Below, in pieces: positions 1 through 48,752 of a stretch of 48,752 nt of DNA; the stretch's first letter is position 1; each line of letters starts with the position of its first letter. The notes beneath the pieces were generated by a model. That model was not told the origin of the DNA, did no database searches, and saw only the letters and a list, made by a program, of their open reading frames with translations. The DNA is from Deltaproteobacteria bacterium (GTDB lineage Bacteria; Desulfobacterota; WTBG01; CAIYCZ01; CAIRTM01): contig JAJRXD010000050.1 of the NCBI GenBank assembly GCA_024276465.1, positions 1 to 48,752 on the forward strand. Direction: 5' to 3'. The translations under genes were made by a program, and so were the position numbers.

Positions 1-1
1 A

Positions 2-955
2 ATTAAAGAAAAAAAGGCTGTTTTTCTGCTGGCACAGCTGATAATGAACTCATTTTACCGCAGAATCGGGGAGCAGTTCGGGGTTCAGCCTGGTGCTGAA
101 ATGATTGAAGCCATACAGCAGGCAGAAAAAAGCCGCGCAGAACTTGTGCTGGCAGATCGTGATGTTGAAATCACTTTAAAACGCGTGTGGGGATACCTGA
201 ATTTCTGGAACAAGATGAAAATGATGGCCCAACTTATGATGAGTCTTTTTATTGTTGAAAAAATTGACGAGGAGTTGATCGAGGATATTAAAAACAGGGA
301 TCAGCTTGAAAATGTTCTCGAGGCATTTTCTAAAACTTTTCCTGAGGTAAAAAAACGCCTGATTGATGAGCGCGACATTTACCTTGCAAGCAAAATTCAA
401 AGCGCTCCAGGGAAAACCATTGTTGCTGTAGTTGGCGCAGGACATGTCCAGGGAATTCTTAGCCATATAAAAAACAATAATCTTCAGACAGAATCTCTTT
501 TGGAGCTTCCCCGGAAATCAATTATCCCGTCAATTTTGAAATGGGCTATTCCCATTATAATTGTTGTTCTTATTGCTGCCGGGTTTTTAAAAGAGGATAC
601 AAAATATGCCATGGATTCAATCTATATATGGATACTGGTGAATGGCATTCTTGCAGGGACTGGAGCGGCTCTTGCCCTTGCTCATCCACTTACAATACTG
701 GCATCCTTTATAGGAGCACCCCTTACAAGCTTGAATCCCATGATAGCAGCTGGCTGGGTTGCCGGGCTGGTTCAGGCATGGGTCAGGAAGCCGACTGTAT
801 CGGATTTTGAAGATATTCCAAATGCCATAACATCTGTAAAAGGATTCTGGCAAAATCCTGTTTGCAAGATACTTCTCGTAGTAGTGCTTGCCAATCTGGG
901 AAGTTCTCTGGGGACATTTATTTCCGGAGGATGGATTGCAGCCCGGATGTTTTGA
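2..955 (+). CDS. TraB/GumN family membrane protein, 5' partial
   Basis: The reading frame is open to the left edge, so the start lies outside the window; the ATG at 44 is internal. The visible part matches the TraB/PrgY family: a conserved stretch with GxxPGAEM, then LADRDVEITLKR, then a helical region, and GAGHVQGI at about residue 130 counted from that ATG. In this family these His/Glu/Asp-rich motifs are thought to form a metal-dependent hydrolase-like fold; enterococcal TraB acts in pheromone shutdown, but the role in Gram-negative bacteria is unknown. The C-terminal 140 residues contain about four hydrophobic segments, so the protein is anchored in the inner membrane. The next gene has its own promoter, so this is probably the end of an upstream transcript. 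Family assignment is good; function is not known. Confidence 0.85.
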   Translation: MKEKKAVFLLAQLIMNSFYRRIGEQFGVQPGAEMIEAIQQAEKSRAELVLADRDVEITLKRVWGYLNFWNKMKMMAQLMMSLFIVEKIDEELIEDIKNRDQLENVLEAFSKTFPEVKKRLIDERDIYLASKIQSAPGKTIVAVVGAGHVQGILSHIKNNNLQTESLLELPRKSIIPSILKWAIPIIIVVLIAAGFLKEDTKYAMDSIYIWILVNGILAGTGAALALAHPLTILASFIGAPLTSLNPMIAAGWVAGLVQAWVRKPTVSDFEDIPNAITSVKGFWQNPVCKILLVVVLANLGSSLGTFISGGWIAARMF

Positions 956-978
956 TGGGGTATTCACGCCTTTTTTAT

Positions 979-1007
979 TTGACACATAAAAACTTCCCTG
1001 CTATATT
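979..1007 (+). promoter_or_regulatory. Sigma-70-type promoter for the first AOR gene
   Basis: TTGACA at 979-984 and TATATT at 1002-1007 are separated by exactly 17 bases, a near-consensus housekeeping promoter. It lies 56 bases before the AOR start codon at 1063 and downstream of the preceding stop codon, so the AOR is probably transcribed on its own. Confidence 0.7.
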
Positions 1008-1062
1008 TATCTATTTTATATAATTATGCTTTAAATTATATGTCCAAGAACAGGAGTTCAGA

Positions 1063-3231
1063 ATGACATCTTCACTGATTAACTACAACAGGGCAGAAGT
1101 TACAAAGGGATATACTGACCAGCTGCTTGCAATTGACCTGAATAATAAAACAATATCTGTCAAGGTGATTTCAGAGGAGATGCGCCGTATGTTTGTTGGC
1201 GGAAGGGGGTACTGTTTAAAACTTGTATTTGACGGGACAAAAGCAACAACAAAACATGACAGTCCTGAAAATGTGCTGGCTATTTCAGGAGGACCTTTTT
1301 GCGGTGAAACCGGTTTTGCCGGTGCTGGAAAGTTTATTGTTGGAACGATTTCACCACTTACAAACACCTTCTGTGATTCAAACGTAGGCGGACATTTTTT
1401 TCCTCTTGTAAAACTATCAGGTTTTGATGCCATTTCGGTAACCGGCAAGACTGACCAGGATGTTCTCGTGGTCATAGACGGTGACCGATGCGAAATCAGT
1501 ATTGCAGATGCGCCTGAAACAGGAGATTCTTTGTTTGGTGCTGAGAATATTATTGAAAAGTGGAAAGGAGATGGTGAGCCATCTTCGGTTGCGTTTATAA
1601 GCGCAGGAACAGGGGCAAAGAATACATCCATGGGATGCATAAACAGTGTTTATTATGATCTCAGGCGTAAGAGGTGCAGGGCAAAACAGGCAGGCCGTGG
1701 AGGTACCGGATCTGTAATGCGTGACAAGGGTCTGTGGGGGATTGTTGTCAAATGTAATGCCAAAAAGGCAAACTCCAATCGGCCGGCACATCCAGACAGG
1801 GTCCGGGAAGCAGGGAAAAAGCTCAGAAAAGTTATCAAAGATGTTGACCCGAATGCAATGCGTCTTGGCACACAGGGAACAACATGCCTGGTGGACATGA
1901 TGAATTCCTTTCATCTCCTGCCGGTAAATAATTTCCAGTATGGTATTGACGATCGGGTAAAACAGGTGTCAGGTCTGCTTTTTGAAGAAAAGATTTTTGA
2001 GCAGAGACACCCTGATGGCTGTTTTTTAGGGTGCACTCTTGCATGTACAAAAGGTTGTGAGGATTATATATTAAAAACAGGGCCTTTTGCCGGAAAAACA
2101 ATCAGGCTTGATGGGCCTGAATATGAAACCGCAGCTGCCATGACCAATCTGGGAATATTTGACATTGACCACATTCTTGAATATGCATGGTACTGTGATG
2201 AGTATGGGCTTGACACTATCAGCGCAGGGGTTCTTATGTCTTTTCTGTTTGAGGCATATGAGCATGATTTGCTGACTGTTGAAGATACCGGAGGGCTTGA
2301 GCTGAAATGGAACTGTGGAAAAACAGTTCTTGAACTGCTTCACCGCATGGCAGCAGGGGAATGTGATTTTGCGGTTCAGGCTGGTCGTGGCGTACGCCAT
2401 ATGAAATGCTGGATTGCAGATCGTGCATCATCCCGCACCGGTCGGACCCGAAGCGATCTGCTTGGAGAGTTATCGCTTTTCGGTATGGAGTGCAAGGGCC
2501 TGGAATTTTCCATGTACATAACCAAAGAATCCCTGGCACAGCAGGGAGGCTACGGCTTTGCTCTTAAAGGACCTCAGCACGATGAGGCATGGCTGATTGC
2601 AATTGACCAGCTGAAAAATGAGCTGCCAACTTTTAAAAGAAAAGCTGTGGCACTGCAATGGTTTCCGCTTTTTCGTACCTGGTTCAATTTAGTGGGACTC
2701 TGCAAGCTGCCATGGATAGATGTCCGGCACCCGGAAGCGCAAAACACAGAACATCCGGCGAGAAATCTTCCAACAGTAGAGTACTATCTTGAACTTGTAA
2801 ATGCTACCTTTGGCACACAAAAGACCCTGGACGATCTTCTGATGGAATCCGAACGATCATATCTTCTTCACAAACTTATTAACCTGCGCCAGGGTTTCGG
2901 TACCCGTGAGCACGATGCAATCCCTCTTCGCGCCATGGCCCCTGTATTTATGAATGAATACAGGTCGCGCAAAAAACATTACGAGGAGTATCTGAAAAAC
3001 CAAGCGGAAGTTGACATTAATGGAAAAACCGATGAAGAATTGCTTAGCATTCTTCAGGAATATCGCCGTGTCCAGTATGACAGGCTGGCTGACGAGGTAT
3101 ATGATGAAAAGGGCTATGACCGTAACGCTGTGCCGCTTGATGAAACCCTGAACCGCCTCGGCTTTGACAAGGCGGAATATTTTGATATAGTACGATCTGC
3201 CCGCAACCAGGCTCAAAAACAGCAAAGATGA
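1063..3231 (+). CDS. Aldehyde:ferredoxin oxidoreductase family protein, long variant
   Basis: A 722-residue AOR-family enzyme. Family members carry a tungsten (or molybdenum) bis-pyranopterin cofactor and one [4Fe-4S] cluster and interconvert aldehydes and carboxylic acids with ferredoxin in the cytoplasm. The N-terminal AOR domain shows the FVGGRG motif near residue 45, and AGRGG-TGSVMRDKG near residue 210 corresponds to the family motif before the first linker. Probable cluster cysteines are C320, C324 and C328, with C547 in VGLCK as the fourth. The spacing C-x3-C-x3-C is one residue longer than the usual C-x2-C-x3-C seen in the second AOR of this window. It is also about 100 residues longer than that enzyme. 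The start has an AGGAG ribosome site. It sits alone behind a strong promoter, without a MoaD-like partner next to it. Substrate unknown. Confidence 0.9.
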   Translation: MTSSLINYNRAEVTKGYTDQLLAIDLNNKTISVKVISEEMRRMFVGGRGYCLKLVFDGTKATTKHDSPENVLAISGGPFCGETGFAGAGKFIVGTISPLTNTFCDSNVGGHFFPLVKLSGFDAISVTGKTDQDVLVVIDGDRCEISIADAPETGDSLFGAENIIEKWKGDGEPSSVAFISAGTGAKNTSMGCINSVYYDLRRKRCRAKQAGRGGTGSVMRDKGLWGIVVKCNAKKANSNRPAHPDRVREAGKKLRKVIKDVDPNAMRLGTQGTTCLVDMMNSFHLLPVNNFQYGIDDRVKQVSGLLFEEKIFEQRHPDGCFLGCTLACTKGCEDYILKTGPFAGKTIRLDGPEYETAAAMTNLGIFDIDHILEYAWYCDEYGLDTISAGVLMSFLFEAYEHDLLTVEDTGGLELKWNCGKTVLELLHRMAAGECDFAVQAGRGVRHMKCWIADRASSRTGRTRSDLLGELSLFGMECKGLEFSMYITKESLAQQGGYGFALKGPQHDEAWLIAIDQLKNELPTFKRKAVALQWFPLFRTWFNLVGLCKLPWIDVRHPEAQNTEHPARNLPTVEYYLELVNATFGTQKTLDDLLMESERSYLLHKLINLRQGFGTREHDAIPLRAMAPVFMNEYRSRKKHYEEYLKNQAEVDINGKTDEELLSILQEYRRVQYDRLADEVYDEKGYDRNAVPLDETLNRLGFDKAEYFDIVRSARNQAQKQQR

Positions 3232-3314
3232 AAAAGTCGTAAATTTATTGTATAGGAATTTCCTTTTTGCATTCTAAAGAATGTGGATGCCTGTGGTTGA
3301 TATGTTCAGTTGCT

Positions 3315-3338
3315 GGTAGCCGCAGACTTTAGCCTGCG
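3315..3338. repeat. Short dispersed intergenic repeat with imperfect hairpin
   Basis: A 24-base GGTAGCCGCAGACT...CTGCG element. A closely similar copy lies in inverted orientation at 37987-38010. Both are intergenic and each contains a short inverted repeat (CGCAGAC/GCCTGCG here). Probably a REP-like element; no function can be assigned. Confidence 0.55.
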
Positions 3339-3370
3339 TTAAGTTCATAAATTTTATTGAGGGAGGAAAA

Positions 3371-5407
3371 ATGAAAAAAAACAGATGTCTATCAACCAAA
3401 GCCATTACTCTTCTGTTCCTTTTGTTTTTTACAACCAGTGTCAGTGCAGATTACAAGTATGTATATCACGATCACGATGAAATTGTTGCCATAATTCAGG
3501 ACCTGGAAACCCAGTCCAACTCAAAAGCTGAAGACATTTTTCGTCTTGAAGAGATTGGATTAAGCTATCTTGGAAACCCTATCTATGCAGTAAAATTTTC
3601 AGACAACCCGGAAACAGAGGAAGATGGTGAACCGGATGTTGTTATTGATTCAGGTATTCATTCAAGAGAATGGTTGCCGGTGGACAGCAATATAACCTTT
3701 ATTCAGTATCTGTTTGATGCCTATTATGACAACAGCCATCATGACCATGGCGAAGTACAGGATCTTATCAATAATTTTGAAATCTGGATTATCCCCATGA
3801 TAAATCCGGATGGAAGGCTGAGGGATGATCAGAATGGCGGGGATCCCTACAGGTTCTGGACGGATACTGCTTATCATGATAATGATAACGAGGGGTGGCG
3901 CATGAATGTTCAGGAGGTTGACTGCCCCTCAAAACCCGGGGGTACAAACCTGGGCATTGATTTAAATCGAAGCTGGTCACGGAGATTCTGGGAGTTTTCC
4001 GACTGTGCTGTAACGGTTTACAGCGGAGGCGACAGGCCCTTTGTTCCCACTGAGACCAGGGTGCTCAAGCAGTTTATTAACAACCATATGATCAGTCTTG
4101 TTTTTCATCAGCACTCTGCCCTTAATATTTTATTCAGCAATTCTAAACAATCCGGCCTTGGTAATTATCTGACTGCTGAACTGGATGCTGTTTACGAAGA
4201 GAATGGACTTCCTGATCCTCTTCTGGCCCTTGAAAATGAGCTTGAAATGTCAGAAGGGGAACGCGTTAAGAAGTTGATGAAAAATTACCAGATCAGTCCC
4301 GGCAGTGAAAACTCAGAGCCTGCATGCAATGGTATGTTTATGACAGGGCAATATTATAACTGGCTCTGGTATGAAATTGACTGTCCCATCTCCTCTGATC
4401 ATGGATCAAGACGCGCTATTCAGGGTCTTTTCTGGGAATATCCCACCAATGAAGAAATTTATGGACACCCGGATGAGGGAAAAATAGGTCAGTTTGAACA
4501 GGGGGATTCATCAAACTACTTCCATCCCTCATCAGGCGAGGTAAATGAGTGGATTATTGGGCGGAGTATTGAAATGAACAAATATTTAATCAGGCAGTCT
4601 CAGTTTCCCTTCAGCCCACGCCATTATTCAGATATGTCTCCAAGACCCGAGGCTCCTGATACGGATTTAGCAATTGTTGGAGCAAAGATCAGCAAGCCAG
4701 GGGATGGACTTCCTGGTTGTTTTACTTATCGTGACAGTGATGCCAGAGACATACTTGAGTCAGGCCTTAAGAGAGTTACCTGGAATGTACAGAACAATGG
4801 TACCAGCCCGAGAATAATAACAACTGAGATTGCCATATGCAATCAGACTGATGACCCCAACTGCGCTAACCCGGTTACAGAATCAATAACAAGGCAGGAT
4901 GTGTCTTCTGAAACAATCCAAACCTTTACATATGATTATGTTTTTAAGCCTGAAAAGGATTATTCAGTTACACTTACCACTGGTGAGAGTAATGATTATG
5001 ATAATGATTTAAAAAGATATGTCTTTACAACAATCCCTTCCTCAGGTGATTGCCCGGCAGCTTTAATATCAGGTTATGCTCCTGATAAGATGAATCTGCT
5101 GAGGGGGTTCAGGGACAAGGTTCTGGCAAAGACTTCAACCGGTAAAGAATATATCCGCCTTTTCTATGAACACTCAGGGGAATTGACCGCAATATTTGCT
5201 GATAATCCACAGATCAGATTAGACGCTGAAGAAGTTTTAAATAAAATACTCCCGAACATTCTGTCCTCAATGCAAGATGCTACAATTGATATTAGTCGTG
5301 GCTTGAAAAAAGATTTAAAAAAACTGTCTGTTTCAATCAGCAGTAAGGCAAGCCCGGAGCTTAGGGAAGCTATTAATAATTTAACCCGGAAATTGCAGTC
5401 CCGCTGA
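3371..5407 (+). CDS. Secreted M14 family zinc carboxypeptidase
   Basis: A 678-residue secreted metallocarboxypeptidase. The first 26 residues are a Sec signal peptide ending near SVSA. The zinc site H97-S-R-E100 fits the M14 HxxE motif, with the third ligand in HQHS (probably H248); N199-R200 in IDLNRSW is the substrate-carboxylate-binding pair; E356 in FWEYP is the likely general base. After the catalytic domain comes a CARDB-like beta domain (about residues 430-555), then from C561 a region resembling the CFI-box-CTERM module (GFRDKVL, then RLFYEHS) but with a degenerate CFIATAA start. GGGAGG lies just before the ATG. The next gene is also a secreted hydrolase and starts 40 bases later, suggesting a shared transcript for extracellular degradation. 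Catalytic class is well supported; substrate is not known. Confidence 0.9.
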   Translation: MKKNRCLSTKAITLLFLLFFTTSVSADYKYVYHDHDEIVAIIQDLETQSNSKAEDIFRLEEIGLSYLGNPIYAVKFSDNPETEEDGEPDVVIDSGIHSREWLPVDSNITFIQYLFDAYYDNSHHDHGEVQDLINNFEIWIIPMINPDGRLRDDQNGGDPYRFWTDTAYHDNDNEGWRMNVQEVDCPSKPGGTNLGIDLNRSWSRRFWEFSDCAVTVYSGGDRPFVPTETRVLKQFINNHMISLVFHQHSALNILFSNSKQSGLGNYLTAELDAVYEENGLPDPLLALENELEMSEGERVKKLMKNYQISPGSENSEPACNGMFMTGQYYNWLWYEIDCPISSDHGSRRAIQGLFWEYPTNEEIYGHPDEGKIGQFEQGDSSNYFHPSSGEVNEWIIGRSIEMNKYLIRQSQFPFSPRHYSDMSPRPEAPDTDLAIVGAKISKPGDGLPGCFTYRDSDARDILESGLKRVTWNVQNNGTSPRIITTEIAICNQTDDPNCANPVTESITRQDVSSETIQTFTYDYVFKPEKDYSVTLTTGESNDYDNDLKRYVFTTIPSSGDCPAALISGYAPDKMNLLRGFRDKVLAKTSTGKEYIRLFYEHSGELTAIFADNPQIRLDAEEVLNKILPNILSSMQDATIDISRGLKKDLKKLSVSISSKASPELREAINNLTRKLQSR

Positions 5408-5417
5408 AATCGGGACT
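5397..5417. repeat. Hairpin spanning the carboxypeptidase stop codon
   Basis: AGTCCCG (5397-5403) and CGGGACT (5411-5417) are perfect inverted arms around a 7-base loop that contains the TGA stop. There is no T-tract, so it is more likely an mRNA-stabilising or attenuating hairpin than a terminator. Confidence 0.4.
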
Positions 5418-5447
5418 GAGGGGCAGTTCACTTGCGGAATTGTTATT

Positions 5448-6692
5448 ATGAAGAGATCTAATCGCCTTTTTGCTGTTTTTCTGATTTTTCTAATCTTTTT
5501 TTGTGCTCAAAAAAAACTTCTTGCCCGGGATTTTCCTGTCTCCATTATTGAAACCGGAAAAACCCCTGGTTTTGACCCGCCAACTCTGCGGCTTAATATG
5601 TTTTCCGTCCTGTTTCATTTTCTGCCTCTGTTGAATAACAACAGGTCCTTACAGGAACCTTTCCTGGTTAACGGGGATGAAAATCTTGGGGAAACCGGAA
5701 CCTCGGTTGATTTTAATTTCATGAAAGAGATTATTACCAGGGAGGTTACCTCCTTTAACCAGCTGATTGATCCTTATGATGACCCTGAAAACCCCTCTCC
5801 TGGATATACCTGGGATATGAAGATTTTTCACCCGGGTTCAGTCCCGGGACAGCTTTCACCTGATGAAAAACCCTATCCTGTCATTATCTTCTGTGTTGGT
5901 GCCCAGGGCTCTCATCCCAGCCATTCCGATGCGCTTGACTGGATGGGCACTTATTATGCCCGGAGGGGGTATCTGTTTGTTATCCCTGTTTTTATCGAAA
6001 ACTACTCAGAGATAATTGATGGGGAATCCAGACCAAACGAAGCATTTGAGTCTATTTCTGAAATCAGCACAGATATATATGCCCTGCAGGTCAGCCATAC
6101 AATTGATTACCTCAAACAGAGATTCAGCCTTTTTAACAGGCAGCCAGGGGTGCTGGACAGCGATCATGTGACTCTTATAGGACATTCCCTGGGAGGATAT
6201 GTGGCTCAAAAAGCAGCTGCTCAGGACAGTAGAATTTCAAGGCTCTGTCTTTTATCTTCAGTGTTTATCTACTATGGGGACTCCTGGGCAGGTTATCTTC
6301 TGGACACAAAAGATACCTGTGATTTGTTAAACAGACTGCCAAAACAGCGGGGAATGGCTCTCCATGTCCAGCGATTCACAAAACCACCATACAGTTTGCC
6401 CTGCCCTGACTGGGATCCGGAATGCGACTGGATCCCTCCTGTGGATGGTTTTATAACCCAGGTTGATCTTTCGCTGGATCCCTGGAAGCCGTACTTGTGT
6501 GAAGGGGTCAGCTGTGGTATCAGGGATGGAACGTACTACAACTACCTGCTTTATGAAGGGCCAAAACAGAATGAAATTAAAAACAATATTCTGGTTAATC
6601 ACAGCGGAATTACAAAAGATGATCCGGAAAATGATAAGGGAAAGCAGTTAACAGTTCAACTCATTGATGAATTTTTTGCCCGGTTTCCCTGA
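5448..6692 (+). CDS. Secreted alpha/beta hydrolase
   Basis: A 414-residue protein with a hydrophobic signal segment at residues 8-20 and a periplasmic or extracellular body. The nucleophile elbow GHSLGG places the catalytic serine at S247; the upstream strand PYPVIIFCVGAQGSHPSHS gives an oxyanion-hole region, and a late His in NHSGI near residue 385 is a plausible triad member. The fold is close to chlorophyllase/PET-hydrolase/dienelactone-type esterases. Several cysteines in the C-terminal third (about residues 345-375) may form disulfides after export. It follows the secreted carboxypeptidase gene by 40 bases on the same strand, so the two may act together on extracellular polymers. I see no clear Shine-Dalgarno sequence. 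Esterase class is likely; the true substrate cannot be read from the sequence. Confidence 0.85.
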   Translation: MKRSNRLFAVFLIFLIFFCAQKKLLARDFPVSIIETGKTPGFDPPTLRLNMFSVLFHFLPLLNNNRSLQEPFLVNGDENLGETGTSVDFNFMKEIITREVTSFNQLIDPYDDPENPSPGYTWDMKIFHPGSVPGQLSPDEKPYPVIIFCVGAQGSHPSHSDALDWMGTYYARRGYLFVIPVFIENYSEIIDGESRPNEAFESISEISTDIYALQVSHTIDYLKQRFSLFNRQPGVLDSDHVTLIGHSLGGYVAQKAAAQDSRISRLCLLSSVFIYYGDSWAGYLLDTKDTCDLLNRLPKQRGMALHVQRFTKPPYSLPCPDWDPECDWIPPVDGFITQVDLSLDPWKPYLCEGVSCGIRDGTYYNYLLYEGPKQNEIKNNILVNHSGITKDDPENDKGKQLTVQLIDEFFARFP

Positions 6693-6743
6693 ATGGTTTT
6701 TTTTCAGGCAGATTATTGATACTCTCGACATAGAGACCCTTTA

Positions 6744-7667
6744 TTACTCTCCATGGAGGAATTCTTTTTTTACATTTTCCCAGGCAACAGCTGTATATTC
6801 TTCGTTCATACCTTCTACCACACTGGCAATTGAATTGCCCTGAAAAATCTCATAGAGAAATCGCATGAATATTCTCTGCTTTGTATCCATACAGCTGGCT
6901 CTTGTGGTGAAAATTGCTGTTGTCGGATATTTGTTCCTGAAATATCTGATTTCATCAAGAAAATGTTTTTTACTGCTACACGTTGATAAAACGAGCATTT
7001 GATAGCCGGGGAAAGGCAGTGCCCTGTCAAGGTCAGTGCTGTCCGGCTCAAAGACAACATAGGACTTTCTTTTAAGGGGGCCCTTGTAAGTTTTTTTAAC
7101 GGTTCCCTGGTATCCGCTGACTTCAGACTGAGGCATGATAATGTCGTAACCCTTTGTCTGCTGCATTCTGAACGGATTTTCCTTGCCGTCATTCAGGAAC
7201 ACTGGACCGGCCCCAAAACGCGAATGGGAGGTAACAAAAACAATTTCATATTCTGCAAGGGCTTTGCTAAAGTCATCCCTGGTCAAAACAAGCATTGCTT
7301 CAACAAGGATTTTTTTCCCGCGCAGCATATATTCACCACTTGAAACAAGTTCTTTCTTTTGTTCAGGCAAAATGATCTTTCCCAGATCTTCAGTCCCTAT
7401 TCCCAGTGCAACAGTAAGTTTTCCATCTGACAGCCGTTCATCTAAATAATCAGGGGATAACATCTTTGCAGCATTATTTATGCTTATCTGCTTCCTGGCT
7501 GCTTCATAGGCACGGGAAATCAGCCTGCCTATGATCAGAACCCCCATGCTTTCTTTATCCTGACCTTTTCCTGACAAAAAAGTTGTGCTGCACCCCGTGC
7601 AAGCAACCGGAAGCAGAATCAGGCAAAGGCATATAAAAAAGCGTTTTGAATAAAATATCCGCATCAT
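6744..7667 (-). CDS. Lipoprotein with possible caspase/CHAT-like domain
   Basis: A 307-residue protein with a short basic N-terminus, a hydrophobic core and cysteines C23 and C26 that could serve as the lipidation site, so it is probably a lipoprotein. I do not recognise a named family. In the middle, a hydrophobic strand ends in VTSHSRFGAGP (H148) and a second hydrophobic strand ends in LSTCSSKKH (C230). This order and context resemble the His-Cys dyad of clan CD (caspase/CHAT) peptidases, in which each catalytic residue follows a buried strand. This is inference from pattern only. It is convergent with the preceding hydrolase gene (51 bases apart) and divergent from the selenoprotein gene, sharing a 150-base AT-rich region. 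Confidence 0.75.
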   Translation of the reverse strand: MMRIFYSKRFFICLCLILLPVACTGCSTTFLSGKGQDKESMGVLIIGRLISRAYEAARKQISINNAAKMLSPDYLDERLSDGKLTVALGIGTEDLGKIILPEQKKELVSSGEYMLRGKKILVEAMLVLTRDDFSKALAEYEIVFVTSHSRFGAGPVFLNDGKENPFRMQQTKGYDIIMPQSEVSGYQGTVKKTYKGPLKRKSYVVFEPDSTDLDRALPFPGYQMLVLSTCSSKKHFLDEIRYFRNKYPTTAIFTTRASCMDTKQRIFMRFLYEIFQGNSIASVVEGMNEEYTAVAWENVKKEFLHGE

Positions 7668-7739
7668 TTTTTCCTTTAACCAATAACTGGTGTATCGTCA
7701 AATCTGAATAAAAATTGAAAATTTTTCAATAAAATTGTC

Positions 7740-7766
7740 TTGCCTTCCTGTTAAAAATAATATAAT
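7740..7766 (+). promoter_or_regulatory. Possible promoter of the selenoprotein gene
   Basis: A perfect TATAAT lies at 7761-7766, about 60 bases before the start codon, in an AT-rich divergent intergenic region. The best -35 match, TTGCCT at 7740-7745, gives a short 15-base spacer, so the assignment is tentative. Confidence 0.35.
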
Positions 7767-7825
7767 TTTTTTAAGTTAACAAGCCGAATAAAAACTTTTA
7801 ACTTAAACAAGGAGGAATGCAACTT

Positions 7826-8677
7826 ATGAAAAAATACTTCTCGAGTTTTTCTATACTCTGCATGGCTGTTACACTTGTTCTCTGGTCAATAACAAGCGCT
7901 TTTTCCAGGGTTGAATGGGAGGTGCTTGATAATGTCCCTGTAAAGTGTAAACCCCTTGATATTGCAATGTCCAGTGACGGGGCATCAGCTTATATCCTCT
8001 GCAGGGATAAAATACAGCTTTTATCAATAAGGGAAAACAAAATCACGGATTCCATTCCTGTTAAAGGTAACTTTTCCCGGATAGCCATAACTTCTGACAG
8101 CAAAAAACTGTTCCTGACTGATGCCAAACAAAATCAGGTGTCAGTTATCCAGGTTTCACACATTTTTGATATTGCGGCAGGGAACTCACCTGTAATAGGC
8201 AATCCTGATGCTAAGGTAAGCGTTGTTGCATTTATTGACTTTCAGTGACCTTACTGCAACAGGGTTTTTCCTGTACTCGAGCAGTTGCTTGAGAAATATC
8301 CCAATGATGTTAAGCTTATTCTGAAACAATTCCCTCTCAGGATGCACAAATTTGCAGAAAAGGGATCCATGGCCGCCCTTGCTGCTGCAAGACAGAACAA
8401 ATTTCATGAAATGGCAAGAGTGCTTTTTAAAAATTATAAAAAACTGAGTGATGCAACTATTATAAAATGTGCGGAAGAAGTTGGTCTTGACATGAAGAAG
8501 TTTAACAAAGATTATAAAGATCCGGCCCTTAAGCAGGCTATCAATCAGGACATGAGGCTTGGTAAAACAGTCAAAGTCCGTGGTGTTCCAGCAATTTTTA
8601 TTAACGGAAGGACTGCTAAAAATCGTTCGATAGGCGGCTTTTCAAAAATGGTGGAAGAGGAACTTAAGAAAAAGTAA
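7826..8677 (+). CDS. DsbA-like thiol:disulfide oxidoreductase, selenoprotein (U-P-Y-C)
   Basis: Two open frames (7817-8248 and 8285-8677) are in the same phase and joined by a single TGA at 8246-8248. Read as selenocysteine it gives a 283-residue protein whose active site is U141-P-Y-C144, exactly where DsbA proteins have C-P-x-C; no other in-frame stop lies between. The thioredoxin/DsbA fold is further supported by NPDAKVSVVAFIDFQ before the motif, the helical insertion and the cis-proline in GVPAIFING. Residues 1-25 form a signal peptide; about residues 30-115 resemble YVTN-type beta-propeller repeats. The ATG at 7826 is preferred over 7817 because AAGGAGG (7809-7815) is 10 bases before it. 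A SECIS-like hairpin follows the TGA and a strong terminator closes the gene. Likely periplasmic thiol exchange. Selenocysteine requires selA/B/C elsewhere. Confidence 0.88.
8254..8284 (+). promoter_or_regulatory. Bacterial SECIS-like hairpin after the in-frame TGA
   Basis: Immediately downstream of the TGA (8246-8248), ACAGG (8259-8263) pairs with CCTGT (8270-8274) around the six-base loop GTTTTT, whose first base is G followed by T. A lower helix CTGC (8254-8257)/GCAG (8281-8284) can extend it through an asymmetric internal loop. The loop starts 16 bases after the TGA, within the distance known for bacterial SelB-recruiting SECIS elements, and G/U at the start of the apical loop is their hallmark. 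Confidence 0.7.
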
Positions 8678-8698
8678 ATAAAAACCATGGGTCTCCAT

Positions 8699-8737
8699 AA
8701 CCCGGATATTGCACACAACAATACCCGGGTTTTTTGT
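8699..8737 (+). terminator. Rho-independent terminator of the selenoprotein gene
   Basis: Arms of 13 bases, 8699-8711 and 8719-8731 (core AACCCGG/CCGGGTT), have one mismatch and a 7-base loop, and are followed by a T-run from 8730. It begins 21 bases after the TAA stop and separates the gene from the convergent NosR-like gene. Confidence 0.85.
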
Positions 8738-8797
8738 TTTTTAGAAACAAAAAACATAAGGACCTGACCCCTGGCCCTCGCTTTGACCTTTTTACAG

Positions 8798-10312
8798 CTA
8801 TTTCCACATTAAAATATTAAATATGTACATTGCGCCTAAAAGCAGTGCCATTCCCAGTGGGACTGAATGTGCAGCAATTGTTGTCTTTGGAGAAGATTTA
8901 TTCAGATATGAGTTGGTTTGAGCTATTTTTATAATACTGATGATTGTGCCCGTCAGTACAATAGTTAGGGGCAGCCAGCGCAGTGTGCTCAAAGCAACTA
9001 TTTTCCCCGGTTCTATCAGCGTCTTTTCAACAAATATTGCATTGAATGTCCGGACTCCGGAAGGATCCCTGAATGGCAGCCAGATACCTTTGAGCCATCC
9101 ATTCCATTTTTCAAGTGCTTTGGAAAGGTGTGCAGAAACAAGCAGTGGAATAAAAGCTATGGAATAACAGGAAAGGTAGAATGTAAACTTTTTTTCTGTT
9201 GACAGTATTTTGTACATGGCTGCACATGATAGCCAGATCGCGCCGGGGAATATCACAAGCATCCATAGACCCTTAAAAAACCCTTTCATGTAAGGATTGA
9301 CAATACCCGTGAAATGTATGGCCCAGTGGGGGGGTATAAGAAACATTTCTTTAATCTCTTTATTCAGTATCATTTCATAGGTTAAAAAACCGGTAATGAT
9401 GACAAGAAAAAAGCTAAGAGCCAAAGGTGCTTTTTCTCCCACTGCAATATCTTTAAAGAATTTCCTTATGCCGAAGCTTATATTATTATGCGGACAGGCC
9501 TTAACACACTGCATGCAGAGCAGACAGTCCTTGTTAGAGTCTATCTGTGGCGGGTTGAGCAGGCTCGGGCAACCACGTTTGTTCCACGACTTGTATGTTT
9601 TCTGTGAACGGCAGTCTTTTGTCCGGCATCGTTCACAGACTTTTTTGTCAATTGATCTCAGCTCGAACGGGGAGTTTCTGGCATAGCAGCTCAGAAGCAT
9701 GCCCACAGGGCATACATATGAACAAAAAAAACGGTATTTGAAAAAAAACCCTATTGAAAACGCAGCAGCGCCCAGTGTTATGAGGAACAATGCCGCCCTG
9801 TGAGGGATCCGGTGGATGTGAAATGATGAAACACAAAACTGAACCACCAGGTAAGCGCTGACAATCAGTATACCGTTTCGAAACAGTTTCGGGATCAGCT
9901 TTTGTTTGATTCCCAGCCATCGTCCAAGCCGCTCGGCAATGTTTGCTATCAGCTCAAGTGGGCAAACCTGGCACCACGCCCTGCCGATAAAAAAAGCTAT
10001 CCAGATCATGGATGTCCACCAGAGTCCCCATATCGCAAAGGTAGTAAAGTTCAGTTTCCGGTAAAGCTTTTCAGCTGCTGATCCCATTTCAAACACTGGC
10101 TGGTCCCACCCGATGGAAATGACCAGAACAAAAAAACAGAGTGCTCCAAACTGTAACAGATAGGGATAGCAGGCATGCTGCACAACCGAACGTAATAGAG
10201 GAACTGCCAACAGGTTCTTATACCAGGGCAACACCGTGTCCTGTTCCGGGGCAACGGTTTTTTCAGAGGAGATTTTACTCAAGTCCCTTGTTGTCTGTTT
10301 TGTTTTTTTCAT
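8798..10312 (-). CDS. NosR/NapH-like membrane 4Fe-4S protein
   Basis: A 504-residue polytopic inner-membrane protein. Two membrane-proximal motifs typical of the NosR/NapH/YccM superfamily are present, WCQVCPLELI and SYVCPVGML, followed by a Cys-rich region (CERCRTKDC) and a ferredoxin-type motif CLLCMQCVKACP. These proteins move electrons between the quinone pool or membrane donors and redox enzymes. About five further hydrophobic helices follow the ferredoxin motif, which is more than in NapH. No maturation or terminal reductase gene is adjacent, so the partner is unknown; the neighbouring DsbA-like selenoprotein is convergent, not co-transcribed. The TAG stop is followed one codon later by TAA. 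Family membership is clear; the physiological role is not. Confidence 0.85.
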   Translation of the reverse strand: MKKTKQTTRDLSKISSEKTVAPEQDTVLPWYKNLLAVPLLRSVVQHACYPYLLQFGALCFFVLVISIGWDQPVFEMGSAAEKLYRKLNFTTFAIWGLWWTSMIWIAFFIGRAWCQVCPLELIANIAERLGRWLGIKQKLIPKLFRNGILIVSAYLVVQFCVSSFHIHRIPHRAALFLITLGAAAFSIGFFFKYRFFCSYVCPVGMLLSCYARNSPFELRSIDKKVCERCRTKDCRSQKTYKSWNKRGCPSLLNPPQIDSNKDCLLCMQCVKACPHNNISFGIRKFFKDIAVGEKAPLALSFFLVIITGFLTYEMILNKEIKEMFLIPPHWAIHFTGIVNPYMKGFFKGLWMLVIFPGAIWLSCAAMYKILSTEKKFTFYLSCYSIAFIPLLVSAHLSKALEKWNGWLKGIWLPFRDPSGVRTFNAIFVEKTLIEPGKIVALSTLRWLPLTIVLTGTIISIIKIAQTNSYLNKSSPKTTIAAHSVPLGMALLLGAMYIFNILMWK

Positions 10313-10469
10313 ATATTCTCAGAAATAATTCTGTTTTAATTAAGATAAAAAAGATCCCGAGAAGATTATACAGTAGCAACCCTATATTTTGCATTAAAAG
10401 CAGATTAAAAAAAATTAATGTAACAGCGATCATCCTGTGCAAAAGGTCTCTATCCTGAGTGATACGCAT
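10275..10469 (-). CDS. Small one- or two-helix membrane protein
   Basis: A 64-residue frame starting MRITQDRDLLHR, followed by two hydrophobic stretches and a charged tail. The pattern loosely recalls the DUF2892/YgaP-type membrane module. It lies between the membrane protein gene ending at 10532 and the NosR-like gene, whose start it overlaps by 38 bases in another frame. No good ribosome-binding site is visible, so it may be non-coding. Confidence 0.35.
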   Translation of the reverse strand: MRITQDRDLLHRMIAVTLIFFNLLLMQNIGLLLYNLLGIFFILIKTELFLRIYEKNKTDNKGLE

Positions 10470-10531
10470 GTGATCAACACGGGGTGGCAGCAGCTGTGAG
10501 GCGGTCCTGGAAAAAACTTTTACTGCTGGGG

Positions 10532-11221
10532 TTAAGCAGGTTCCGCAGATATTGCTTCTTTGTCTGTAGGGCTGTCTTCCATGAAAATATCTTTGTATGC
10601 TGCTGTGACCATGCAGGTTGAAAGAGGGATGGTAATAAAAAGTCCCAGGAAAAAGGGGATACACCCAATAATATTTATCATCAGAATTACACCGGAAAAG
10701 CCTAACAACCCCCAAAATTGTTTATTAACTTTTTTTCTGCTTATCTCCATGGCAGGCCAGTAGTCCAGGTTTTTTTCAACGATTAAATAAGGGCTGAAAA
10801 GATAGGCAATGGAAAGATAAATTCCAGGAACAACAAGGAGAAGTATTCCTATGGAAATAAACATCATGGAAACAACGCTAAAGACAAGGAGTGGAAGAAA
10901 ATGACGAAACCCCCAGAAATAATTTTTAAATTCCGGGGTTTGTTTTTGAAAAAACATCAGTGACATAATAATAAAACCAGCAATAAAAGGATAGAGAACA
11001 AACATTCCTGCAAAGGGGATAAAATTTATCAGTATGTAGCAAATTCCTCCTAATACAGAAAAAGCTATTGATGGCCCGGAATTGCTTTTAAAAATTTCCC
11101 ATCCGGTATGCATCCATTTACCGATACTTATCTGGTAATCGCTGTTAATCAGGTCTTCAAAGTCCTTTACTCCTTTTTGAGATGGCTTGATAAAAAATGT
11201 TTCTTTAGAAAAATTTGTCAT
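10532..11221 (-). CDS. Polytopic membrane protein, DUF975-like
   Basis: A 229-residue protein with a soluble N-terminal segment of about 45 residues (SIGKWMHTGWEIFKSN), then about five transmembrane helices in pairs, with prolines and glycines at helix ends (VPGIYLSIAYLFSPYLIVE). This layout resembles DUF975-type and related small integral membrane proteins whose function is not established. It lies directly upstream of a putative small membrane protein and the NosR-like gene and downstream of the phosphodiesterase gene (19 bases), all on the minus strand, so the four may share a transcript. No catalytic motif is visible. Confidence 0.7.
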   Translation of the reverse strand: MTNFSKETFFIKPSQKGVKDFEDLINSDYQISIGKWMHTGWEIFKSNSGPSIAFSVLGGICYILINFIPFAGMFVLYPFIAGFIIMSLMFFQKQTPEFKNYFWGFRHFLPLLVFSVVSMMFISIGILLLVVPGIYLSIAYLFSPYLIVEKNLDYWPAMEISRKKVNKQFWGLLGFSGVILMINIIGCIPFFLGLFITIPLSTCMVTAAYKDIFMEDSPTDKEAISAEPA

Positions 11222-11240
11222 GATTTTACCTCTCCCTGTT

Positions 11241-11726
11241 TCAAATCTTCAGGATCTCCCCGGTAATCTCTTTGTCCAGGGTCAAAATCCCAATGGAATT
11301 TGTCTTTGCAAAACGGTTATCAGTAGGGCTTCCGGGATTGAAAAACAGCAGGTTGTTATTAACGTGGCTAACAGCATTATGTGAGTGCCCGAAAACTATT
11401 GCATCAATTTTATATTCATCAAAAGCTGTAAATATGCGGTCCTCAAGACCTGCTGGAGATCCCCATCCATGAATAACACCAATTGTAAAGCCCTGAAGAC
11501 GCAAGACCCTTTTTTCGGGAAGCATGCTCCTGATCTCAGGAGGATCCATGTTGCCGGATACACCATAGAAACTGGCTATGGATGTGAGTTTATCGATGAC
11601 CGATATGTCCTGAAAATCACCTGCGTGTATAATAACATCAACTGTTGCAAGTATATCAAGAGCTTTCTCGGGCAGGCCCTTTGCAGCATAAGGAATATGG
11701 GTATCTGACAGAACACCTATTCTCAT
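11241..11726 (-). CDS. YfcE/MJ0936-type metallophosphoesterase
   Basis: A 161-residue calcineurin-like phosphodiesterase. The dinuclear metal-site motifs are in order: D-x-H in LSDTHIP, GD in IHAGDF, GN in VSGNMD (here followed by D rather than H), H in VIHGWG, and GHSH in IVFGHSH. YfcE-type enzymes cleave phosphodiesters in vitro; the cellular substrate is unknown. The ATG at 11726 is preferred over an upstream one because MRIGVLSDTH matches the usual family start and a purine-rich site (AGAAGAGAA) sits just before it. The length is normal for the family. Confidence 0.88.
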   Translation of the reverse strand: MRIGVLSDTHIPYAAKGLPEKALDILATVDVIIHAGDFQDISVIDKLTSIASFYGVSGNMDPPEIRSMLPEKRVLRLQGFTIGVIHGWGSPAGLEDRIFTAFDEYKIDAIVFGHSHNAVSHVNNNLLFFNPGSPTDNRFAKTNSIGILTLDKEITGEILKI

Positions 11727-11853
11727 TATTTCTCTTCTGAAGCTTAATGGCAAAACATGGTTTCTTTTTTATTATAATTATTTAAATTTTTTAATTCAAG
11801 ATTTTGTGTAAAACTACTGCCTTTTTAAAGGATATTTTTCCAGGAGTTTCACA

Positions 11854-11882
11854 TTGACACTGAAAAGCCTTTAATTTATATT
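11854..11882 (+). promoter_or_regulatory. Sigma-70-type promoter of the ferritin-like gene
   Basis: TTGACA at 11854-11859 and TATATT at 11877-11882 are separated by 17 bases. It lies about 80 bases before the start of the ferritin-like protein in an otherwise gene-free, AT-rich region. Confidence 0.7.
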
Positions 11883-11959
11883 ATATGTAATTAAAAAAAC
11901 TATCGACCCTTTTTTTAAGGACATTATTCAAAATAGATTTTACAGAAGGAGCAGGGACA

Positions 11960-12418
11960 ATGGATAAAGAAAAATTTAATGAAATTATTGATTTTGCTAT
12001 TGAAGGCGAGAAAAATGCTGTAAAATTTTATCATGACCTTCAGAATGTTGTTACCTTCAGCGCCAGAAAGGAGCTGCTGCGTGAATACGAAGAGGTTGAA
12101 AAGGGGCATGTAAAAATTTTAGAAAACCTTCGCCATAATATATTCGAAGCTGGTGAAATAGAAATACCAAAAGTTGCGAGCCTGAAAATCAGTGACTATC
12201 TGCTTGAAGTCGAGCCATCAGCTGATATGAGCTATCAGGATATTATAATTACTGCAATGAAAAAAGAGGAAAACGCTCAGAAGCTTTATACTGATCTGGC
12301 AAACCAGTCTGATGATGCGCAGGCTAAACAGGTGTTTTTAAGGCTGGCTGCTGAAGAGGCTAAACATAAGGTATATTTTGAAAAAATATATGATGATGAG
12401 ATTTTAACTGATAACTGA
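11960..12418 (+). CDS. Ferritin-like di-iron protein (rubrerythrin erythrin domain)
   Basis: A 152-residue all-helical protein with the di-iron ligand pattern of rubrerythrin: E17 in EGEKNAVKFY, E-x-x-H in EVEKGHVKIL, a second helix pair starting MKKEENAQKLY, and E-x-x-H in AAEEAKHKVYF. There is no CxxC rubredoxin module, so it is an erythrin-only form. Such proteins reduce peroxide or handle iron in anaerobes in the cytoplasm. It is monocistronic behind a near-consensus promoter and has a good ribosome site (GAAGGAG). The 3' hairpin at 12443-12487 separates it from the convergent ligase gene. Confidence 0.88.
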   Translation: MDKEKFNEIIDFAIEGEKNAVKFYHDLQNVVTFSARKELLREYEEVEKGHVKILENLRHNIFEAGEIEIPKVASLKISDYLLEVEPSADMSYQDIIITAMKKEENAQKLYTDLANQSDDAQAKQVFLRLAAEEAKHKVYFEKIYDDEILTDN

Positions 12419-12442
12419 ACCAGGTGTGCAGGACAGTTTGAT

Positions 12443-12487
12443 GTTGCGGGTTCAGGGCTTAAAAGTGCAGTTTTTAAAACCCGCAAC
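12443..12487. terminator. Inverted repeat between convergent genes, possible terminator
   Basis: GTTGCGGGTT (12443-12452) and AACCCGCAAC (12478-12487) are perfect 10-base arms around a 25-base loop. It sits between two convergent stop codons and could end transcription in both directions. The arm sequence recurs in the intergenic element at 23821-23882, so it may be a repeat used as a terminator. Confidence 0.5.
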
Positions 12488-12504
12488 AATTTGATTCCTG
12501 CTAT

Positions 12505-14232
12505 CTATCCTTCAAATTCGTATTCAAACTCACCACGTTCTTTCATTTTGTTGATCTCTTCCTGTCGCAAAGCGTTTTTGAACAGTTTTTCTGTCACTGT
12601 CAGGGGGAATTCATCCCTGAATTCAATATAGCTTGCATCCTTTGGTGCAGCATATGCCGGAAACCTTTCCCTGCAGAACTTTATAATATCATCTGCTGTG
12701 AGTTTACCCTTTTTCTCAGGAACTGGTTTAACGTAAATTTTTACCCTTTCACTCCCGGGATTTTTTGGATCAGGAATACCAACCGCTGCTGCCACCTCAA
12801 TATCCGGATGCTTGAACAGCTCCTCGTCAAGCTCTGTTGAATAGACCTTAAAACCTGAAACATTTATCATGTCTTTTGTTCTGTCCTCAATATAGAAATA
12901 ACCATCCTCGTCCATCCTTGCTATATCATTGGTGCAAAGCCATCCATCCTCCAGGCCATCTCCTGGCGTAGGCCAGTAGCCTTTCATTACCTGTGGACCG
13001 CGCGAGTAAATAATTCCTGACTCACCGAATGGAACTTCTTCACCTGTGTCAGGGTCAACAATTTTAACCTCTGTGTCTGGAACGGGTATCCCTAAACTCA
13101 GTTTCTCTTCTTTCATAAACCCTGTAATTTTTGAAAAAGCAGAAACATTTAAATGGGTAAGAGGACCTGTTTCGGTTAGCCCGTAAGATTCTGAAATCGG
13201 ATTGCCCATCTCATTCTTGACAGTATCTGCAATAACTTTTGGAAGAGGAGCAGCACATGACATCATCATGGTCTGCATCCTGCCAACTTTGCCTGTGGCC
13301 ATCCTAAAGTACTGGGTGGGAACACATGCTACCAGAAAAGGACGGTGTTCCTGCATTGCTTTAACCAGGGCATCGTTGTCCCTCGGGTCAGGGAGAAGTA
13401 TTATGCGCATTCCAAAGTAAATAGCAAATTCCACTACCCAGTGTCCATAGGCATGGAACAATGGAACAGGGATCATTATAGAGGCTTTTCCCCTGATTCC
13501 CGCCTCAAGCGGGGTCAGCATCCACGGCAGTCCATGCCACAGGTTGGCCATCCGGTTAAAATGTGTAAGCATCACCCCCTTGGGAAGGCCTGTAGAACCA
13601 CCGGTAAAACAGAGAAAGGCCAGGTCCTCCCTGGGATCAATATCAACATCAGGTGGATCAGGCTCATTGTTGTCCACTAAGTTTCGAAACTGGATAGTCC
13701 CGGGTACTTCCTTTAGAGGGGGAGGATTAGCTCCATAATCTTCCCTTGAGGTAATAATAATGTTTTTAAGCTTTGTTTTATCTTTTATGGCATTTATTAA
13801 AGGAAGATTGTCATCAACACAGATTACGGTTTCAGCACCCGGGCTGCCGATCTCATGTTCCAGGTCACGCTCTTTGTGCAGTATGCTGCATGGAATGTGT
13901 GTGGCCCCGGCCCTTAGAATAGCCATGTCAGCTATAATAAACTGCAGACAGTTGGGAATTACAGTGGCCACCATATCGCCTTTTTTTACACCAAGAGCCG
14001 CAAGCCCTGTTGCAAACCTGTCCACATAGTCTTTCAGCTGTGAATACCTGGTTGCTTTTCCAAAGGACAGACAGGCAACACTGTGCGGGAATTTTTCTGC
14101 TGTATCATACAAAATCTTATAGAGAGGCTGTACTGGATATGGCTCCAGGGTCTTTTTCAATGGATACGGCCCGAATTTGTAACTTTTGAGCCAGGGCTTG
14201 TCAGCATAGGTCATCTTTTTCTCCTCACTCAT
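12505..14232 (-). CDS. AMP-forming acyl-CoA synthetase
   Basis: A 575-residue member of the ANL superfamily, which activates a carboxylic acid as acyl-adenylate and transfers it to CoA. The P-loop motif TGGSTGLPKGV, the SYGLTETGPLTH motif (A5), GWLCTNDIARMDEDGYFYIEDRTKDMI (A7-A8; in part) and a C-terminal lysine in TEKLFKNALR are visible. It is the last gene of a minus-strand operon with a MoaD-like gene and an AOR (46 bases between AOR stop and this start; AAAGGAG ribosome site). The pairing suggests that an acid made or used by the AOR is activated to its CoA ester, in either aromatic or fatty acid metabolism. Which acid cannot be told. The TAG stop is followed by a hairpin. Confidence 0.9.
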   Translation of the reverse strand: MSEEKKMTYADKPWLKSYKFGPYPLKKTLEPYPVQPLYKILYDTAEKFPHSVACLSFGKATRYSQLKDYVDRFATGLAALGVKKGDMVATVIPNCLQFIIADMAILRAGATHIPCSILHKERDLEHEIGSPGAETVICVDDNLPLINAIKDKTKLKNIIITSREDYGANPPPLKEVPGTIQFRNLVDNNEPDPPDVDIDPREDLAFLCFTGGSTGLPKGVMLTHFNRMANLWHGLPWMLTPLEAGIRGKASIMIPVPLFHAYGHWVVEFAIYFGMRIILLPDPRDNDALVKAMQEHRPFLVACVPTQYFRMATGKVGRMQTMMMSCAAPLPKVIADTVKNEMGNPISESYGLTETGPLTHLNVSAFSKITGFMKEEKLSLGIPVPDTEVKIVDPDTGEEVPFGESGIIYSRGPQVMKGYWPTPGDGLEDGWLCTNDIARMDEDGYFYIEDRTKDMINVSGFKVYSTELDEELFKHPDIEVAAAVGIPDPKNPGSERVKIYVKPVPEKKGKLTADDIIKFCRERFPAYAAPKDASYIEFRDEFPLTVTEKLFKNALRQEEINKMKERGEFEYEFEG

Positions 14233-14278
14233 GCTTTTATATCTCCTTTCAGTGCAAATCTTTCATTCTCTGTCATGT

Positions 14279-16144
14279 TCAATTCCAGATATCTGCAATT
14301 GTATTTTCCAGGCCCAGTTCCTTCAGCTTGTCAGCAGTAGGCTTGCCGGAAGCCTTGTCCCATCCCCTCTCCTCATAATAGTGGTCCAGAAGTGTGTCCA
14401 GAGAATCAACAACATGACCTTTGGCAGGGCCCTCTGGCATGGGTTCCTTCATAAGCCTTCCGGGAAGAGTGTCATCAGCCCGTGAGAAGCCGTCCCGCAT
14501 GTTGAAAGCCCTGGCAAGATTTACCACCCTTTCACCGGTTTTTCTGAAATCTTCAATTGTAAACTCCAGGCCTGTAACATTTGCTATAAGGTTAACCCAT
14601 TCCTTTGCATCAAGCATAAGGCCCATAAACTTGCAGGTTCCGGTTACATCAAACATGGTCAGGGCATTCTCAAGATCATTAAGAACTTTGGTATCATGTG
14701 GTTTTGGTGAATAGACATCATCTATTTTACTGTCCTCAACAACTAAAAAGGGTGTGTCAATAAATGTCGGTCCCTGGATGTAACCTGTCATATGATCTCC
14801 TCCGCGGCTGGCTACAGCATAACCAAGGCCGGTTATTTTAACAGCTCTTGAATCATAGGCAGGCAGCTCCAGGCCTTTAACATGCATGGCAAATTCTTCA
14901 GATCCCTTCTTGAGTTTTTCAGACATCCTTTTAACACCTTCTGACAATAAGTCACCGATACCCTCTCTTTTGCCTATTTTTTCAGTGAGCTCAACCAGAA
15001 CATCAGCATCTCCAAATTTAATCTCAATGCCTCCGGTATCCTCTTTTGTCAGTATCCCCTTCTCATAACACTCCATGGCAAAAGCTATGATGCTTCCGGC
15101 TGAAATAGTGTCAATGCCATATTCATTACACAGGAAATTAGCCATTGTCACAGCATTCAAATCATCTACGTCACAGGCAGTGCCCAGAAGAACTACAGAC
15201 TCATATTCAGGCCCTTCACCTTCTTTGCCCGCCCATTTGCCTGTTTTAATCCTGGAAACCCTGCCGCAGGCAATGGGGCATGCATAACAGGCCACTCGGT
15301 CTTTAAGGAGGTTATCTGTAAGTGCCGGCCCGTTTACCTTTTCAACGTGTTCAAACATCCCGATCTGCCAGTTTCTTGTTGGCATGCCGCCCCTTACATT
15401 AACCATGTCAAGAAGAAGGTTTGTTCCGTGTGTCTCAAGTCCGACTTTCAGCATGGAATCATTAATCAGCTGATACTGCTTTTTCGCCACCTCCTTGAAA
15501 GCCTCCGGGTTGGCAATTTTAACCGGAATGCTGCCCTTGGCAGCTATGGCCTTCAGGTTTTTTGACCCCATAACAGCACCCAGCCCGCACCTTCCTGCAG
15601 CCCGGTGGGTATCGTTCATAATGCATGCAATCCTGACAAGCTTTTCTCCTGCAGGGCCGATGCATGCAACCTTGAAATCTTTGCCTAATTCCTCCTGAAT
15701 CAGGTCGGTTGTTTCCGGAACTTTTTTCCCCCAGAGATGCCCGGCATCTTTTAGCTCTGCTTTACCTTCTTCACATACAAGATAAACCGGTTTTGGGGAG
15801 GCGCCCTCAAATATTATACCGTCGAAACCGGTTCTTTTGAACTCAGGCCCCCAGAATCCTCCGGAGTTTGACTGTGCCCAGGCTCCGGTAAGAGGGGATT
15901 TGCTGACAACACTATATCTGCCTGCACTGGGGCAGGTTGTTGCGGTCAATGGGCCTGTCATGAAAATGAGTTTATTTTCAGGCCCTAAGGGGTCTGTACC
16001 TTTTTTTACTTCATCATAAAGATATTTGGTCGCCAGTCCGCCACCCCCAAGAAACATTCTGGCCATGCTTTCAGGAATTTCTTCCTCAGTTATTTTTGAT
16101 TCTGTTAAGTTAACTCTTAATATTTTTCCCATTAATCCGAACAT
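14279..16144 (-). CDS. Aldehyde:ferredoxin oxidoreductase (canonical length)
   Basis: A 621-residue AOR with the usual architecture. FLGGGGLATKYLYDE near residue 31 and RAAGRCGLGAVMGSKNLKAI near 181 bind the pyranopterin cofactor; C286-x2-C289-x3-C293 (CYACPIAC) and a late Cys in TGTCKF ligate the [4Fe-4S] cluster. The enzyme oxidises aldehydes to acids or runs in reverse with low-potential ferredoxin. It lies between a MoaD-like gene (81 bases upstream) and an acyl-CoA ligase gene, the typical neighbourhood of AORs dedicated to one acid/aldehyde pair. A GGGGGATGA site precedes the ATG. Tungsten is expected from the family but cannot be seen in the sequence. Confidence 0.93.
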   Translation of the reverse strand: MFGLMGKILRVNLTESKITEEEIPESMARMFLGGGGLATKYLYDEVKKGTDPLGPENKLIFMTGPLTATTCPSAGRYSVVSKSPLTGAWAQSNSGGFWGPEFKRTGFDGIIFEGASPKPVYLVCEEGKAELKDAGHLWGKKVPETTDLIQEELGKDFKVACIGPAGEKLVRIACIMNDTHRAAGRCGLGAVMGSKNLKAIAAKGSIPVKIANPEAFKEVAKKQYQLINDSMLKVGLETHGTNLLLDMVNVRGGMPTRNWQIGMFEHVEKVNGPALTDNLLKDRVACYACPIACGRVSRIKTGKWAGKEGEGPEYESVVLLGTACDVDDLNAVTMANFLCNEYGIDTISAGSIIAFAMECYEKGILTKEDTGGIEIKFGDADVLVELTEKIGKREGIGDLLSEGVKRMSEKLKKGSEEFAMHVKGLELPAYDSRAVKITGLGYAVASRGGDHMTGYIQGPTFIDTPFLVVEDSKIDDVYSPKPHDTKVLNDLENALTMFDVTGTCKFMGLMLDAKEWVNLIANVTGLEFTIEDFRKTGERVVNLARAFNMRDGFSRADDTLPGRLMKEPMPEGPAKGHVVDSLDTLLDHYYEERGWDKASGKPTADKLKELGLENTIADIWN

Positions 16145-16225
16145 TTCATCCCCCTTTGCTAAAAAGGTTTATTTGTTAGTGTTTCATAATACAGGATATC
16201 TAATTAACTAACTATCTTTTTTCTG

Positions 16226-16465
16226 TTATCCACCTGCCATTGGCGGGAAAACAGCTATTGAATCATTTTCATTAATTATTGTTTCGTTACAGGCTTTAAC
16301 TCCATTAACAAGAATAGTTTTTTGAATTTCAGAAGGGATATTCAAGCTGTCTATAAGTGACCCAACAGTTGTACCTTCTGCCACAGAAATTCTGGCAGTG
16401 TTGCTGTCAGTTCCTGAAGGCAGGTATTTGATTAAATCAAAGAAAAGCTTAATTTCAATATCCAT
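16226..16465 (-). CDS. MoaD/ThiS family sulfur carrier protein
   Basis: A 79-residue ubiquitin-like protein ending in FPPMAGG; the C-terminal di-glycine is the site that is adenylated and thiocarboxylated in MoaD and ThiS. MoaD-like proteins deliver sulfur for the dithiolene of molybdopterin. As first gene of the AOR-ligase operon, this one probably serves the cofactor of that AOR, although the adjacent placement is also seen where a dedicated, non-MoaD function is suspected. A promoter with TTGACA lies about 60 bases upstream. Confidence 0.88.
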   Translation of the reverse strand: MDIEIKLFFDLIKYLPSGTDSNTARISVAEGTTVGSLIDSLNIPSEIQKTILVNGVKACNETIINENDSIAVFPPMAGG

Positions 16466-16499
16466 GATAAATCCCAGTTTTATATAAAACGAAAGAACT

Positions 16500-16528
16500 T
16501 ATTTATATAAATTAGAAGAAACTGTCAA
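16500..16528 (-). promoter_or_regulatory. Promoter of the MoaD-AOR-ligase operon
   Basis: Reading the minus strand, TTGACA (16528-16523) and TAAATA (16505-16500) are separated by 17 bases, about 35 bases upstream of the MoaD-like start codon. An alternative -10, TATAAA, overlaps with a 15-base spacer. Confidence 0.6.
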
Positions 16529-16610
16529 GGAAAAAATAAGAATACCCCCTGCAAATCTCTATGTACTATTGATTTTTATTCCAGACACTGTTAATAGATA
16601 CACTTGGATT

Positions 16611-18392
16611 TCACCTGCGTTTTTCAAGGCCGAACCTGGTAAAATCCCTTTCATGCAAACCCACATTAACCCTTACGTCCTCAATGGAAATAACAGTTTT
16701 GTAACCTGTTTGAACATTTTCTGCATTTGCCTTCTTCCAGAACCAGAAACCAAATTTTTTCTGCCACTCTATCCTGAGGGTTTTCCATGGATTTCCTTTT
16801 TTATCAAAATACTCTGTTTTTAAAGGTGTCCAGTTATTCTGGTCGATCCAGCTGACTCTTTTTCCATATTGCCTTCCCTCCTTAACAGGAGTACTTTCAA
16901 CCACAAAACAGTTGCAGCCATTATAGTCTTCCTTTTTTAAAAGAGTGTGCTTTTCCTCTCCAATATTTATTTCCACGTAATCAGTAAGACAAAAATCTGA
17001 CTCTGCCGGTGGTCTCAGACGCTCTGTGCTGGCAATTCTGCTTGCATCCCCATATTCCCTGCTGTACCAGAATGCTCTGTGCTTATTTTTATAGTTCAAG
17101 GTTAATATGGATGTCCCGTAATGAAACGGAGGATTAATATATTTTAAGATTTTTTTATTAATTACTCCTTTCCTGCCCTTAAAATCCTTCCATTTTTCAA
17201 GGGTCTTCATGGTATGTTTTCTGCCGGTCCTGCTGATCATTTCCCATGAGAGGGAAATAATATAGTCTTTTCCCCTGTCCCTTTGGCTGACCCTGGTCAT
17301 TATACTCAAACCATCCATCTTTTCGGGCGGAGCTTTTTCTTCCTTCAGCCAGGGTTTGTCTTTGACCTGCACCGGCTTTTTTACAGATGCTGTTTTTACG
17401 GGCACAGGCTCTTCACTGGCAGTATAAACTTTGTCCGGAATTTCCTTTTTTGTTTTGCCAGCCACTTTCTCCGGGACGATAATCATTGACCCGGCTAAAA
17501 GATCTTCCCTGTTTATAGTTTTTTGAGCAAAAAGGCTGACCTGATTTAAAGGGAAATAGTACTCTAACAGTATCTTCCTGTCTTTGTGAAAAAGGTGTTC
17601 TGATGATGAGATATCAAAACTGAAACCATTAATTTTGTCTTTTTTTGTGAAACGGCTGTCAAGGTAGAGCAGTAATCCTGATATGATATTATCAAAGAAC
17701 ATGTCAGATACTTCCCCTGAGGAAGCATCTAACCGGGAAAGATCATAACAGTAAATCAAACTTGTATGAAAATATTTTTTACCCTTTTTATCAGCAATAG
17801 ATGCAAAAAAGGTATAATCACCAAGGTTAATACTCCTGGTCTCAGGCAGCTTTTTTTTCAGCCTCCTTAATCTTAACCGGTATTTTAACAGGTCAAAGCC
17901 CTGTTTTTTATTAAGCTCCCTGTCTAACTGCCTTATTTCAAGTTCCTGCAGCCGCTCTTTTGCCAGCACTGCAAATATGCTCTCAGGATATTTTGAGAGA
18001 AACTCCCTGTAACCCCTGATGCTGTCTGTTTTTTCATAGTGCTTGATTTCAACCTGTTCGATGTTCCAGTTGGCTTTTGGAACATACCGGTTATTGGGAT
18101 ACCTCATCTTGAATTCCATATAACCTTCTATGGAATCTGTCTGCTCATAAGGGGCAAATTCCAGACCCTCAATCTTCGATTTGGCATCATTGACAAAGGT
18201 ATTTTCAGGATATTTCTCAATAAATTCTTTGTATCCCTCTATGGTATTTTGAAGTTTACAGGGCCTGTACTGTTCTTCCTGAATTTGATATTTTTTCAGA
18301 GCCATCTTGTCTTCATTAAAGATAAGCACACCACAGCCCTGCAAAAAAATAAAAAAACATGGTAATGTGAGACAAAAAAATTTTTTTAACAT
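16611..18392 (-). CDS. Lipoprotein with TPR-like repeats and LolA-like C-terminal domain
   Basis: A 593-residue lipoprotein: signal segment with lipobox LQGC (C20). Residues 45-155 hold three tandem helical repeats of about 37 residues (pattern T/S-IxGYxEFxxKYPxxxF), like those of BamD/YbgF-type proteins. A middle region (about 160-310) is unassigned and a charged proline-rich linker follows. From about residue 358 the sequence resembles the outer-membrane-lipoprotein-sorting-protein family (LolA_like, PF17131): GLSIM near its start, YGKRVSWIDQNNWTPLKTEYF, then VQTGYKTVISIEDVRVN and a FTRF end. In other genomes that domain usually accompanies RND/MMPL lipid exporters. Here it is the last gene of the ExbB-ExbD operon, 3 bases after the TPR gene. 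A role in accepting or moving a lipid or lipoprotein in the periplasm is inferred. Confidence 0.82.
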   Translation of the reverse strand: MLKKFFCLTLPCFFIFLQGCGVLIFNEDKMALKKYQIQEEQYRPCKLQNTIEGYKEFIEKYPENTFVNDAKSKIEGLEFAPYEQTDSIEGYMEFKMRYPNNRYVPKANWNIEQVEIKHYEKTDSIRGYREFLSKYPESIFAVLAKERLQELEIRQLDRELNKKQGFDLLKYRLRLRRLKKKLPETRSINLGDYTFFASIADKKGKKYFHTSLIYCYDLSRLDASSGEVSDMFFDNIISGLLLYLDSRFTKKDKINGFSFDISSSEHLFHKDRKILLEYYFPLNQVSLFAQKTINREDLLAGSMIIVPEKVAGKTKKEIPDKVYTASEEPVPVKTASVKKPVQVKDKPWLKEEKAPPEKMDGLSIMTRVSQRDRGKDYIISLSWEMISRTGRKHTMKTLEKWKDFKGRKGVINKKILKYINPPFHYGTSILTLNYKNKHRAFWYSREYGDASRIASTERLRPPAESDFCLTDYVEINIGEEKHTLLKKEDYNGCNCFVVESTPVKEGRQYGKRVSWIDQNNWTPLKTEYFDKKGNPWKTLRIEWQKKFGFWFWKKANAENVQTGYKTVISIEDVRVNVGLHERDFTRFGLEKRR

Positions 18393-18395
18393 TTA

Positions 18396-20882
18396 TTAAT
18401 CCCCATCTCCTTCACAAATATCCTTTTGAAGCTGTATAAATTTTTCCCTGAATTTTTTATCTCTGAGTTCAGGGTGCAGTACCTGCATTACAGTAATAAC
18501 CTCACATGCCTTATCCCTTTTGCCTATTTGATCAAGCACCACGGCAGTCCTGTATCTTGATTCAAACCAGTAATAGCTGCCTGTCTTTAATCCCCTGGAA
18601 AACTTTTTCCAGCTTGCAAGGGCCTCTTCCCACTTTCCCTGCTTTTCCTGGATCAGGCCGAGATTATATATTGCATCAGCAGACAGGGGATCTCTATTCA
18701 ACTTTTCCCGGTAAATTTTTTCCCCTTTTTCCAATTGATTTTCATCCAGATAAATTTCAGCCATCCTGAGCTGGATGGAATCATGGAACTTATTGAATTC
18801 TGGATTTGTTGCGGCAACAGGGGAAAGCCTGTTATATATCATGAGCGCCATCTCTGCCTGTCTGTGAGCCAGGCTGGTGTTCCCATTATCCCTTGATCTT
18901 TTTGATTCCTGATAAAACCTGGCTGCACATGCATTCAGAAAACCCCAGCGCTTCTGGTTTATGACACCCTTGTTAAGCACCATGTTGATTTCCTCCTCTG
19001 CTTCCGAAAACATCTGCAGTTTCTGGTAGCAGAGCATACGCAAATTCATTGCCGTGAAGGAAAGCCGGCCACTGTTTTTTTTAGATTGGAAACGGGCATC
19101 AAAATCATTAAGAGCCCCAAGTGCTTTTCTGCAGGTTTCTTCCGGTCCATAAGCATACAGCCTTGCCCGAAGGATTGTCAAATGGGCTTCCAGTTCTTTT
19201 TTGCCTGTGTCATCTTTTTCTTTTAGAACAATGTCCTGATATTTTTCAAGAGCTTTTATGGTATTATCATATACTCTTTTTGCAGCTTTTGACTGACTGA
19301 GACCCGTGGAATGAAAGGTTTCAAGCTTATCCATGTTTGCTTTTATAACACAGTACTGTGCTTCCATATAATTTGGAGAATCATCTTTAACAAGAGAAAA
19401 TTCGCCAAGAGCTTTTCTTTCCCTGCCTTTGTCCTGATAGTATTTACCTAACTGAAAATGTGCTTCGCTCTCATCCGAAGGATCTGGACAGTGCTGCAGA
19501 TAGGTTTTTATTGAGTTTATATACCGGGTATATGTGTCTGTTTCAGGGTTTTCCCTGTAATTGTTTGCTGCTGCTACAAAGTTTAAACAGGCTGTTTTGC
19601 CTAAAAAAGGGGATGAGGGAAAAATCTTAAAAATGGATTCAAAGCAGGAAAAAGCCTTCTGCCACTGACCTTTCCGGCAGAAACAGTAACCCAGCCGAAA
19701 AAAGATCTCATCCATGCGTTTTTTAATCAGGCGGCCGGAAGATGCACGGAGATGTCCGTAACGCTCAATAGCTTTGTCATACTCTTTTCTGTTAAAGTAC
19801 CAGTCTGCTATTGCCAGGTTTCCGACATGTCCCAGCTCTGCATAGGGCATGTCGACAAGTATTGGGACATGGTCTTTTGCAAACCGGTAAAGTTCCCCGG
19901 CCTGGCTTTCCTTGCTTTCAGTCAGGCGCTTCATCTCCTGCAGGATTTCCAGAACAAATTTTTTCGCAGTTTTTCCCTGTTTGTTTTTCTCCTTTTCTAA
20001 AAGGGCAAGGATGATCTTAATACGTAGTTTTTTTAGTCCAATATCCATCTCCCTGGAGATTTCTGCTCCCTTGAAATCCATCTGGAAGTTGTCGACCTTT
20101 TTCAATGCTGCTTCATAATGCCCTGTCAGGCAGGTGATCATTATTTTTTCATATCTGCACCGTACGGACAAAGCACTGCCCTGCTTAAGCATATTTGAAA
20201 CGGAATTAAGGTCCTGTATTGCTTTGTCATATTTTTGCATCTCCCTGTAACAGAGCGCGCGGCCGAAAAGGCTCCTGCTGACAATAGATTCCTCATTGAA
20301 ATCGATAAATGAACGGGAAAATCCCTCAACTGCCTCATCAAGCAGATCCCCCCGAAAGGGATCATTTGCAGGATAGAACAGGCAGCTGTAATATGCAGTC
20401 CAGCTCAACCAGTAACTGGCCAGGGATATCAGGTGCTGGGGCTGCTGCCATTCAGGGGATGCAAAAAATGTGTCGGTGTCCTGCATATGATCGAGTTCAT
20501 TTTCCTGCAGATACAAAACCTTTTTCTGATTCCACAGAAGAATTTCTTTAACAACCTGCCTGCCTGTTAACAGCAGGGCCCGGGCAGTTTCTGTCTTTGT
20601 TTTGTAAGGCTGTTCAGATCCCTGTTCTAAAATTATTATTTTGCTGACACACTCCCCTGTCTTTGAGAGCACAAGTTTTTGCAGGCTGAACGGAAACCGG
20701 TTTTTTGTCCTGGCCTCTTTGCTGCAGGACTTAAGCAGAGCCAGCGCTGTTTTCATCCTGTCAAATGAGCTGATTTCATCAACCCGCAGTCCTTTAACTG
20801 CACCTGGCAGAGAAGAAGCTTCTGCTGTTGGACAAGCACAATAAAATATTATAAAAAACAGAAGGCTGAACGCTGATTTCAT
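18396..20882 (-). CDS. Exported large TPR-repeat protein
   Basis: An 828-residue protein made almost wholly of tetratricopeptide-type helical hairpins (for example GNLAIADWYFNRKEYDKAIERY, AHFQLGKYYQDKGRERKALGEF and AIYNLGLIQEKQGKWEEAL). The start at 20882 is chosen over 20930 because it forms an ATGA overlap with the upstream ExbD stop and gives a clean N-terminal signal segment (KSAFSLLFFIIFYCACPT) ending near AEASS. The protein is therefore probably periplasmic, or lipid-anchored through one of the cysteines near residue 15-18. TPR proteins scaffold complexes; here it likely links the inner-membrane ExbB-ExbD motor to the lipoprotein encoded 3 bases downstream. No enzymatic motif is visible. 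Confidence 0.85.
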   Translation of the reverse strand: MKSAFSLLFFIIFYCACPTAEASSLPGAVKGLRVDEISSFDRMKTALALLKSCSKEARTKNRFPFSLQKLVLSKTGECVSKIIILEQGSEQPYKTKTETARALLLTGRQVVKEILLWNQKKVLYLQENELDHMQDTDTFFASPEWQQPQHLISLASYWLSWTAYYSCLFYPANDPFRGDLLDEAVEGFSRSFIDFNEESIVSRSLFGRALCYREMQKYDKAIQDLNSVSNMLKQGSALSVRCRYEKIMITCLTGHYEAALKKVDNFQMDFKGAEISREMDIGLKKLRIKIILALLEKEKNKQGKTAKKFVLEILQEMKRLTESKESQAGELYRFAKDHVPILVDMPYAELGHVGNLAIADWYFNRKEYDKAIERYGHLRASSGRLIKKRMDEIFFRLGYCFCRKGQWQKAFSCFESIFKIFPSSPFLGKTACLNFVAAANNYRENPETDTYTRYINSIKTYLQHCPDPSDESEAHFQLGKYYQDKGRERKALGEFSLVKDDSPNYMEAQYCVIKANMDKLETFHSTGLSQSKAAKRVYDNTIKALEKYQDIVLKEKDDTGKKELEAHLTILRARLYAYGPEETCRKALGALNDFDARFQSKKNSGRLSFTAMNLRMLCYQKLQMFSEAEEEINMVLNKGVINQKRWGFLNACAARFYQESKRSRDNGNTSLAHRQAEMALMIYNRLSPVAATNPEFNKFHDSIQLRMAEIYLDENQLEKGEKIYREKLNRDPLSADAIYNLGLIQEKQGKWEEALASWKKFSRGLKTGSYYWFESRYRTAVVLDQIGKRDKACEVITVMQVLHPELRDKKFREKFIQLQKDICEGDGD

Positions 20883-21310
20883 GTTTGTGAAATGGCAAAA
20901 ACCATGTTTTTCTTTTTTGATTTTATGCATGTATTGTAGATTCCGATTACATGCTTGTAAGGGACCTTAGGTTCCGGTTCAATCACTATCAGGATCTCTT
21001 CGGGAAGCAGGTTCAGATAGTTCAATAGCTCCTTATAGCTATATACCACCCTGTCCTGCAGGTAAATCTTAAGCATCTCCCCATCTGCAACAAGTTTTAT
21101 CCGCAGCCGGACCACTTCCCAGTCCATTTGCTGATCTGAAACATCCTGTCCCACACGCTCCGGGAGCCTGTTCTCTAAAACGCTTTCAGGCTTCTGAAAC
21201 TTGAGGGTCATGATGAAAAAGATCAGCAGAAGGAAAATAACATCAATCAAAGGTGTCATCTTGATCGATAAAATAGACTTGCTGTCTGTTTCTTTAGCGG
21301 GAAGCTTCAT
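20879..21310 (-). CDS. ExbD/TolR family protein, second copy
   Basis: A 143-residue single-pass protein with cytoplasmic N-terminus, the membrane helix MTPLIDVIFLLLIFFIM carrying the essential proton-path aspartate (D23), and a periplasmic domain that ends in the ExbD pattern (VIEPEPKVPYKHVIGIYNTC). ExbD works with ExbB to couple proton flow to movement of a TonB-like partner. It overlaps the preceding exbD by 17 bases and the following TPR gene by 4, so it is translationally coupled. The periplasmic domain is clearly different from that of the first copy, consistent with a hetero-dimeric ExbD pair. Confidence 0.92.
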   Translation of the reverse strand: MKLPAKETDSKSILSIKMTPLIDVIFLLLIFFIMTLKFQKPESVLENRLPERVGQDVSDQQMDWEVVRLRIKLVADGEMLKIYLQDRVVYSYKELLNYLNLLPEEILIVIEPEPKVPYKHVIGIYNTCIKSKKKNMVFAISQT

Positions 21311-21749
21311 TGCTTATATCCTTTTCAATTGAAGACAGGTTTCCCCTGAGTGCTGAGAATTCAATGCGTGTGATGCCAGAGGAGGCTATCTTCTCCATTA
21401 CTTTCTGAACCGTACTGTAAGGGACATTCTCGTCTCCGCGGATCTGAACAGTACATTTTTCAGGATGAGGAATTTTCTACATGAGAGCACTGTCTATATT
21501 ATCCAGTTCAACCCTTTTTCTGCCTACAACAATAAAATCCTCTGATTTTACTGTTACGGATATCTTTTTTATTGTATTTTCAGCACTTTTTTTAGCTTCA
21601 TCAGCCTTTGGAAGCACCACATTCCTGATGAGAACATCAGAGAAATTAATCATCATAATGAAAAAGATGATAATAAGAAAAACCACATCGATCAGAGGGG
21701 TCATATTAACCATAAGTGAAGACCACGGTCTTTTTCTATAGGTGCGCAT
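21294..21749 (-). CDS. ExbD/TolR family protein interrupted by an in-frame TAG
   Basis: The first exbD of the operon. From ATG 21749 (GGAG eight bases upstream; a GTG at 21755 would sit too close to it) it encodes the MTPLIDVVFLIIIFFIM helix with the conserved Asp and most of the periplasmic domain, then meets TAG at 21479-21477 (codon 91). Beyond it the same frame continues without another stop for 60 codons to TAA at 21296-21294 and contains the typical ExbD ending: CTVQIRGDENVPYSTVQKVMEKI, then GITRIEFSA (in part). The 17-base overlap with the next start also fits the longer form. So the gene either carries a nonsense mutation, probably CAG or TGG to TAG, or reads TAG as pyrrolysine. A truncated product would lose the end of the periplasmic domain. 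Confidence 0.8.
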
Positions 21750-21751
21750 TA

Positions 21752-22561
21752 TCACTTCTCCCGGCTGTCCGGTTTAAACGGAATCATGAGCTCCTCAGCG
21801 GCAAGTGATGCCTCTCCTGTGAATTCATCGATGCGGTTTCGAAAAATGGCGTAAAAGTAAAGAGAAGGTATTGCAACTATTAAACCCATACAGGTTGTAA
21901 CCAGAGCTTCAAAAATACCCCCTGCCAGCTGTTTTGGTTCGATAGTGCCTGTTACCTGGGATATTTCATTGAAGCAGCGAAGCATACCGATCACTGTTCC
22001 TAAAAGCCCTAACATCGGGGAGATGTTACCGATAACATTTAAATGTTCAATTTTACGGGCTATGCCTGCGCTGAATGCTTCTCCTGCATCTTCCACTGCT
22101 TTGATAATAGCTTCATAACCAAGATTAGCCTCTTTTATTCCGGCAATGACAATGTGGGCAAGAAATGAGGTTTTGTCCTGATCCAGCTTTTTGATCTCTT
22201 CAAACTTGTGATCATTAATAAGTTTCCTGAGAACAGTTATATCACGCAGGGGGGCAAGTTTTGATCTCCTGATTGTCAATGCATAGTCTATCACAAGACC
22301 CGTGGCAACAAATGAAAGCAAAATTATTAAATACCCTACAATTCCTCCTTTATTAATAAGCTGAAGAATACTCATTCCTTTGGCGACATCATCTTCAACT
22401 AAAACCCCTTCTTCCCGGGAAGAGACTTCTCCAGGGGTTTTTTCCCCGGATACGATATCTCCCCTGTTTTCCTCCTGGGCCAGACACACTCCTCCTGAAA
22501 ACAACAATGATGCAAAAAATAAAATCCCAAGTGCCTTGATGAAATATCTGTTTCTAAACAT
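21752..22561 (-). CDS. ExbB/TolQ/MotA-type proton channel protein
   Basis: A 269-residue ExbB homologue. It has an N-terminal signal-like segment and an acidic periplasmic stretch (residues 25-65) absent from TolQ, then a first membrane helix (GIVGYLIILLSFVATGLVIDY), a cytoplasmic loop, and the highly conserved pair of helices with NISPMLGLLGTVIGM and GGIFEALVTTCMGLIVAIPSLYFY. ExbB pentamers hold the ExbD dimer and convert proton flow into motion. It lies between the vWA protein gene (78 bases) and the first exbD (near overlap, TGATAATG). The operon contains no conventional TonB or TonB-dependent receptor. Confidence 0.93.
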   Translation of the reverse strand: MFRNRYFIKALGILFFASLLFSGGVCLAQEENRGDIVSGEKTPGEVSSREEGVLVEDDVAKGMSILQLINKGGIVGYLIILLSFVATGLVIDYALTIRRSKLAPLRDITVLRKLINDHKFEEIKKLDQDKTSFLAHIVIAGIKEANLGYEAIIKAVEDAGEAFSAGIARKIEHLNVIGNISPMLGLLGTVIGMLRCFNEISQVTGTIEPKQLAGGIFEALVTTCMGLIVAIPSLYFYAIFRNRIDEFTGEASLAAEELMIPFKPDSREK

Positions 22562-22639
22562 GTTATTATCTCCTGTCCCGGATTAGCCGGGATCAAAAAA
22601 AGATTTTTGTTTTGCGAACAGCAATTCACTAATTAATAT

Positions 22640-23728
22640 TTACAGATTCTTTAAAAATTCATCCAGACATGCCTCCCACCTTGTTCCAAAAACAAGCACC
22701 ACCATCTGTCTGATTACTTTTTCCTCATCTATTAAACGTGCACTTTCCCCTCCTCCCAGATCAGCAAAGATCCTGAATTCCTCCAGCACCTCTTTACCTT
22801 CGTCATCTGATCCATAATTTCCTTCCAGTGGTTTAAGGGACTGGTAGCTGGTGTCAAGGGCAGTAACCACCCCGCCCATTTTATTTCTGAATTTCTTAAT
22901 TAAATTACGGGTTTTTTCCAGGTCCCTTTTATGGGGCGGGGCATCGCCAATCAGGAGGATAATTTTCTTTGATTTTTTTTTCCAGTTAAGTTCATCAACA
23001 GCAACCCTTAAAGCTTCATCCACAGCCTCTTCCCAGTCCCCCCCACCAACAGGATCAATTTCACGTAAGAAATTTTGCAGTGACCTTGTTCCATGAGTAA
23101 GCTTGTGAACTTTGGTCACAAAGTCTTCTCCTGCATCCCGGTATGTAACAAGCCCTATTCTTGCAGTGGGCACCAGTTTTTTGAAGGTAGCGACCATATT
23201 TGTTATTTTGATCTTAACCTGTCTTAAAAACTGTGCCATGCTGCTTGTCGAGTCGAAAACAAAAACAATATCAAGCCCTCCCTCGCGCAACAGCTGTATG
23301 TGCCTTGTAAAAGATCCTGCAAGCTTTTCCTCTCCAGTATAAAGGGGCTGCCGGCCTGTGGAGGGATTAAGCCATTTCTGGCTCATGACTTCAACCCCTA
23401 TAAGATTCAGCTCTTCCCGTATCTTTGGCTCAGGGTAAAATTTAACATCCGGCAATACAGGGTGATATTCAATTTCAGGAAGGGGATAAACCATCCGGTC
23501 TTTTGTCCTGAATTTGTCCAGATTGTCTTTTTCCTGAAACCTCATATGTTCTTCCTTTTTGCCGTGAAGCATAATTCTTGCAGCAGGGTCATACACAGTT
23601 CTTTTTTTCATGGGAACATACCATGTTAAATAAGCAAACAGTAAAAGGATGAGTGTATGGATAAGAAACGACAGTGAAAACGGGGAGAAGCGTCTGATCA
23701 AAAGCCATATCTTTTCTGTAAACCTCAT
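22640..23728 (-). CDS. TonB-like anchored von Willebrand factor A domain protein
   Basis: A 362-residue protein with one N-terminal transmembrane helix and a periplasmic body. The N-terminus reads RRF at 12-14, then LSFLIH, giving S20-x3-H24 inside the helix, the same Ser/His arrangement that in TonB and TolA is needed for coupling to ExbB-ExbD. After a linker rich in P, E and Y (about 60-120), a vWA domain spans about 150-345: metal-ion-dependent adhesion site D159-x-T-x-S163, VTYRD near 195 and GGGDWEEAVDEAL near 228. There is no TonB C-terminal domain. As first gene of the ExbB-ExbD-ExbD-TPR-lipoprotein operon it is the obvious energised partner. vWA domains bind proteins in a metal-dependent manner; the ligand here is unknown. 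Confidence 0.88.
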   Translation of the reverse strand: MRFTEKIWLLIRRFSPFSLSFLIHTLILLLFAYLTWYVPMKKRTVYDPAARIMLHGKKEEHMRFQEKDNLDKFRTKDRMVYPLPEIEYHPVLPDVKFYPEPKIREELNLIGVEVMSQKWLNPSTGRQPLYTGEEKLAGSFTRHIQLLREGGLDIVFVFDSTSSMAQFLRQVKIKITNMVATFKKLVPTARIGLVTYRDAGEDFVTKVHKLTHGTRSLQNFLREIDPVGGGDWEEAVDEALRVAVDELNWKKKSKKIILLIGDAPPHKRDLEKTRNLIKKFRNKMGGVVTALDTSYQSLKPLEGNYGSDDEGKEVLEEFRIFADLGGGESARLIDEEKVIRQMVVLVFGTRWEACLDEFLKNL

Positions 23729-23788
23729 TTTTATCCCTTACCCTGACTCCCGTTGGATCGGGGAACCAAACAGGTTGAAAAATCTAAA

Positions 23789-23817
23789 AATTTAATCTTT
23801 TTCAGTGTAAAAAACAA
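23789..23817 (-). promoter_or_regulatory. Possible promoter of the vWA-ExbB-ExbD operon
   Basis: On the minus strand TTGTTT (23817-23812) and TAAATT (23794-23789) are 17 bases apart, about 60 bases before the vWA start. The match to consensus is moderate and the -35 box abuts the intergenic repeat. Confidence 0.35.
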
Positions 23818-23820
23818 CAT

Positions 23821-23882
23821 GTTGCTGGTTACGAGTTGCGTGTTAAAAACAGCCTTTAAACCTGCAACCCGCAACGCGCAAC
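23821..23882. repeat. Dispersed intergenic repeat (GTTGC...GCAAC family)
   Basis: A 62-base element bounded by GTTGC and GCAAC, with internal inverted segments. The stretch starting GGTTACGAGTTGCGTG (23827) recurs nearly exactly at 37802, and the CAACCCGCAAC part resembles the hairpin at 12443-12487. A 70-codon frame over it (23731-23943) is not a credible gene. The rest of the 217-base gap holds only the possible promoter. Confidence 0.55.
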
Positions 23883-23945
23883 ACTCATTAAACCTCAAGT
23901 ACTTTTTTTGCCACCACAAATAAAAGAAATATCTTCCAGGCAACT

Positions 23946-24803
23946 CTATTGTTTTACTTCAACACCCCTTTTATATAACATCTTTTGCTTTAGCCGGCCT
24001 CTCTCATCAAACAACCTGGTTATACCTTCAAGCTCATCGTCTTTATAGTTCTGCTCAATCCATATTTTTCCGGCCTCGTTATACCTCCTTGTTATTCCGT
24101 TTTTAAGGCCGTTTTTATAGTTGGTCACCCTCCTTAATCTGCCGTTCTCATAATAAACTTTCCCTGTCCCCTCCTTTGTATTGTTCCTGTATTCCATCTC
24201 CTCCTTCAGGGTGCTGTCCCAGTAATATAATCTGGTTATACCATCCTGCTTTCCATCCCTGTATTTTTTTTCTGCCTTTAAAATACCATCATCGTAATAG
24301 CATTTTCCCACCCCTTCCAGTTTTCCGTTCTTGTAATAATAATCCTCCTTCAAATGTCCATTCCAGAAAAAGAGTTTCTTCCTGTTTGGTTCACCGTTAT
24401 TAAATTCAATCTCTTTCTTTAGTGTTCCGCCCTTAAAATACCATCGGGCCTTACCGTCCATTTTACCATATTTGTAATTTACCTTTTCTTTCAACATGCC
24501 GTCATGAGAATACAATATGCATATGCCATGCTGTTTCCCCCTTTTGTATTTATAGTCTTTTTTTATCTGTCCATTCATGTAATAAACTTTGCATTCTCCC
24601 TCTTTTTCTCCATTTGTATAATTGCATTCTGACTCTAATTTTCCATTTTCATAATATGTTTTTGAGATACCATCAAGCTTTCCATTATTATAGCTCAGTT
24701 CCTGCATCAACCTGCCATTAGGCCAGTATTGTCTTTTTACCGATACGCTGCAGCCGCAAAATGCTAACACCATAAAAACTATGACTGCTTTACCTGTGTT
24801 CAT
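23946..24803 (-). CDS. MORN-repeat (YwqK-like) lipoprotein
   Basis: A 285-residue protein with a short signal segment and lipobox FCGC (C18). The rest consists of eleven tandem units of about 24 residues with the pattern Y-x-x-G-x-L-x-x-E-x-x-Y-x-x-G-K-x-x-G, the MORN_2 repeat of YwqK-type proteins. Such repeats form an elongated beta sheet; YwqK homologues are often labelled antitoxins but a general role is not established. No toxin gene is adjacent. It lies 217 bases upstream of the vWA operon on the same strand, with a possible promoter in between, so it may be co-regulated but not clearly part of that operon. An outer-membrane or periplasmic location is inferred from the lipobox. Confidence 0.87.
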   Translation of the reverse strand: MNTGKAVIVFMVLAFCGCSVSVKRQYWPNGRLMQELSYNNGKLDGISKTYYENGKLESECNYTNGEKEGECKVYYMNGQIKKDYKYKRGKQHGICILYSHDGMLKEKVNYKYGKMDGKARWYFKGGTLKKEIEFNNGEPNRKKLFFWNGHLKEDYYYKNGKLEGVGKCYYDDGILKAEKKYRDGKQDGITRLYYWDSTLKEEMEYRNNTKEGTGKVYYENGRLRRVTNYKNGLKNGITRRYNEAGKIWIEQNYKDDELEGITRLFDERGRLKQKMLYKRGVEVKQ

Positions 24804-24972
24804 AATATTTGGAAACTTTTTCCACAGTGTTCATTTTTTGCACACCATAATTAATTAATAATTTGAATTGCTGGAATTATACAATAAATCAGTTGTTTGA
24901 AACAGGTGTTTAATGTTATCTGTTTATTAATCACACTGTTTTCAGTATCAGCAAACATATAAGGAAAAAACC

Positions 24973-25368
24973 GTGTTTATTAAAATCCTTCTTCTTTTTA
25001 CAGTGGTCCCATTTGTGGAACTCGCTCTGCTGATTAAGATAGGTACAGTTATAGGAACGATTGACACTGTTCTTATTATTATCATTACAGGCATAACAGG
25101 TGCTTTAATGGTTCGCTCAGCAGGCATACAGTGTGTTTTTCGAATTCAGGCAAGCCTGGCCTCTGGGAAGGTGCCTGCAGACGAGCTTTTTACAGGTGTG
25201 CTCATACTTGTTTCCGGAGCATTTCTTCTAACGCCCGGACTCATTACTGATGCATTCGGGTTTGTACTTCTTTTCCCACCAGCAAGAGAGATAATAAAGG
25301 AATTTCTGAAAAAAAAGATAAAATCCAGAATTGAACAGAAAAATCCAAGCTTTCATATAAACATATAA
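24973..25368 (+). CDS. fxsA: FxsA family membrane protein
   Basis: A 131-residue protein with the FxsA signature: VPFVELALLIKIG at the N-terminus, then TGALMVRSAG, a loop with ASGKVPADELFTGVLILVSGAFLLTPGLITD, and a basic tail. FxsA (E. coli YjeG) is a cytoplasmic-membrane protein that, when overproduced, relieves phage T7 exclusion by plasmid F; its normal role is not known. It starts with GTG, preceded by AAGGAAA. The gene is divergent from the MORN lipoprotein gene and is followed by a 235-base gap with no feature apart from the likely promoter of the next pair. Confidence 0.9.
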   Translation: MFIKILLLFTVVPFVELALLIKIGTVIGTIDTVLIIIITGITGALMVRSAGIQCVFRIQASLASGKVPADELFTGVLILVSGAFLLTPGLITDAFGFVLLFPPAREIIKEFLKKKIKSRIEQKNPSFHINI

Positions 25369-25603
25369 CCTTAACATCTTGATATTGTGAATACAGCACA
25401 AGAACTTTTGAGTGGTGATTTCCCCCCCCTTTTGACATTCATTATTCCGTGTCCGGCATTCTGCAGTTCAAAAGAATTGACTTTCGGTTATTATAGAGAT
25501 CTGCCTGCTTTAGCAGATAGTCGCGTTGTTTTATCATGAAAAAACCACTTGACTTTTTAGCTAATTAAACTAAACTAAGATAGTCATATGTCCGGAGGTA
25601 TTT

Positions 25604-25828
25604 ATGAAGACATTAAATGTTCATGAGACAAAGACCAGGCTTTCCTCTGTTTTAGCCGAAATTGAAAAGATGGGAGAGACATTTATTATCTGTCGAAACG
25701 GAAAACCTGTTGCAGACCTTGTTCCCCACAAGAGAAAAAGCAGAATAAAAACAGACAAATTTTTAAGCCAGGTAAAAATTGCATGTGAATTAACAAAACC
25801 GCTTACTGAAGAAGACTGGGATATCTGA
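25604..25828 (+). CDS. Phd/YefM family antitoxin
   Basis: A 74-residue protein whose N-terminal half (NVHETKTRLSSVLAEIEKMGETFIICRNGKPVADLVP) is the Phd/YefM DNA-binding fold; the C-terminal half is charged and ends in the LTEEDWDI motif that typically inserts into a PIN toxin. It precedes the toxin gene by 3 bases. TCCGGAGG-type ribosome site. The AT-rich region just upstream (25550-25590), with repeated AACTA units, is a likely autoregulatory operator. Confidence 0.9.
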   Translation: MKTLNVHETKTRLSSVLAEIEKMGETFIICRNGKPVADLVPHKRKSRIKTDKFLSQVKIACELTKPLTEEDWDI

Positions 25829-25831
25829 AAT

Positions 25832-26209
25832 ATGTTATTAGATACATGTGCATTAATCTGGCTGACTACTGGTAGCAGCAAATTATCAAAGCAAACCAAA
25901 AAAGCAATCGATACAGCTGAAAATGTTTTTGTGTCATCCATATCTTCATTTGAAATAGCACATAAACATAAAAAAGGCGGCATTGAGCTGCCATATGATC
26001 CGGAAAGATGGTTCAATGCTGTTTTGGAGCATCATGATATTATAGAAATAAAAATAGACAGTACAATAGCTATAGCATCAACCAAGCTTTCCGAATTCCA
26101 CAAAGATCCCTGCGACCGCTTTATTATTGCAACTGCTTTACTGAATAAACTTTCTGTAGTAACCGGAGATAATATATTTAAAAAATATGGTCTCAGGGTT
26201 TTAAGTTGA
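25832..26209 (+). CDS. PIN-domain toxin (VapC-like ribonuclease)
   Basis: A 125-residue PIN domain. Acidic active-site residues are in the expected places: D4 in MLLDTCALIW, E in SSISSFEIAHKH near 42, D in KDPCDRFIIATAL near 93 and D in VVTGDNIF near 112. PIN toxins cut RNA, often tRNA or rRNA, when their antitoxin is degraded. It is 3 bases downstream of the Phd-type antitoxin, forming a complete type II module. All catalytic residues seem to be kept, so it is probably active. Confidence 0.92.
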   Translation: MLLDTCALIWLTTGSSKLSKQTKKAIDTAENVFVSSISSFEIAHKHKKGGIELPYDPERWFNAVLEHHDIIEIKIDSTIAIASTKLSEFHKDPCDRFIIATALLNKLSVVTGDNIFKKYGLRVLS

Positions 26210-26300
26210 TAATGTACAAATCTGGTAGCGTCAAAAGGAGAAGGAAACAGCAGGGGCAGGATATGAAAGCCTGAGACAATTAAGACATAAGGAGTCAGAC

Positions 26301-26651
26301 ATGGACAATAAAAATCCGGAAGAAAAACTGAATGAATTTTTCGAGTACATGGCAAAATTTTCAGAAAAATATCCTGAAATCGGTTCCAGCTTTATGAACC
26401 TTGTGGGAAACGTTATGCAGGATGGAAAGCTGGAAAGCAAAGTAAAGGAGCTGATTACTGTTGGCATTGCTGTGGGGTTGAGATGTGTTCCGTGCATATA
26501 TGCCCATACAAAAGCTGCTTTGAGCCTGGGCGCAACAGAAGAAGAAGTCATGGAGGCTGCCTCTGTTGCAATTGTGATGGGGGGAGGGCCTGGGATGGCT
26601 CATGTTGCAGAGGTAATGAAGGCTATTGAAGCTTTTGCAGAGAGCCGGTAA
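26301..26651 (+). CDS. Carboxymuconolactone decarboxylase/AhpD-like protein
   Basis: A 116-residue helical protein of the CMD/AhpD superfamily. The conserved redox motif appears as C-x-x-C-x-x-x-H in RCVPCIYAHTKAAL, with an upstream Glu in VKELITVGIAV; in AhpD the paired cysteines and the His relay electrons to peroxide-reducing partners. The following GATEEEVMEAASVAIVMGGGPG is typical. It is a single gene with an AAGGAG site, followed by a long perfect inverted repeat. Its partner is unknown. Confidence 0.88.
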   Translation: MDNKNPEEKLNEFFEYMAKFSEKYPEIGSSFMNLVGNVMQDGKLESKVKELITVGIAVGLRCVPCIYAHTKAALSLGATEEEVMEAASVAIVMGGGPGMAHVAEVMKAIEAFAESR

Positions 26652-26654
26652 GGC

Positions 26655-26702
26655 ATTTCCCCTGGATTTGCAGCATGTTTCTACTGCAAATCCAGGGGAA
26701 AT
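26655..26702. terminator. Perfect 19-bp inverted repeat downstream of the AhpD-like gene
   Basis: Arms 26655-26673 and 26684-26702 are perfectly complementary over 19 bases (core TTTCCCCTGG/CCAGGGGAAA) with a 10-base loop. It starts 3 bases after the stop codon and ends 32 bases before ttcA. No T-run follows on the plus strand, so it may be a terminator without U-tail, a processing site or an insulator. Confidence 0.6.
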
Positions 26703-26734
26703 AGTAATGTGAACAGGAAGCTGATTGTCCCTTA

Positions 26735-27505
26735 ATGAAAAACAGTCCACCTGTTAAGAACAGGCTGTATTATAAAATCAAAAGGCTGACAGGCAAGGCC
26801 ATAGGCGATTTTAATCTTATCGAAAACGGGTACAGGATCCTTGTTGCCGTGTCAGGTGGCAAGGATTCATATACTCTGCTCTGTATCCTTGATGACCTGC
26901 GAAAGCGTGCACCAGTCAGGTTTGAGCTTATTCCGGTCAATATAGATGCTGGCTATCCGGGTTACCATCATGAGGTGGTAGAGAACTACCTGAAAGAATC
27001 GGGTTTCAAATATGTGATGAAGAAGACCAGCAGTTACCGGATTATAGAGGACAAGCGTGATCCTGGCTCTTCATACTGTTCTTTCTGTGCCAGGTTGAGG
27101 CGGGGGGTGATTTACAAACAGGCTGAAAAGATTGGCTGTAATAAAATTGCGCTGGGTCACCATCTTGATGACTTTATAGAGACTCTGCTCCTTAACCAGT
27201 TTTATAACGGAAGCCTGTCGGCAATGAGCCCAAAGCTTCTCGCAGATAACGGCAAACACACTGTTATCCGGCCTCTGGTTTATATTGAAGAGGAGGACAT
27301 AATCTCGTTTGCCATAAAAAACCGCTTCCCTGTGATCTGCTGTGCCTGTCCTGTTTGCGGCAAGGTTGAGCAGAAACGCAAAAAGGTAAAAAAACTGATA
27401 AAGGATCTTGCCGGAGAATCTCCACAGATAAAAAAAAGCATGCTTTCTGCCCTGGGGAATGTAAAACCCCGCCATCTTATGGACAGGCAATTAAAACACT
27501 ATTGA
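26735..27505 (+). CDS. ttcA: tRNA 2-thiocytidine biosynthesis protein TtcA-like
   Basis: A 256-residue PP-loop ATPase. SGGKDSYTLL (residues 40-49) binds ATP; SYCSFCARLRRG gives a C-x-x-C pair and CCACPVCG further cysteines for the [4Fe-4S] cluster; LGHHLDDFIETLLLNQFYNG is the TtcA-specific signature. TtcA thiolates C32 of certain tRNAs in the cytoplasm. The close TtuA/TtcA relatives in anaerobes can have other tRNA targets, so the exact position is inferred. Weak ribosome site. DUF192 follows after 76 bases on the same strand. Confidence 0.9.
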   Translation: MKNSPPVKNRLYYKIKRLTGKAIGDFNLIENGYRILVAVSGGKDSYTLLCILDDLRKRAPVRFELIPVNIDAGYPGYHHEVVENYLKESGFKYVMKKTSSYRIIEDKRDPGSSYCSFCARLRRGVIYKQAEKIGCNKIALGHHLDDFIETLLLNQFYNGSLSAMSPKLLADNGKHTVIRPLVYIEEEDIISFAIKNRFPVICCACPVCGKVEQKRKKVKKLIKDLAGESPQIKKSMLSALGNVKPRHLMDRQLKHY

Positions 27506-27581
27506 TGACTTCGCAAAGAAGGCATCAATTTTAAAAACCTGCATATATAAAAATAAAAATCGTTCAAATCCGGGTTTCTAT

Positions 27582-28034
27582 ATGGTGATGAAAAAACAAC
27601 ATTACAAAACAGCAATCCTTTTTCTTTATCTGTTCATGTGCGGGTGTGGAAGAACTGTCCCTGAAGTTGACATACATAAAGATTCCGGAGACACAGTGAA
27701 AATAGAGGTTGAGGTTGTCCGGACACCTGCTGAAAGAAATTTAGGCTTGATGTATCGAAAGAGCCTTCCTGAAAACAGGGGCATGCTGTTTGTCTTTGAT
27801 ACTGACAAAAACCAGTTGTTTACAATGAAAAACACATTTGTTCCTCTTGACATGATTTTTATTGACAGGACAAAGCATATTGTCGGATGGGTTGAGAATG
27901 CAAAACCCTTATCAGCAGGACCATTTAAAATAGACAAGGATGCACGCTACGTGCTTGAGGTGAATGGTTTTTTCTGCAGGAAAAATGGTATTGCGGAGGG
28001 CAACATGGTAAGTTTCCGGAACTTTCCGAAATGA
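27582..28034 (+). CDS. DUF192 family lipoprotein
   Basis: A 150-residue protein with an N-terminal hydrophobic segment ending in MCGC, a probable lipobox. The mature part is the DUF192 beta-barrel: VVRTPAERNLGLMYRKSLPENRGMLFVFD, FTMKNTFVPLDMIFID, and YVLEVNGFFCRKNGI. The family is widespread and of unknown biochemical function; exported forms are common. Alternative starts at 27585 and 27588 are equally possible. It converges with the minus-strand gene that follows after 23 bases. Confidence 0.88.
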   Translation: MVMKKQHYKTAILFLYLFMCGCGRTVPEVDIHKDSGDTVKIEVEVVRTPAERNLGLMYRKSLPENRGMLFVFDTDKNQLFTMKNTFVPLDMIFIDRTKHIVGWVENAKPLSAGPFKIDKDARYVLEVNGFFCRKNGIAEGNMVSFRNFPK

Positions 28035-28057
28035 TAAAGTTTTAAGAGAAATGCTTT

Positions 28058-29044
28058 TTATCCTTTCCCGGCAAAAAGGGCTGGGGTCTGATTACAGAGA
28101 TTGCTGCTACAGGCTTGCTCCTCATTTTCCGGCAACATGTCACATGACTGCAGTTTTTTTTGCAGGGTGTAACAGCACAACGCCGGGTCTTTGATCCCTT
28201 CGAGGCAAAACATCATCCTGCGGGAGCCTTTATGAGGGGAGTTATCTAACTGAATATTCAAAAGGAGTCCCTTGTCACAGGCATAGCATTTTTTTTCCTG
28301 ATGACTGAGTATGGATCCTGTCTGCTGGGCAACACGTGCACGGCTTTCTGTCCAGAAGCACTTGCCCCCACTTTCAAGCACTTCCACATTCCTGACGTTT
28401 CTCAGTACAATAGCACCATCTGTTACTGAAAAAACAGATCTGAAACATACTGAATCCCCTTTTGCAAAGTGCAGCCTTTCCTGCAGTCGTGAACTGACAG
28501 GTACATAGATGAAATCATGAAAATGTTCTGCGTTAACCCAGCCTTCCATAAAATTCAAAAGAAACCCTTTAAAAACAACATTGGTATTTGCAGAAGTTTT
28601 TATCAGATACAAGCGGGGTTTAACAGAATTGATTGTGCCTGAAAAATCCACTGTTCTTCCCATGTTGCTGTTCAGCCAGCTTTCAAATACTTTAAGGTCA
28701 TTCTGGAACTGGAGGAACTCTTTTGAAGCAAGGATAACTTCCGGTCTTTTAATAATCTTTACATCATAAAAATAGCGGCAGGAAGAACATGCGCGTCCCA
28801 CATGTTTAAATTTTTTAGGGCATGTCGCACCTTTGTCCAGTTTTTTGCATTTCCATTTAAAATAGATACATCCTTCCGGATAGCATCCCTTTGCTTTTAA
28901 AACATGATTGACAGAAACAGCGCTGTGAAAATGAAGGTGTGTTTCGTGTGTACAGCGAAAAACATCCACACGTTTGTACTGGTTTATTATTGATCTGCCA
29001 GGGGGTGAGAACAGCTCCAGTTTTCTTAAAAGATTTTTGTTCAT
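28058..29044 (-). CDS. Cys-rich protein of unknown function
   Basis: A 328-residue protein that I do not recognise. The first 90 residues hold CTHETHLHFHS and then cysteines arranged C-x4-C-x6-C-x7-C and C-x2-C (ACSSCRYFYDV), suggesting a metal-binding N-terminal module. The middle (about 125-245) is predicted to be mostly beta with a pattern like an OB fold (RTVDFSGTINSVKPRLYLI, GDSVCFRSVFSVTDGAIVLRNVRNVEV). A second C-x2-C (CYACDKG) and more cysteines occur towards the C-terminus. There is no signal peptide, so it is probably cytoplasmic. One might expect a nucleic-acid or Fe-S protein, but this is only a guess. Confidence 0.75.
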   Translation of the reverse strand: MNKNLLRKLELFSPPGRSIINQYKRVDVFRCTHETHLHFHSAVSVNHVLKAKGCYPEGCIYFKWKCKKLDKGATCPKKFKHVGRACSSCRYFYDVKIIKRPEVILASKEFLQFQNDLKVFESWLNSNMGRTVDFSGTINSVKPRLYLIKTSANTNVVFKGFLLNFMEGWVNAEHFHDFIYVPVSSRLQERLHFAKGDSVCFRSVFSVTDGAIVLRNVRNVEVLESGGKCFWTESRARVAQQTGSILSHQEKKCYACDKGLLLNIQLDNSPHKGSRRMMFCLEGIKDPALCCYTLQKKLQSCDMLPENEEQACSSNLCNQTPALFAGKG

Positions 29045-29128
29045 AAAGTCAGCTTAAAAGCAAAAGCCGTTAATGTCAAGCAATCCACAAAATTTGTGAA
29101 AACCCTGTGGAAAAACCTGTTTAAAAGT

Positions 29129-29157
29129 AAAAAAACCCTGATTAAAAGGGGTTTTTT
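29129..29157 (-). terminator. Bidirectional terminator-like hairpin
   Basis: A-run plus CCC (ending 29138) pairs with GGGG plus a T-run (29148-29157) around a short AT loop, a symmetrical terminator usable from either strand. It lies about 210 bases downstream of the Fe-S protein gene and upstream of the Cys-rich gene. Confidence 0.55.
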
Positions 29158-29163
29158 ACGGAT

Positions 29164-29180
29164 TGCTCAAATTTTGAGCA
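29164..29180. repeat. Palindrome in the 29.0-29.4 kb intergenic region
   Basis: TGCTCAAA and TTTGAGCA flank a single base, a 17-base near-perfect palindrome of operator type in front of the Cys-rich gene. The rest of the 320-base gap (29045-29366) contains the neighbouring terminator-like hairpin and nothing else I can support. Confidence 0.4.
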
Positions 29181-29366
29181 TAAAATTAAAAGCAAGCAAA
29201 TTCAAGGTGTTAACCTTGTTTGCCTGAAAAATATTTTGGCTCCATTAACTTATTGTTAAAAGATTAAGCGATTTCAACAGGTTCAATAATATGTTATGTA
29301 ATTTTGCTTACCCCCCGGGAGAATTTTGTTGTTTTCCCACTTACCCGGCTGCATTGGAGTGGTAGT

Positions 29367-30953
29367 TCAATTTACAATAAACCCTTCGGGTATCCTGGGA
29401 TTGTCTGCTTTTTTACCGGTTTTACCCCTGTCTAAAAAAAACCTGTCATCTCCTGGTTCCTCCTTTAAAATAAGCTGTAATTCTTCTGCTTTTTTAATGT
29501 AGGAGCCTTTTTCAAGCCTTATTTCATTTTGAGGAGTTACAATTATTGCAGATCTGCCTTTCACAGGACATTGTTCCTCACAAAAGCCGCAGCCATTGCA
29601 TTTATTATCTATAACAAAAGGTTTTCTGGCACCATCTTTCCATTTGAATACAATTGCATTGTACGGGCATTGTTCATCACATATAAAACAGAGCCTGTCC
29701 TGTGCCCAGACAAGACAGCGGTTCTGGTCAATATATGCTGTGCCTATCTTTGCATGCTTTTTTTCTTCCAGAGAAAGGGAGCGGATTGCATCTGTTGGGC
29801 ATACAGTGCCGCAAAGTGTGCATACCTGGTCGCATCCTGCAAGCCTTGGCATAAGCCTGGGTGACCAGATTCCTTCTATTCCGCTTTCAAACAGAGACGG
29901 TTGAAGAGTATTGGTTGGACATACCTTCATGCATTCACCGCATCTTATGCACATTTCCAGAAACTTTTTTTCAGGCAAAGAACCTGGAGGGCGTATAAGT
30001 CTTTCAGGATACAGCTTTGAAACAGAATCAATCCTGTGGCTGAGCACTGTAAGTGCCCCTGCGCCTGCTGAAAGGAAAAGCCCCCTTCTTCTCAGGTTGA
30101 TTTGCGGCAGTGTATGGGAAAAACATGATGCCTTTGAAACTTTAAATGATATTGCATCCTGAGGACAAACCCTGGCGCAGTTTTTACATAATATACATTC
30201 CTCCTCAGTGGTTTTTTGCGGTTTATCCTGGATAGCCTCCATAGGACAGTCATTACAGCATTTCATGCAGCTGTTACACTTTTTATCGACATGCCTTCTG
30301 AAAATCCCAAACCGTGAAAAAAAGCTTAAAAGCGCTCCAAGAGGACAAAGGTTTCTGCACCAGAACCTGTGAGAAATGAAATTCAGCACAAAGAGCAGAA
30401 CAAACAGAAGCATGGTAATTACATTCATGGAAAAGACAGGTTCTTTATAATACAGGTGGGAAAGTGCGATCCAGTTAAAAAATACTGCAATTGGCCGAAA
30501 AGCATCCAGCACAAGATTAAGCAGAAGAACCGAGAGGGGGTATAAAAAAAAAGTATAGATACGGGTTAAAAAGGAGATGGGGTCAAAAAGATAGACAAGA
30601 TTAAGGCTGAAGAGCGAAGAGACAAGAAGGAAGATGAGAATATAATATTTTGCTTTTCTCATCCTGTATTTTTTCTCTCTGTTTCCCCCTCCTGCCAGGT
30701 CAAACAGGGTTCCAAGAGGGCATATGTAGCCGCAAAAAAAGCGCCCGGCCAGAATTGCGCTGCCCACAATAATAATTAATGACAGAAGCAGGTTAGGGTG
30801 AAATTGCCGGGCAGCAAGACAGGTTGTAATTGATATTAGAGGGTCGAGCCTTAAAAAAAGATCTACAGGTACAGAAATTTTTTCGCTGCAGGTGTTTAAA
30901 AAGAAAAAAAAGGTGAAGACTGCAAGCAAAAGAAGCTGTATGCCTCTCCTCAT
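29367..30953 (-). CDS. NapH/NapG-like fused membrane and ferredoxin protein
   Basis: A 528-residue redox protein. Residues 1-230 form a polytopic NapH-like membrane domain with CGYICPLGTL and CRNLCPLGALL. Then come two ferredoxin motifs (CNSCMKCCNDCP and CILCKNCARVCP), a hydrophobic/RR segment near 290 (LRRRGLFLSAGAGALTVLSH), and a NapG/MauM-like domain with CIRCGECMKVCP, CTLCGTVCP, CFICDEQCP and CNGCGFCEEQCP. So a NapH and a NapG homologue are joined in one chain with six clusters predicted. It probably carries electrons from the quinone pool across the membrane. It overlaps the DUF362 gene by 4 bases (ATGA). Confidence 0.9.
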   Translation of the reverse strand: MRRGIQLLLLAVFTFFFFLNTCSEKISVPVDLFLRLDPLISITTCLAARQFHPNLLLSLIIIVGSAILAGRFFCGYICPLGTLFDLAGGGNREKKYRMRKAKYYILIFLLVSSLFSLNLVYLFDPISFLTRIYTFFLYPLSVLLLNLVLDAFRPIAVFFNWIALSHLYYKEPVFSMNVITMLLFVLLFVLNFISHRFWCRNLCPLGALLSFFSRFGIFRRHVDKKCNSCMKCCNDCPMEAIQDKPQKTTEEECILCKNCARVCPQDAISFKVSKASCFSHTLPQINLRRRGLFLSAGAGALTVLSHRIDSVSKLYPERLIRPPGSLPEKKFLEMCIRCGECMKVCPTNTLQPSLFESGIEGIWSPRLMPRLAGCDQVCTLCGTVCPTDAIRSLSLEEKKHAKIGTAYIDQNRCLVWAQDRLCFICDEQCPYNAIVFKWKDGARKPFVIDNKCNGCGFCEEQCPVKGRSAIIVTPQNEIRLEKGSYIKKAEELQLILKEEPGDDRFFLDRGKTGKKADNPRIPEGFIVN

Positions 30954-31918
30954 AAACTGGCCTTTAATATTTCAACATTCTTTAAATTCAATGTTCCCAG
31001 CCCCATTTCATGTGCAGCAGCAATATGCTTTACCTGGGCCCCGGAAAAACTCTGCCCATACCATTTAACAAGTGAAACCCCCATGGCGTCAACAGCAACA
31101 GGATCGGTTCCAGCGACAATAGTCTTCGGGTATTCAATCCTGCCCGGTCCTGTTGGGCCCCCACTTACAAGAGCCCGTGAAGCATCAAGGATGGTTAAGT
31201 CAACCCTGACTTCAGAGTTGAGGTCAGCTATTGCCTGATTAATGTCCACTTTTGAATGAAAATACCTGCGGTCCCATATGATTCCCATCAGCCCTTTCAG
31301 ACCCAGGCTCACCCCGGTTGTTGTATGTGACTTTGCAGTTGGTATATTAATAAAAACATTGCAGTCAAGCACATCCTTTATGATTTTAACCTCACGGATG
31401 GCCTTTCCCTTTCTTACAGGAACAACTGAAAAAAATTTCTCATCAACAACAGCAAGAGTATAAACATTATTAATTTTTTTGCACGCTTCTCTGATACCAG
31501 AGAATTGAAGGCATGGTTCAGGCCGGTTAAACGGATAATCAAGAACTAAAACCTCACGTGCGCCTGCCTCCATGCACATTGCTGCTACAGTTGATACAAC
31601 TTCATAATGGGTGTTTGTTGCCCTTTGGTGGGGGTGAGGAAAAGACATATTAGGCTTAAGCACAACCTTGTTGCCTTTTTTTACGAACGCTCTCATTCCT
31701 CCAAGAATACCCAGGGCCTTTTTCGTTGCCTGTATTCTGTCCCCTGTAACAACTGCAACCAGGGATTTTTTCGGATTACCGTAAGATGCCGCAGGATAGG
31801 ATATTATCGGGGCAACACCAACAGCCAGTCCAAAGGCTGCCGTATTTTTAACAAACTGCCTGCGTGTAAAACGCCCTGGTTGGGAATCCTTAATTTCGTT
31901 CTGCAGCTTCTTTTTCAT
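30950..31918 (-). CDS. Tat-exported DUF362 protein
   Basis: A 322-residue DUF362 protein with a twin-arginine signal at the N-terminus (RRQFVKNTAAFGLAVGVAP), so it is exported folded, presumably with a cofactor. The conserved family elements VVLKPNMSF, the IPTAKSHTTTGVSLGLKGLMG loop and the GTDPVAVDAMG motif are visible. DUF362 proteins often occur with ferredoxins and their role is not settled. Translation of the downstream NapH/NapG-like gene is coupled to it by an ATGA overlap, so the two very likely act together as an exported redox module. Confidence 0.9.
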   Translation of the reverse strand: MKKKLQNEIKDSQPGRFTRRQFVKNTAAFGLAVGVAPIISYPAASYGNPKKSLVAVVTGDRIQATKKALGILGGMRAFVKKGNKVVLKPNMSFPHPHQRATNTHYEVVSTVAAMCMEAGAREVLVLDYPFNRPEPCLQFSGIREACKKINNVYTLAVVDEKFFSVVPVRKGKAIREVKIIKDVLDCNVFINIPTAKSHTTTGVSLGLKGLMGIIWDRRYFHSKVDINQAIADLNSEVRVDLTILDASRALVSGGPTGPGRIEYPKTIVAGTDPVAVDAMGVSLVKWYGQSFSGAQVKHIAAAHEMGLGTLNLKNVEILKASL

Positions 31919-32130
31919 GATACATATGCCTTAGCATGATTGTCCGGGGATGTCAAATTGACCCTGGCCCCCTGCCATTTTATCTGTGACATAACACTTT
32001 AATTATACTATGCTTATTGTCAGGGGTCAACAGATCAGGCACAGAGGCATAACAGGTTACGGCTGGTGTTGAGGTACGAAACCCAACGAAATTAAAAAGC
32101 AGGTCAAAGATCCCGGGCTTGCATCAGGGC

Positions 32131-32226
32131 AAAGAGGGGTAGGAGCTCATTTATGCGCGAAGGGATTGCAGGAAAGGCATAAAACCAGCCACAGAGCTCA
32201 CAGAGAAATACTCTTATGTTCTGTGG
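32131..32226. repeat. Dispersed intergenic repeat, copy 1
   Basis: A roughly 96-base segment closely similar to 41084-41182: AAAGAGGGG, ATGCGCGAA, AAAACC, then CACAGAG...CTGTGG, which can form a hairpin. It lies in the 352-base gap 31919-32270, which has no gene and otherwise only a GGCACAGAGGCA unit near 32038. Confidence 0.6.
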
Positions 32227-32270
32227 TCATTTGGTTTTGACAATACAAAAGTCGGAAAAAGGAGTGGATA

Positions 32271-33014
32271 ATGAGAAAAATTCACCTGTTATGGATTGTC
32301 TTAATCCTGATGCCGGGTATTCTGTTTCTGGTATGGAAGGTTTTTAATGGAGGATTGAATAATATGGCTGGTCAAAAACAGGAACACGGTAAACACCCTT
32401 ATAAACACGGGAATGGACAGCACAGATTTAAAGATGCTGAAAAATGGGCAAAAAGGTTTGAGAAGCCGCAGCGGGATGAGTGGCAGAAACCTGATGAGGT
32501 AATAAGGGCTTTGAATTTAAACGAAAGCAGTATAGTTGCAGATATAGGATCTGCTACTGGTTATTTCCCGGTTCGGTTTGCAGAAGCATTGCCTGAAGGC
32601 AGGGTCTACGGAGTTGATACCGAAAAAAGCATGGTCGATTTTCTAAACAGCAGAGCCAGGCGTGATGGGCTGTCTAACCTTTCAAGCCTGCTGGGCAAAC
32701 CGGATGACCCTGAAATTCCTGAACCTGTGGATGTTGTCTTTATATGCAATACTTACCATCACATAAATAACAGGAAACAGTATTTCAGTAAGATGAAAAG
32801 CATTTTCAGACCTGGGGGCAGGCTGGTTGTGGTTGATTTTAAAAAAGGTGAATTTCCTGTAGGCCCCCCTGACGAGATGAAACTATTGGTTCAGACAGTT
32901 GTTTCTGAACTTTCTGATGCTGGATATCGTCTTGTTAAAAAGTCTGATATTCTGCCGTATCAGTATTTTTTAATCTTCCAGCCTGAAGATGGTTTTCAGG
33001 ACAGCCTCCCGTGA
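32271..33014 (+). CDS. Membrane-anchored SAM-dependent methyltransferase
   Basis: A 247-residue class I methyltransferase with an N-terminal hydrophobic anchor (residues 5-24) and a His/Lys-rich linker (HGKHPYKHGNGQHR). Motif I is VADIGSATGYFPVRFAE, the acidic end of strand 2 is VYGVDTE, motif II is DVVFICNTYHH and the post-motif RPGGRLVVVDFKKGE. The EKWAKRFEKPQRDEWQKPDEV start of the domain is common in exported methyltransferases linked to membranes. The substrate is unknown. AAAAAGGAG precedes the ATG. Confidence 0.85.
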   Translation: MRKIHLLWIVLILMPGILFLVWKVFNGGLNNMAGQKQEHGKHPYKHGNGQHRFKDAEKWAKRFEKPQRDEWQKPDEVIRALNLNESSIVADIGSATGYFPVRFAEALPEGRVYGVDTEKSMVDFLNSRARRDGLSNLSSLLGKPDDPEIPEPVDVVFICNTYHHINNRKQYFSKMKSIFRPGGRLVVVDFKKGEFPVGPPDEMKLLVQTVVSELSDAGYRLVKKSDILPYQYFLIFQPEDGFQDSLP

Positions 33015-33042
33015 AACAGTTTTACAAGCGGTTTGCCCGGGG

Positions 33043-33672
33043 TCAAGTCATGCCAACCCTGTTTTCAGTGCCATTCAGCAGTCTTTGAATGTTGGGTTTA
33101 TGCTTAACAAAAATCAGGATACCAACTATCATGCTTAAAAGAATTCCCGGCAGGGAAACCGGATGTAAAAAATAAGCAATCAGGAAAAGAACAAAAGGCA
33201 TGGCAGCAGCTGCTATCAGTGAACCAAGGGAGACATAGCGCCAGAAGTAAACTATTACTGCGAACAGCATAATTTCCACCGGAACAGTTAAGGGTTCAAT
33301 AAAAGCAAAAACTCCAAAAGCAGTTGCAACTCCCTTGCCCCCCCTGAACTTCAGATACAAAGGGAACAGGTGTCCCAGGAATGAAGCAAGTCCAAAGGCG
33401 CATAGAACAAACTGAAACCCGAAGGCAGGCAAAAGGGGCTTAAAAATCAAAGTTCCGATCAGCATGGGCAGAAACCCCTTCAGCACGTCTCCTGCAAAGG
33501 TAATAATGCCAGGCTTCCTGCCCAGTACTCTTGTTACATTCGTTGCCCCGATATTACCGCTTCCTGCCCTGCGTACATCTTTATCAGAGAAAAGTTTTGC
33601 CACCACTACCCCTGTGGGAACAGACCCGAGAAGATAGGATGCAATACAAAAAAGGATAATAAAGAGTGTCAT
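33043..33672 (-). CDS. plsY: Glycerol-3-phosphate acyltransferase PlsY
   Basis: A 209-residue polytopic membrane enzyme that transfers the acyl group of acyl-phosphate to glycerol-3-phosphate, the first step of phospholipid synthesis. The family loops are all present: LGSVPTGVVVAKLF, RRAGSGNIGATNVTRVLG, GDVLKGFLPML, GHLFPLYLKFRGGKGVAT and VKHKPNIQRLLNGTENRVG. Length is normal. It is monocistronic on the minus strand and convergent with the methyltransferase gene. Confidence 0.96.
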   Translation of the reverse strand: MTLFIILFCIASYLLGSVPTGVVVAKLFSDKDVRRAGSGNIGATNVTRVLGRKPGIITFAGDVLKGFLPMLIGTLIFKPLLPAFGFQFVLCAFGLASFLGHLFPLYLKFRGGKGVATAFGVFAFIEPLTVPVEIMLFAVIVYFWRYVSLGSLIAAAAMPFVLFLIAYFLHPVSLPGILLSMIVGILIFVKHKPNIQRLLNGTENRVGMT

Positions 33673-33752
33673 GTTTTATTATTTCCATTCGCCAGGCATA
33701 AACCCGGATGTTTTTTGTTCTTAAGCTGAGCGATTTTTCGGATAAAAACAGT

Positions 33753-33898
33753 TAGTGTAACAGCATATCACTCATTCTCAGCAGACATCCATGTCTGCTT
33801 CCGAGGTAAGCATTACGTTTCACCCTCCAGGTGAATCTTATGTAATGCTTAAATCCGTTCAATGCTGCTACACTAATCCCGACACAGCGGGATTAGTG
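33753..33898. other. Highly structured intergenic element
   Basis: Outer arms 33753-33765 and 33863-33875 (TAGTGTA.CAGCA and its complement; 12 of 13 pairs) enclose two hairpins: AGCAGACA/TGTCTGCT at 33780-33799, and TAAGCATTAC/GTAATGCTTA (33807-33816/33842-33851), itself enclosing TTCACC/GGTGAA. The right outer arm overlaps a further 11-base perfect hairpin, CACTAATCCCG/CGGGATTAGTG (33871-33898). It lies between plsY and ahcY. It could be a folded RNA, a mobile REP-type element or a terminator complex; I do not recognise it. Confidence 0.5.
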
Positions 33899-33933
33899 AA
33901 ATCATGTTTTTTAGAATAGCTTAACTTCGGTTG

Positions 33934-35367
33934 TTAATACCGGTAATGATCTGTTTTGTAAGGCCCCTCAACAGGAATGCCAAGATAGTCAGCCTGCTCC
34001 ATTGTGAGTCTGGTAAGTTTTACACCAAGGCGGTCAAGGTGCAGGCGCGCAACCTCTTCGTCCAGTTTTTTGGGCAGTGTATAAACTTTTTTCTCATGTT
34101 CCTTTGTTGCCAGCTCAATTTGTGCCAGTACCTGGTTAGTGAAGCTGTTACTCATGACAAAGCTCGGGTGGCCTGTGGCACAACCAAGGTTGACCAGACG
34201 CCCTTCAGCAAGAATAATGATGGAACGACCGGACAAAAGCGTCCACTTGTCAACCTGAGGCTTTACAGGCTGCTTTTTGCATCCGGAATTTTTTTCCAAA
34301 TATGACATCTCTATTTCACTGTCAAAATGGCCGATGTTGCAAATGATAGCCTCATCTTTCATCTTCTCCATATGCTCGCCGCTGATAACATGATAATTGC
34401 CTGTGGCTGCAATGAAAATGTCAGCTGCAGGTGCAATCTCCTCCATTGTCTTTACCTCAAACCCGCTCATAGCTGCCTGCAGTGCGCAGATGGGATCGAT
34501 TTCTGTTATAATAACCCTTGCGCCATAACTTCTCATCGACTCGGCACAGCCTTTGCCCACATCACCGTACCCAAGCACAACGCAGACTTTACCTGCAATC
34601 ATAATATCTGTTGCCCTCTTAATTCCGTCTGCAAGGGACTCGCGACAGCCATACAGGTTGTCAAACTTTGATTTTGTTACGGAATCATTTACATTTATTG
34701 CCGGAAAAAGAAGTTCATTTGCCTGCATCATCTGATAGAGCCTGTGAACTCCTGTCGTGGTCTCCTCAGAAACCCCCCTGATTTTTTCAGCTACCATTGT
34801 CCAGTGTTTTGGATCCCGTTTCAGGCCTTCCCCAAGACAGGCCATTATTATTTCCATTTCCCTGTGGTCATGCTCCTTTTTCAGAATAGAGGGGTCATTT
34901 TCAACCTGTACACCTTTATGAACAAGAAGTGTTGCATCGCCGCCATCATCGACTATCAGGTCAGGGCCTGTTCCGTCAGGCCATGTCAATGCCTGCTCTG
35001 TACACCACCAGTACTGCTCCAGTGTTTCTCCCTTCCATGCAAACACCCTTGCTGTGCCTGCTTTGGCAATTGCTGCTGCAGCATGATCCTGTGTGGAAAA
35101 AATATTGCAGGATGCCCATCGGATATCAGCGCCAAGTTCGTAAAGAGTTTCAATCAGCATCGCCGTTTGTATGGTCATGTGAAGGCTGCCCATAATTTTC
35201 AGGCCTTTTAAAGGTTTTTCAGGTCCATATTTTTTGCGGACAGCCATAAGGCCCGGCATTTCATTTTCAGAAAGCTGCATCTCTTTACGGCCCCAGTCTG
35301 CAAGAGACAGGTCTTTTACTTTATGCTGAAGATTGATGTTCAGCGGTATTAAATTAATTTTAGTCAT
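33934..35367 (-). CDS. ahcY: Adenosylhomocysteinase
   Basis: A 477-residue S-adenosylhomocysteine hydrolase, which reversibly splits SAH into adenosine and homocysteine and keeps methylation going. [16 protein letters not shown], the NAD-binding GYGDVGKG and the C-terminal ending KTDHYRY are canonical. The start at 35367 is preferred over 35451 because GGAGG lies 8 bases before it and the extra 28 residues are unlike the family. An insert ([17 protein letters not shown]) is present as in other bacterial enzymes. A near-consensus promoter lies 100 bases upstream; I found no SAH or SAM riboswitch in the leader. Confidence 0.96.
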
Positions 35368-35466
35368 GTTGTGCCTCCAAGCCACAAGTTGTAAAAAAAC
35401 TTTCAAACAACTACCAGCTAAAGCAGGTAGATCCGGTGAAATTACAAACAATTTATGTCAGGATAG

Positions 35467-35494
35467 ATATTACCCTGTTATGGAAAAATGTCAA
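35467..35494 (-). promoter_or_regulatory. Sigma-70-type promoter of ahcY
   Basis: On the minus strand TTGACA (35494-35489) and TAATAT (35472-35467) are separated by 16 bases, giving a leader of about 95 bases before the ahcY start. The leader has a small hairpin (CTACC/GGTAG, about 35410-35430) but no recognised riboswitch. Confidence 0.7.
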
Positions 35495-35612
35495 AGGCTT
35501 TTAGCCCGGATAACATACTTGCTTTTGTCAGGATAGAATGTTATTTTACTTCGTTGTTTATATAAAACTAATCAGTATTTATTTTTGCATCAAACTTGAG
35601 ACAATAACCGGC

Positions 35613-36974
35613 ATGAAGGAAATTATTAAATACAGGGAACAGCTTGAACAGCTTATTGATGAGGGTCAGGAAATAAAAATTCTTTCCCTGATCTCAAAAT
35701 TTCACCCTGATGATATTGCAGATCTCATTGATGCGCTGGAAGAGGAACAAAAATCAAAGTTGTTCCGCCTTCTTGATGTGGAAACAGCCTCTGATGTTAT
35801 CATGGCCATAGGAGATATCTCCCGCGAATTCATTCTCGAAGATATCTCACGGGAAAAGCTGACAGAGATCGTGGAAGATATGCCTTCTGATGATGCTGCG
35901 GACCTGATTGCAGATCTGACTGAGGAGCAGGCTCAGGAAATACTCAGCCATATTGACCAGGAAAAGTCTGAAGATGTGCAGAAGCTGTTAGAGTATCCTG
36001 AGGACTCTGCAGGTGGAATCATGCAGACGGAGCTGGTCTCTGTTAAGCAGGATTCCACAGTGAAGGAAGCTGTTGAACTGATAAGATCCCATTCCGAACA
36101 GGTGGAAGACCTTCACAATGTGTTTGTAATAAATGCTGATTTACAGCTTGTTGGAATCCTGCCCTTAAGAAAACTTCTTCTTGCCGGGGAAAACACCCCC
36201 ATATCGGAAATAATGGATAAATCGACTGTTTACGCGACTGCTGATATGGACCAGGAAGAGGTTGCCAGGATAGTAAAGAAATATAATATTATCTCCCTGC
36301 CCGTAGTAGATGAGGACATGTGCATTGTAGGCCGTATCATGGTTGATGATATTATTGATGTTATTGAGGAGGAAGATTCTGAAGATATTTTCAGGATGGC
36401 AGGAATATCTGAAGAGGAAGATGTGGTTTACAGCGGACGTACATTAAAGGTATGTATGACCCGTCTGCCATGGCTTATTTTTAATTTTTTCGGAACTTTA
36501 ATAAGCGGTTATTTTTTATGGATTTACCAGTCAAAACTACATGACCTGCTAATCCTTTTATCTTTTGTACCGGTAATCTGTGCCATGAGCGGCAACGTTG
36601 GCGTGCAGTCTTCATCCATTGTTGTCAGGGGTCTTGCAACAGGCAAGGTGGATTTTTTGAATTTGAAAAAAACAGTAATGAAGGAATTTATTATCGGTAT
36701 TATTATCGGGCTGGTATGCGGTCTTATCGGAAGTCTGATATGTTTTGTCTGGCACCACAGTATGGTTTTCGGAGTTGTTGTATTCCTGGCCATGTTTATA
36801 GCAATAGCTTTTGGCTCGCTGTTAGGTGTTCTGGTGCCGCTGTTTTTCAAAAAGATGAAGATAGATCCTGCTGTTGCATCCGGAGCGCTGATTTCTACCG
36901 GAAATGACCTTGTTGCAATAAATTCCTATTTTCTCCTGGCAGCCATTTTCATGAAAGTTTTTTTTAAGGCCTAA
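35613..36974 (+). CDS. mgtE: Magnesium transporter MgtE
   Basis: A 453-residue Mg2+ channel. The N-terminal superhelical domain (KFHPDDIADLIDALEEEQ) is followed by two CBS domains (about 130-255: DLHNVFVINADLQLVGILPLR and NIISLPVVDEDMCIVGRIMVDD, in part), the connecting helix, and five membrane helices with CAMSGNVGVQSSSIVVRGLATG and the pore-lining FGSLLGVLVPLFF. The cytoplasmic domains sense Mg2+ and close the pore. The ATG at 35613 is preferred over 35538 since the family starts just before the superhelical domain. The recO gene follows after 2 bases, so they are co-transcribed. Confidence 0.95.
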   Translation: MKEIIKYREQLEQLIDEGQEIKILSLISKFHPDDIADLIDALEEEQKSKLFRLLDVETASDVIMAIGDISREFILEDISREKLTEIVEDMPSDDAADLIADLTEEQAQEILSHIDQEKSEDVQKLLEYPEDSAGGIMQTELVSVKQDSTVKEAVELIRSHSEQVEDLHNVFVINADLQLVGILPLRKLLLAGENTPISEIMDKSTVYATADMDQEEVARIVKKYNIISLPVVDEDMCIVGRIMVDDIIDVIEEEDSEDIFRMAGISEEEDVVYSGRTLKVCMTRLPWLIFNFFGTLISGYFLWIYQSKLHDLLILLSFVPVICAMSGNVGVQSSSIVVRGLATGKVDFLNLKKTVMKEFIIGIIIGLVCGLIGSLICFVWHHSMVFGVVVFLAMFIAIAFGSLLGVLVPLFFKKMKIDPAVASGALISTGNDLVAINSYFLLAAIFMKVFFKA

Positions 36975-36976
36975 AA

Positions 36977-37732
36977 ATGCCGTTTCATCAGTCCTCACAA
37001 GCTATCATACTGCAAACATCAGATTATTCTGAGTGGGACAGGATTGTCTCTCTTTATACAAAAGATTTTGGCAGGATAAAGGGTATAGCAAAGGGCGCCA
37101 AACGCAGCCAGAAACGGTTTGGCAGCGCTCTTGAACCTTTCACACACAATGAAGTTGTTTTTGTGGACAGAGAAAATCATGGCCTGGTCAGGCTGGAGCG
37201 ATGCCGCGTTTTAAAACCGTTTCCTGAAATTGCACAGGACATAAAAAAGGTTGTTTTCGGGAACTATTTTCTTGAGCTTATCAATATCCTGACCCCTGAA
37301 AAAGAGAAAAGCCCCGGCATATTTTCTCTGCTTCTGTATTTTATTGAACTGCTCAAAGAAAAGGAGTTCAGGGAAGACCTTTTGAGAATATTTGAGCTTC
37401 GTCTTTTTTCTCTTTTAGGATATCAGCCACAGTTTTTGTCCTGTGTAACCTGTGGGCGCAAGTTCAGCCTTCAGTGCAGCTACAAGTTCTCGGTAAAGAA
37501 GGGCGGTATTGTATGTTCAAAGTGCCAGGCACACTACCCTGACCTTCTGCCCCTTTCAAAAGGCACCATAAGAATTTTTCAACAGGTACAGAACCTTGCT
37601 CTTTTGAAGCTTAGCAGGATATATTTCTCCCGTGACGAACATAAAGAGGGCCGGATGATTTTTGGAAAGTTCATAGAATATCATATCGGGAAAAGACCAA
37701 AATCATTAGCTGTTATTGAACAGGTAACATAG
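36977..37732 (+). CDS. recO: DNA repair protein RecO
   Basis: A 251-residue RecO. The N-terminal OB fold (SQAIILQTSDYSEWDRIVSLYTKDFGRIKGIAKGAKRSQKRFGSALEPFT, in part) starts at residue 7, followed by the helical domain and a C-terminal zinc site with C-x2-C (SCVTCGR) and C-x2-C (VCSKCQ). RecO loads RecA on gapped single-stranded DNA with RecR. It lies 2 bases after mgtE. The TAG stop runs directly into an array of short GGCACAGAG repeats. Confidence 0.94.
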   Translation: MPFHQSSQAIILQTSDYSEWDRIVSLYTKDFGRIKGIAKGAKRSQKRFGSALEPFTHNEVVFVDRENHGLVRLERCRVLKPFPEIAQDIKKVVFGNYFLELINILTPEKEKSPGIFSLLLYFIELLKEKEFREDLLRIFELRLFSLLGYQPQFLSCVTCGRKFSLQCSYKFSVKKGGIVCSKCQAHYPDLLPLSKGTIRIFQQVQNLALLKLSRIYFSRDEHKEGRMIFGKFIEYHIGKRPKSLAVIEQVT

Positions 37733-37736
37733 TACA

Positions 37737-37791
37737 GGCACAGAGTTATATGGGCACAGAGGCACAGAGTTATATAGGCACAGAGGCACAG
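37737..37791. repeat. Short tandem GGCACAGAG repeats
   Basis: Units of 24 bases beginning GGCACAGAGTTATAT start at 37737 and 37761, followed by shorter GGCACAGA units. Similar GCACAGAGGCAC units occur near 32038 and 41050. It lies in the 337-base gap between recO and glyQ (37733-38069), which also holds the repeats at 37802 and 37987 and the hairpin at 38022. Confidence 0.65.
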
Positions 37792-37986
37792 AAAAAAAAC
37801 GGGTTACGAGTTGCGTGCTAAAACAGAAAAGGTGTGAATTGTCATTTCCGCATGTTTTTAGCGGGAATCCAGAAGCAGAATAAATCTACTGGATCCCCTT
37901 TTCGAGACTGTGTCGCAATTATGAATGAGGTGGGTAGCCGTCCCGCTTACGGGGCGTAAAATATTGAAATTGCATGGCCCAAAAGA

Positions 37987-38010
37987 CGCAAACTGAAGTT
38001 TGCGGCTACC
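37987..38010. repeat. Second copy of the GGTAGCCGCA dispersed repeat (inverted)
   Basis: The reverse complement of this 24-base segment matches 3315-3338 in most positions. Internally, CGCAAAC and GTTTGCG form a perfect 7-base hairpin. Confidence 0.5.
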
Positions 38011-38021
38011 AAAATATTATT

Positions 38022-38055
38022 GTTACACATCCCCTTTGCACAGAGGATGTGTAAC
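38022..38055 (+). promoter_or_regulatory. 11-bp hairpin in the glyQ leader
   Basis: GTTACACATCC (38022-38032) and GGATGTGTAAC (38045-38055) are perfectly complementary with a 12-base loop, 16 bases before the GAGGG ribosome site of glyQ. No T-run follows. It may modulate glyQ expression; I do not see T-box features. Confidence 0.4.
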
Positions 38056-38084
38056 TTAAAACCGCAACAGTGAGGGCAGTACAA

Positions 38085-38957
38085 TTGACATTTCAGAAAC
38101 TTATTTTAGCTTTGCAGAACTTCTGGGCAGAAAAAAATTGTATCATACATCAGCCATATGACATTGAGGTGGGTGCAGGAACTTTTAACCCTGCAACATT
38201 TCTGCGGTCATTAGGCCCTGAACCCTGGAGGGCAGCCTATGTTGAACCATCCAGGAGGCCCACGGACGGACGGTATGGAGAAAACCCGAACCGTTTGCAG
38301 CACTATTATCAGTTTCAGGTAATAATGAAACCATCACCACTGGATATCCAGGAGATCTACCTTGACAGCCTGAAAGCCATGAGTATCAACCCGCTGGAAC
38401 ATGATATTCGTTTTGTGGAAGATGACTGGGAATCGCCAACGCTTGGAGCATGGGGGCTTGGATGGGAAGTCTGGCTTGATGGTATGGAGATAACCCAGTT
38501 TACTTATTTTCAGCAGGCAGGAGGAATTGACCTTAAACCCGTATCTGTTGAGATAACATACGGAATTGAGCGAATTGCCATGTACCTTCAGAAAAAAGAC
38601 AGTGTCTTTGAACTGGAGTGGACAGAAGGGATCACTTATGGAGACATCCATCATCAGTCAGAGGTGGAATTTTCAAAGTATAATTTTGAAGAATCAGACC
38701 CTGAAATGCTTTTTACTCTTTTCGATACATATGAGAAGGAATCACGGTCAGTACTTGAAAAAGGACTCGTACTTCCTGCCTATGATTACTGCCTCAAGTG
38801 TTCCCATGTGTTTAACCTGCTTGAGGCAAGGGGGGCCATCAGCGTGACAGAAAGAACAGGCTATATTGCACGTGTCAGGAACCTGTCGCGCGGGGTTGCT
38901 GAAGCATATCTTAACCAGCGGGAGGAACAGGGCTTTCCGCTTTTAAACAGGGAATGA
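38085..38957 (+). CDS. glyQ: Glycyl-tRNA synthetase alpha subunit
   Basis: A 290-residue class II synthetase subunit that forms glycyl-adenylate and charges tRNA-Gly together with Gly[44 protein letters not shown] (in part), the [35 protein letters not shown] region and LTQ-type end [20 protein letters not shown] are diagnostic. Neither start is ATG: the TTG at 38085 has GAGGG exactly 8 bases before it and gives the usual LTFQKLI start, whereas the GTG at 38070 lacks a ribosome site. The beta-subunit gene begins 4 bases after the stop. Confidence 0.95.
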
Positions 38958-38961
38958 ATTA

Positions 38962-41034
38962 ATGACGGAAGAACTACTGCTTGAAATAGGCACAGAAGAA
39001 ATTCCGGCAGCCTTTATGCCGGAGGCTCTGGAGGCGCTTAAGGAACTGACCGGAAAAAAACTGAAAGAAAACAGAATCGGCTTTAGGGAAATACAAACAT
39101 ACGGCACCCCCAGAAGGCTTGTTCTTTTTGGATATGGCATAGCATCTGATCAGCAGGACCTTTTGATAAAAAAGCTGGGGCCTGCAAAGGCCATCGCATA
39201 TGATAAAGATGGCCAGCCCACAAAGGCTGCCATGGGTTTTGCAAGGGGCCAGGGGATAGATCCTGCTGAGCTGTCTGTTATCGAGACTGAAAAGGGTGAA
39301 TATATCTGCGCTGAAAAAAAAGAAGCAGGCAGACAAACCATAACCCTGCTTCCAGAAATACTTCCATCTGTCATCAGCTTGATACCTTTTCCCAGGTCAA
39401 TGCGCTGGCATGACCTGGATGTACGGTTTGCAAGACCCCTGCACTGGATTGTGGCCCTGTTCAGCGGCAGGAAAGTTTCTTTTTCTTTTGGAAATATCCA
39501 GTCCGGAGACACAACCTGTGGCCATAGATTTATGTCCCCTTCACCGGTAAAGGTGTCCGGAATTTCCTCATATCTTGATGCAATGAAGGATTCCGGCGTT
39601 GTTATAGACCCGGCAAAAAGAAAAAAAGATATAACAGAAGATATCCGAAAACTTGCCGAGGAAGTTAATGGAAACCCTGATGAGGATGAGAGGCTGATGG
39701 ATGAGGTTACCTGTCTGGTGGAGGCCACTTTTCCGGTTCTGTGCAGCTTTGACAAAGAATTTCTGGAACTGCCCGGTGAAGTTCTGTTGACCACGATGAA
39801 GAAGCACCAGAAATATTTTCCCATACTGGACAAAAATGGAAATCCCCTGAACTATTTTATTGCAGTCAACAACACCAGACCTTTAAACCCGAAGGTTGTA
39901 ATCACAGGCCATGAGCGGGTGCTGCGTGCCCGCCTGTCTGACGCACAGTTTTTTTATACGGAAGACCTCAAGACATCCCTTGAAGCAATGACCGAACAGT
40001 TAAAGCACGTTTTGTTTCAGTCAAAGTTAGGCACTTCATACGAGAAGGTAATTCGTTTTCAGAAGCTTTCTCTTTTTATTGCAGAATCGTTTGTCGATCC
40101 CTCTGTTAAACCTGTGGTGGAAAGGGCTTCTTATCTGTGCAAGGCTGATCTTGTTTCTGAAATGGTGGGAGAATTTCCTGAACTTCAGGGCATTATGGGA
40201 AGGGAATATGCAAAAACAGCCGGCGAATCAGACGATGTCTCAAAGGCAATATTTGAACACTATCTTCCAAGGTTTGCAGATGATGAGCTCCCCTCGACAG
40301 ATGCAGGGGCAGTGGTGAGCATGGCTGACAAGCTTGATACGATTGCAGGCTGTTTCGGAATAGGGCTTATCCCTTCAGGAACTGCGGACCCATATGCGTT
40401 GAGGCGTCAGTGCATTGGTATTATAAATATTATATTAAACAGGAAATATGCCATTTCTCTGCCAGTGCTTATAAGAAAAGCTGTTTCATTTCTTGAGGAT
40501 AAAACAACGCGTCCCTTTGATGAGATTTGCAGTGATGTTCTCGGTTTTTTCAGGGTTCGCCTTTCAAATGTTCTCATGTCCAGGGGCCTTTCCCATGATG
40601 TTGTAGATGCTGTGCTGTCCCTTGGAGTTGACAACATGACAGATATGGTTAGCCGGGTTGATGCACTTCAGAAGATGAAAAAAGACCCTGATTTTGAATC
40701 TCTTGCCGTCTCTTTTAAAAGGGTTGTAAATATTCTGTCCGGAACTGTTTCACAAGATATTTCCCCCTCTTTTTTTGAATGTGAAGAGGAAAAGGAGCTG
40801 TATCGAAAATACCTTGAGATACGTGACCAGGTTAACATGTTCATGACTGAAAAATTATATGTTGATGCTCTTAAGATGATTTCAACAATCAGGCCTGCTG
40901 TGGACAGTTTTTTTGACAATGTGCTTGTAATGGCCGAAGATGAGAAAGTCAGACAGAACAGGATTTCTCTGTTGCATGAAGTAAGTTCGCTTTTTACAGG
41001 TTTTGCAGATTTTTCAAAAATTGCTTCGGAATGA
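38962..41034 (+). CDS. glyS: Glycyl-tRNA synthetase beta subunit
   Basis: A 690-residue tRNA-binding subunit of bacterial alpha2-beta2 GlyRS. It starts LLLEIGTEEIPAAFMPEAL, includes YGTPRRL, the FPRSMRWHDLDVRFARPLHWIVAL segment, GHRFMSP, the MKKHQKYFPI motif, an HD-like region (VSMADKLDTIAGCFGIGLIPSGTADPYALRRQ, in part) and a C-terminal anticodon-binding DALR-type domain. Length is normal for the family. It lies 4 bases after glyQ and is surely co-transcribed with it. Confidence 0.96.
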   Translation: MTEELLLEIGTEEIPAAFMPEALEALKELTGKKLKENRIGFREIQTYGTPRRLVLFGYGIASDQQDLLIKKLGPAKAIAYDKDGQPTKAAMGFARGQGIDPAELSVIETEKGEYICAEKKEAGRQTITLLPEILPSVISLIPFPRSMRWHDLDVRFARPLHWIVALFSGRKVSFSFGNIQSGDTTCGHRFMSPSPVKVSGISSYLDAMKDSGVVIDPAKRKKDITEDIRKLAEEVNGNPDEDERLMDEVTCLVEATFPVLCSFDKEFLELPGEVLLTTMKKHQKYFPILDKNGNPLNYFIAVNNTRPLNPKVVITGHERVLRARLSDAQFFYTEDLKTSLEAMTEQLKHVLFQSKLGTSYEKVIRFQKLSLFIAESFVDPSVKPVVERASYLCKADLVSEMVGEFPELQGIMGREYAKTAGESDDVSKAIFEHYLPRFADDELPSTDAGAVVSMADKLDTIAGCFGIGLIPSGTADPYALRRQCIGIINIILNRKYAISLPVLIRKAVSFLEDKTTRPFDEICSDVLGFFRVRLSNVLMSRGLSHDVVDAVLSLGVDNMTDMVSRVDALQKMKKDPDFESLAVSFKRVVNILSGTVSQDISPSFFECEEEKELYRKYLEIRDQVNMFMTEKLYVDALKMISTIRPAVDSFFDNVLVMAEDEKVRQNRISLLHEVSSLFTGFADFSKIASE

Positions 41035-41083
41035 CGGGGTAAAGGGACAGACACAGAGGCACAAAGGCACAAAGTAAAATCCA

Positions 41084-41182
41084 AAAGAGGGGCAGGAGTG
41101 CATTCATGCGCGAAAGGAATAAAAAAAGGAAAGGAATATAAAACCACAGAGTTTACAGAGAAAAACTCTGAGTTCTCTGCGG
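41084..41182. repeat. Dispersed intergenic repeat, copy 2
   Basis: Closely similar to 32131-32226: AAAGAGGGG, ATGCGCGAA, AAAACC, then CCACAGAG...TCTCTGCGG. GGCACAAAG units precede it near 41058. It fills most of the 187-base glyS-ppdK gap. Confidence 0.6.
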
Positions 41183-41221
41183 CTTGCTTTCATAATAATG
41201 ACTTAATGGAGGAGCAAAGTA

Positions 41222-43891
41222 ATGGCAAAGCATGTATACTTCTTCGGAGGAGGAAAAACAGAAGGTAAAGCGGAAATGAAGGAACTGTTAGGAGGTAAGG
41301 GTGCCAATCTGGCGGAAATGTCCAATCTGGGAATGCCGGTTCCAGCAGGTTTTACAATTACCACAAATGCCTGCGATCTTTTTTACAGGAACAGAAAAGA
41401 ATGGCCGAAAGGCCTGATGGATCAGGTGCGGGCAAACCTGAAAAAGCTTGAAAGTGTCATGGGTGCAAAACTTGGGGACCCTGAAAATACTCTTCTTGTG
41501 TCTGTACGTTCAGGTGCGGCAGCATCCATGCCCGGAATGATGGATACGGTTCTTAATCTGGGACTCAACGAGGCGGTTGTAGAGGGCCTTGCAGAAAGGA
41601 CTGGAAACGAACGATTTGCCTGGGATGCCTACCGCCGGTTTATCCAGATGTTCGGCGATGTGGTAATGAATGTGTCCCATGGTGATTTTGAGCATATTAT
41701 GGAGGAAAAGAAACAAAGGGTTAAAGCCAGAGTGGATACAGACCTTTCCACCGAGGACCTTAAGGACATTGTCAGAAAATATAAGGCTGTGTACAGGAAG
41801 AGAACAAAAGAGAGCTTTCCGGATGATCCGCTGGAACAGCTTCTTAAATCCATAAATGCAGTATTTGAATCATGGAACAATGACCGTGCTATAACCTACA
41901 GAAGGCTCAATGATATAAAGGGTCTTCTTGGCACAGCAGTTAATGTGCAGGCCATGGTTTTTGGCAACATGGGGCTTACATCAGGTACAGGTGTTTGTTT
42001 CAGCAGGAACCCTTCAACCGGTGAAAACAGGTTCTACGGCGAATACCTTATGAACGCTCAGGGAGAAGATGTTGTTGCGGGTATCAGAACCCCTCAGCCC
42101 ATAAAAACCCTTTCAAAAAAGAACCGCAGGATATACACCGAGCTTGTATCCATAAAAAACAGGCTGGAAAAGCACTACAGGGACATGCAGGACCTGGAGT
42201 TTACCATACAGGAGGGGAAGCTCTACATACTTCAGACCCGTGCAGGAAAGCGTACGGCAGCAGCAGCATTGAAAATTGGTGTTGATATGGTAAAGGAGCG
42301 ACTCATCACAAAAGAAGAGGCTCTTATGAGAATAGAGCCGGAGCAGCTTGACCACCTTCTTCACCCGGCTTTTGACCCTGGTGATGAAAAAAAAGCTGTC
42401 AGGATTACAAAGGGACTGCCTGCTTCCCCTGGCGCTGCAACAGGCAGAATTGTTTTTAATGCACATGATGCCGAGGCATGGGCATCCAGAGGAGAAAAGG
42501 TTATTCTGACCCGGATTGAAACTTCCCCCGAAGATATTTCAGGGATGAATGTTGCCGCGGGAATTTTAACTTCAAGGGGCGGCATGACCTCCCATGCTGC
42601 TGTTGTGGCACGTGGAATGGGACGGTGCTGTGTGGCTGGAGCAGGAGACCTTGTCATAGACTATAAGACTAAAAAGGTAAAAGCAGGTACTACTGTTTTA
42701 AAAGAGGGTGATTATGTTTCCATTAACGGCTCAACCGGAAATATTTATGCTGGCCGGATAAAAACAGTTGAGGCAAAACTTTCAGGGGACTTTCTTACAC
42801 TTATGAAATGGGCTGATGCTACCCGCCGCCTTGGTGTGAGAACCAATGCTGATACGCCGGGTGATTCTCAGACTGCTGTGAAGTTCGGTGCAGAAGGTAT
42901 AGGGCTTTGCCGCACAGAGCATATGTTCTTTGAAGGAGACAGGATTACTGCTGTACGCAAGATGATCCTTGCAGACGATACAGCCAGCAGAGAGGCTGCC
43001 CTCAGGGAGCTTCTTCCTTTGCAGAGAAAGGATTTCGAGGGCATATTCAGGGCCATGAAGAACCGTCCTGTAACCATAAGGCTGATTGATCCCCCACTTC
43101 ACGAGTTTGTGCCCCATGATGAGCCTTCACAGAAAGAGATGGCGAAGGTCCTTAAAGTGCCCCTTCAAAAGATTAAGGCAAAGGTTGCAGAGCTTCACGA
43201 GTTTAATCCAATGCTTGGTCACAGGGGATGCCGGTTAGGAATAACATATCCTGAAATAATCAGAATGCAGGCCCGCGCAATAATAGAGGCAGCAATCAAC
43301 GTAAAAAGAATGCGGATCAGGGTTCAGCCTGAAATCATGATTCCGCTTGTCGGAGAATACGGTGAAATCAGTTTCTGTAAACAGGTCATAAAGGAAACCA
43401 TCAATGAAGTATTTAAAAAGAAGAAGACAAAAGTGGCTTATCTGGTCGGCACAATGATCGAGGTTCCAAGGGCAGCACTTATTGCTGATGAGATAGCAAA
43501 AGAGGCTGAGTTCTTCTCCTTCGGGACAAACGATCTTACCCAGATGACATGCGGATTCAGCCGTGATGATGCGGGAAAGTTTTTAAAGGAGTATGTTGAA
43601 AAGGGTATTTTTGAAAAAGATCCCTTCCAGGTTCTTGATCAGGAAGGTGTTGGGCAGCTGATTGAAATGGGTATTAAAAAGGGTAGGAGCACAAGGAAAA
43701 ACCTGAAAATCGGGATCTGCGGCGAGCATGGCGGCGAGCCTGGTTCTGTTGAATTCTGCCACAGGGCTGGAATGGACTATGTGAGTTGTTCGCCTTTCAG
43801 GGTGCCGATTGCACGCCTTGCTGCTGCCCAGTCAGTTATAAAGGAAAAACGGATGATGAAAACAGGGCGAAAAATGTTTCGTCCAGTGTAG
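41222..43891 (+). CDS. ppdK: Pyruvate, phosphate dikinase
   Basis: An 889-residue enzyme that interconverts pyruvate, ATP and phosphate with PEP, AMP and PPi, central to gluconeogenesis or PPi-linked glycolysis in anaerobes. The ATP-grasp domain (GGKGANLAEM at residue 23, SVRSGAAASMPGMMDTVLNLG near 96), the phosphohistidine motif GGMTSHAAVVARGMG near 455 and the PEP-binding TIM barrel with the catalytic cysteine in ICGEHGGEP near 830 are intact. GGAGG precedes the ATG. After the normal family end (ARLAAAQ) there is a basic tail of about 19 residues; its last 10 codons and the stop come from a dispersed repeat. Confidence 0.96.
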   Translation: MAKHVYFFGGGKTEGKAEMKELLGGKGANLAEMSNLGMPVPAGFTITTNACDLFYRNRKEWPKGLMDQVRANLKKLESVMGAKLGDPENTLLVSVRSGAAASMPGMMDTVLNLGLNEAVVEGLAERTGNERFAWDAYRRFIQMFGDVVMNVSHGDFEHIMEEKKQRVKARVDTDLSTEDLKDIVRKYKAVYRKRTKESFPDDPLEQLLKSINAVFESWNNDRAITYRRLNDIKGLLGTAVNVQAMVFGNMGLTSGTGVCFSRNPSTGENRFYGEYLMNAQGEDVVAGIRTPQPIKTLSKKNRRIYTELVSIKNRLEKHYRDMQDLEFTIQEGKLYILQTRAGKRTAAAALKIGVDMVKERLITKEEALMRIEPEQLDHLLHPAFDPGDEKKAVRITKGLPASPGAATGRIVFNAHDAEAWASRGEKVILTRIETSPEDISGMNVAAGILTSRGGMTSHAAVVARGMGRCCVAGAGDLVIDYKTKKVKAGTTVLKEGDYVSINGSTGNIYAGRIKTVEAKLSGDFLTLMKWADATRRLGVRTNADTPGDSQTAVKFGAEGIGLCRTEHMFFEGDRITAVRKMILADDTASREAALRELLPLQRKDFEGIFRAMKNRPVTIRLIDPPLHEFVPHDEPSQKEMAKVLKVPLQKIKAKVAELHEFNPMLGHRGCRLGITYPEIIRMQARAIIEAAINVKRMRIRVQPEIMIPLVGEYGEISFCKQVIKETINEVFKKKKTKVAYLVGTMIEVPRAALIADEIAKEAEFFSFGTNDLTQMTCGFSRDDAGKFLKEYVEKGIFEKDPFQVLDQEGVGQLIEMGIKKGRSTRKNLKIGICGEHGGEPGSVEFCHRAGMDYVSCSPFRVPIARLAAAQSVIKEKRMMKTGRKMFRPV

Positions 43892-43950
43892 GGGCGAATC
43901 AACATTCGCCCAGCAAACAGGGCGAAAAATGTTTCGCCCCTACTGGTGTT
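43860..43950. repeat. GGGCGAA palindromic repeat overlapping the ppdK 3' end
   Basis: A direct repeat AACAGGGCGAAAAATGTTTC occurs at 43861 and 43916. Each forms a hairpin (GGGCGAAA/TTTCGYCC), with a third hairpin GGGCGAAT/ATTCGCCC at 43892-43911 between them and outer arms GTGTAGGGG/CCCCTACTGGTGT. The left copy supplies the last ppdK codons and the TAG stop (43889-43891). The remaining gap to 44207 is AT-rich with a TATAAT at 44097 but no matching -35 box. Confidence 0.7.
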
Positions 43951-44207
43951 ACAAAATGGTTCCGTGCCAATACCTAATATATATTCTGTATGGCAACGCA
44001 ATTATTGGAAACATATTGTGCGGAATGAAACTGCATTAAAAACAACAAAAACTGAACTTTTTGAATGTCCGAACTTTTTCTAATTAATTGACAATGTATA
44101 ATTTTTATGGTTGAATTAATGATATTTCCTGCAGCAAGTTGCACGATTCCGATAAGAGGACTTTATTTAAGGAACTTAACCCTGTCAAATAATTATTTGA
44201 TTATGCC

Positions 44208-45458
44208 ATGAAAAGAGATTCTTTTCAAAAGGCCCCAGCTGGCTGTTCCAAGCCATTATTACAGCCTGAATCAATAGATTCTGAGCACTATGATGCTATT
44301 TTAGACTCAGATGCTTCTGACAACACATATGCAGAACAGGAAAATTTTACTGAAAATGCGAAGGGATGCACATCCGGGGATAAAGATATCTGCTCTCTGG
44401 AAGAAGAAATTGCTCTTAAGAATCTTTCCTATAATGAGAACCACAGGCTTATAGAAGAATATAACGCAGCTGTTGAGGCGGATGATCTGGAGCAGGTCAA
44501 TAAGGTTAAATGGAAAATTGTTGTGGCAAACATGTCCCTGATCCGTTATATGGTCAAACCTATTTTTGACAGATACAAATGCAGGGACAATGGAATTGAG
44601 TTTGATGACCTGATGTGTGCAGGCTATGACGGGATAAGGCGGGCTATTAGAACATTTGATCCTGACAAAGGTTCTCTTGGCACTTATGCGGGGTGGTGGA
44701 TTGCCTGTTATACAACAAGGTATGTTCAGGATACTATTCGTACAATGCGTCTGCCTAATTATTTACATGACAAAATACAACAGGTTCGTCAGGCTGAAGA
44801 TTATTTTCTTTCCAAGGGAACAGTGTATCCTGACAGTAAAGAAATTGCCGACAGGTTAGGGTGGGAAGAAAAGGAAGTTATCAGAGTGCAAAAGGCTATT
44901 CAGAGTCCTACTTCCATTGACGCTCCAAAAGCAGAAGGCAGTGACGGCAGTGGTAACCTGCACCATCATTTTCCGGACAAGTCATCAGGTAATCCTGAAA
45001 AGATGGTAGCCACTGAGTCGGAACGCCAATTTATCAGATCTTTGCTGGAAGAGGATTTGAAGAAGGATGGGGGGTTGAACAAAAAGGAGCGGATAATACT
45101 GAAATTGAGATTCGGGATAAAAAGTGACAAAGAAAAAATCTGCTTGAGAATCAAAAATGAAAACAGCGATGCCTCTGTAAAAGAGATGGAAGTGGAATAT
45201 GACGGACAGTTCAAAACTCTTGAAGATATTGGAAAGCTTTTCGGGGCAACCAGGGAAAGGATTCGCCAGATAGAGATGAATGCATTAAAGAAATTCCGAA
45301 AAATATATTACAATAAAGTGCTTAAAAACACCCACCCGTCTCAGGTCACTACAGAGGAGCTTGAAATAATCAAGTCAATACATCACAAAAAGAAACCACC
45401 ATTATCTTTTGATTCTGCAAAAGTATTTAAAGCACTTAGAAATAAACAGTTAGGTTAA
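44208..45458 (+). CDS. Divergent sigma-70 family RNA polymerase sigma factor
   Basis: A 416-residue sigma factor. The first 95 residues are acidic and not recognised (no region 1.1). Region 2 is FDDLMCAGYDGIRRAIRTFDPDKGSLGTYAGWWIACYTTRYVQDTIR (in part) with the WW pair of region 2.3-2.4; region 3 contains DSKEIADRLGWEEKEVIRVQKA; region 4 has LKLRFGI, then TLEDIGKLFGATRERIRQIEMNALKKFRK. Between these two halves of region 4 about 25 extra residues (KSDKEKICLRIK...YDGQF) are inserted, unlike RpoD, RpoS or RpoH. It is probably a group 2-like alternative sigma factor. No good ribosome site supports the ATG, so the start may be further in. It converges with nadE, overlapping by 4 bases. Confidence 0.88.
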   Translation: MKRDSFQKAPAGCSKPLLQPESIDSEHYDAILDSDASDNTYAEQENFTENAKGCTSGDKDICSLEEEIALKNLSYNENHRLIEEYNAAVEADDLEQVNKVKWKIVVANMSLIRYMVKPIFDRYKCRDNGIEFDDLMCAGYDGIRRAIRTFDPDKGSLGTYAGWWIACYTTRYVQDTIRTMRLPNYLHDKIQQVRQAEDYFLSKGTVYPDSKEIADRLGWEEKEVIRVQKAIQSPTSIDAPKAEGSDGSGNLHHHFPDKSSGNPEKMVATESERQFIRSLLEEDLKKDGGLNKKERIILKLRFGIKSDKEKICLRIKNENSDASVKEMEVEYDGQFKTLEDIGKLFGATRERIRQIEMNALKKFRKIYYNKVLKNTHPSQVTTEELEIIKSIHHKKKPPLSFDSAKVFKALRNKQLG

Positions 45459-47101
45459 AAATCATACTTTGCTGCAATCATCATCCTTCTTCCCATTCCA
45501 AAAGCCTTTGAAGTCACCTTCAGTCCAGGGGCAGCCTGCCTCCTTTTATACTCATTTTTATTAACAGCTCTGATTACCCATTTTACAATTTCACGATCAA
45601 AGTTCATGCTGAGGATATCCTGTAAAGATTTGCCTTCATCCACATAACAGTAAAGGATCTGGTCAAGGAGATCATATGGAGGTAATGTGTCAAGGTCTTT
45701 TTGATCAGGCTTTAGTTCTGCTGACGGCGGCTTTTCTATTATCTTTTTCGGGATAACCTCTTTTTTTCTGTTAATGTAATGGGCCAGTTTGTACACCATT
45801 GTTTTGGGCACGTCGGAAATCACGCTGAGCCCACCAGCCATGTCCCCGTACATGGTACAGTAGCCGACTGCAAGCTCGCTTTTATTGCCTGTTGAAAGCA
45901 AAAGGTGTCCAAACTTGTTGGAAAGAGCCATTAAAATGTTTCCCCGGATTCTGGCCTGAATGTTTTCCTCGGTAATATCCGGCCGGCATCCCCTGAAATG
46001 TTCCCGGAGAGTTTCAAGGAAAGAAGAATATATGGGCGAGATTGGTATTACCTTGAAGCTGATCCCTAAGTTTTCAGCAAGTTTTCGGGAGTCTTCTATG
46101 CTTCCTTTTGAGGAATAGGGGCTGGGCATGGAAACGCCAAGGATATTTTCTTTTCCAATGGCAGCCTTTGCCAGGCAGCAGGTAACAGCAGAATCAATGC
46201 CCCCCGACAAGCCCAGAACAGCCTTTGAGAAGCCGCACTTTTTTACATAATCTCCGATGCCCATCACAAGCGCCTTACAGACACTTTCGGTTTTCCCCTG
46301 CACGGCAAAGGTTCCGGTTTTCCCGGCAAGGCTTAAATCAACAGTTTTTACATGCTCCTTAAAAGACGGAAAGACCTCTAAAGGCGTGCCATTCATGTCA
46401 ATACACATGCTCCTGCCGTCAAATATCAGCTCATCATTGCCTCCTACCTGGTTGACAACCACAAATGGCACCCTGTATTTTTTTGCATGGCTTTTGACAA
46501 TGTTGCAGCGTATCTCCTGCTTTCCCATTTGAAACGGAGAGGCTGAAATGTTAATAATGACGGTAGCTCCTTGACGTGCCAGATGTTCTATGGGGTCAAA
46601 GGGGTAATGCCGGTGTTTCCACAACTGAGGATCGTTCCAGGCATCCTCGCAAACAGATATCCCAAGCATCTCGCCCTTGAACAATACTGTCCGGATGTCA
46701 GGGGCCGTGTCAAAGTAGCGTGCTTCATCAAAAACATCATATGTTGGAAGAAGTGATTTGTGCTGGCTGAAAAGTTTTTCCCCCTGGTATATCAAAACAG
46801 CAGAGTTGTAACAGCCATGGCCTGTCTGCCTTTCTGTCAGGGTGGGGGTGCCCACAAGGATGCCTGTATTTGGGTGGTTTGCAGAGGCTTTTGCCAGTTC
46901 ATTCAGGGCTCTGCCAGCCTTCTGGATAAACCGTGGGTTATCAAGAAGGTCCCTTGGAGGGTAACCAGCTAAAAAAAGTTCTGGAAACACTATAAGGTCG
47001 CTTGAATCCCTGCTGTGTCTGGACAGTACATCGAACGCTTTTGACAGGTTTCCGTCAATATCGCCCACCACAGGGTTGAGCTGTGCAAGGGTAATTCTCA
47101 T
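45455..47101 (-). CDS. nadE: Glutamine-dependent NAD+ synthetase
   Basis: A 548-residue two-domain enzyme. The N-terminal nitrilase-type glutaminase has the Glu-Lys-Cys triad in VFPELFLAGYP, HKSLLPTYDVFDE and GISVCEDAW; the C-terminal ATP pyrophosphatase has LGLSGGIDSAVTCCLA and the STGNKSELAVGYCTMYGDMAGG loop. It amidates nicotinate adenine dinucleotide to NAD+ using ammonia channelled from glutamine. Length and motif order are normal. The stop overlaps the convergent sigma-factor stop by 4 bases. Confidence 0.96.
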   Translation of the reverse strand: MRITLAQLNPVVGDIDGNLSKAFDVLSRHSRDSSDLIVFPELFLAGYPPRDLLDNPRFIQKAGRALNELAKASANHPNTGILVGTPTLTERQTGHGCYNSAVLIYQGEKLFSQHKSLLPTYDVFDEARYFDTAPDIRTVLFKGEMLGISVCEDAWNDPQLWKHRHYPFDPIEHLARQGATVIINISASPFQMGKQEIRCNIVKSHAKKYRVPFVVVNQVGGNDELIFDGRSMCIDMNGTPLEVFPSFKEHVKTVDLSLAGKTGTFAVQGKTESVCKALVMGIGDYVKKCGFSKAVLGLSGGIDSAVTCCLAKAAIGKENILGVSMPSPYSSKGSIEDSRKLAENLGISFKVIPISPIYSSFLETLREHFRGCRPDITEENIQARIRGNILMALSNKFGHLLLSTGNKSELAVGYCTMYGDMAGGLSVISDVPKTMVYKLAHYINRKKEVIPKKIIEKPPSAELKPDQKDLDTLPPYDLLDQILYCYVDEGKSLQDILSMNFDREIVKWVIRAVNKNEYKRRQAAPGLKVTSKAFGMGRRMMIAAKYDF

Positions 47102-47277
47102 TTTCAGTCAATCTCCAGGCGTTTGGCCTAACAGCTGAAAGTTTATCTGTTTATCTGTTGCCTGTCAATTAATACTGATGACCTTATAAAAAACCGTCTT
47201 AACCCGGGACTTGATTAATATGACACAAATCTGTTCCTGGGCAGCCTCCTGTATATTTTTTTTAAAAATCCTGATCT

Positions 47278-48752
47278 TTACTGAACAGGCGGACAGTTCG
47301 TCCTGTTATATTGATTTTTCATTATCAGCAGGTCAAAAATATCGACTTTTCCATTACCATCTATGTCTGCATTGCAGGGGGTTGTCTGATTGCAGTCAAT
47401 TCTGCCGTATTCCCCTTTCATTACAAGCAGGTCAAAAATATCAACATTTGCTGGTGACTGGTTAGTATCTATATTAGCATAGCATTCACACGCATCGCCC
47501 ACACCGTTTGCGTTATAATCCTCCTGATTCATCTGGCAGATCTCGCCTGCCTGACATTCAGTATCAGACGTGCATTCAACCCCTGTTCCATACACAACAC
47601 CGCTTGTTGTTGCTGCACAGGAGCCACGTGCAGGACCGTTAGGTGTGTCAGTATCAGGCAGGCCTGAAACAAAGCAATTATCACATGCATCTCCTAAACC
47701 ATCGTTGTCATAATCAGAAGTGCCGCACAGCACACATGTATTATTGTCCTCATCGCAGACTTCCGGCAGTTGGCAGGGTGAACCATTGCCAACACACTGT
47801 CCGGCAGAGCAGGTATCATTGTCAGTGCAGAACAGGCCGTCACTGCAGGGGGTGCCGTCAGTCAGGGGCTGGGCTGTACAGTTATCAATGATATCATCAC
47901 ATATTCCTGAGTTGCACTGGTCAGCAAAGGCAGAGCAGTCTTTTGGAGGCCCGGAAGAGCATGTGCCTGCAGAGCATGTGTCATTGTCAGTGCAGAACAG
48001 GCCGTCACTGCAGGGGGTGCCGTCAGTCAGGGGCTGGGCTACACACTGGTTGGTAATGTCATCACAGACCCCTGAGTTGCACTGATCAGCAAAGGCAGAG
48101 CAGTCTTTTGGAGATCCGGAAGAGCATGTGCCTGCAGAGCAGGTATCATTGTCAGTGCAGAACAGGCCGTCACTGCAGGGGGTGCCGTCAGTCAGGGGCT
48201 GGGCAATGCACTGGTTGGTAATGTCATCACAGACCCCTGAGTTGCACTGATCACCAGCAGCAGAGCAGTCTTTTGGAGATCCGGAAGAGCATGTGCCTGC
48301 AGAGCAGGTATCATTGTCAGTGCAGAACAGGCCGTCACTGCAGGGGGTGCCGTCAGTCAGGGGCTGGGCAATGCACTGGTCAGTAATATCATCACAGACC
48401 CCTGAGTTGCACTGATCACCAGCAGCAGAGCAGTCTTTTGGAGATCCGGAAGAGCATGTGCCTGCAGAGCAGGTATCATTGTCAGTGCAGAACAGGCCGT
48501 CACTGCAGGCCGTGCCGTCAGTCAGGGGCTGGGCAATGCACTGGTCAGTAATATCATCACATATTACTGAGTTGCACTGGTCAGCAGCAGCAGAGCAGTC
48601 TTTTGGAGATCCGGAAGAGCAGACACCCGCAGAGCAGGTGTCATTATCAGTGCAGAACAGGCCGTCATCACAGGGGTTTGTGTTGCTGGTGTACTGGCAT
48701 GCATTAGCCACACAGGCATCATCAGTGCAGGTATTGTTGTCATTGCAGTCAG
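47278..48752 (-). CDS. Cys-rich tandem-repeat surface protein with dockerin-like end, 5' partial
   Basis: The frame stays open to the right edge (DCNDNNTCTDD... precedes the GTG at 48711), so the N-terminus is missing. The visible 490 residues begin with six 55-residue repeats (unit CSDGLFCTDNDTCSAG, then KDCSA..DQCNSG.CDDIT..C.AQPLTDGTP), each with eight or so regularly spaced cysteines. A thrombospondin type 3-like stretch (DYDNDGLGDACDNC and DYNANGVGDACEC) follows, then two Ca-binding loops of dockerin type (NIDTNQSPANVDIFDLLVMKG and ADIDGNGKVDIFDLLIMKN, in part). The many cysteines imply export and disulfide bonding. It could be an extracellular adhesion or scaffold-associated protein; no cohesin is in view. 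The 176-base gap before nadE has nothing recognisable. Confidence 0.85.
   Translation of the reverse strand, partial: DCNDNNTCTDDACVANACQYTSNTNPCDDGLFCTDNDTCSAGVCSSGSPKDCSAAADQCNSVICDDITDQCIAQPLTDGTACSDGLFCTDNDTCSAGTCSSGSPKDCSAAGDQCNSGVCDDITDQCIAQPLTDGTPCSDGLFCTDNDTCSAGTCSSGSPKDCSAAGDQCNSGVCDDITNQCIAQPLTDGTPCSDGLFCTDNDTCSAGTCSSGSPKDCSAFADQCNSGVCDDITNQCVAQPLTDGTPCSDGLFCTDNDTCSAGTCSSGPPKDCSAFADQCNSGICDDIIDNCTAQPLTDGTPCSDGLFCTDNDTCSAGQCVGNGSPCQLPEVCDEDNNTCVLCGTSDYDNDGLGDACDNCFVSGLPDTDTPNGPARGSCAATTSGVVYGTGVECTSDTECQAGEICQMNQEDYNANGVGDACECYANIDTNQSPANVDIFDLLVMKGEYGRIDCNQTTPCNADIDGNGKVDIFDLLIMKNQYNRTNCPPVQ
47821..48680. repeat. Six 165-bp tandem coding repeats
   Basis: The marker string GTCAGTGCAGAACAGGCCGT (last copy with one change) starts at 47821, 47986, 48151, 48316, 48481 and 48646, an exact 165-base period. 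Copies are nearly identical at DNA level, including silent positions, indicating recent duplication or gene conversion. The outermost copies are the most diverged. Confidence 0.92.

Follow-up and report, generated by a model that had tools for sequence, protein, structure and literature searches.

A probable vWA-class force-transducer operon with a LolA/DUF1329-like lipoprotein in a deltaproteobacterial genome

The window analyzed here, a 48,752-nucleotide stretch of DNA from a deltaproteobacterium, contains an operon at positions 16611-23728 of the minus strand. Open reading frames and Pfam matches place a vWA protein, ExbB, two ExbD proteins, a TPR protein and a lipoprotein in this order, with a further lipoprotein gene upstream:

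23946-24803, minus strand: MORN-repeat lipoprotein, 285 aa (Pfam MORN_2, 1.7e-37)
22640-23728, minus strand: predicted vWA force transducer, 362 aa (Pfam VWA_4/VWA)
21752-22561, minus strand: ExbB/TolQ-type proton-channel subunit, 269 aa (Pfam MotA_ExbB, 1e-27)
21297-21755, minus strand: first ExbD/TolR (ExbD1), interrupted by a TAG; called ORF 21477-21755, 92 aa (Pfam ExbD in these first 92 aa)
20879-21310, minus strand: second ExbD/TolR (ExbD2), 143 aa, intact (Pfam ExbD, 1.5e-16)
18396-20930, minus strand: exported TPR protein, 844 aa as called (Pfam TPR families)
16611-18392, minus strand: predicted outer-membrane lipoprotein, 593 aa (Pfam LolA_like, 7e-35)

Examination of the junction sequences revealed a gap of 78 bases between the vWA and ExbB genes, an overlap or gap of a few bases between ExbB and ExbD1, and a gap of 3 bases between the TPR and lipoprotein genes. 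ExbD1 and ExbD2 overlap by 14 bases, provided that ExbD1 is read through. The ExbD2-TPR junction is an ATGA overlap if translation of the TPR protein begins at an internal methionine; the ATG at 20882, which overlaps the ExbD2 stop, is likely to be the true start of this gene. An earlier note on this DNA had described six packed genes. Coordinates, Pfam matches and junctions agree with this for vWA, ExbB, ExbD2, TPR and lipoprotein, but ExbD1 is interrupted by an in-frame TAG. The MORN-repeat lipoprotein gene immediately upstream (23946-24803) was left out of that six-gene set and may belong to it. Its distance from the vWA gene is 217 bases, MORN-repeat lipoproteins are frequent neighbors of vWA-transducer loci, and in three loci (L066, L068 and L070) the MORN homologue comes directly after the TPR gene. 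We regard it as a likely accessory member.

The TAG at 21477-21479 (codon 93) ends ExbD1 after 92 codons. Read past this codon, the frame reaches a TAA in the region of 21297 and preserves an ExbD C-terminus. It can be aligned with full-length relatives; at or near this site these carry CGT, GAG, CAG, GCC, ACC or ATA. Recoding of the TAG, by pyrrolysine or otherwise, was considered and rejected, as relatives have no fixed residue there, TAG is an ordinary stop in the conserved genes of this window, and no pyrrolysyl-tRNA synthetase scored above cut-off in the genome. The normal use of TAG and the lack of a synthetase above cut-off indicate that the codon is either a base error or the product of a nonsense mutation. 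If the mutation is real and null, the operon would be decaying and the machine would be non-functional in this organism. The in-frame TAG and the failure to find recoding machinery fit such a scenario, but every other operon gene is intact, ExbD2 included, and loci with a single ExbD are common. Because the sequence past the TAG still encodes a good ExbD C-terminus, the TAG is just as likely to have arisen recently or to be a base error in this 181-contig assembly, and we consider decay improbable. The broken ExbD1 in this genome counts against the mechanism proposed below.

The vWA protein begins with a transmembrane helix that carries the TonB-type motif S20-xxx-H24, continues through a disordered linker (approximately residues 41-132) and ends in a vWA domain (approximately residues 150-350) with a DxTxSM MIDAS motif. 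The AlphaFold2 model is in agreement, with a helix at residues 16-37, a stretch at pLDDT below 50 (residues 41-139) and then a vWA fold; its best matches in the PDB were vWA domains, BatB and integrin vWA among them. S20, H24, D159, T161, S163 and M164 do not vary among 17 homologues, whose identity falls as low as 31%. The serine and histidine of the anchor also occur in nearly all of the wider vWA homologues found, and both are missing from three contrast vWA proteins encoded outside such operons (L046, L047 and L048). The TonB-type anchor proposed in the earlier note, SFLIH at residues 20-24, is thus borne out, with its S-xxx-H invariant among homologues.

Beyond this anchor, resemblance to Ton is limited. 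Pfam did not match TonB_C anywhere in the vWA protein. As stated earlier, the stretch yielded no gene for TonB_C, TolA, TolB, Pal or a receptor, and neither tolB nor pal was detected when the operon genes and the main surrounding ORFs were scanned with Pfam. ExbD2 has a transmembrane aspartate within the motif TPLIDVIF. Against the NCBIfam models, ExbB scored 73.6 bits for tolQ (cut-off 221) and 57 bits for exbB (cut-off 206), and the two ExbD proteins scored 27 and 23.8 bits for tolR (cut-off 127) and at most 27 bits for the ExbD models. The absence of a TonB C-terminal domain from the vWA protein and motor scores this far below the TolQ and ExbB cut-offs support the view that the operon is not a Tol or TonB variant. 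A Ton variant that energizes a receptor encoded elsewhere could account for the anchor, and the genome does encode four TonB-dependent receptors. However, the periplasmic partners differ as well, and the genome encodes three TonB_C proteins, one of which shares a contig (C1) with an ExbB and a receptor. The receptors therefore have transducers of their own, and a Ton variant is very improbable.

A gene-neighborhood search found over 20 further loci in which a vWA gene adjoins ExbB and ExbD, a planctomycete locus included. This recurrence places the arrangement far beyond chance. The earlier expectation that the operon genes would co-occur in other genomes is upheld, and the six-gene operon is real and conserved. 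Relatives were found with an alignment query; a single-protein scan of named genomes found none. In the planctomycete locus (L072) the gene set is the same; its vWA protein shows 31% identity and its ExbB match 44%. In most loci with a more distant planctomycete vWA protein (L071, L073-L101), profile searches of the examined stretches found no ExbB or TPR. Two ExbD genes had been presented as a defining feature, but many loci have just one, and we rejected the two-ExbD rule.

Close homologues of the vWA and TPR proteins occur in the identical set of genomes, 11 of 395 examined from the phylum, and close TPR homologues are found only in genomes that carry the vWA gene. Seven genomes have weaker TPR matches, and every one of these also has a vWA match. 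The vWA tree agrees with the TPR tree, while the ExbB tree disagrees (AU p = 1e-7). Judged from these sequence comparisons, the motor is exchangeable while the vWA-TPR pair is inherited together, and the TPR protein is probably the direct partner of the vWA arm.

The lipoprotein has a lipobox, LQGC, whose Cys20 is invariant in 6 homologues. It comprises BamD/CpoB-like helical repeats (approximately residues 34-181), an alpha/beta domain (approximately residues 185-305), a low-confidence linker and a LolA/DUF1329-like C-terminal domain (approximately residues 413-590). The C-terminal domain scored 120.8 bits with PF17131 (cut-off 30). Foldseek matched the lipoprotein model to the DUF1329 structure 4z48 and to 3bk5, and comparison of this domain with LolA3 (VIA) gave a Z-score of 8.5 over 78 residues; much of the C-terminal part of the model is of low confidence. 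Fold matches to BamD and YbgF were also obtained, as was NCBIfam similarity to BamD/YbgF. In seven loci the lipoprotein gene follows directly after the TPR gene or after TPR-MORN, and we find it reasonably likely that the lipoprotein is the outer-membrane partner of the machine.

The LolA-like domain, previously taken as a defining feature, does not hold up as such: the lipoproteins of G009, G010 and L070 lack it, and in G017, G056 and G091 no such lipoprotein was detected at all. We also rejected this domain as the conserved part of the lipoprotein. The conserved partner part is the BamD/CpoB-like N-terminal half, and the LolA half is swappable. As some genomes lack the domain and in others the entire lipoprotein was not found, the work of the LolA-bearing lipoprotein is not the universal job of the machine. 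These observations bear on a Tol-Pal-like alternative, in which the vWA arm pulls a CpoB/BamD-like lipoprotein together with the TPR protein, holding or remodeling the outer membrane and peptidoglycan, and the LolA domain is an adaptor. Consistent with this alternative are the conservation of the N-terminal half rather than of the LolA domain, the resemblance of that half and of parts of the TPR protein to YbgF/CpoB and BamD, and the combination of a single ExbB with TolR-like subunits. However, the operon lacks TolB and Pal, ExbB and ExbD fall far under the TolQ and TolR cut-offs, and the patchy spread (11 close cases in 395 genomes) is ill-suited to an essential envelope function. We consider this alternative unlikely.

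Several vWA-machine loci adjoin genes associated with hydrophobe pumps: a DUF1329 gene in G002, a DUF1302 gene in G008, and in G014 an MMPL gene in frame with the vWA gene. Stand-alone relatives of the LolA-like domain adjoin MMPL pumps in this genome and in G002, and in other genomes they adjoin DUF1302 or MMPL genes. These families are numerous, with 19 DUF1329 matches in G002 and 22 MMPL matches in G014; the adjacency is therefore only suggestive and may be due to chance, and we did not uphold a tight linkage of the machine to MMPL, DUF1302 or DUF1329 genes. A reading in which an ExbB-ExbD-powered vWA arm mechanically drives a LolA-type lipoprotein that carries lipid or hydrophobe at the outer membrane, so that proton-driven pulling transfers lipid, with coupling to an RND hydrophobe pump in some genomes, appears unlikely.

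Our preferred reading is proton-driven force transduction of the vWA class. An ExbB-type pentamer and an ExbD-type dimer would be powered by the inner-membrane proton gradient, and the vWA protein would use its S-xxx-H helix to attach to the flank of ExbB, like TonB and TolA. The flexible linker of approximately 100 residues would cross the periplasm, allowing the vWA domain to grip a partner by its MIDAS face. Each of these steps has sequence support. The gripped partner is probably the periplasmic TPR protein, which in this lineage would be tied to the outer-membrane lipoprotein. By repeated pulling, the arm might then fill or empty the LolA/DUF1329-like pocket of the lipoprotein, or shift the hydrophobic molecule held there. 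In this way the machine might assist the movement of lipids or other hydrophobes at the outer membrane, perhaps next to AmeABCD-type RND (MMPL) pumps. Membership in the vWA-class force transducers is very likely, while a lipid or hydrophobe as cargo is a tentative suggestion, with the odds somewhat against it. For the whole chain, in which the cargo counts as no more than the leading guess, we put the probability slightly above even, at about 0.55. The earlier note had likewise proposed a proton-driven vWA arm acting on the TPR protein and lipoprotein; the invariant anchor and the co-occurrence of the genes favor such an arm, but its suggestion of lipid transport is possible by association only.

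Transfer of lipids at the outer membrane is usually ascribed to passive flow or to pumps of the ABC or RND kind. If the reading above is true, a transfer step at the outer membrane would be powered by mechanical force. The vWA force transducers are a newly recognized third branch beside TonB and TolA, and a lineage that places a LolA/DUF1329-like lipoprotein on the machine offers a first concrete, testable guess at its cargo. The analysis also singles out the parts: vWA and TPR are co-inherited, the motor is exchangeable and the lipoprotein is modular.

With the Ton and Tol-Pal systems the locus shares its motor families and the motor-binding anchor motif of its transducer. Unlike in those systems, the vWA domain replaces the C-terminal domain of TonB or TolA, the operon lacks a receptor, TolB and Pal, and the motor subunits lie far under the curated NCBIfam TolQ and ExbB cut-offs. 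An anti-phage system with a MotAB-like motor (Zorya or others) was rejected, as none of the six proteins matched a PADLOC model.

The gliding machinery of Myxococcus, Agl-Glt, combines an AglR-AglQ-AglS motor with CglB, a vWA adhesin. As in that machinery, one ExbB-like and two ExbD-like proteins are present here, and the wider Agl-Glt system includes TPR proteins and a vWA protein. A related gliding or surface-adhesion machine, in which the motor drives the vWA protein against the outer membrane, would also suit the weak similarity of the MORN protein to an adhesin family, and a gliding role is suggested for the vWA-transducer class where it is described in PMC12204202. In contrast to an outer-membrane lipoprotein, however, the vWA protein here is predicted to be anchored in the inner membrane and bound to the motor, with a linker of only approximately 100 residues. 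Many loci have just one ExbD, and among the operon proteins the only Glt component detected was a TPR-level GltE match (20.5 bits against a cut-off of 225). A gliding machine is accordingly quite improbable.

AmeABCD, composed of DUF1302, DUF1329, YCF48 and RND components, exports apolar compounds (PMC6394551). Through its C-terminal domain, the lipoprotein shares the LolA/DUF1329 superfamily with AmeABCD, and single components of this type adjoin the machine in G002, G008 and G014. Neither an RND/MMPL pump nor a DUF1302 porin was found among the scanned ORFs of the window, and the motor here is ExbB/ExbD, unlike the HAE3 RND/MMPL pump of AmeABCD.

The closest counterpart is the class of vWA force transducers with an SHLS anchor published in June 2025 (Williams-Jones et al., Mol Biol Evol 42:msaf138, PMC12204202, Fig. 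4a-b). As described there, its members resemble TolA and TonB in topology: the anchor contains S and H, a disordered linker follows and a vWA domain forms the C-terminus. Their genes adjoin a TolQ-like gene, a TolR-like pair and a TPR gene; their function is given as unknown. The earlier note knew of no system so composed; it is not supported on this point, since the same core appears in that article as a new force-transducer class. Compared with the published (PVC) members by their description, the present protein has the S-xxx-H helix, the approximately 100-residue disordered linker and the C-terminal vWA domain, and the TolQ-like, TolR-like pair and TPR neighbors are present, the first TolR-like gene carrying the TAG. 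Relative to that description, the LolA/DUF1329-like outer-membrane lipoprotein and the MORN lipoprotein are additions, and the exchange of motors and the single-ExbD versions come from the present analysis. The locus appears to be a lineage-specific extension of the published vWA-transducer core.

Examination of the minus strand confirmed that all six genes proposed in the earlier note are present at the positions reported there, with the qualification that the frame of the first ExbD gene (ExbD1) is interrupted by a TAG codon. The operon junctions are tight, with a single 78-base gap, located before ExbB. From upstream to downstream the genes are:

23946-24803, minus: MORN-repeat lipoprotein, directly upstream of the operon
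22640-23728, minus: vWA protein
21752-22561, minus: ExbB
21477-21755, minus: first ExbD (ExbD1), frame as far as the TAG
20879-21310, minus: ExbD2
18396-20930, minus: TPR protein
16611-18392, minus: lipoprotein

The in-frame TAG of ExbD1 (21477-21479, minus) follows 92 codons, and the sequence downstream of it supplies the remainder of a normal ExbD, which can be aligned to full-length ExbD proteins from relatives. Recoding of this codon as pyrrolysine is unlikely, as TAG elsewhere in the window is an ordinary stop, the aligned codons of relatives vary (CGT, GAG, CAG, GCC, ACC, ATA), and no pyrrolysyl-tRNA synthetase was found at the cut-off in the window genome. We therefore conclude that the TAG is a nonsense mutation or a base error. 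The loci of eight genomes contain a single ExbD (G006, G007, G009, G010, G034, G071, G363 and G106), indicating that an ExbD pair is not required and that the machine may still work although ExbD1 is broken. Between the MORN and vWA genes lie two imperfect copies of GTTGCGGGTTGC (23864-23882, minus) with a roughly complementary stretch nearby; the motif does not occur again in the window at one mismatch. The window also contains two aldehyde:ferredoxin oxidoreductase (AOR) genes (14279-16144, minus; 1063-3231, plus). At locus L041, too, the vWA gene has an AOR-type gene upstream of it; there are matches at L044, and L069 probably has the same arrangement. The recurrence may mean no more than that AOR genes are plentiful in these genomes.

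Close vWA homologues (E below 1e-160) were found in 11 of the 395 genomes of the phylum, and close TPR homologues (E below 1e-40) in exactly those 11 and nowhere else; the match is exact, but genomes of the same clade are not independent and hence no probability is given. Weaker TPR matches occur in seven genomes, all within the group with weaker vWA matches. Profiles built in this analysis identified more than 20 loci in which the vWA gene adjoins ExbB together with a single ExbD gene or a pair; in most of them a TPR gene follows or adjoins. The planctomycete locus L072 has the full set of vWA, ExbB, two ExbD and TPR genes. The earlier note had named a lack of co-occurrence in other genomes as refuting its machine; the exact vWA/TPR match and the recurring neighbourhoods instead favour one. 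At locus L070 (3016-6624, plus), from the Desulfonema limicola MAG, apparent frame shifts break both the vWA and TPR genes.

Across 17 vWA homologues, down to 31% identity, two membrane-helix residues (S20, H24) and four MIDAS residues (D159, T161, S163, M164) are invariant. According to PMC12204202, S-xxx-H is the part of the SHLS motif that mediates binding of TonB and TolA to their motors. It is absent from three vWA proteins found outside such operons (L046, L047, L048). The AlphaFold2 model of the vWA protein (mean pLDDT 64.7) comprises a helix at 16-37, a low-confidence stretch at 41-139 and a vWA fold. Among PDB structures it is closest to vWA domains, with BatB first, followed by capillary morphogenesis protein 2 and integrins. 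Planctomycete vWA proteins at L071 and L073-L101 are mostly about 560-800 aa, and most carry S-xxx-H roughly 100-180 residues ahead of the vWA domain, so that the anchor is preceded by an N-terminal extension; our profiles detected neither ExbB nor ExbD in the vicinity of these genes.

The transmembrane Asp of ExbD is present in nearly all copies listed; the first ExbD of G014 has PLINVIF. The vWA and TPR trees concur in their main groups, while ExbB splits into separate types. UBA5616 and KR11 are sisters (59% identity in vWA, 54% in TPR, 50% in MORN), yet their ExbB proteins are 32% identical, and UBA5616 ExbB shares 71% identity with its G013 counterpart. A constraint grouping ExbB of the UBA5616/KR11 group was rejected (AU p = 1e-7, 261 log-likelihood units), a test in which the group was picked after the trees were seen and long branches are present. 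Thus, the vWA transducer stays with its TPR protein and the motor gets replaced. The machine is real, and its gene content, conservation, motif invariance and motor exchange are demonstrated by this analysis. The mechanical reading in the earlier note, a proton-driven vWA arm acting on the TPR/lipoprotein complex, is right in outline; force transduction itself and the partner contacts we infer.

The lipoprotein has an invariant lipobox Cys20. Its gene follows TPR, or TPR and MORN, in seven loci (window, G002, G006, G008, G009, G010 and L070), lies on a different contig in G013, and was not found in G017, G056 or G091. The conserved part, residues 1 to about 310, consists of BamD/YbgF-like helical repeats and a small alpha/beta domain. 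A LolA/DUF1329-like C-terminal domain is present in the window, G002, G006, G008 and G013, absent from G009 and G010, and replaced in L070 by a different domain (weak PF21423 match). Model quality in the C-terminal region is low, with pLDDT below 50 over 309-478 and 542-593; the main grounds for assigning the LolA-like fold are therefore the Pfam match and strands at 480-541, which are well modelled. Alone, this domain is common, accounting for most of the 117 genomes matching the lipoprotein query. In G010 the LolA-less lipoprotein is followed by a trypsin-like protease fused to TPR repeats (L040:6744-7763, plus).

Stand-alone LolA-like relatives lie directly after an MMPL pump gene in the window genome (contig C140) and G002 (C200), and adjoin DUF1302 or MMPL genes in other genomes. 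The machine locus itself neighbours DUF1329 genes in G002 and a DUF1302 gene in G008. In G014 (L037:1-3054, plus) the C-terminal portion of an MMPL/RND transporter runs in frame, with no stop, into the vWA transducer as a 1017-aa open frame; on this short metagenome contig the fusion could be genuine or due to loss of a stop codon. AmeABCD, a Castellaniella exporter of apolar compounds, includes DUF1302, DUF1329 and an RND pump (PMC6394551). DUF1329 and MMPL families are numerous (19 DUF1329 matches in G002, 22 MMPL matches in G014), and we take the adjacency as a lead, hinting that the cargo of the machine would be hydrophobic.

The operon is not among the listed defence systems. Nor is it Ton or Tol: its ExbB and ExbD subunits score far below the curated cut-offs, and TonB_C proteins and receptors are encoded separately in the window genome. 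The suggestion that the system was undescribed does not hold, as a core comprising an SHLS-anchored vWA force transducer with TolQ-like, paired TolR-like and TPR genes has been published (Williams-Jones et al., PMC12204202), in the only paper to contain the full set of terms within a library that lacks most subscription titles. This analysis contributes the modular lipoprotein and the vWA/TPR co-inheritance, which provide testable hypotheses for an orphan class. To the published core the machine adds a lipoprotein specific to this lineage, a neighbouring MORN gene and a motor that can be exchanged.
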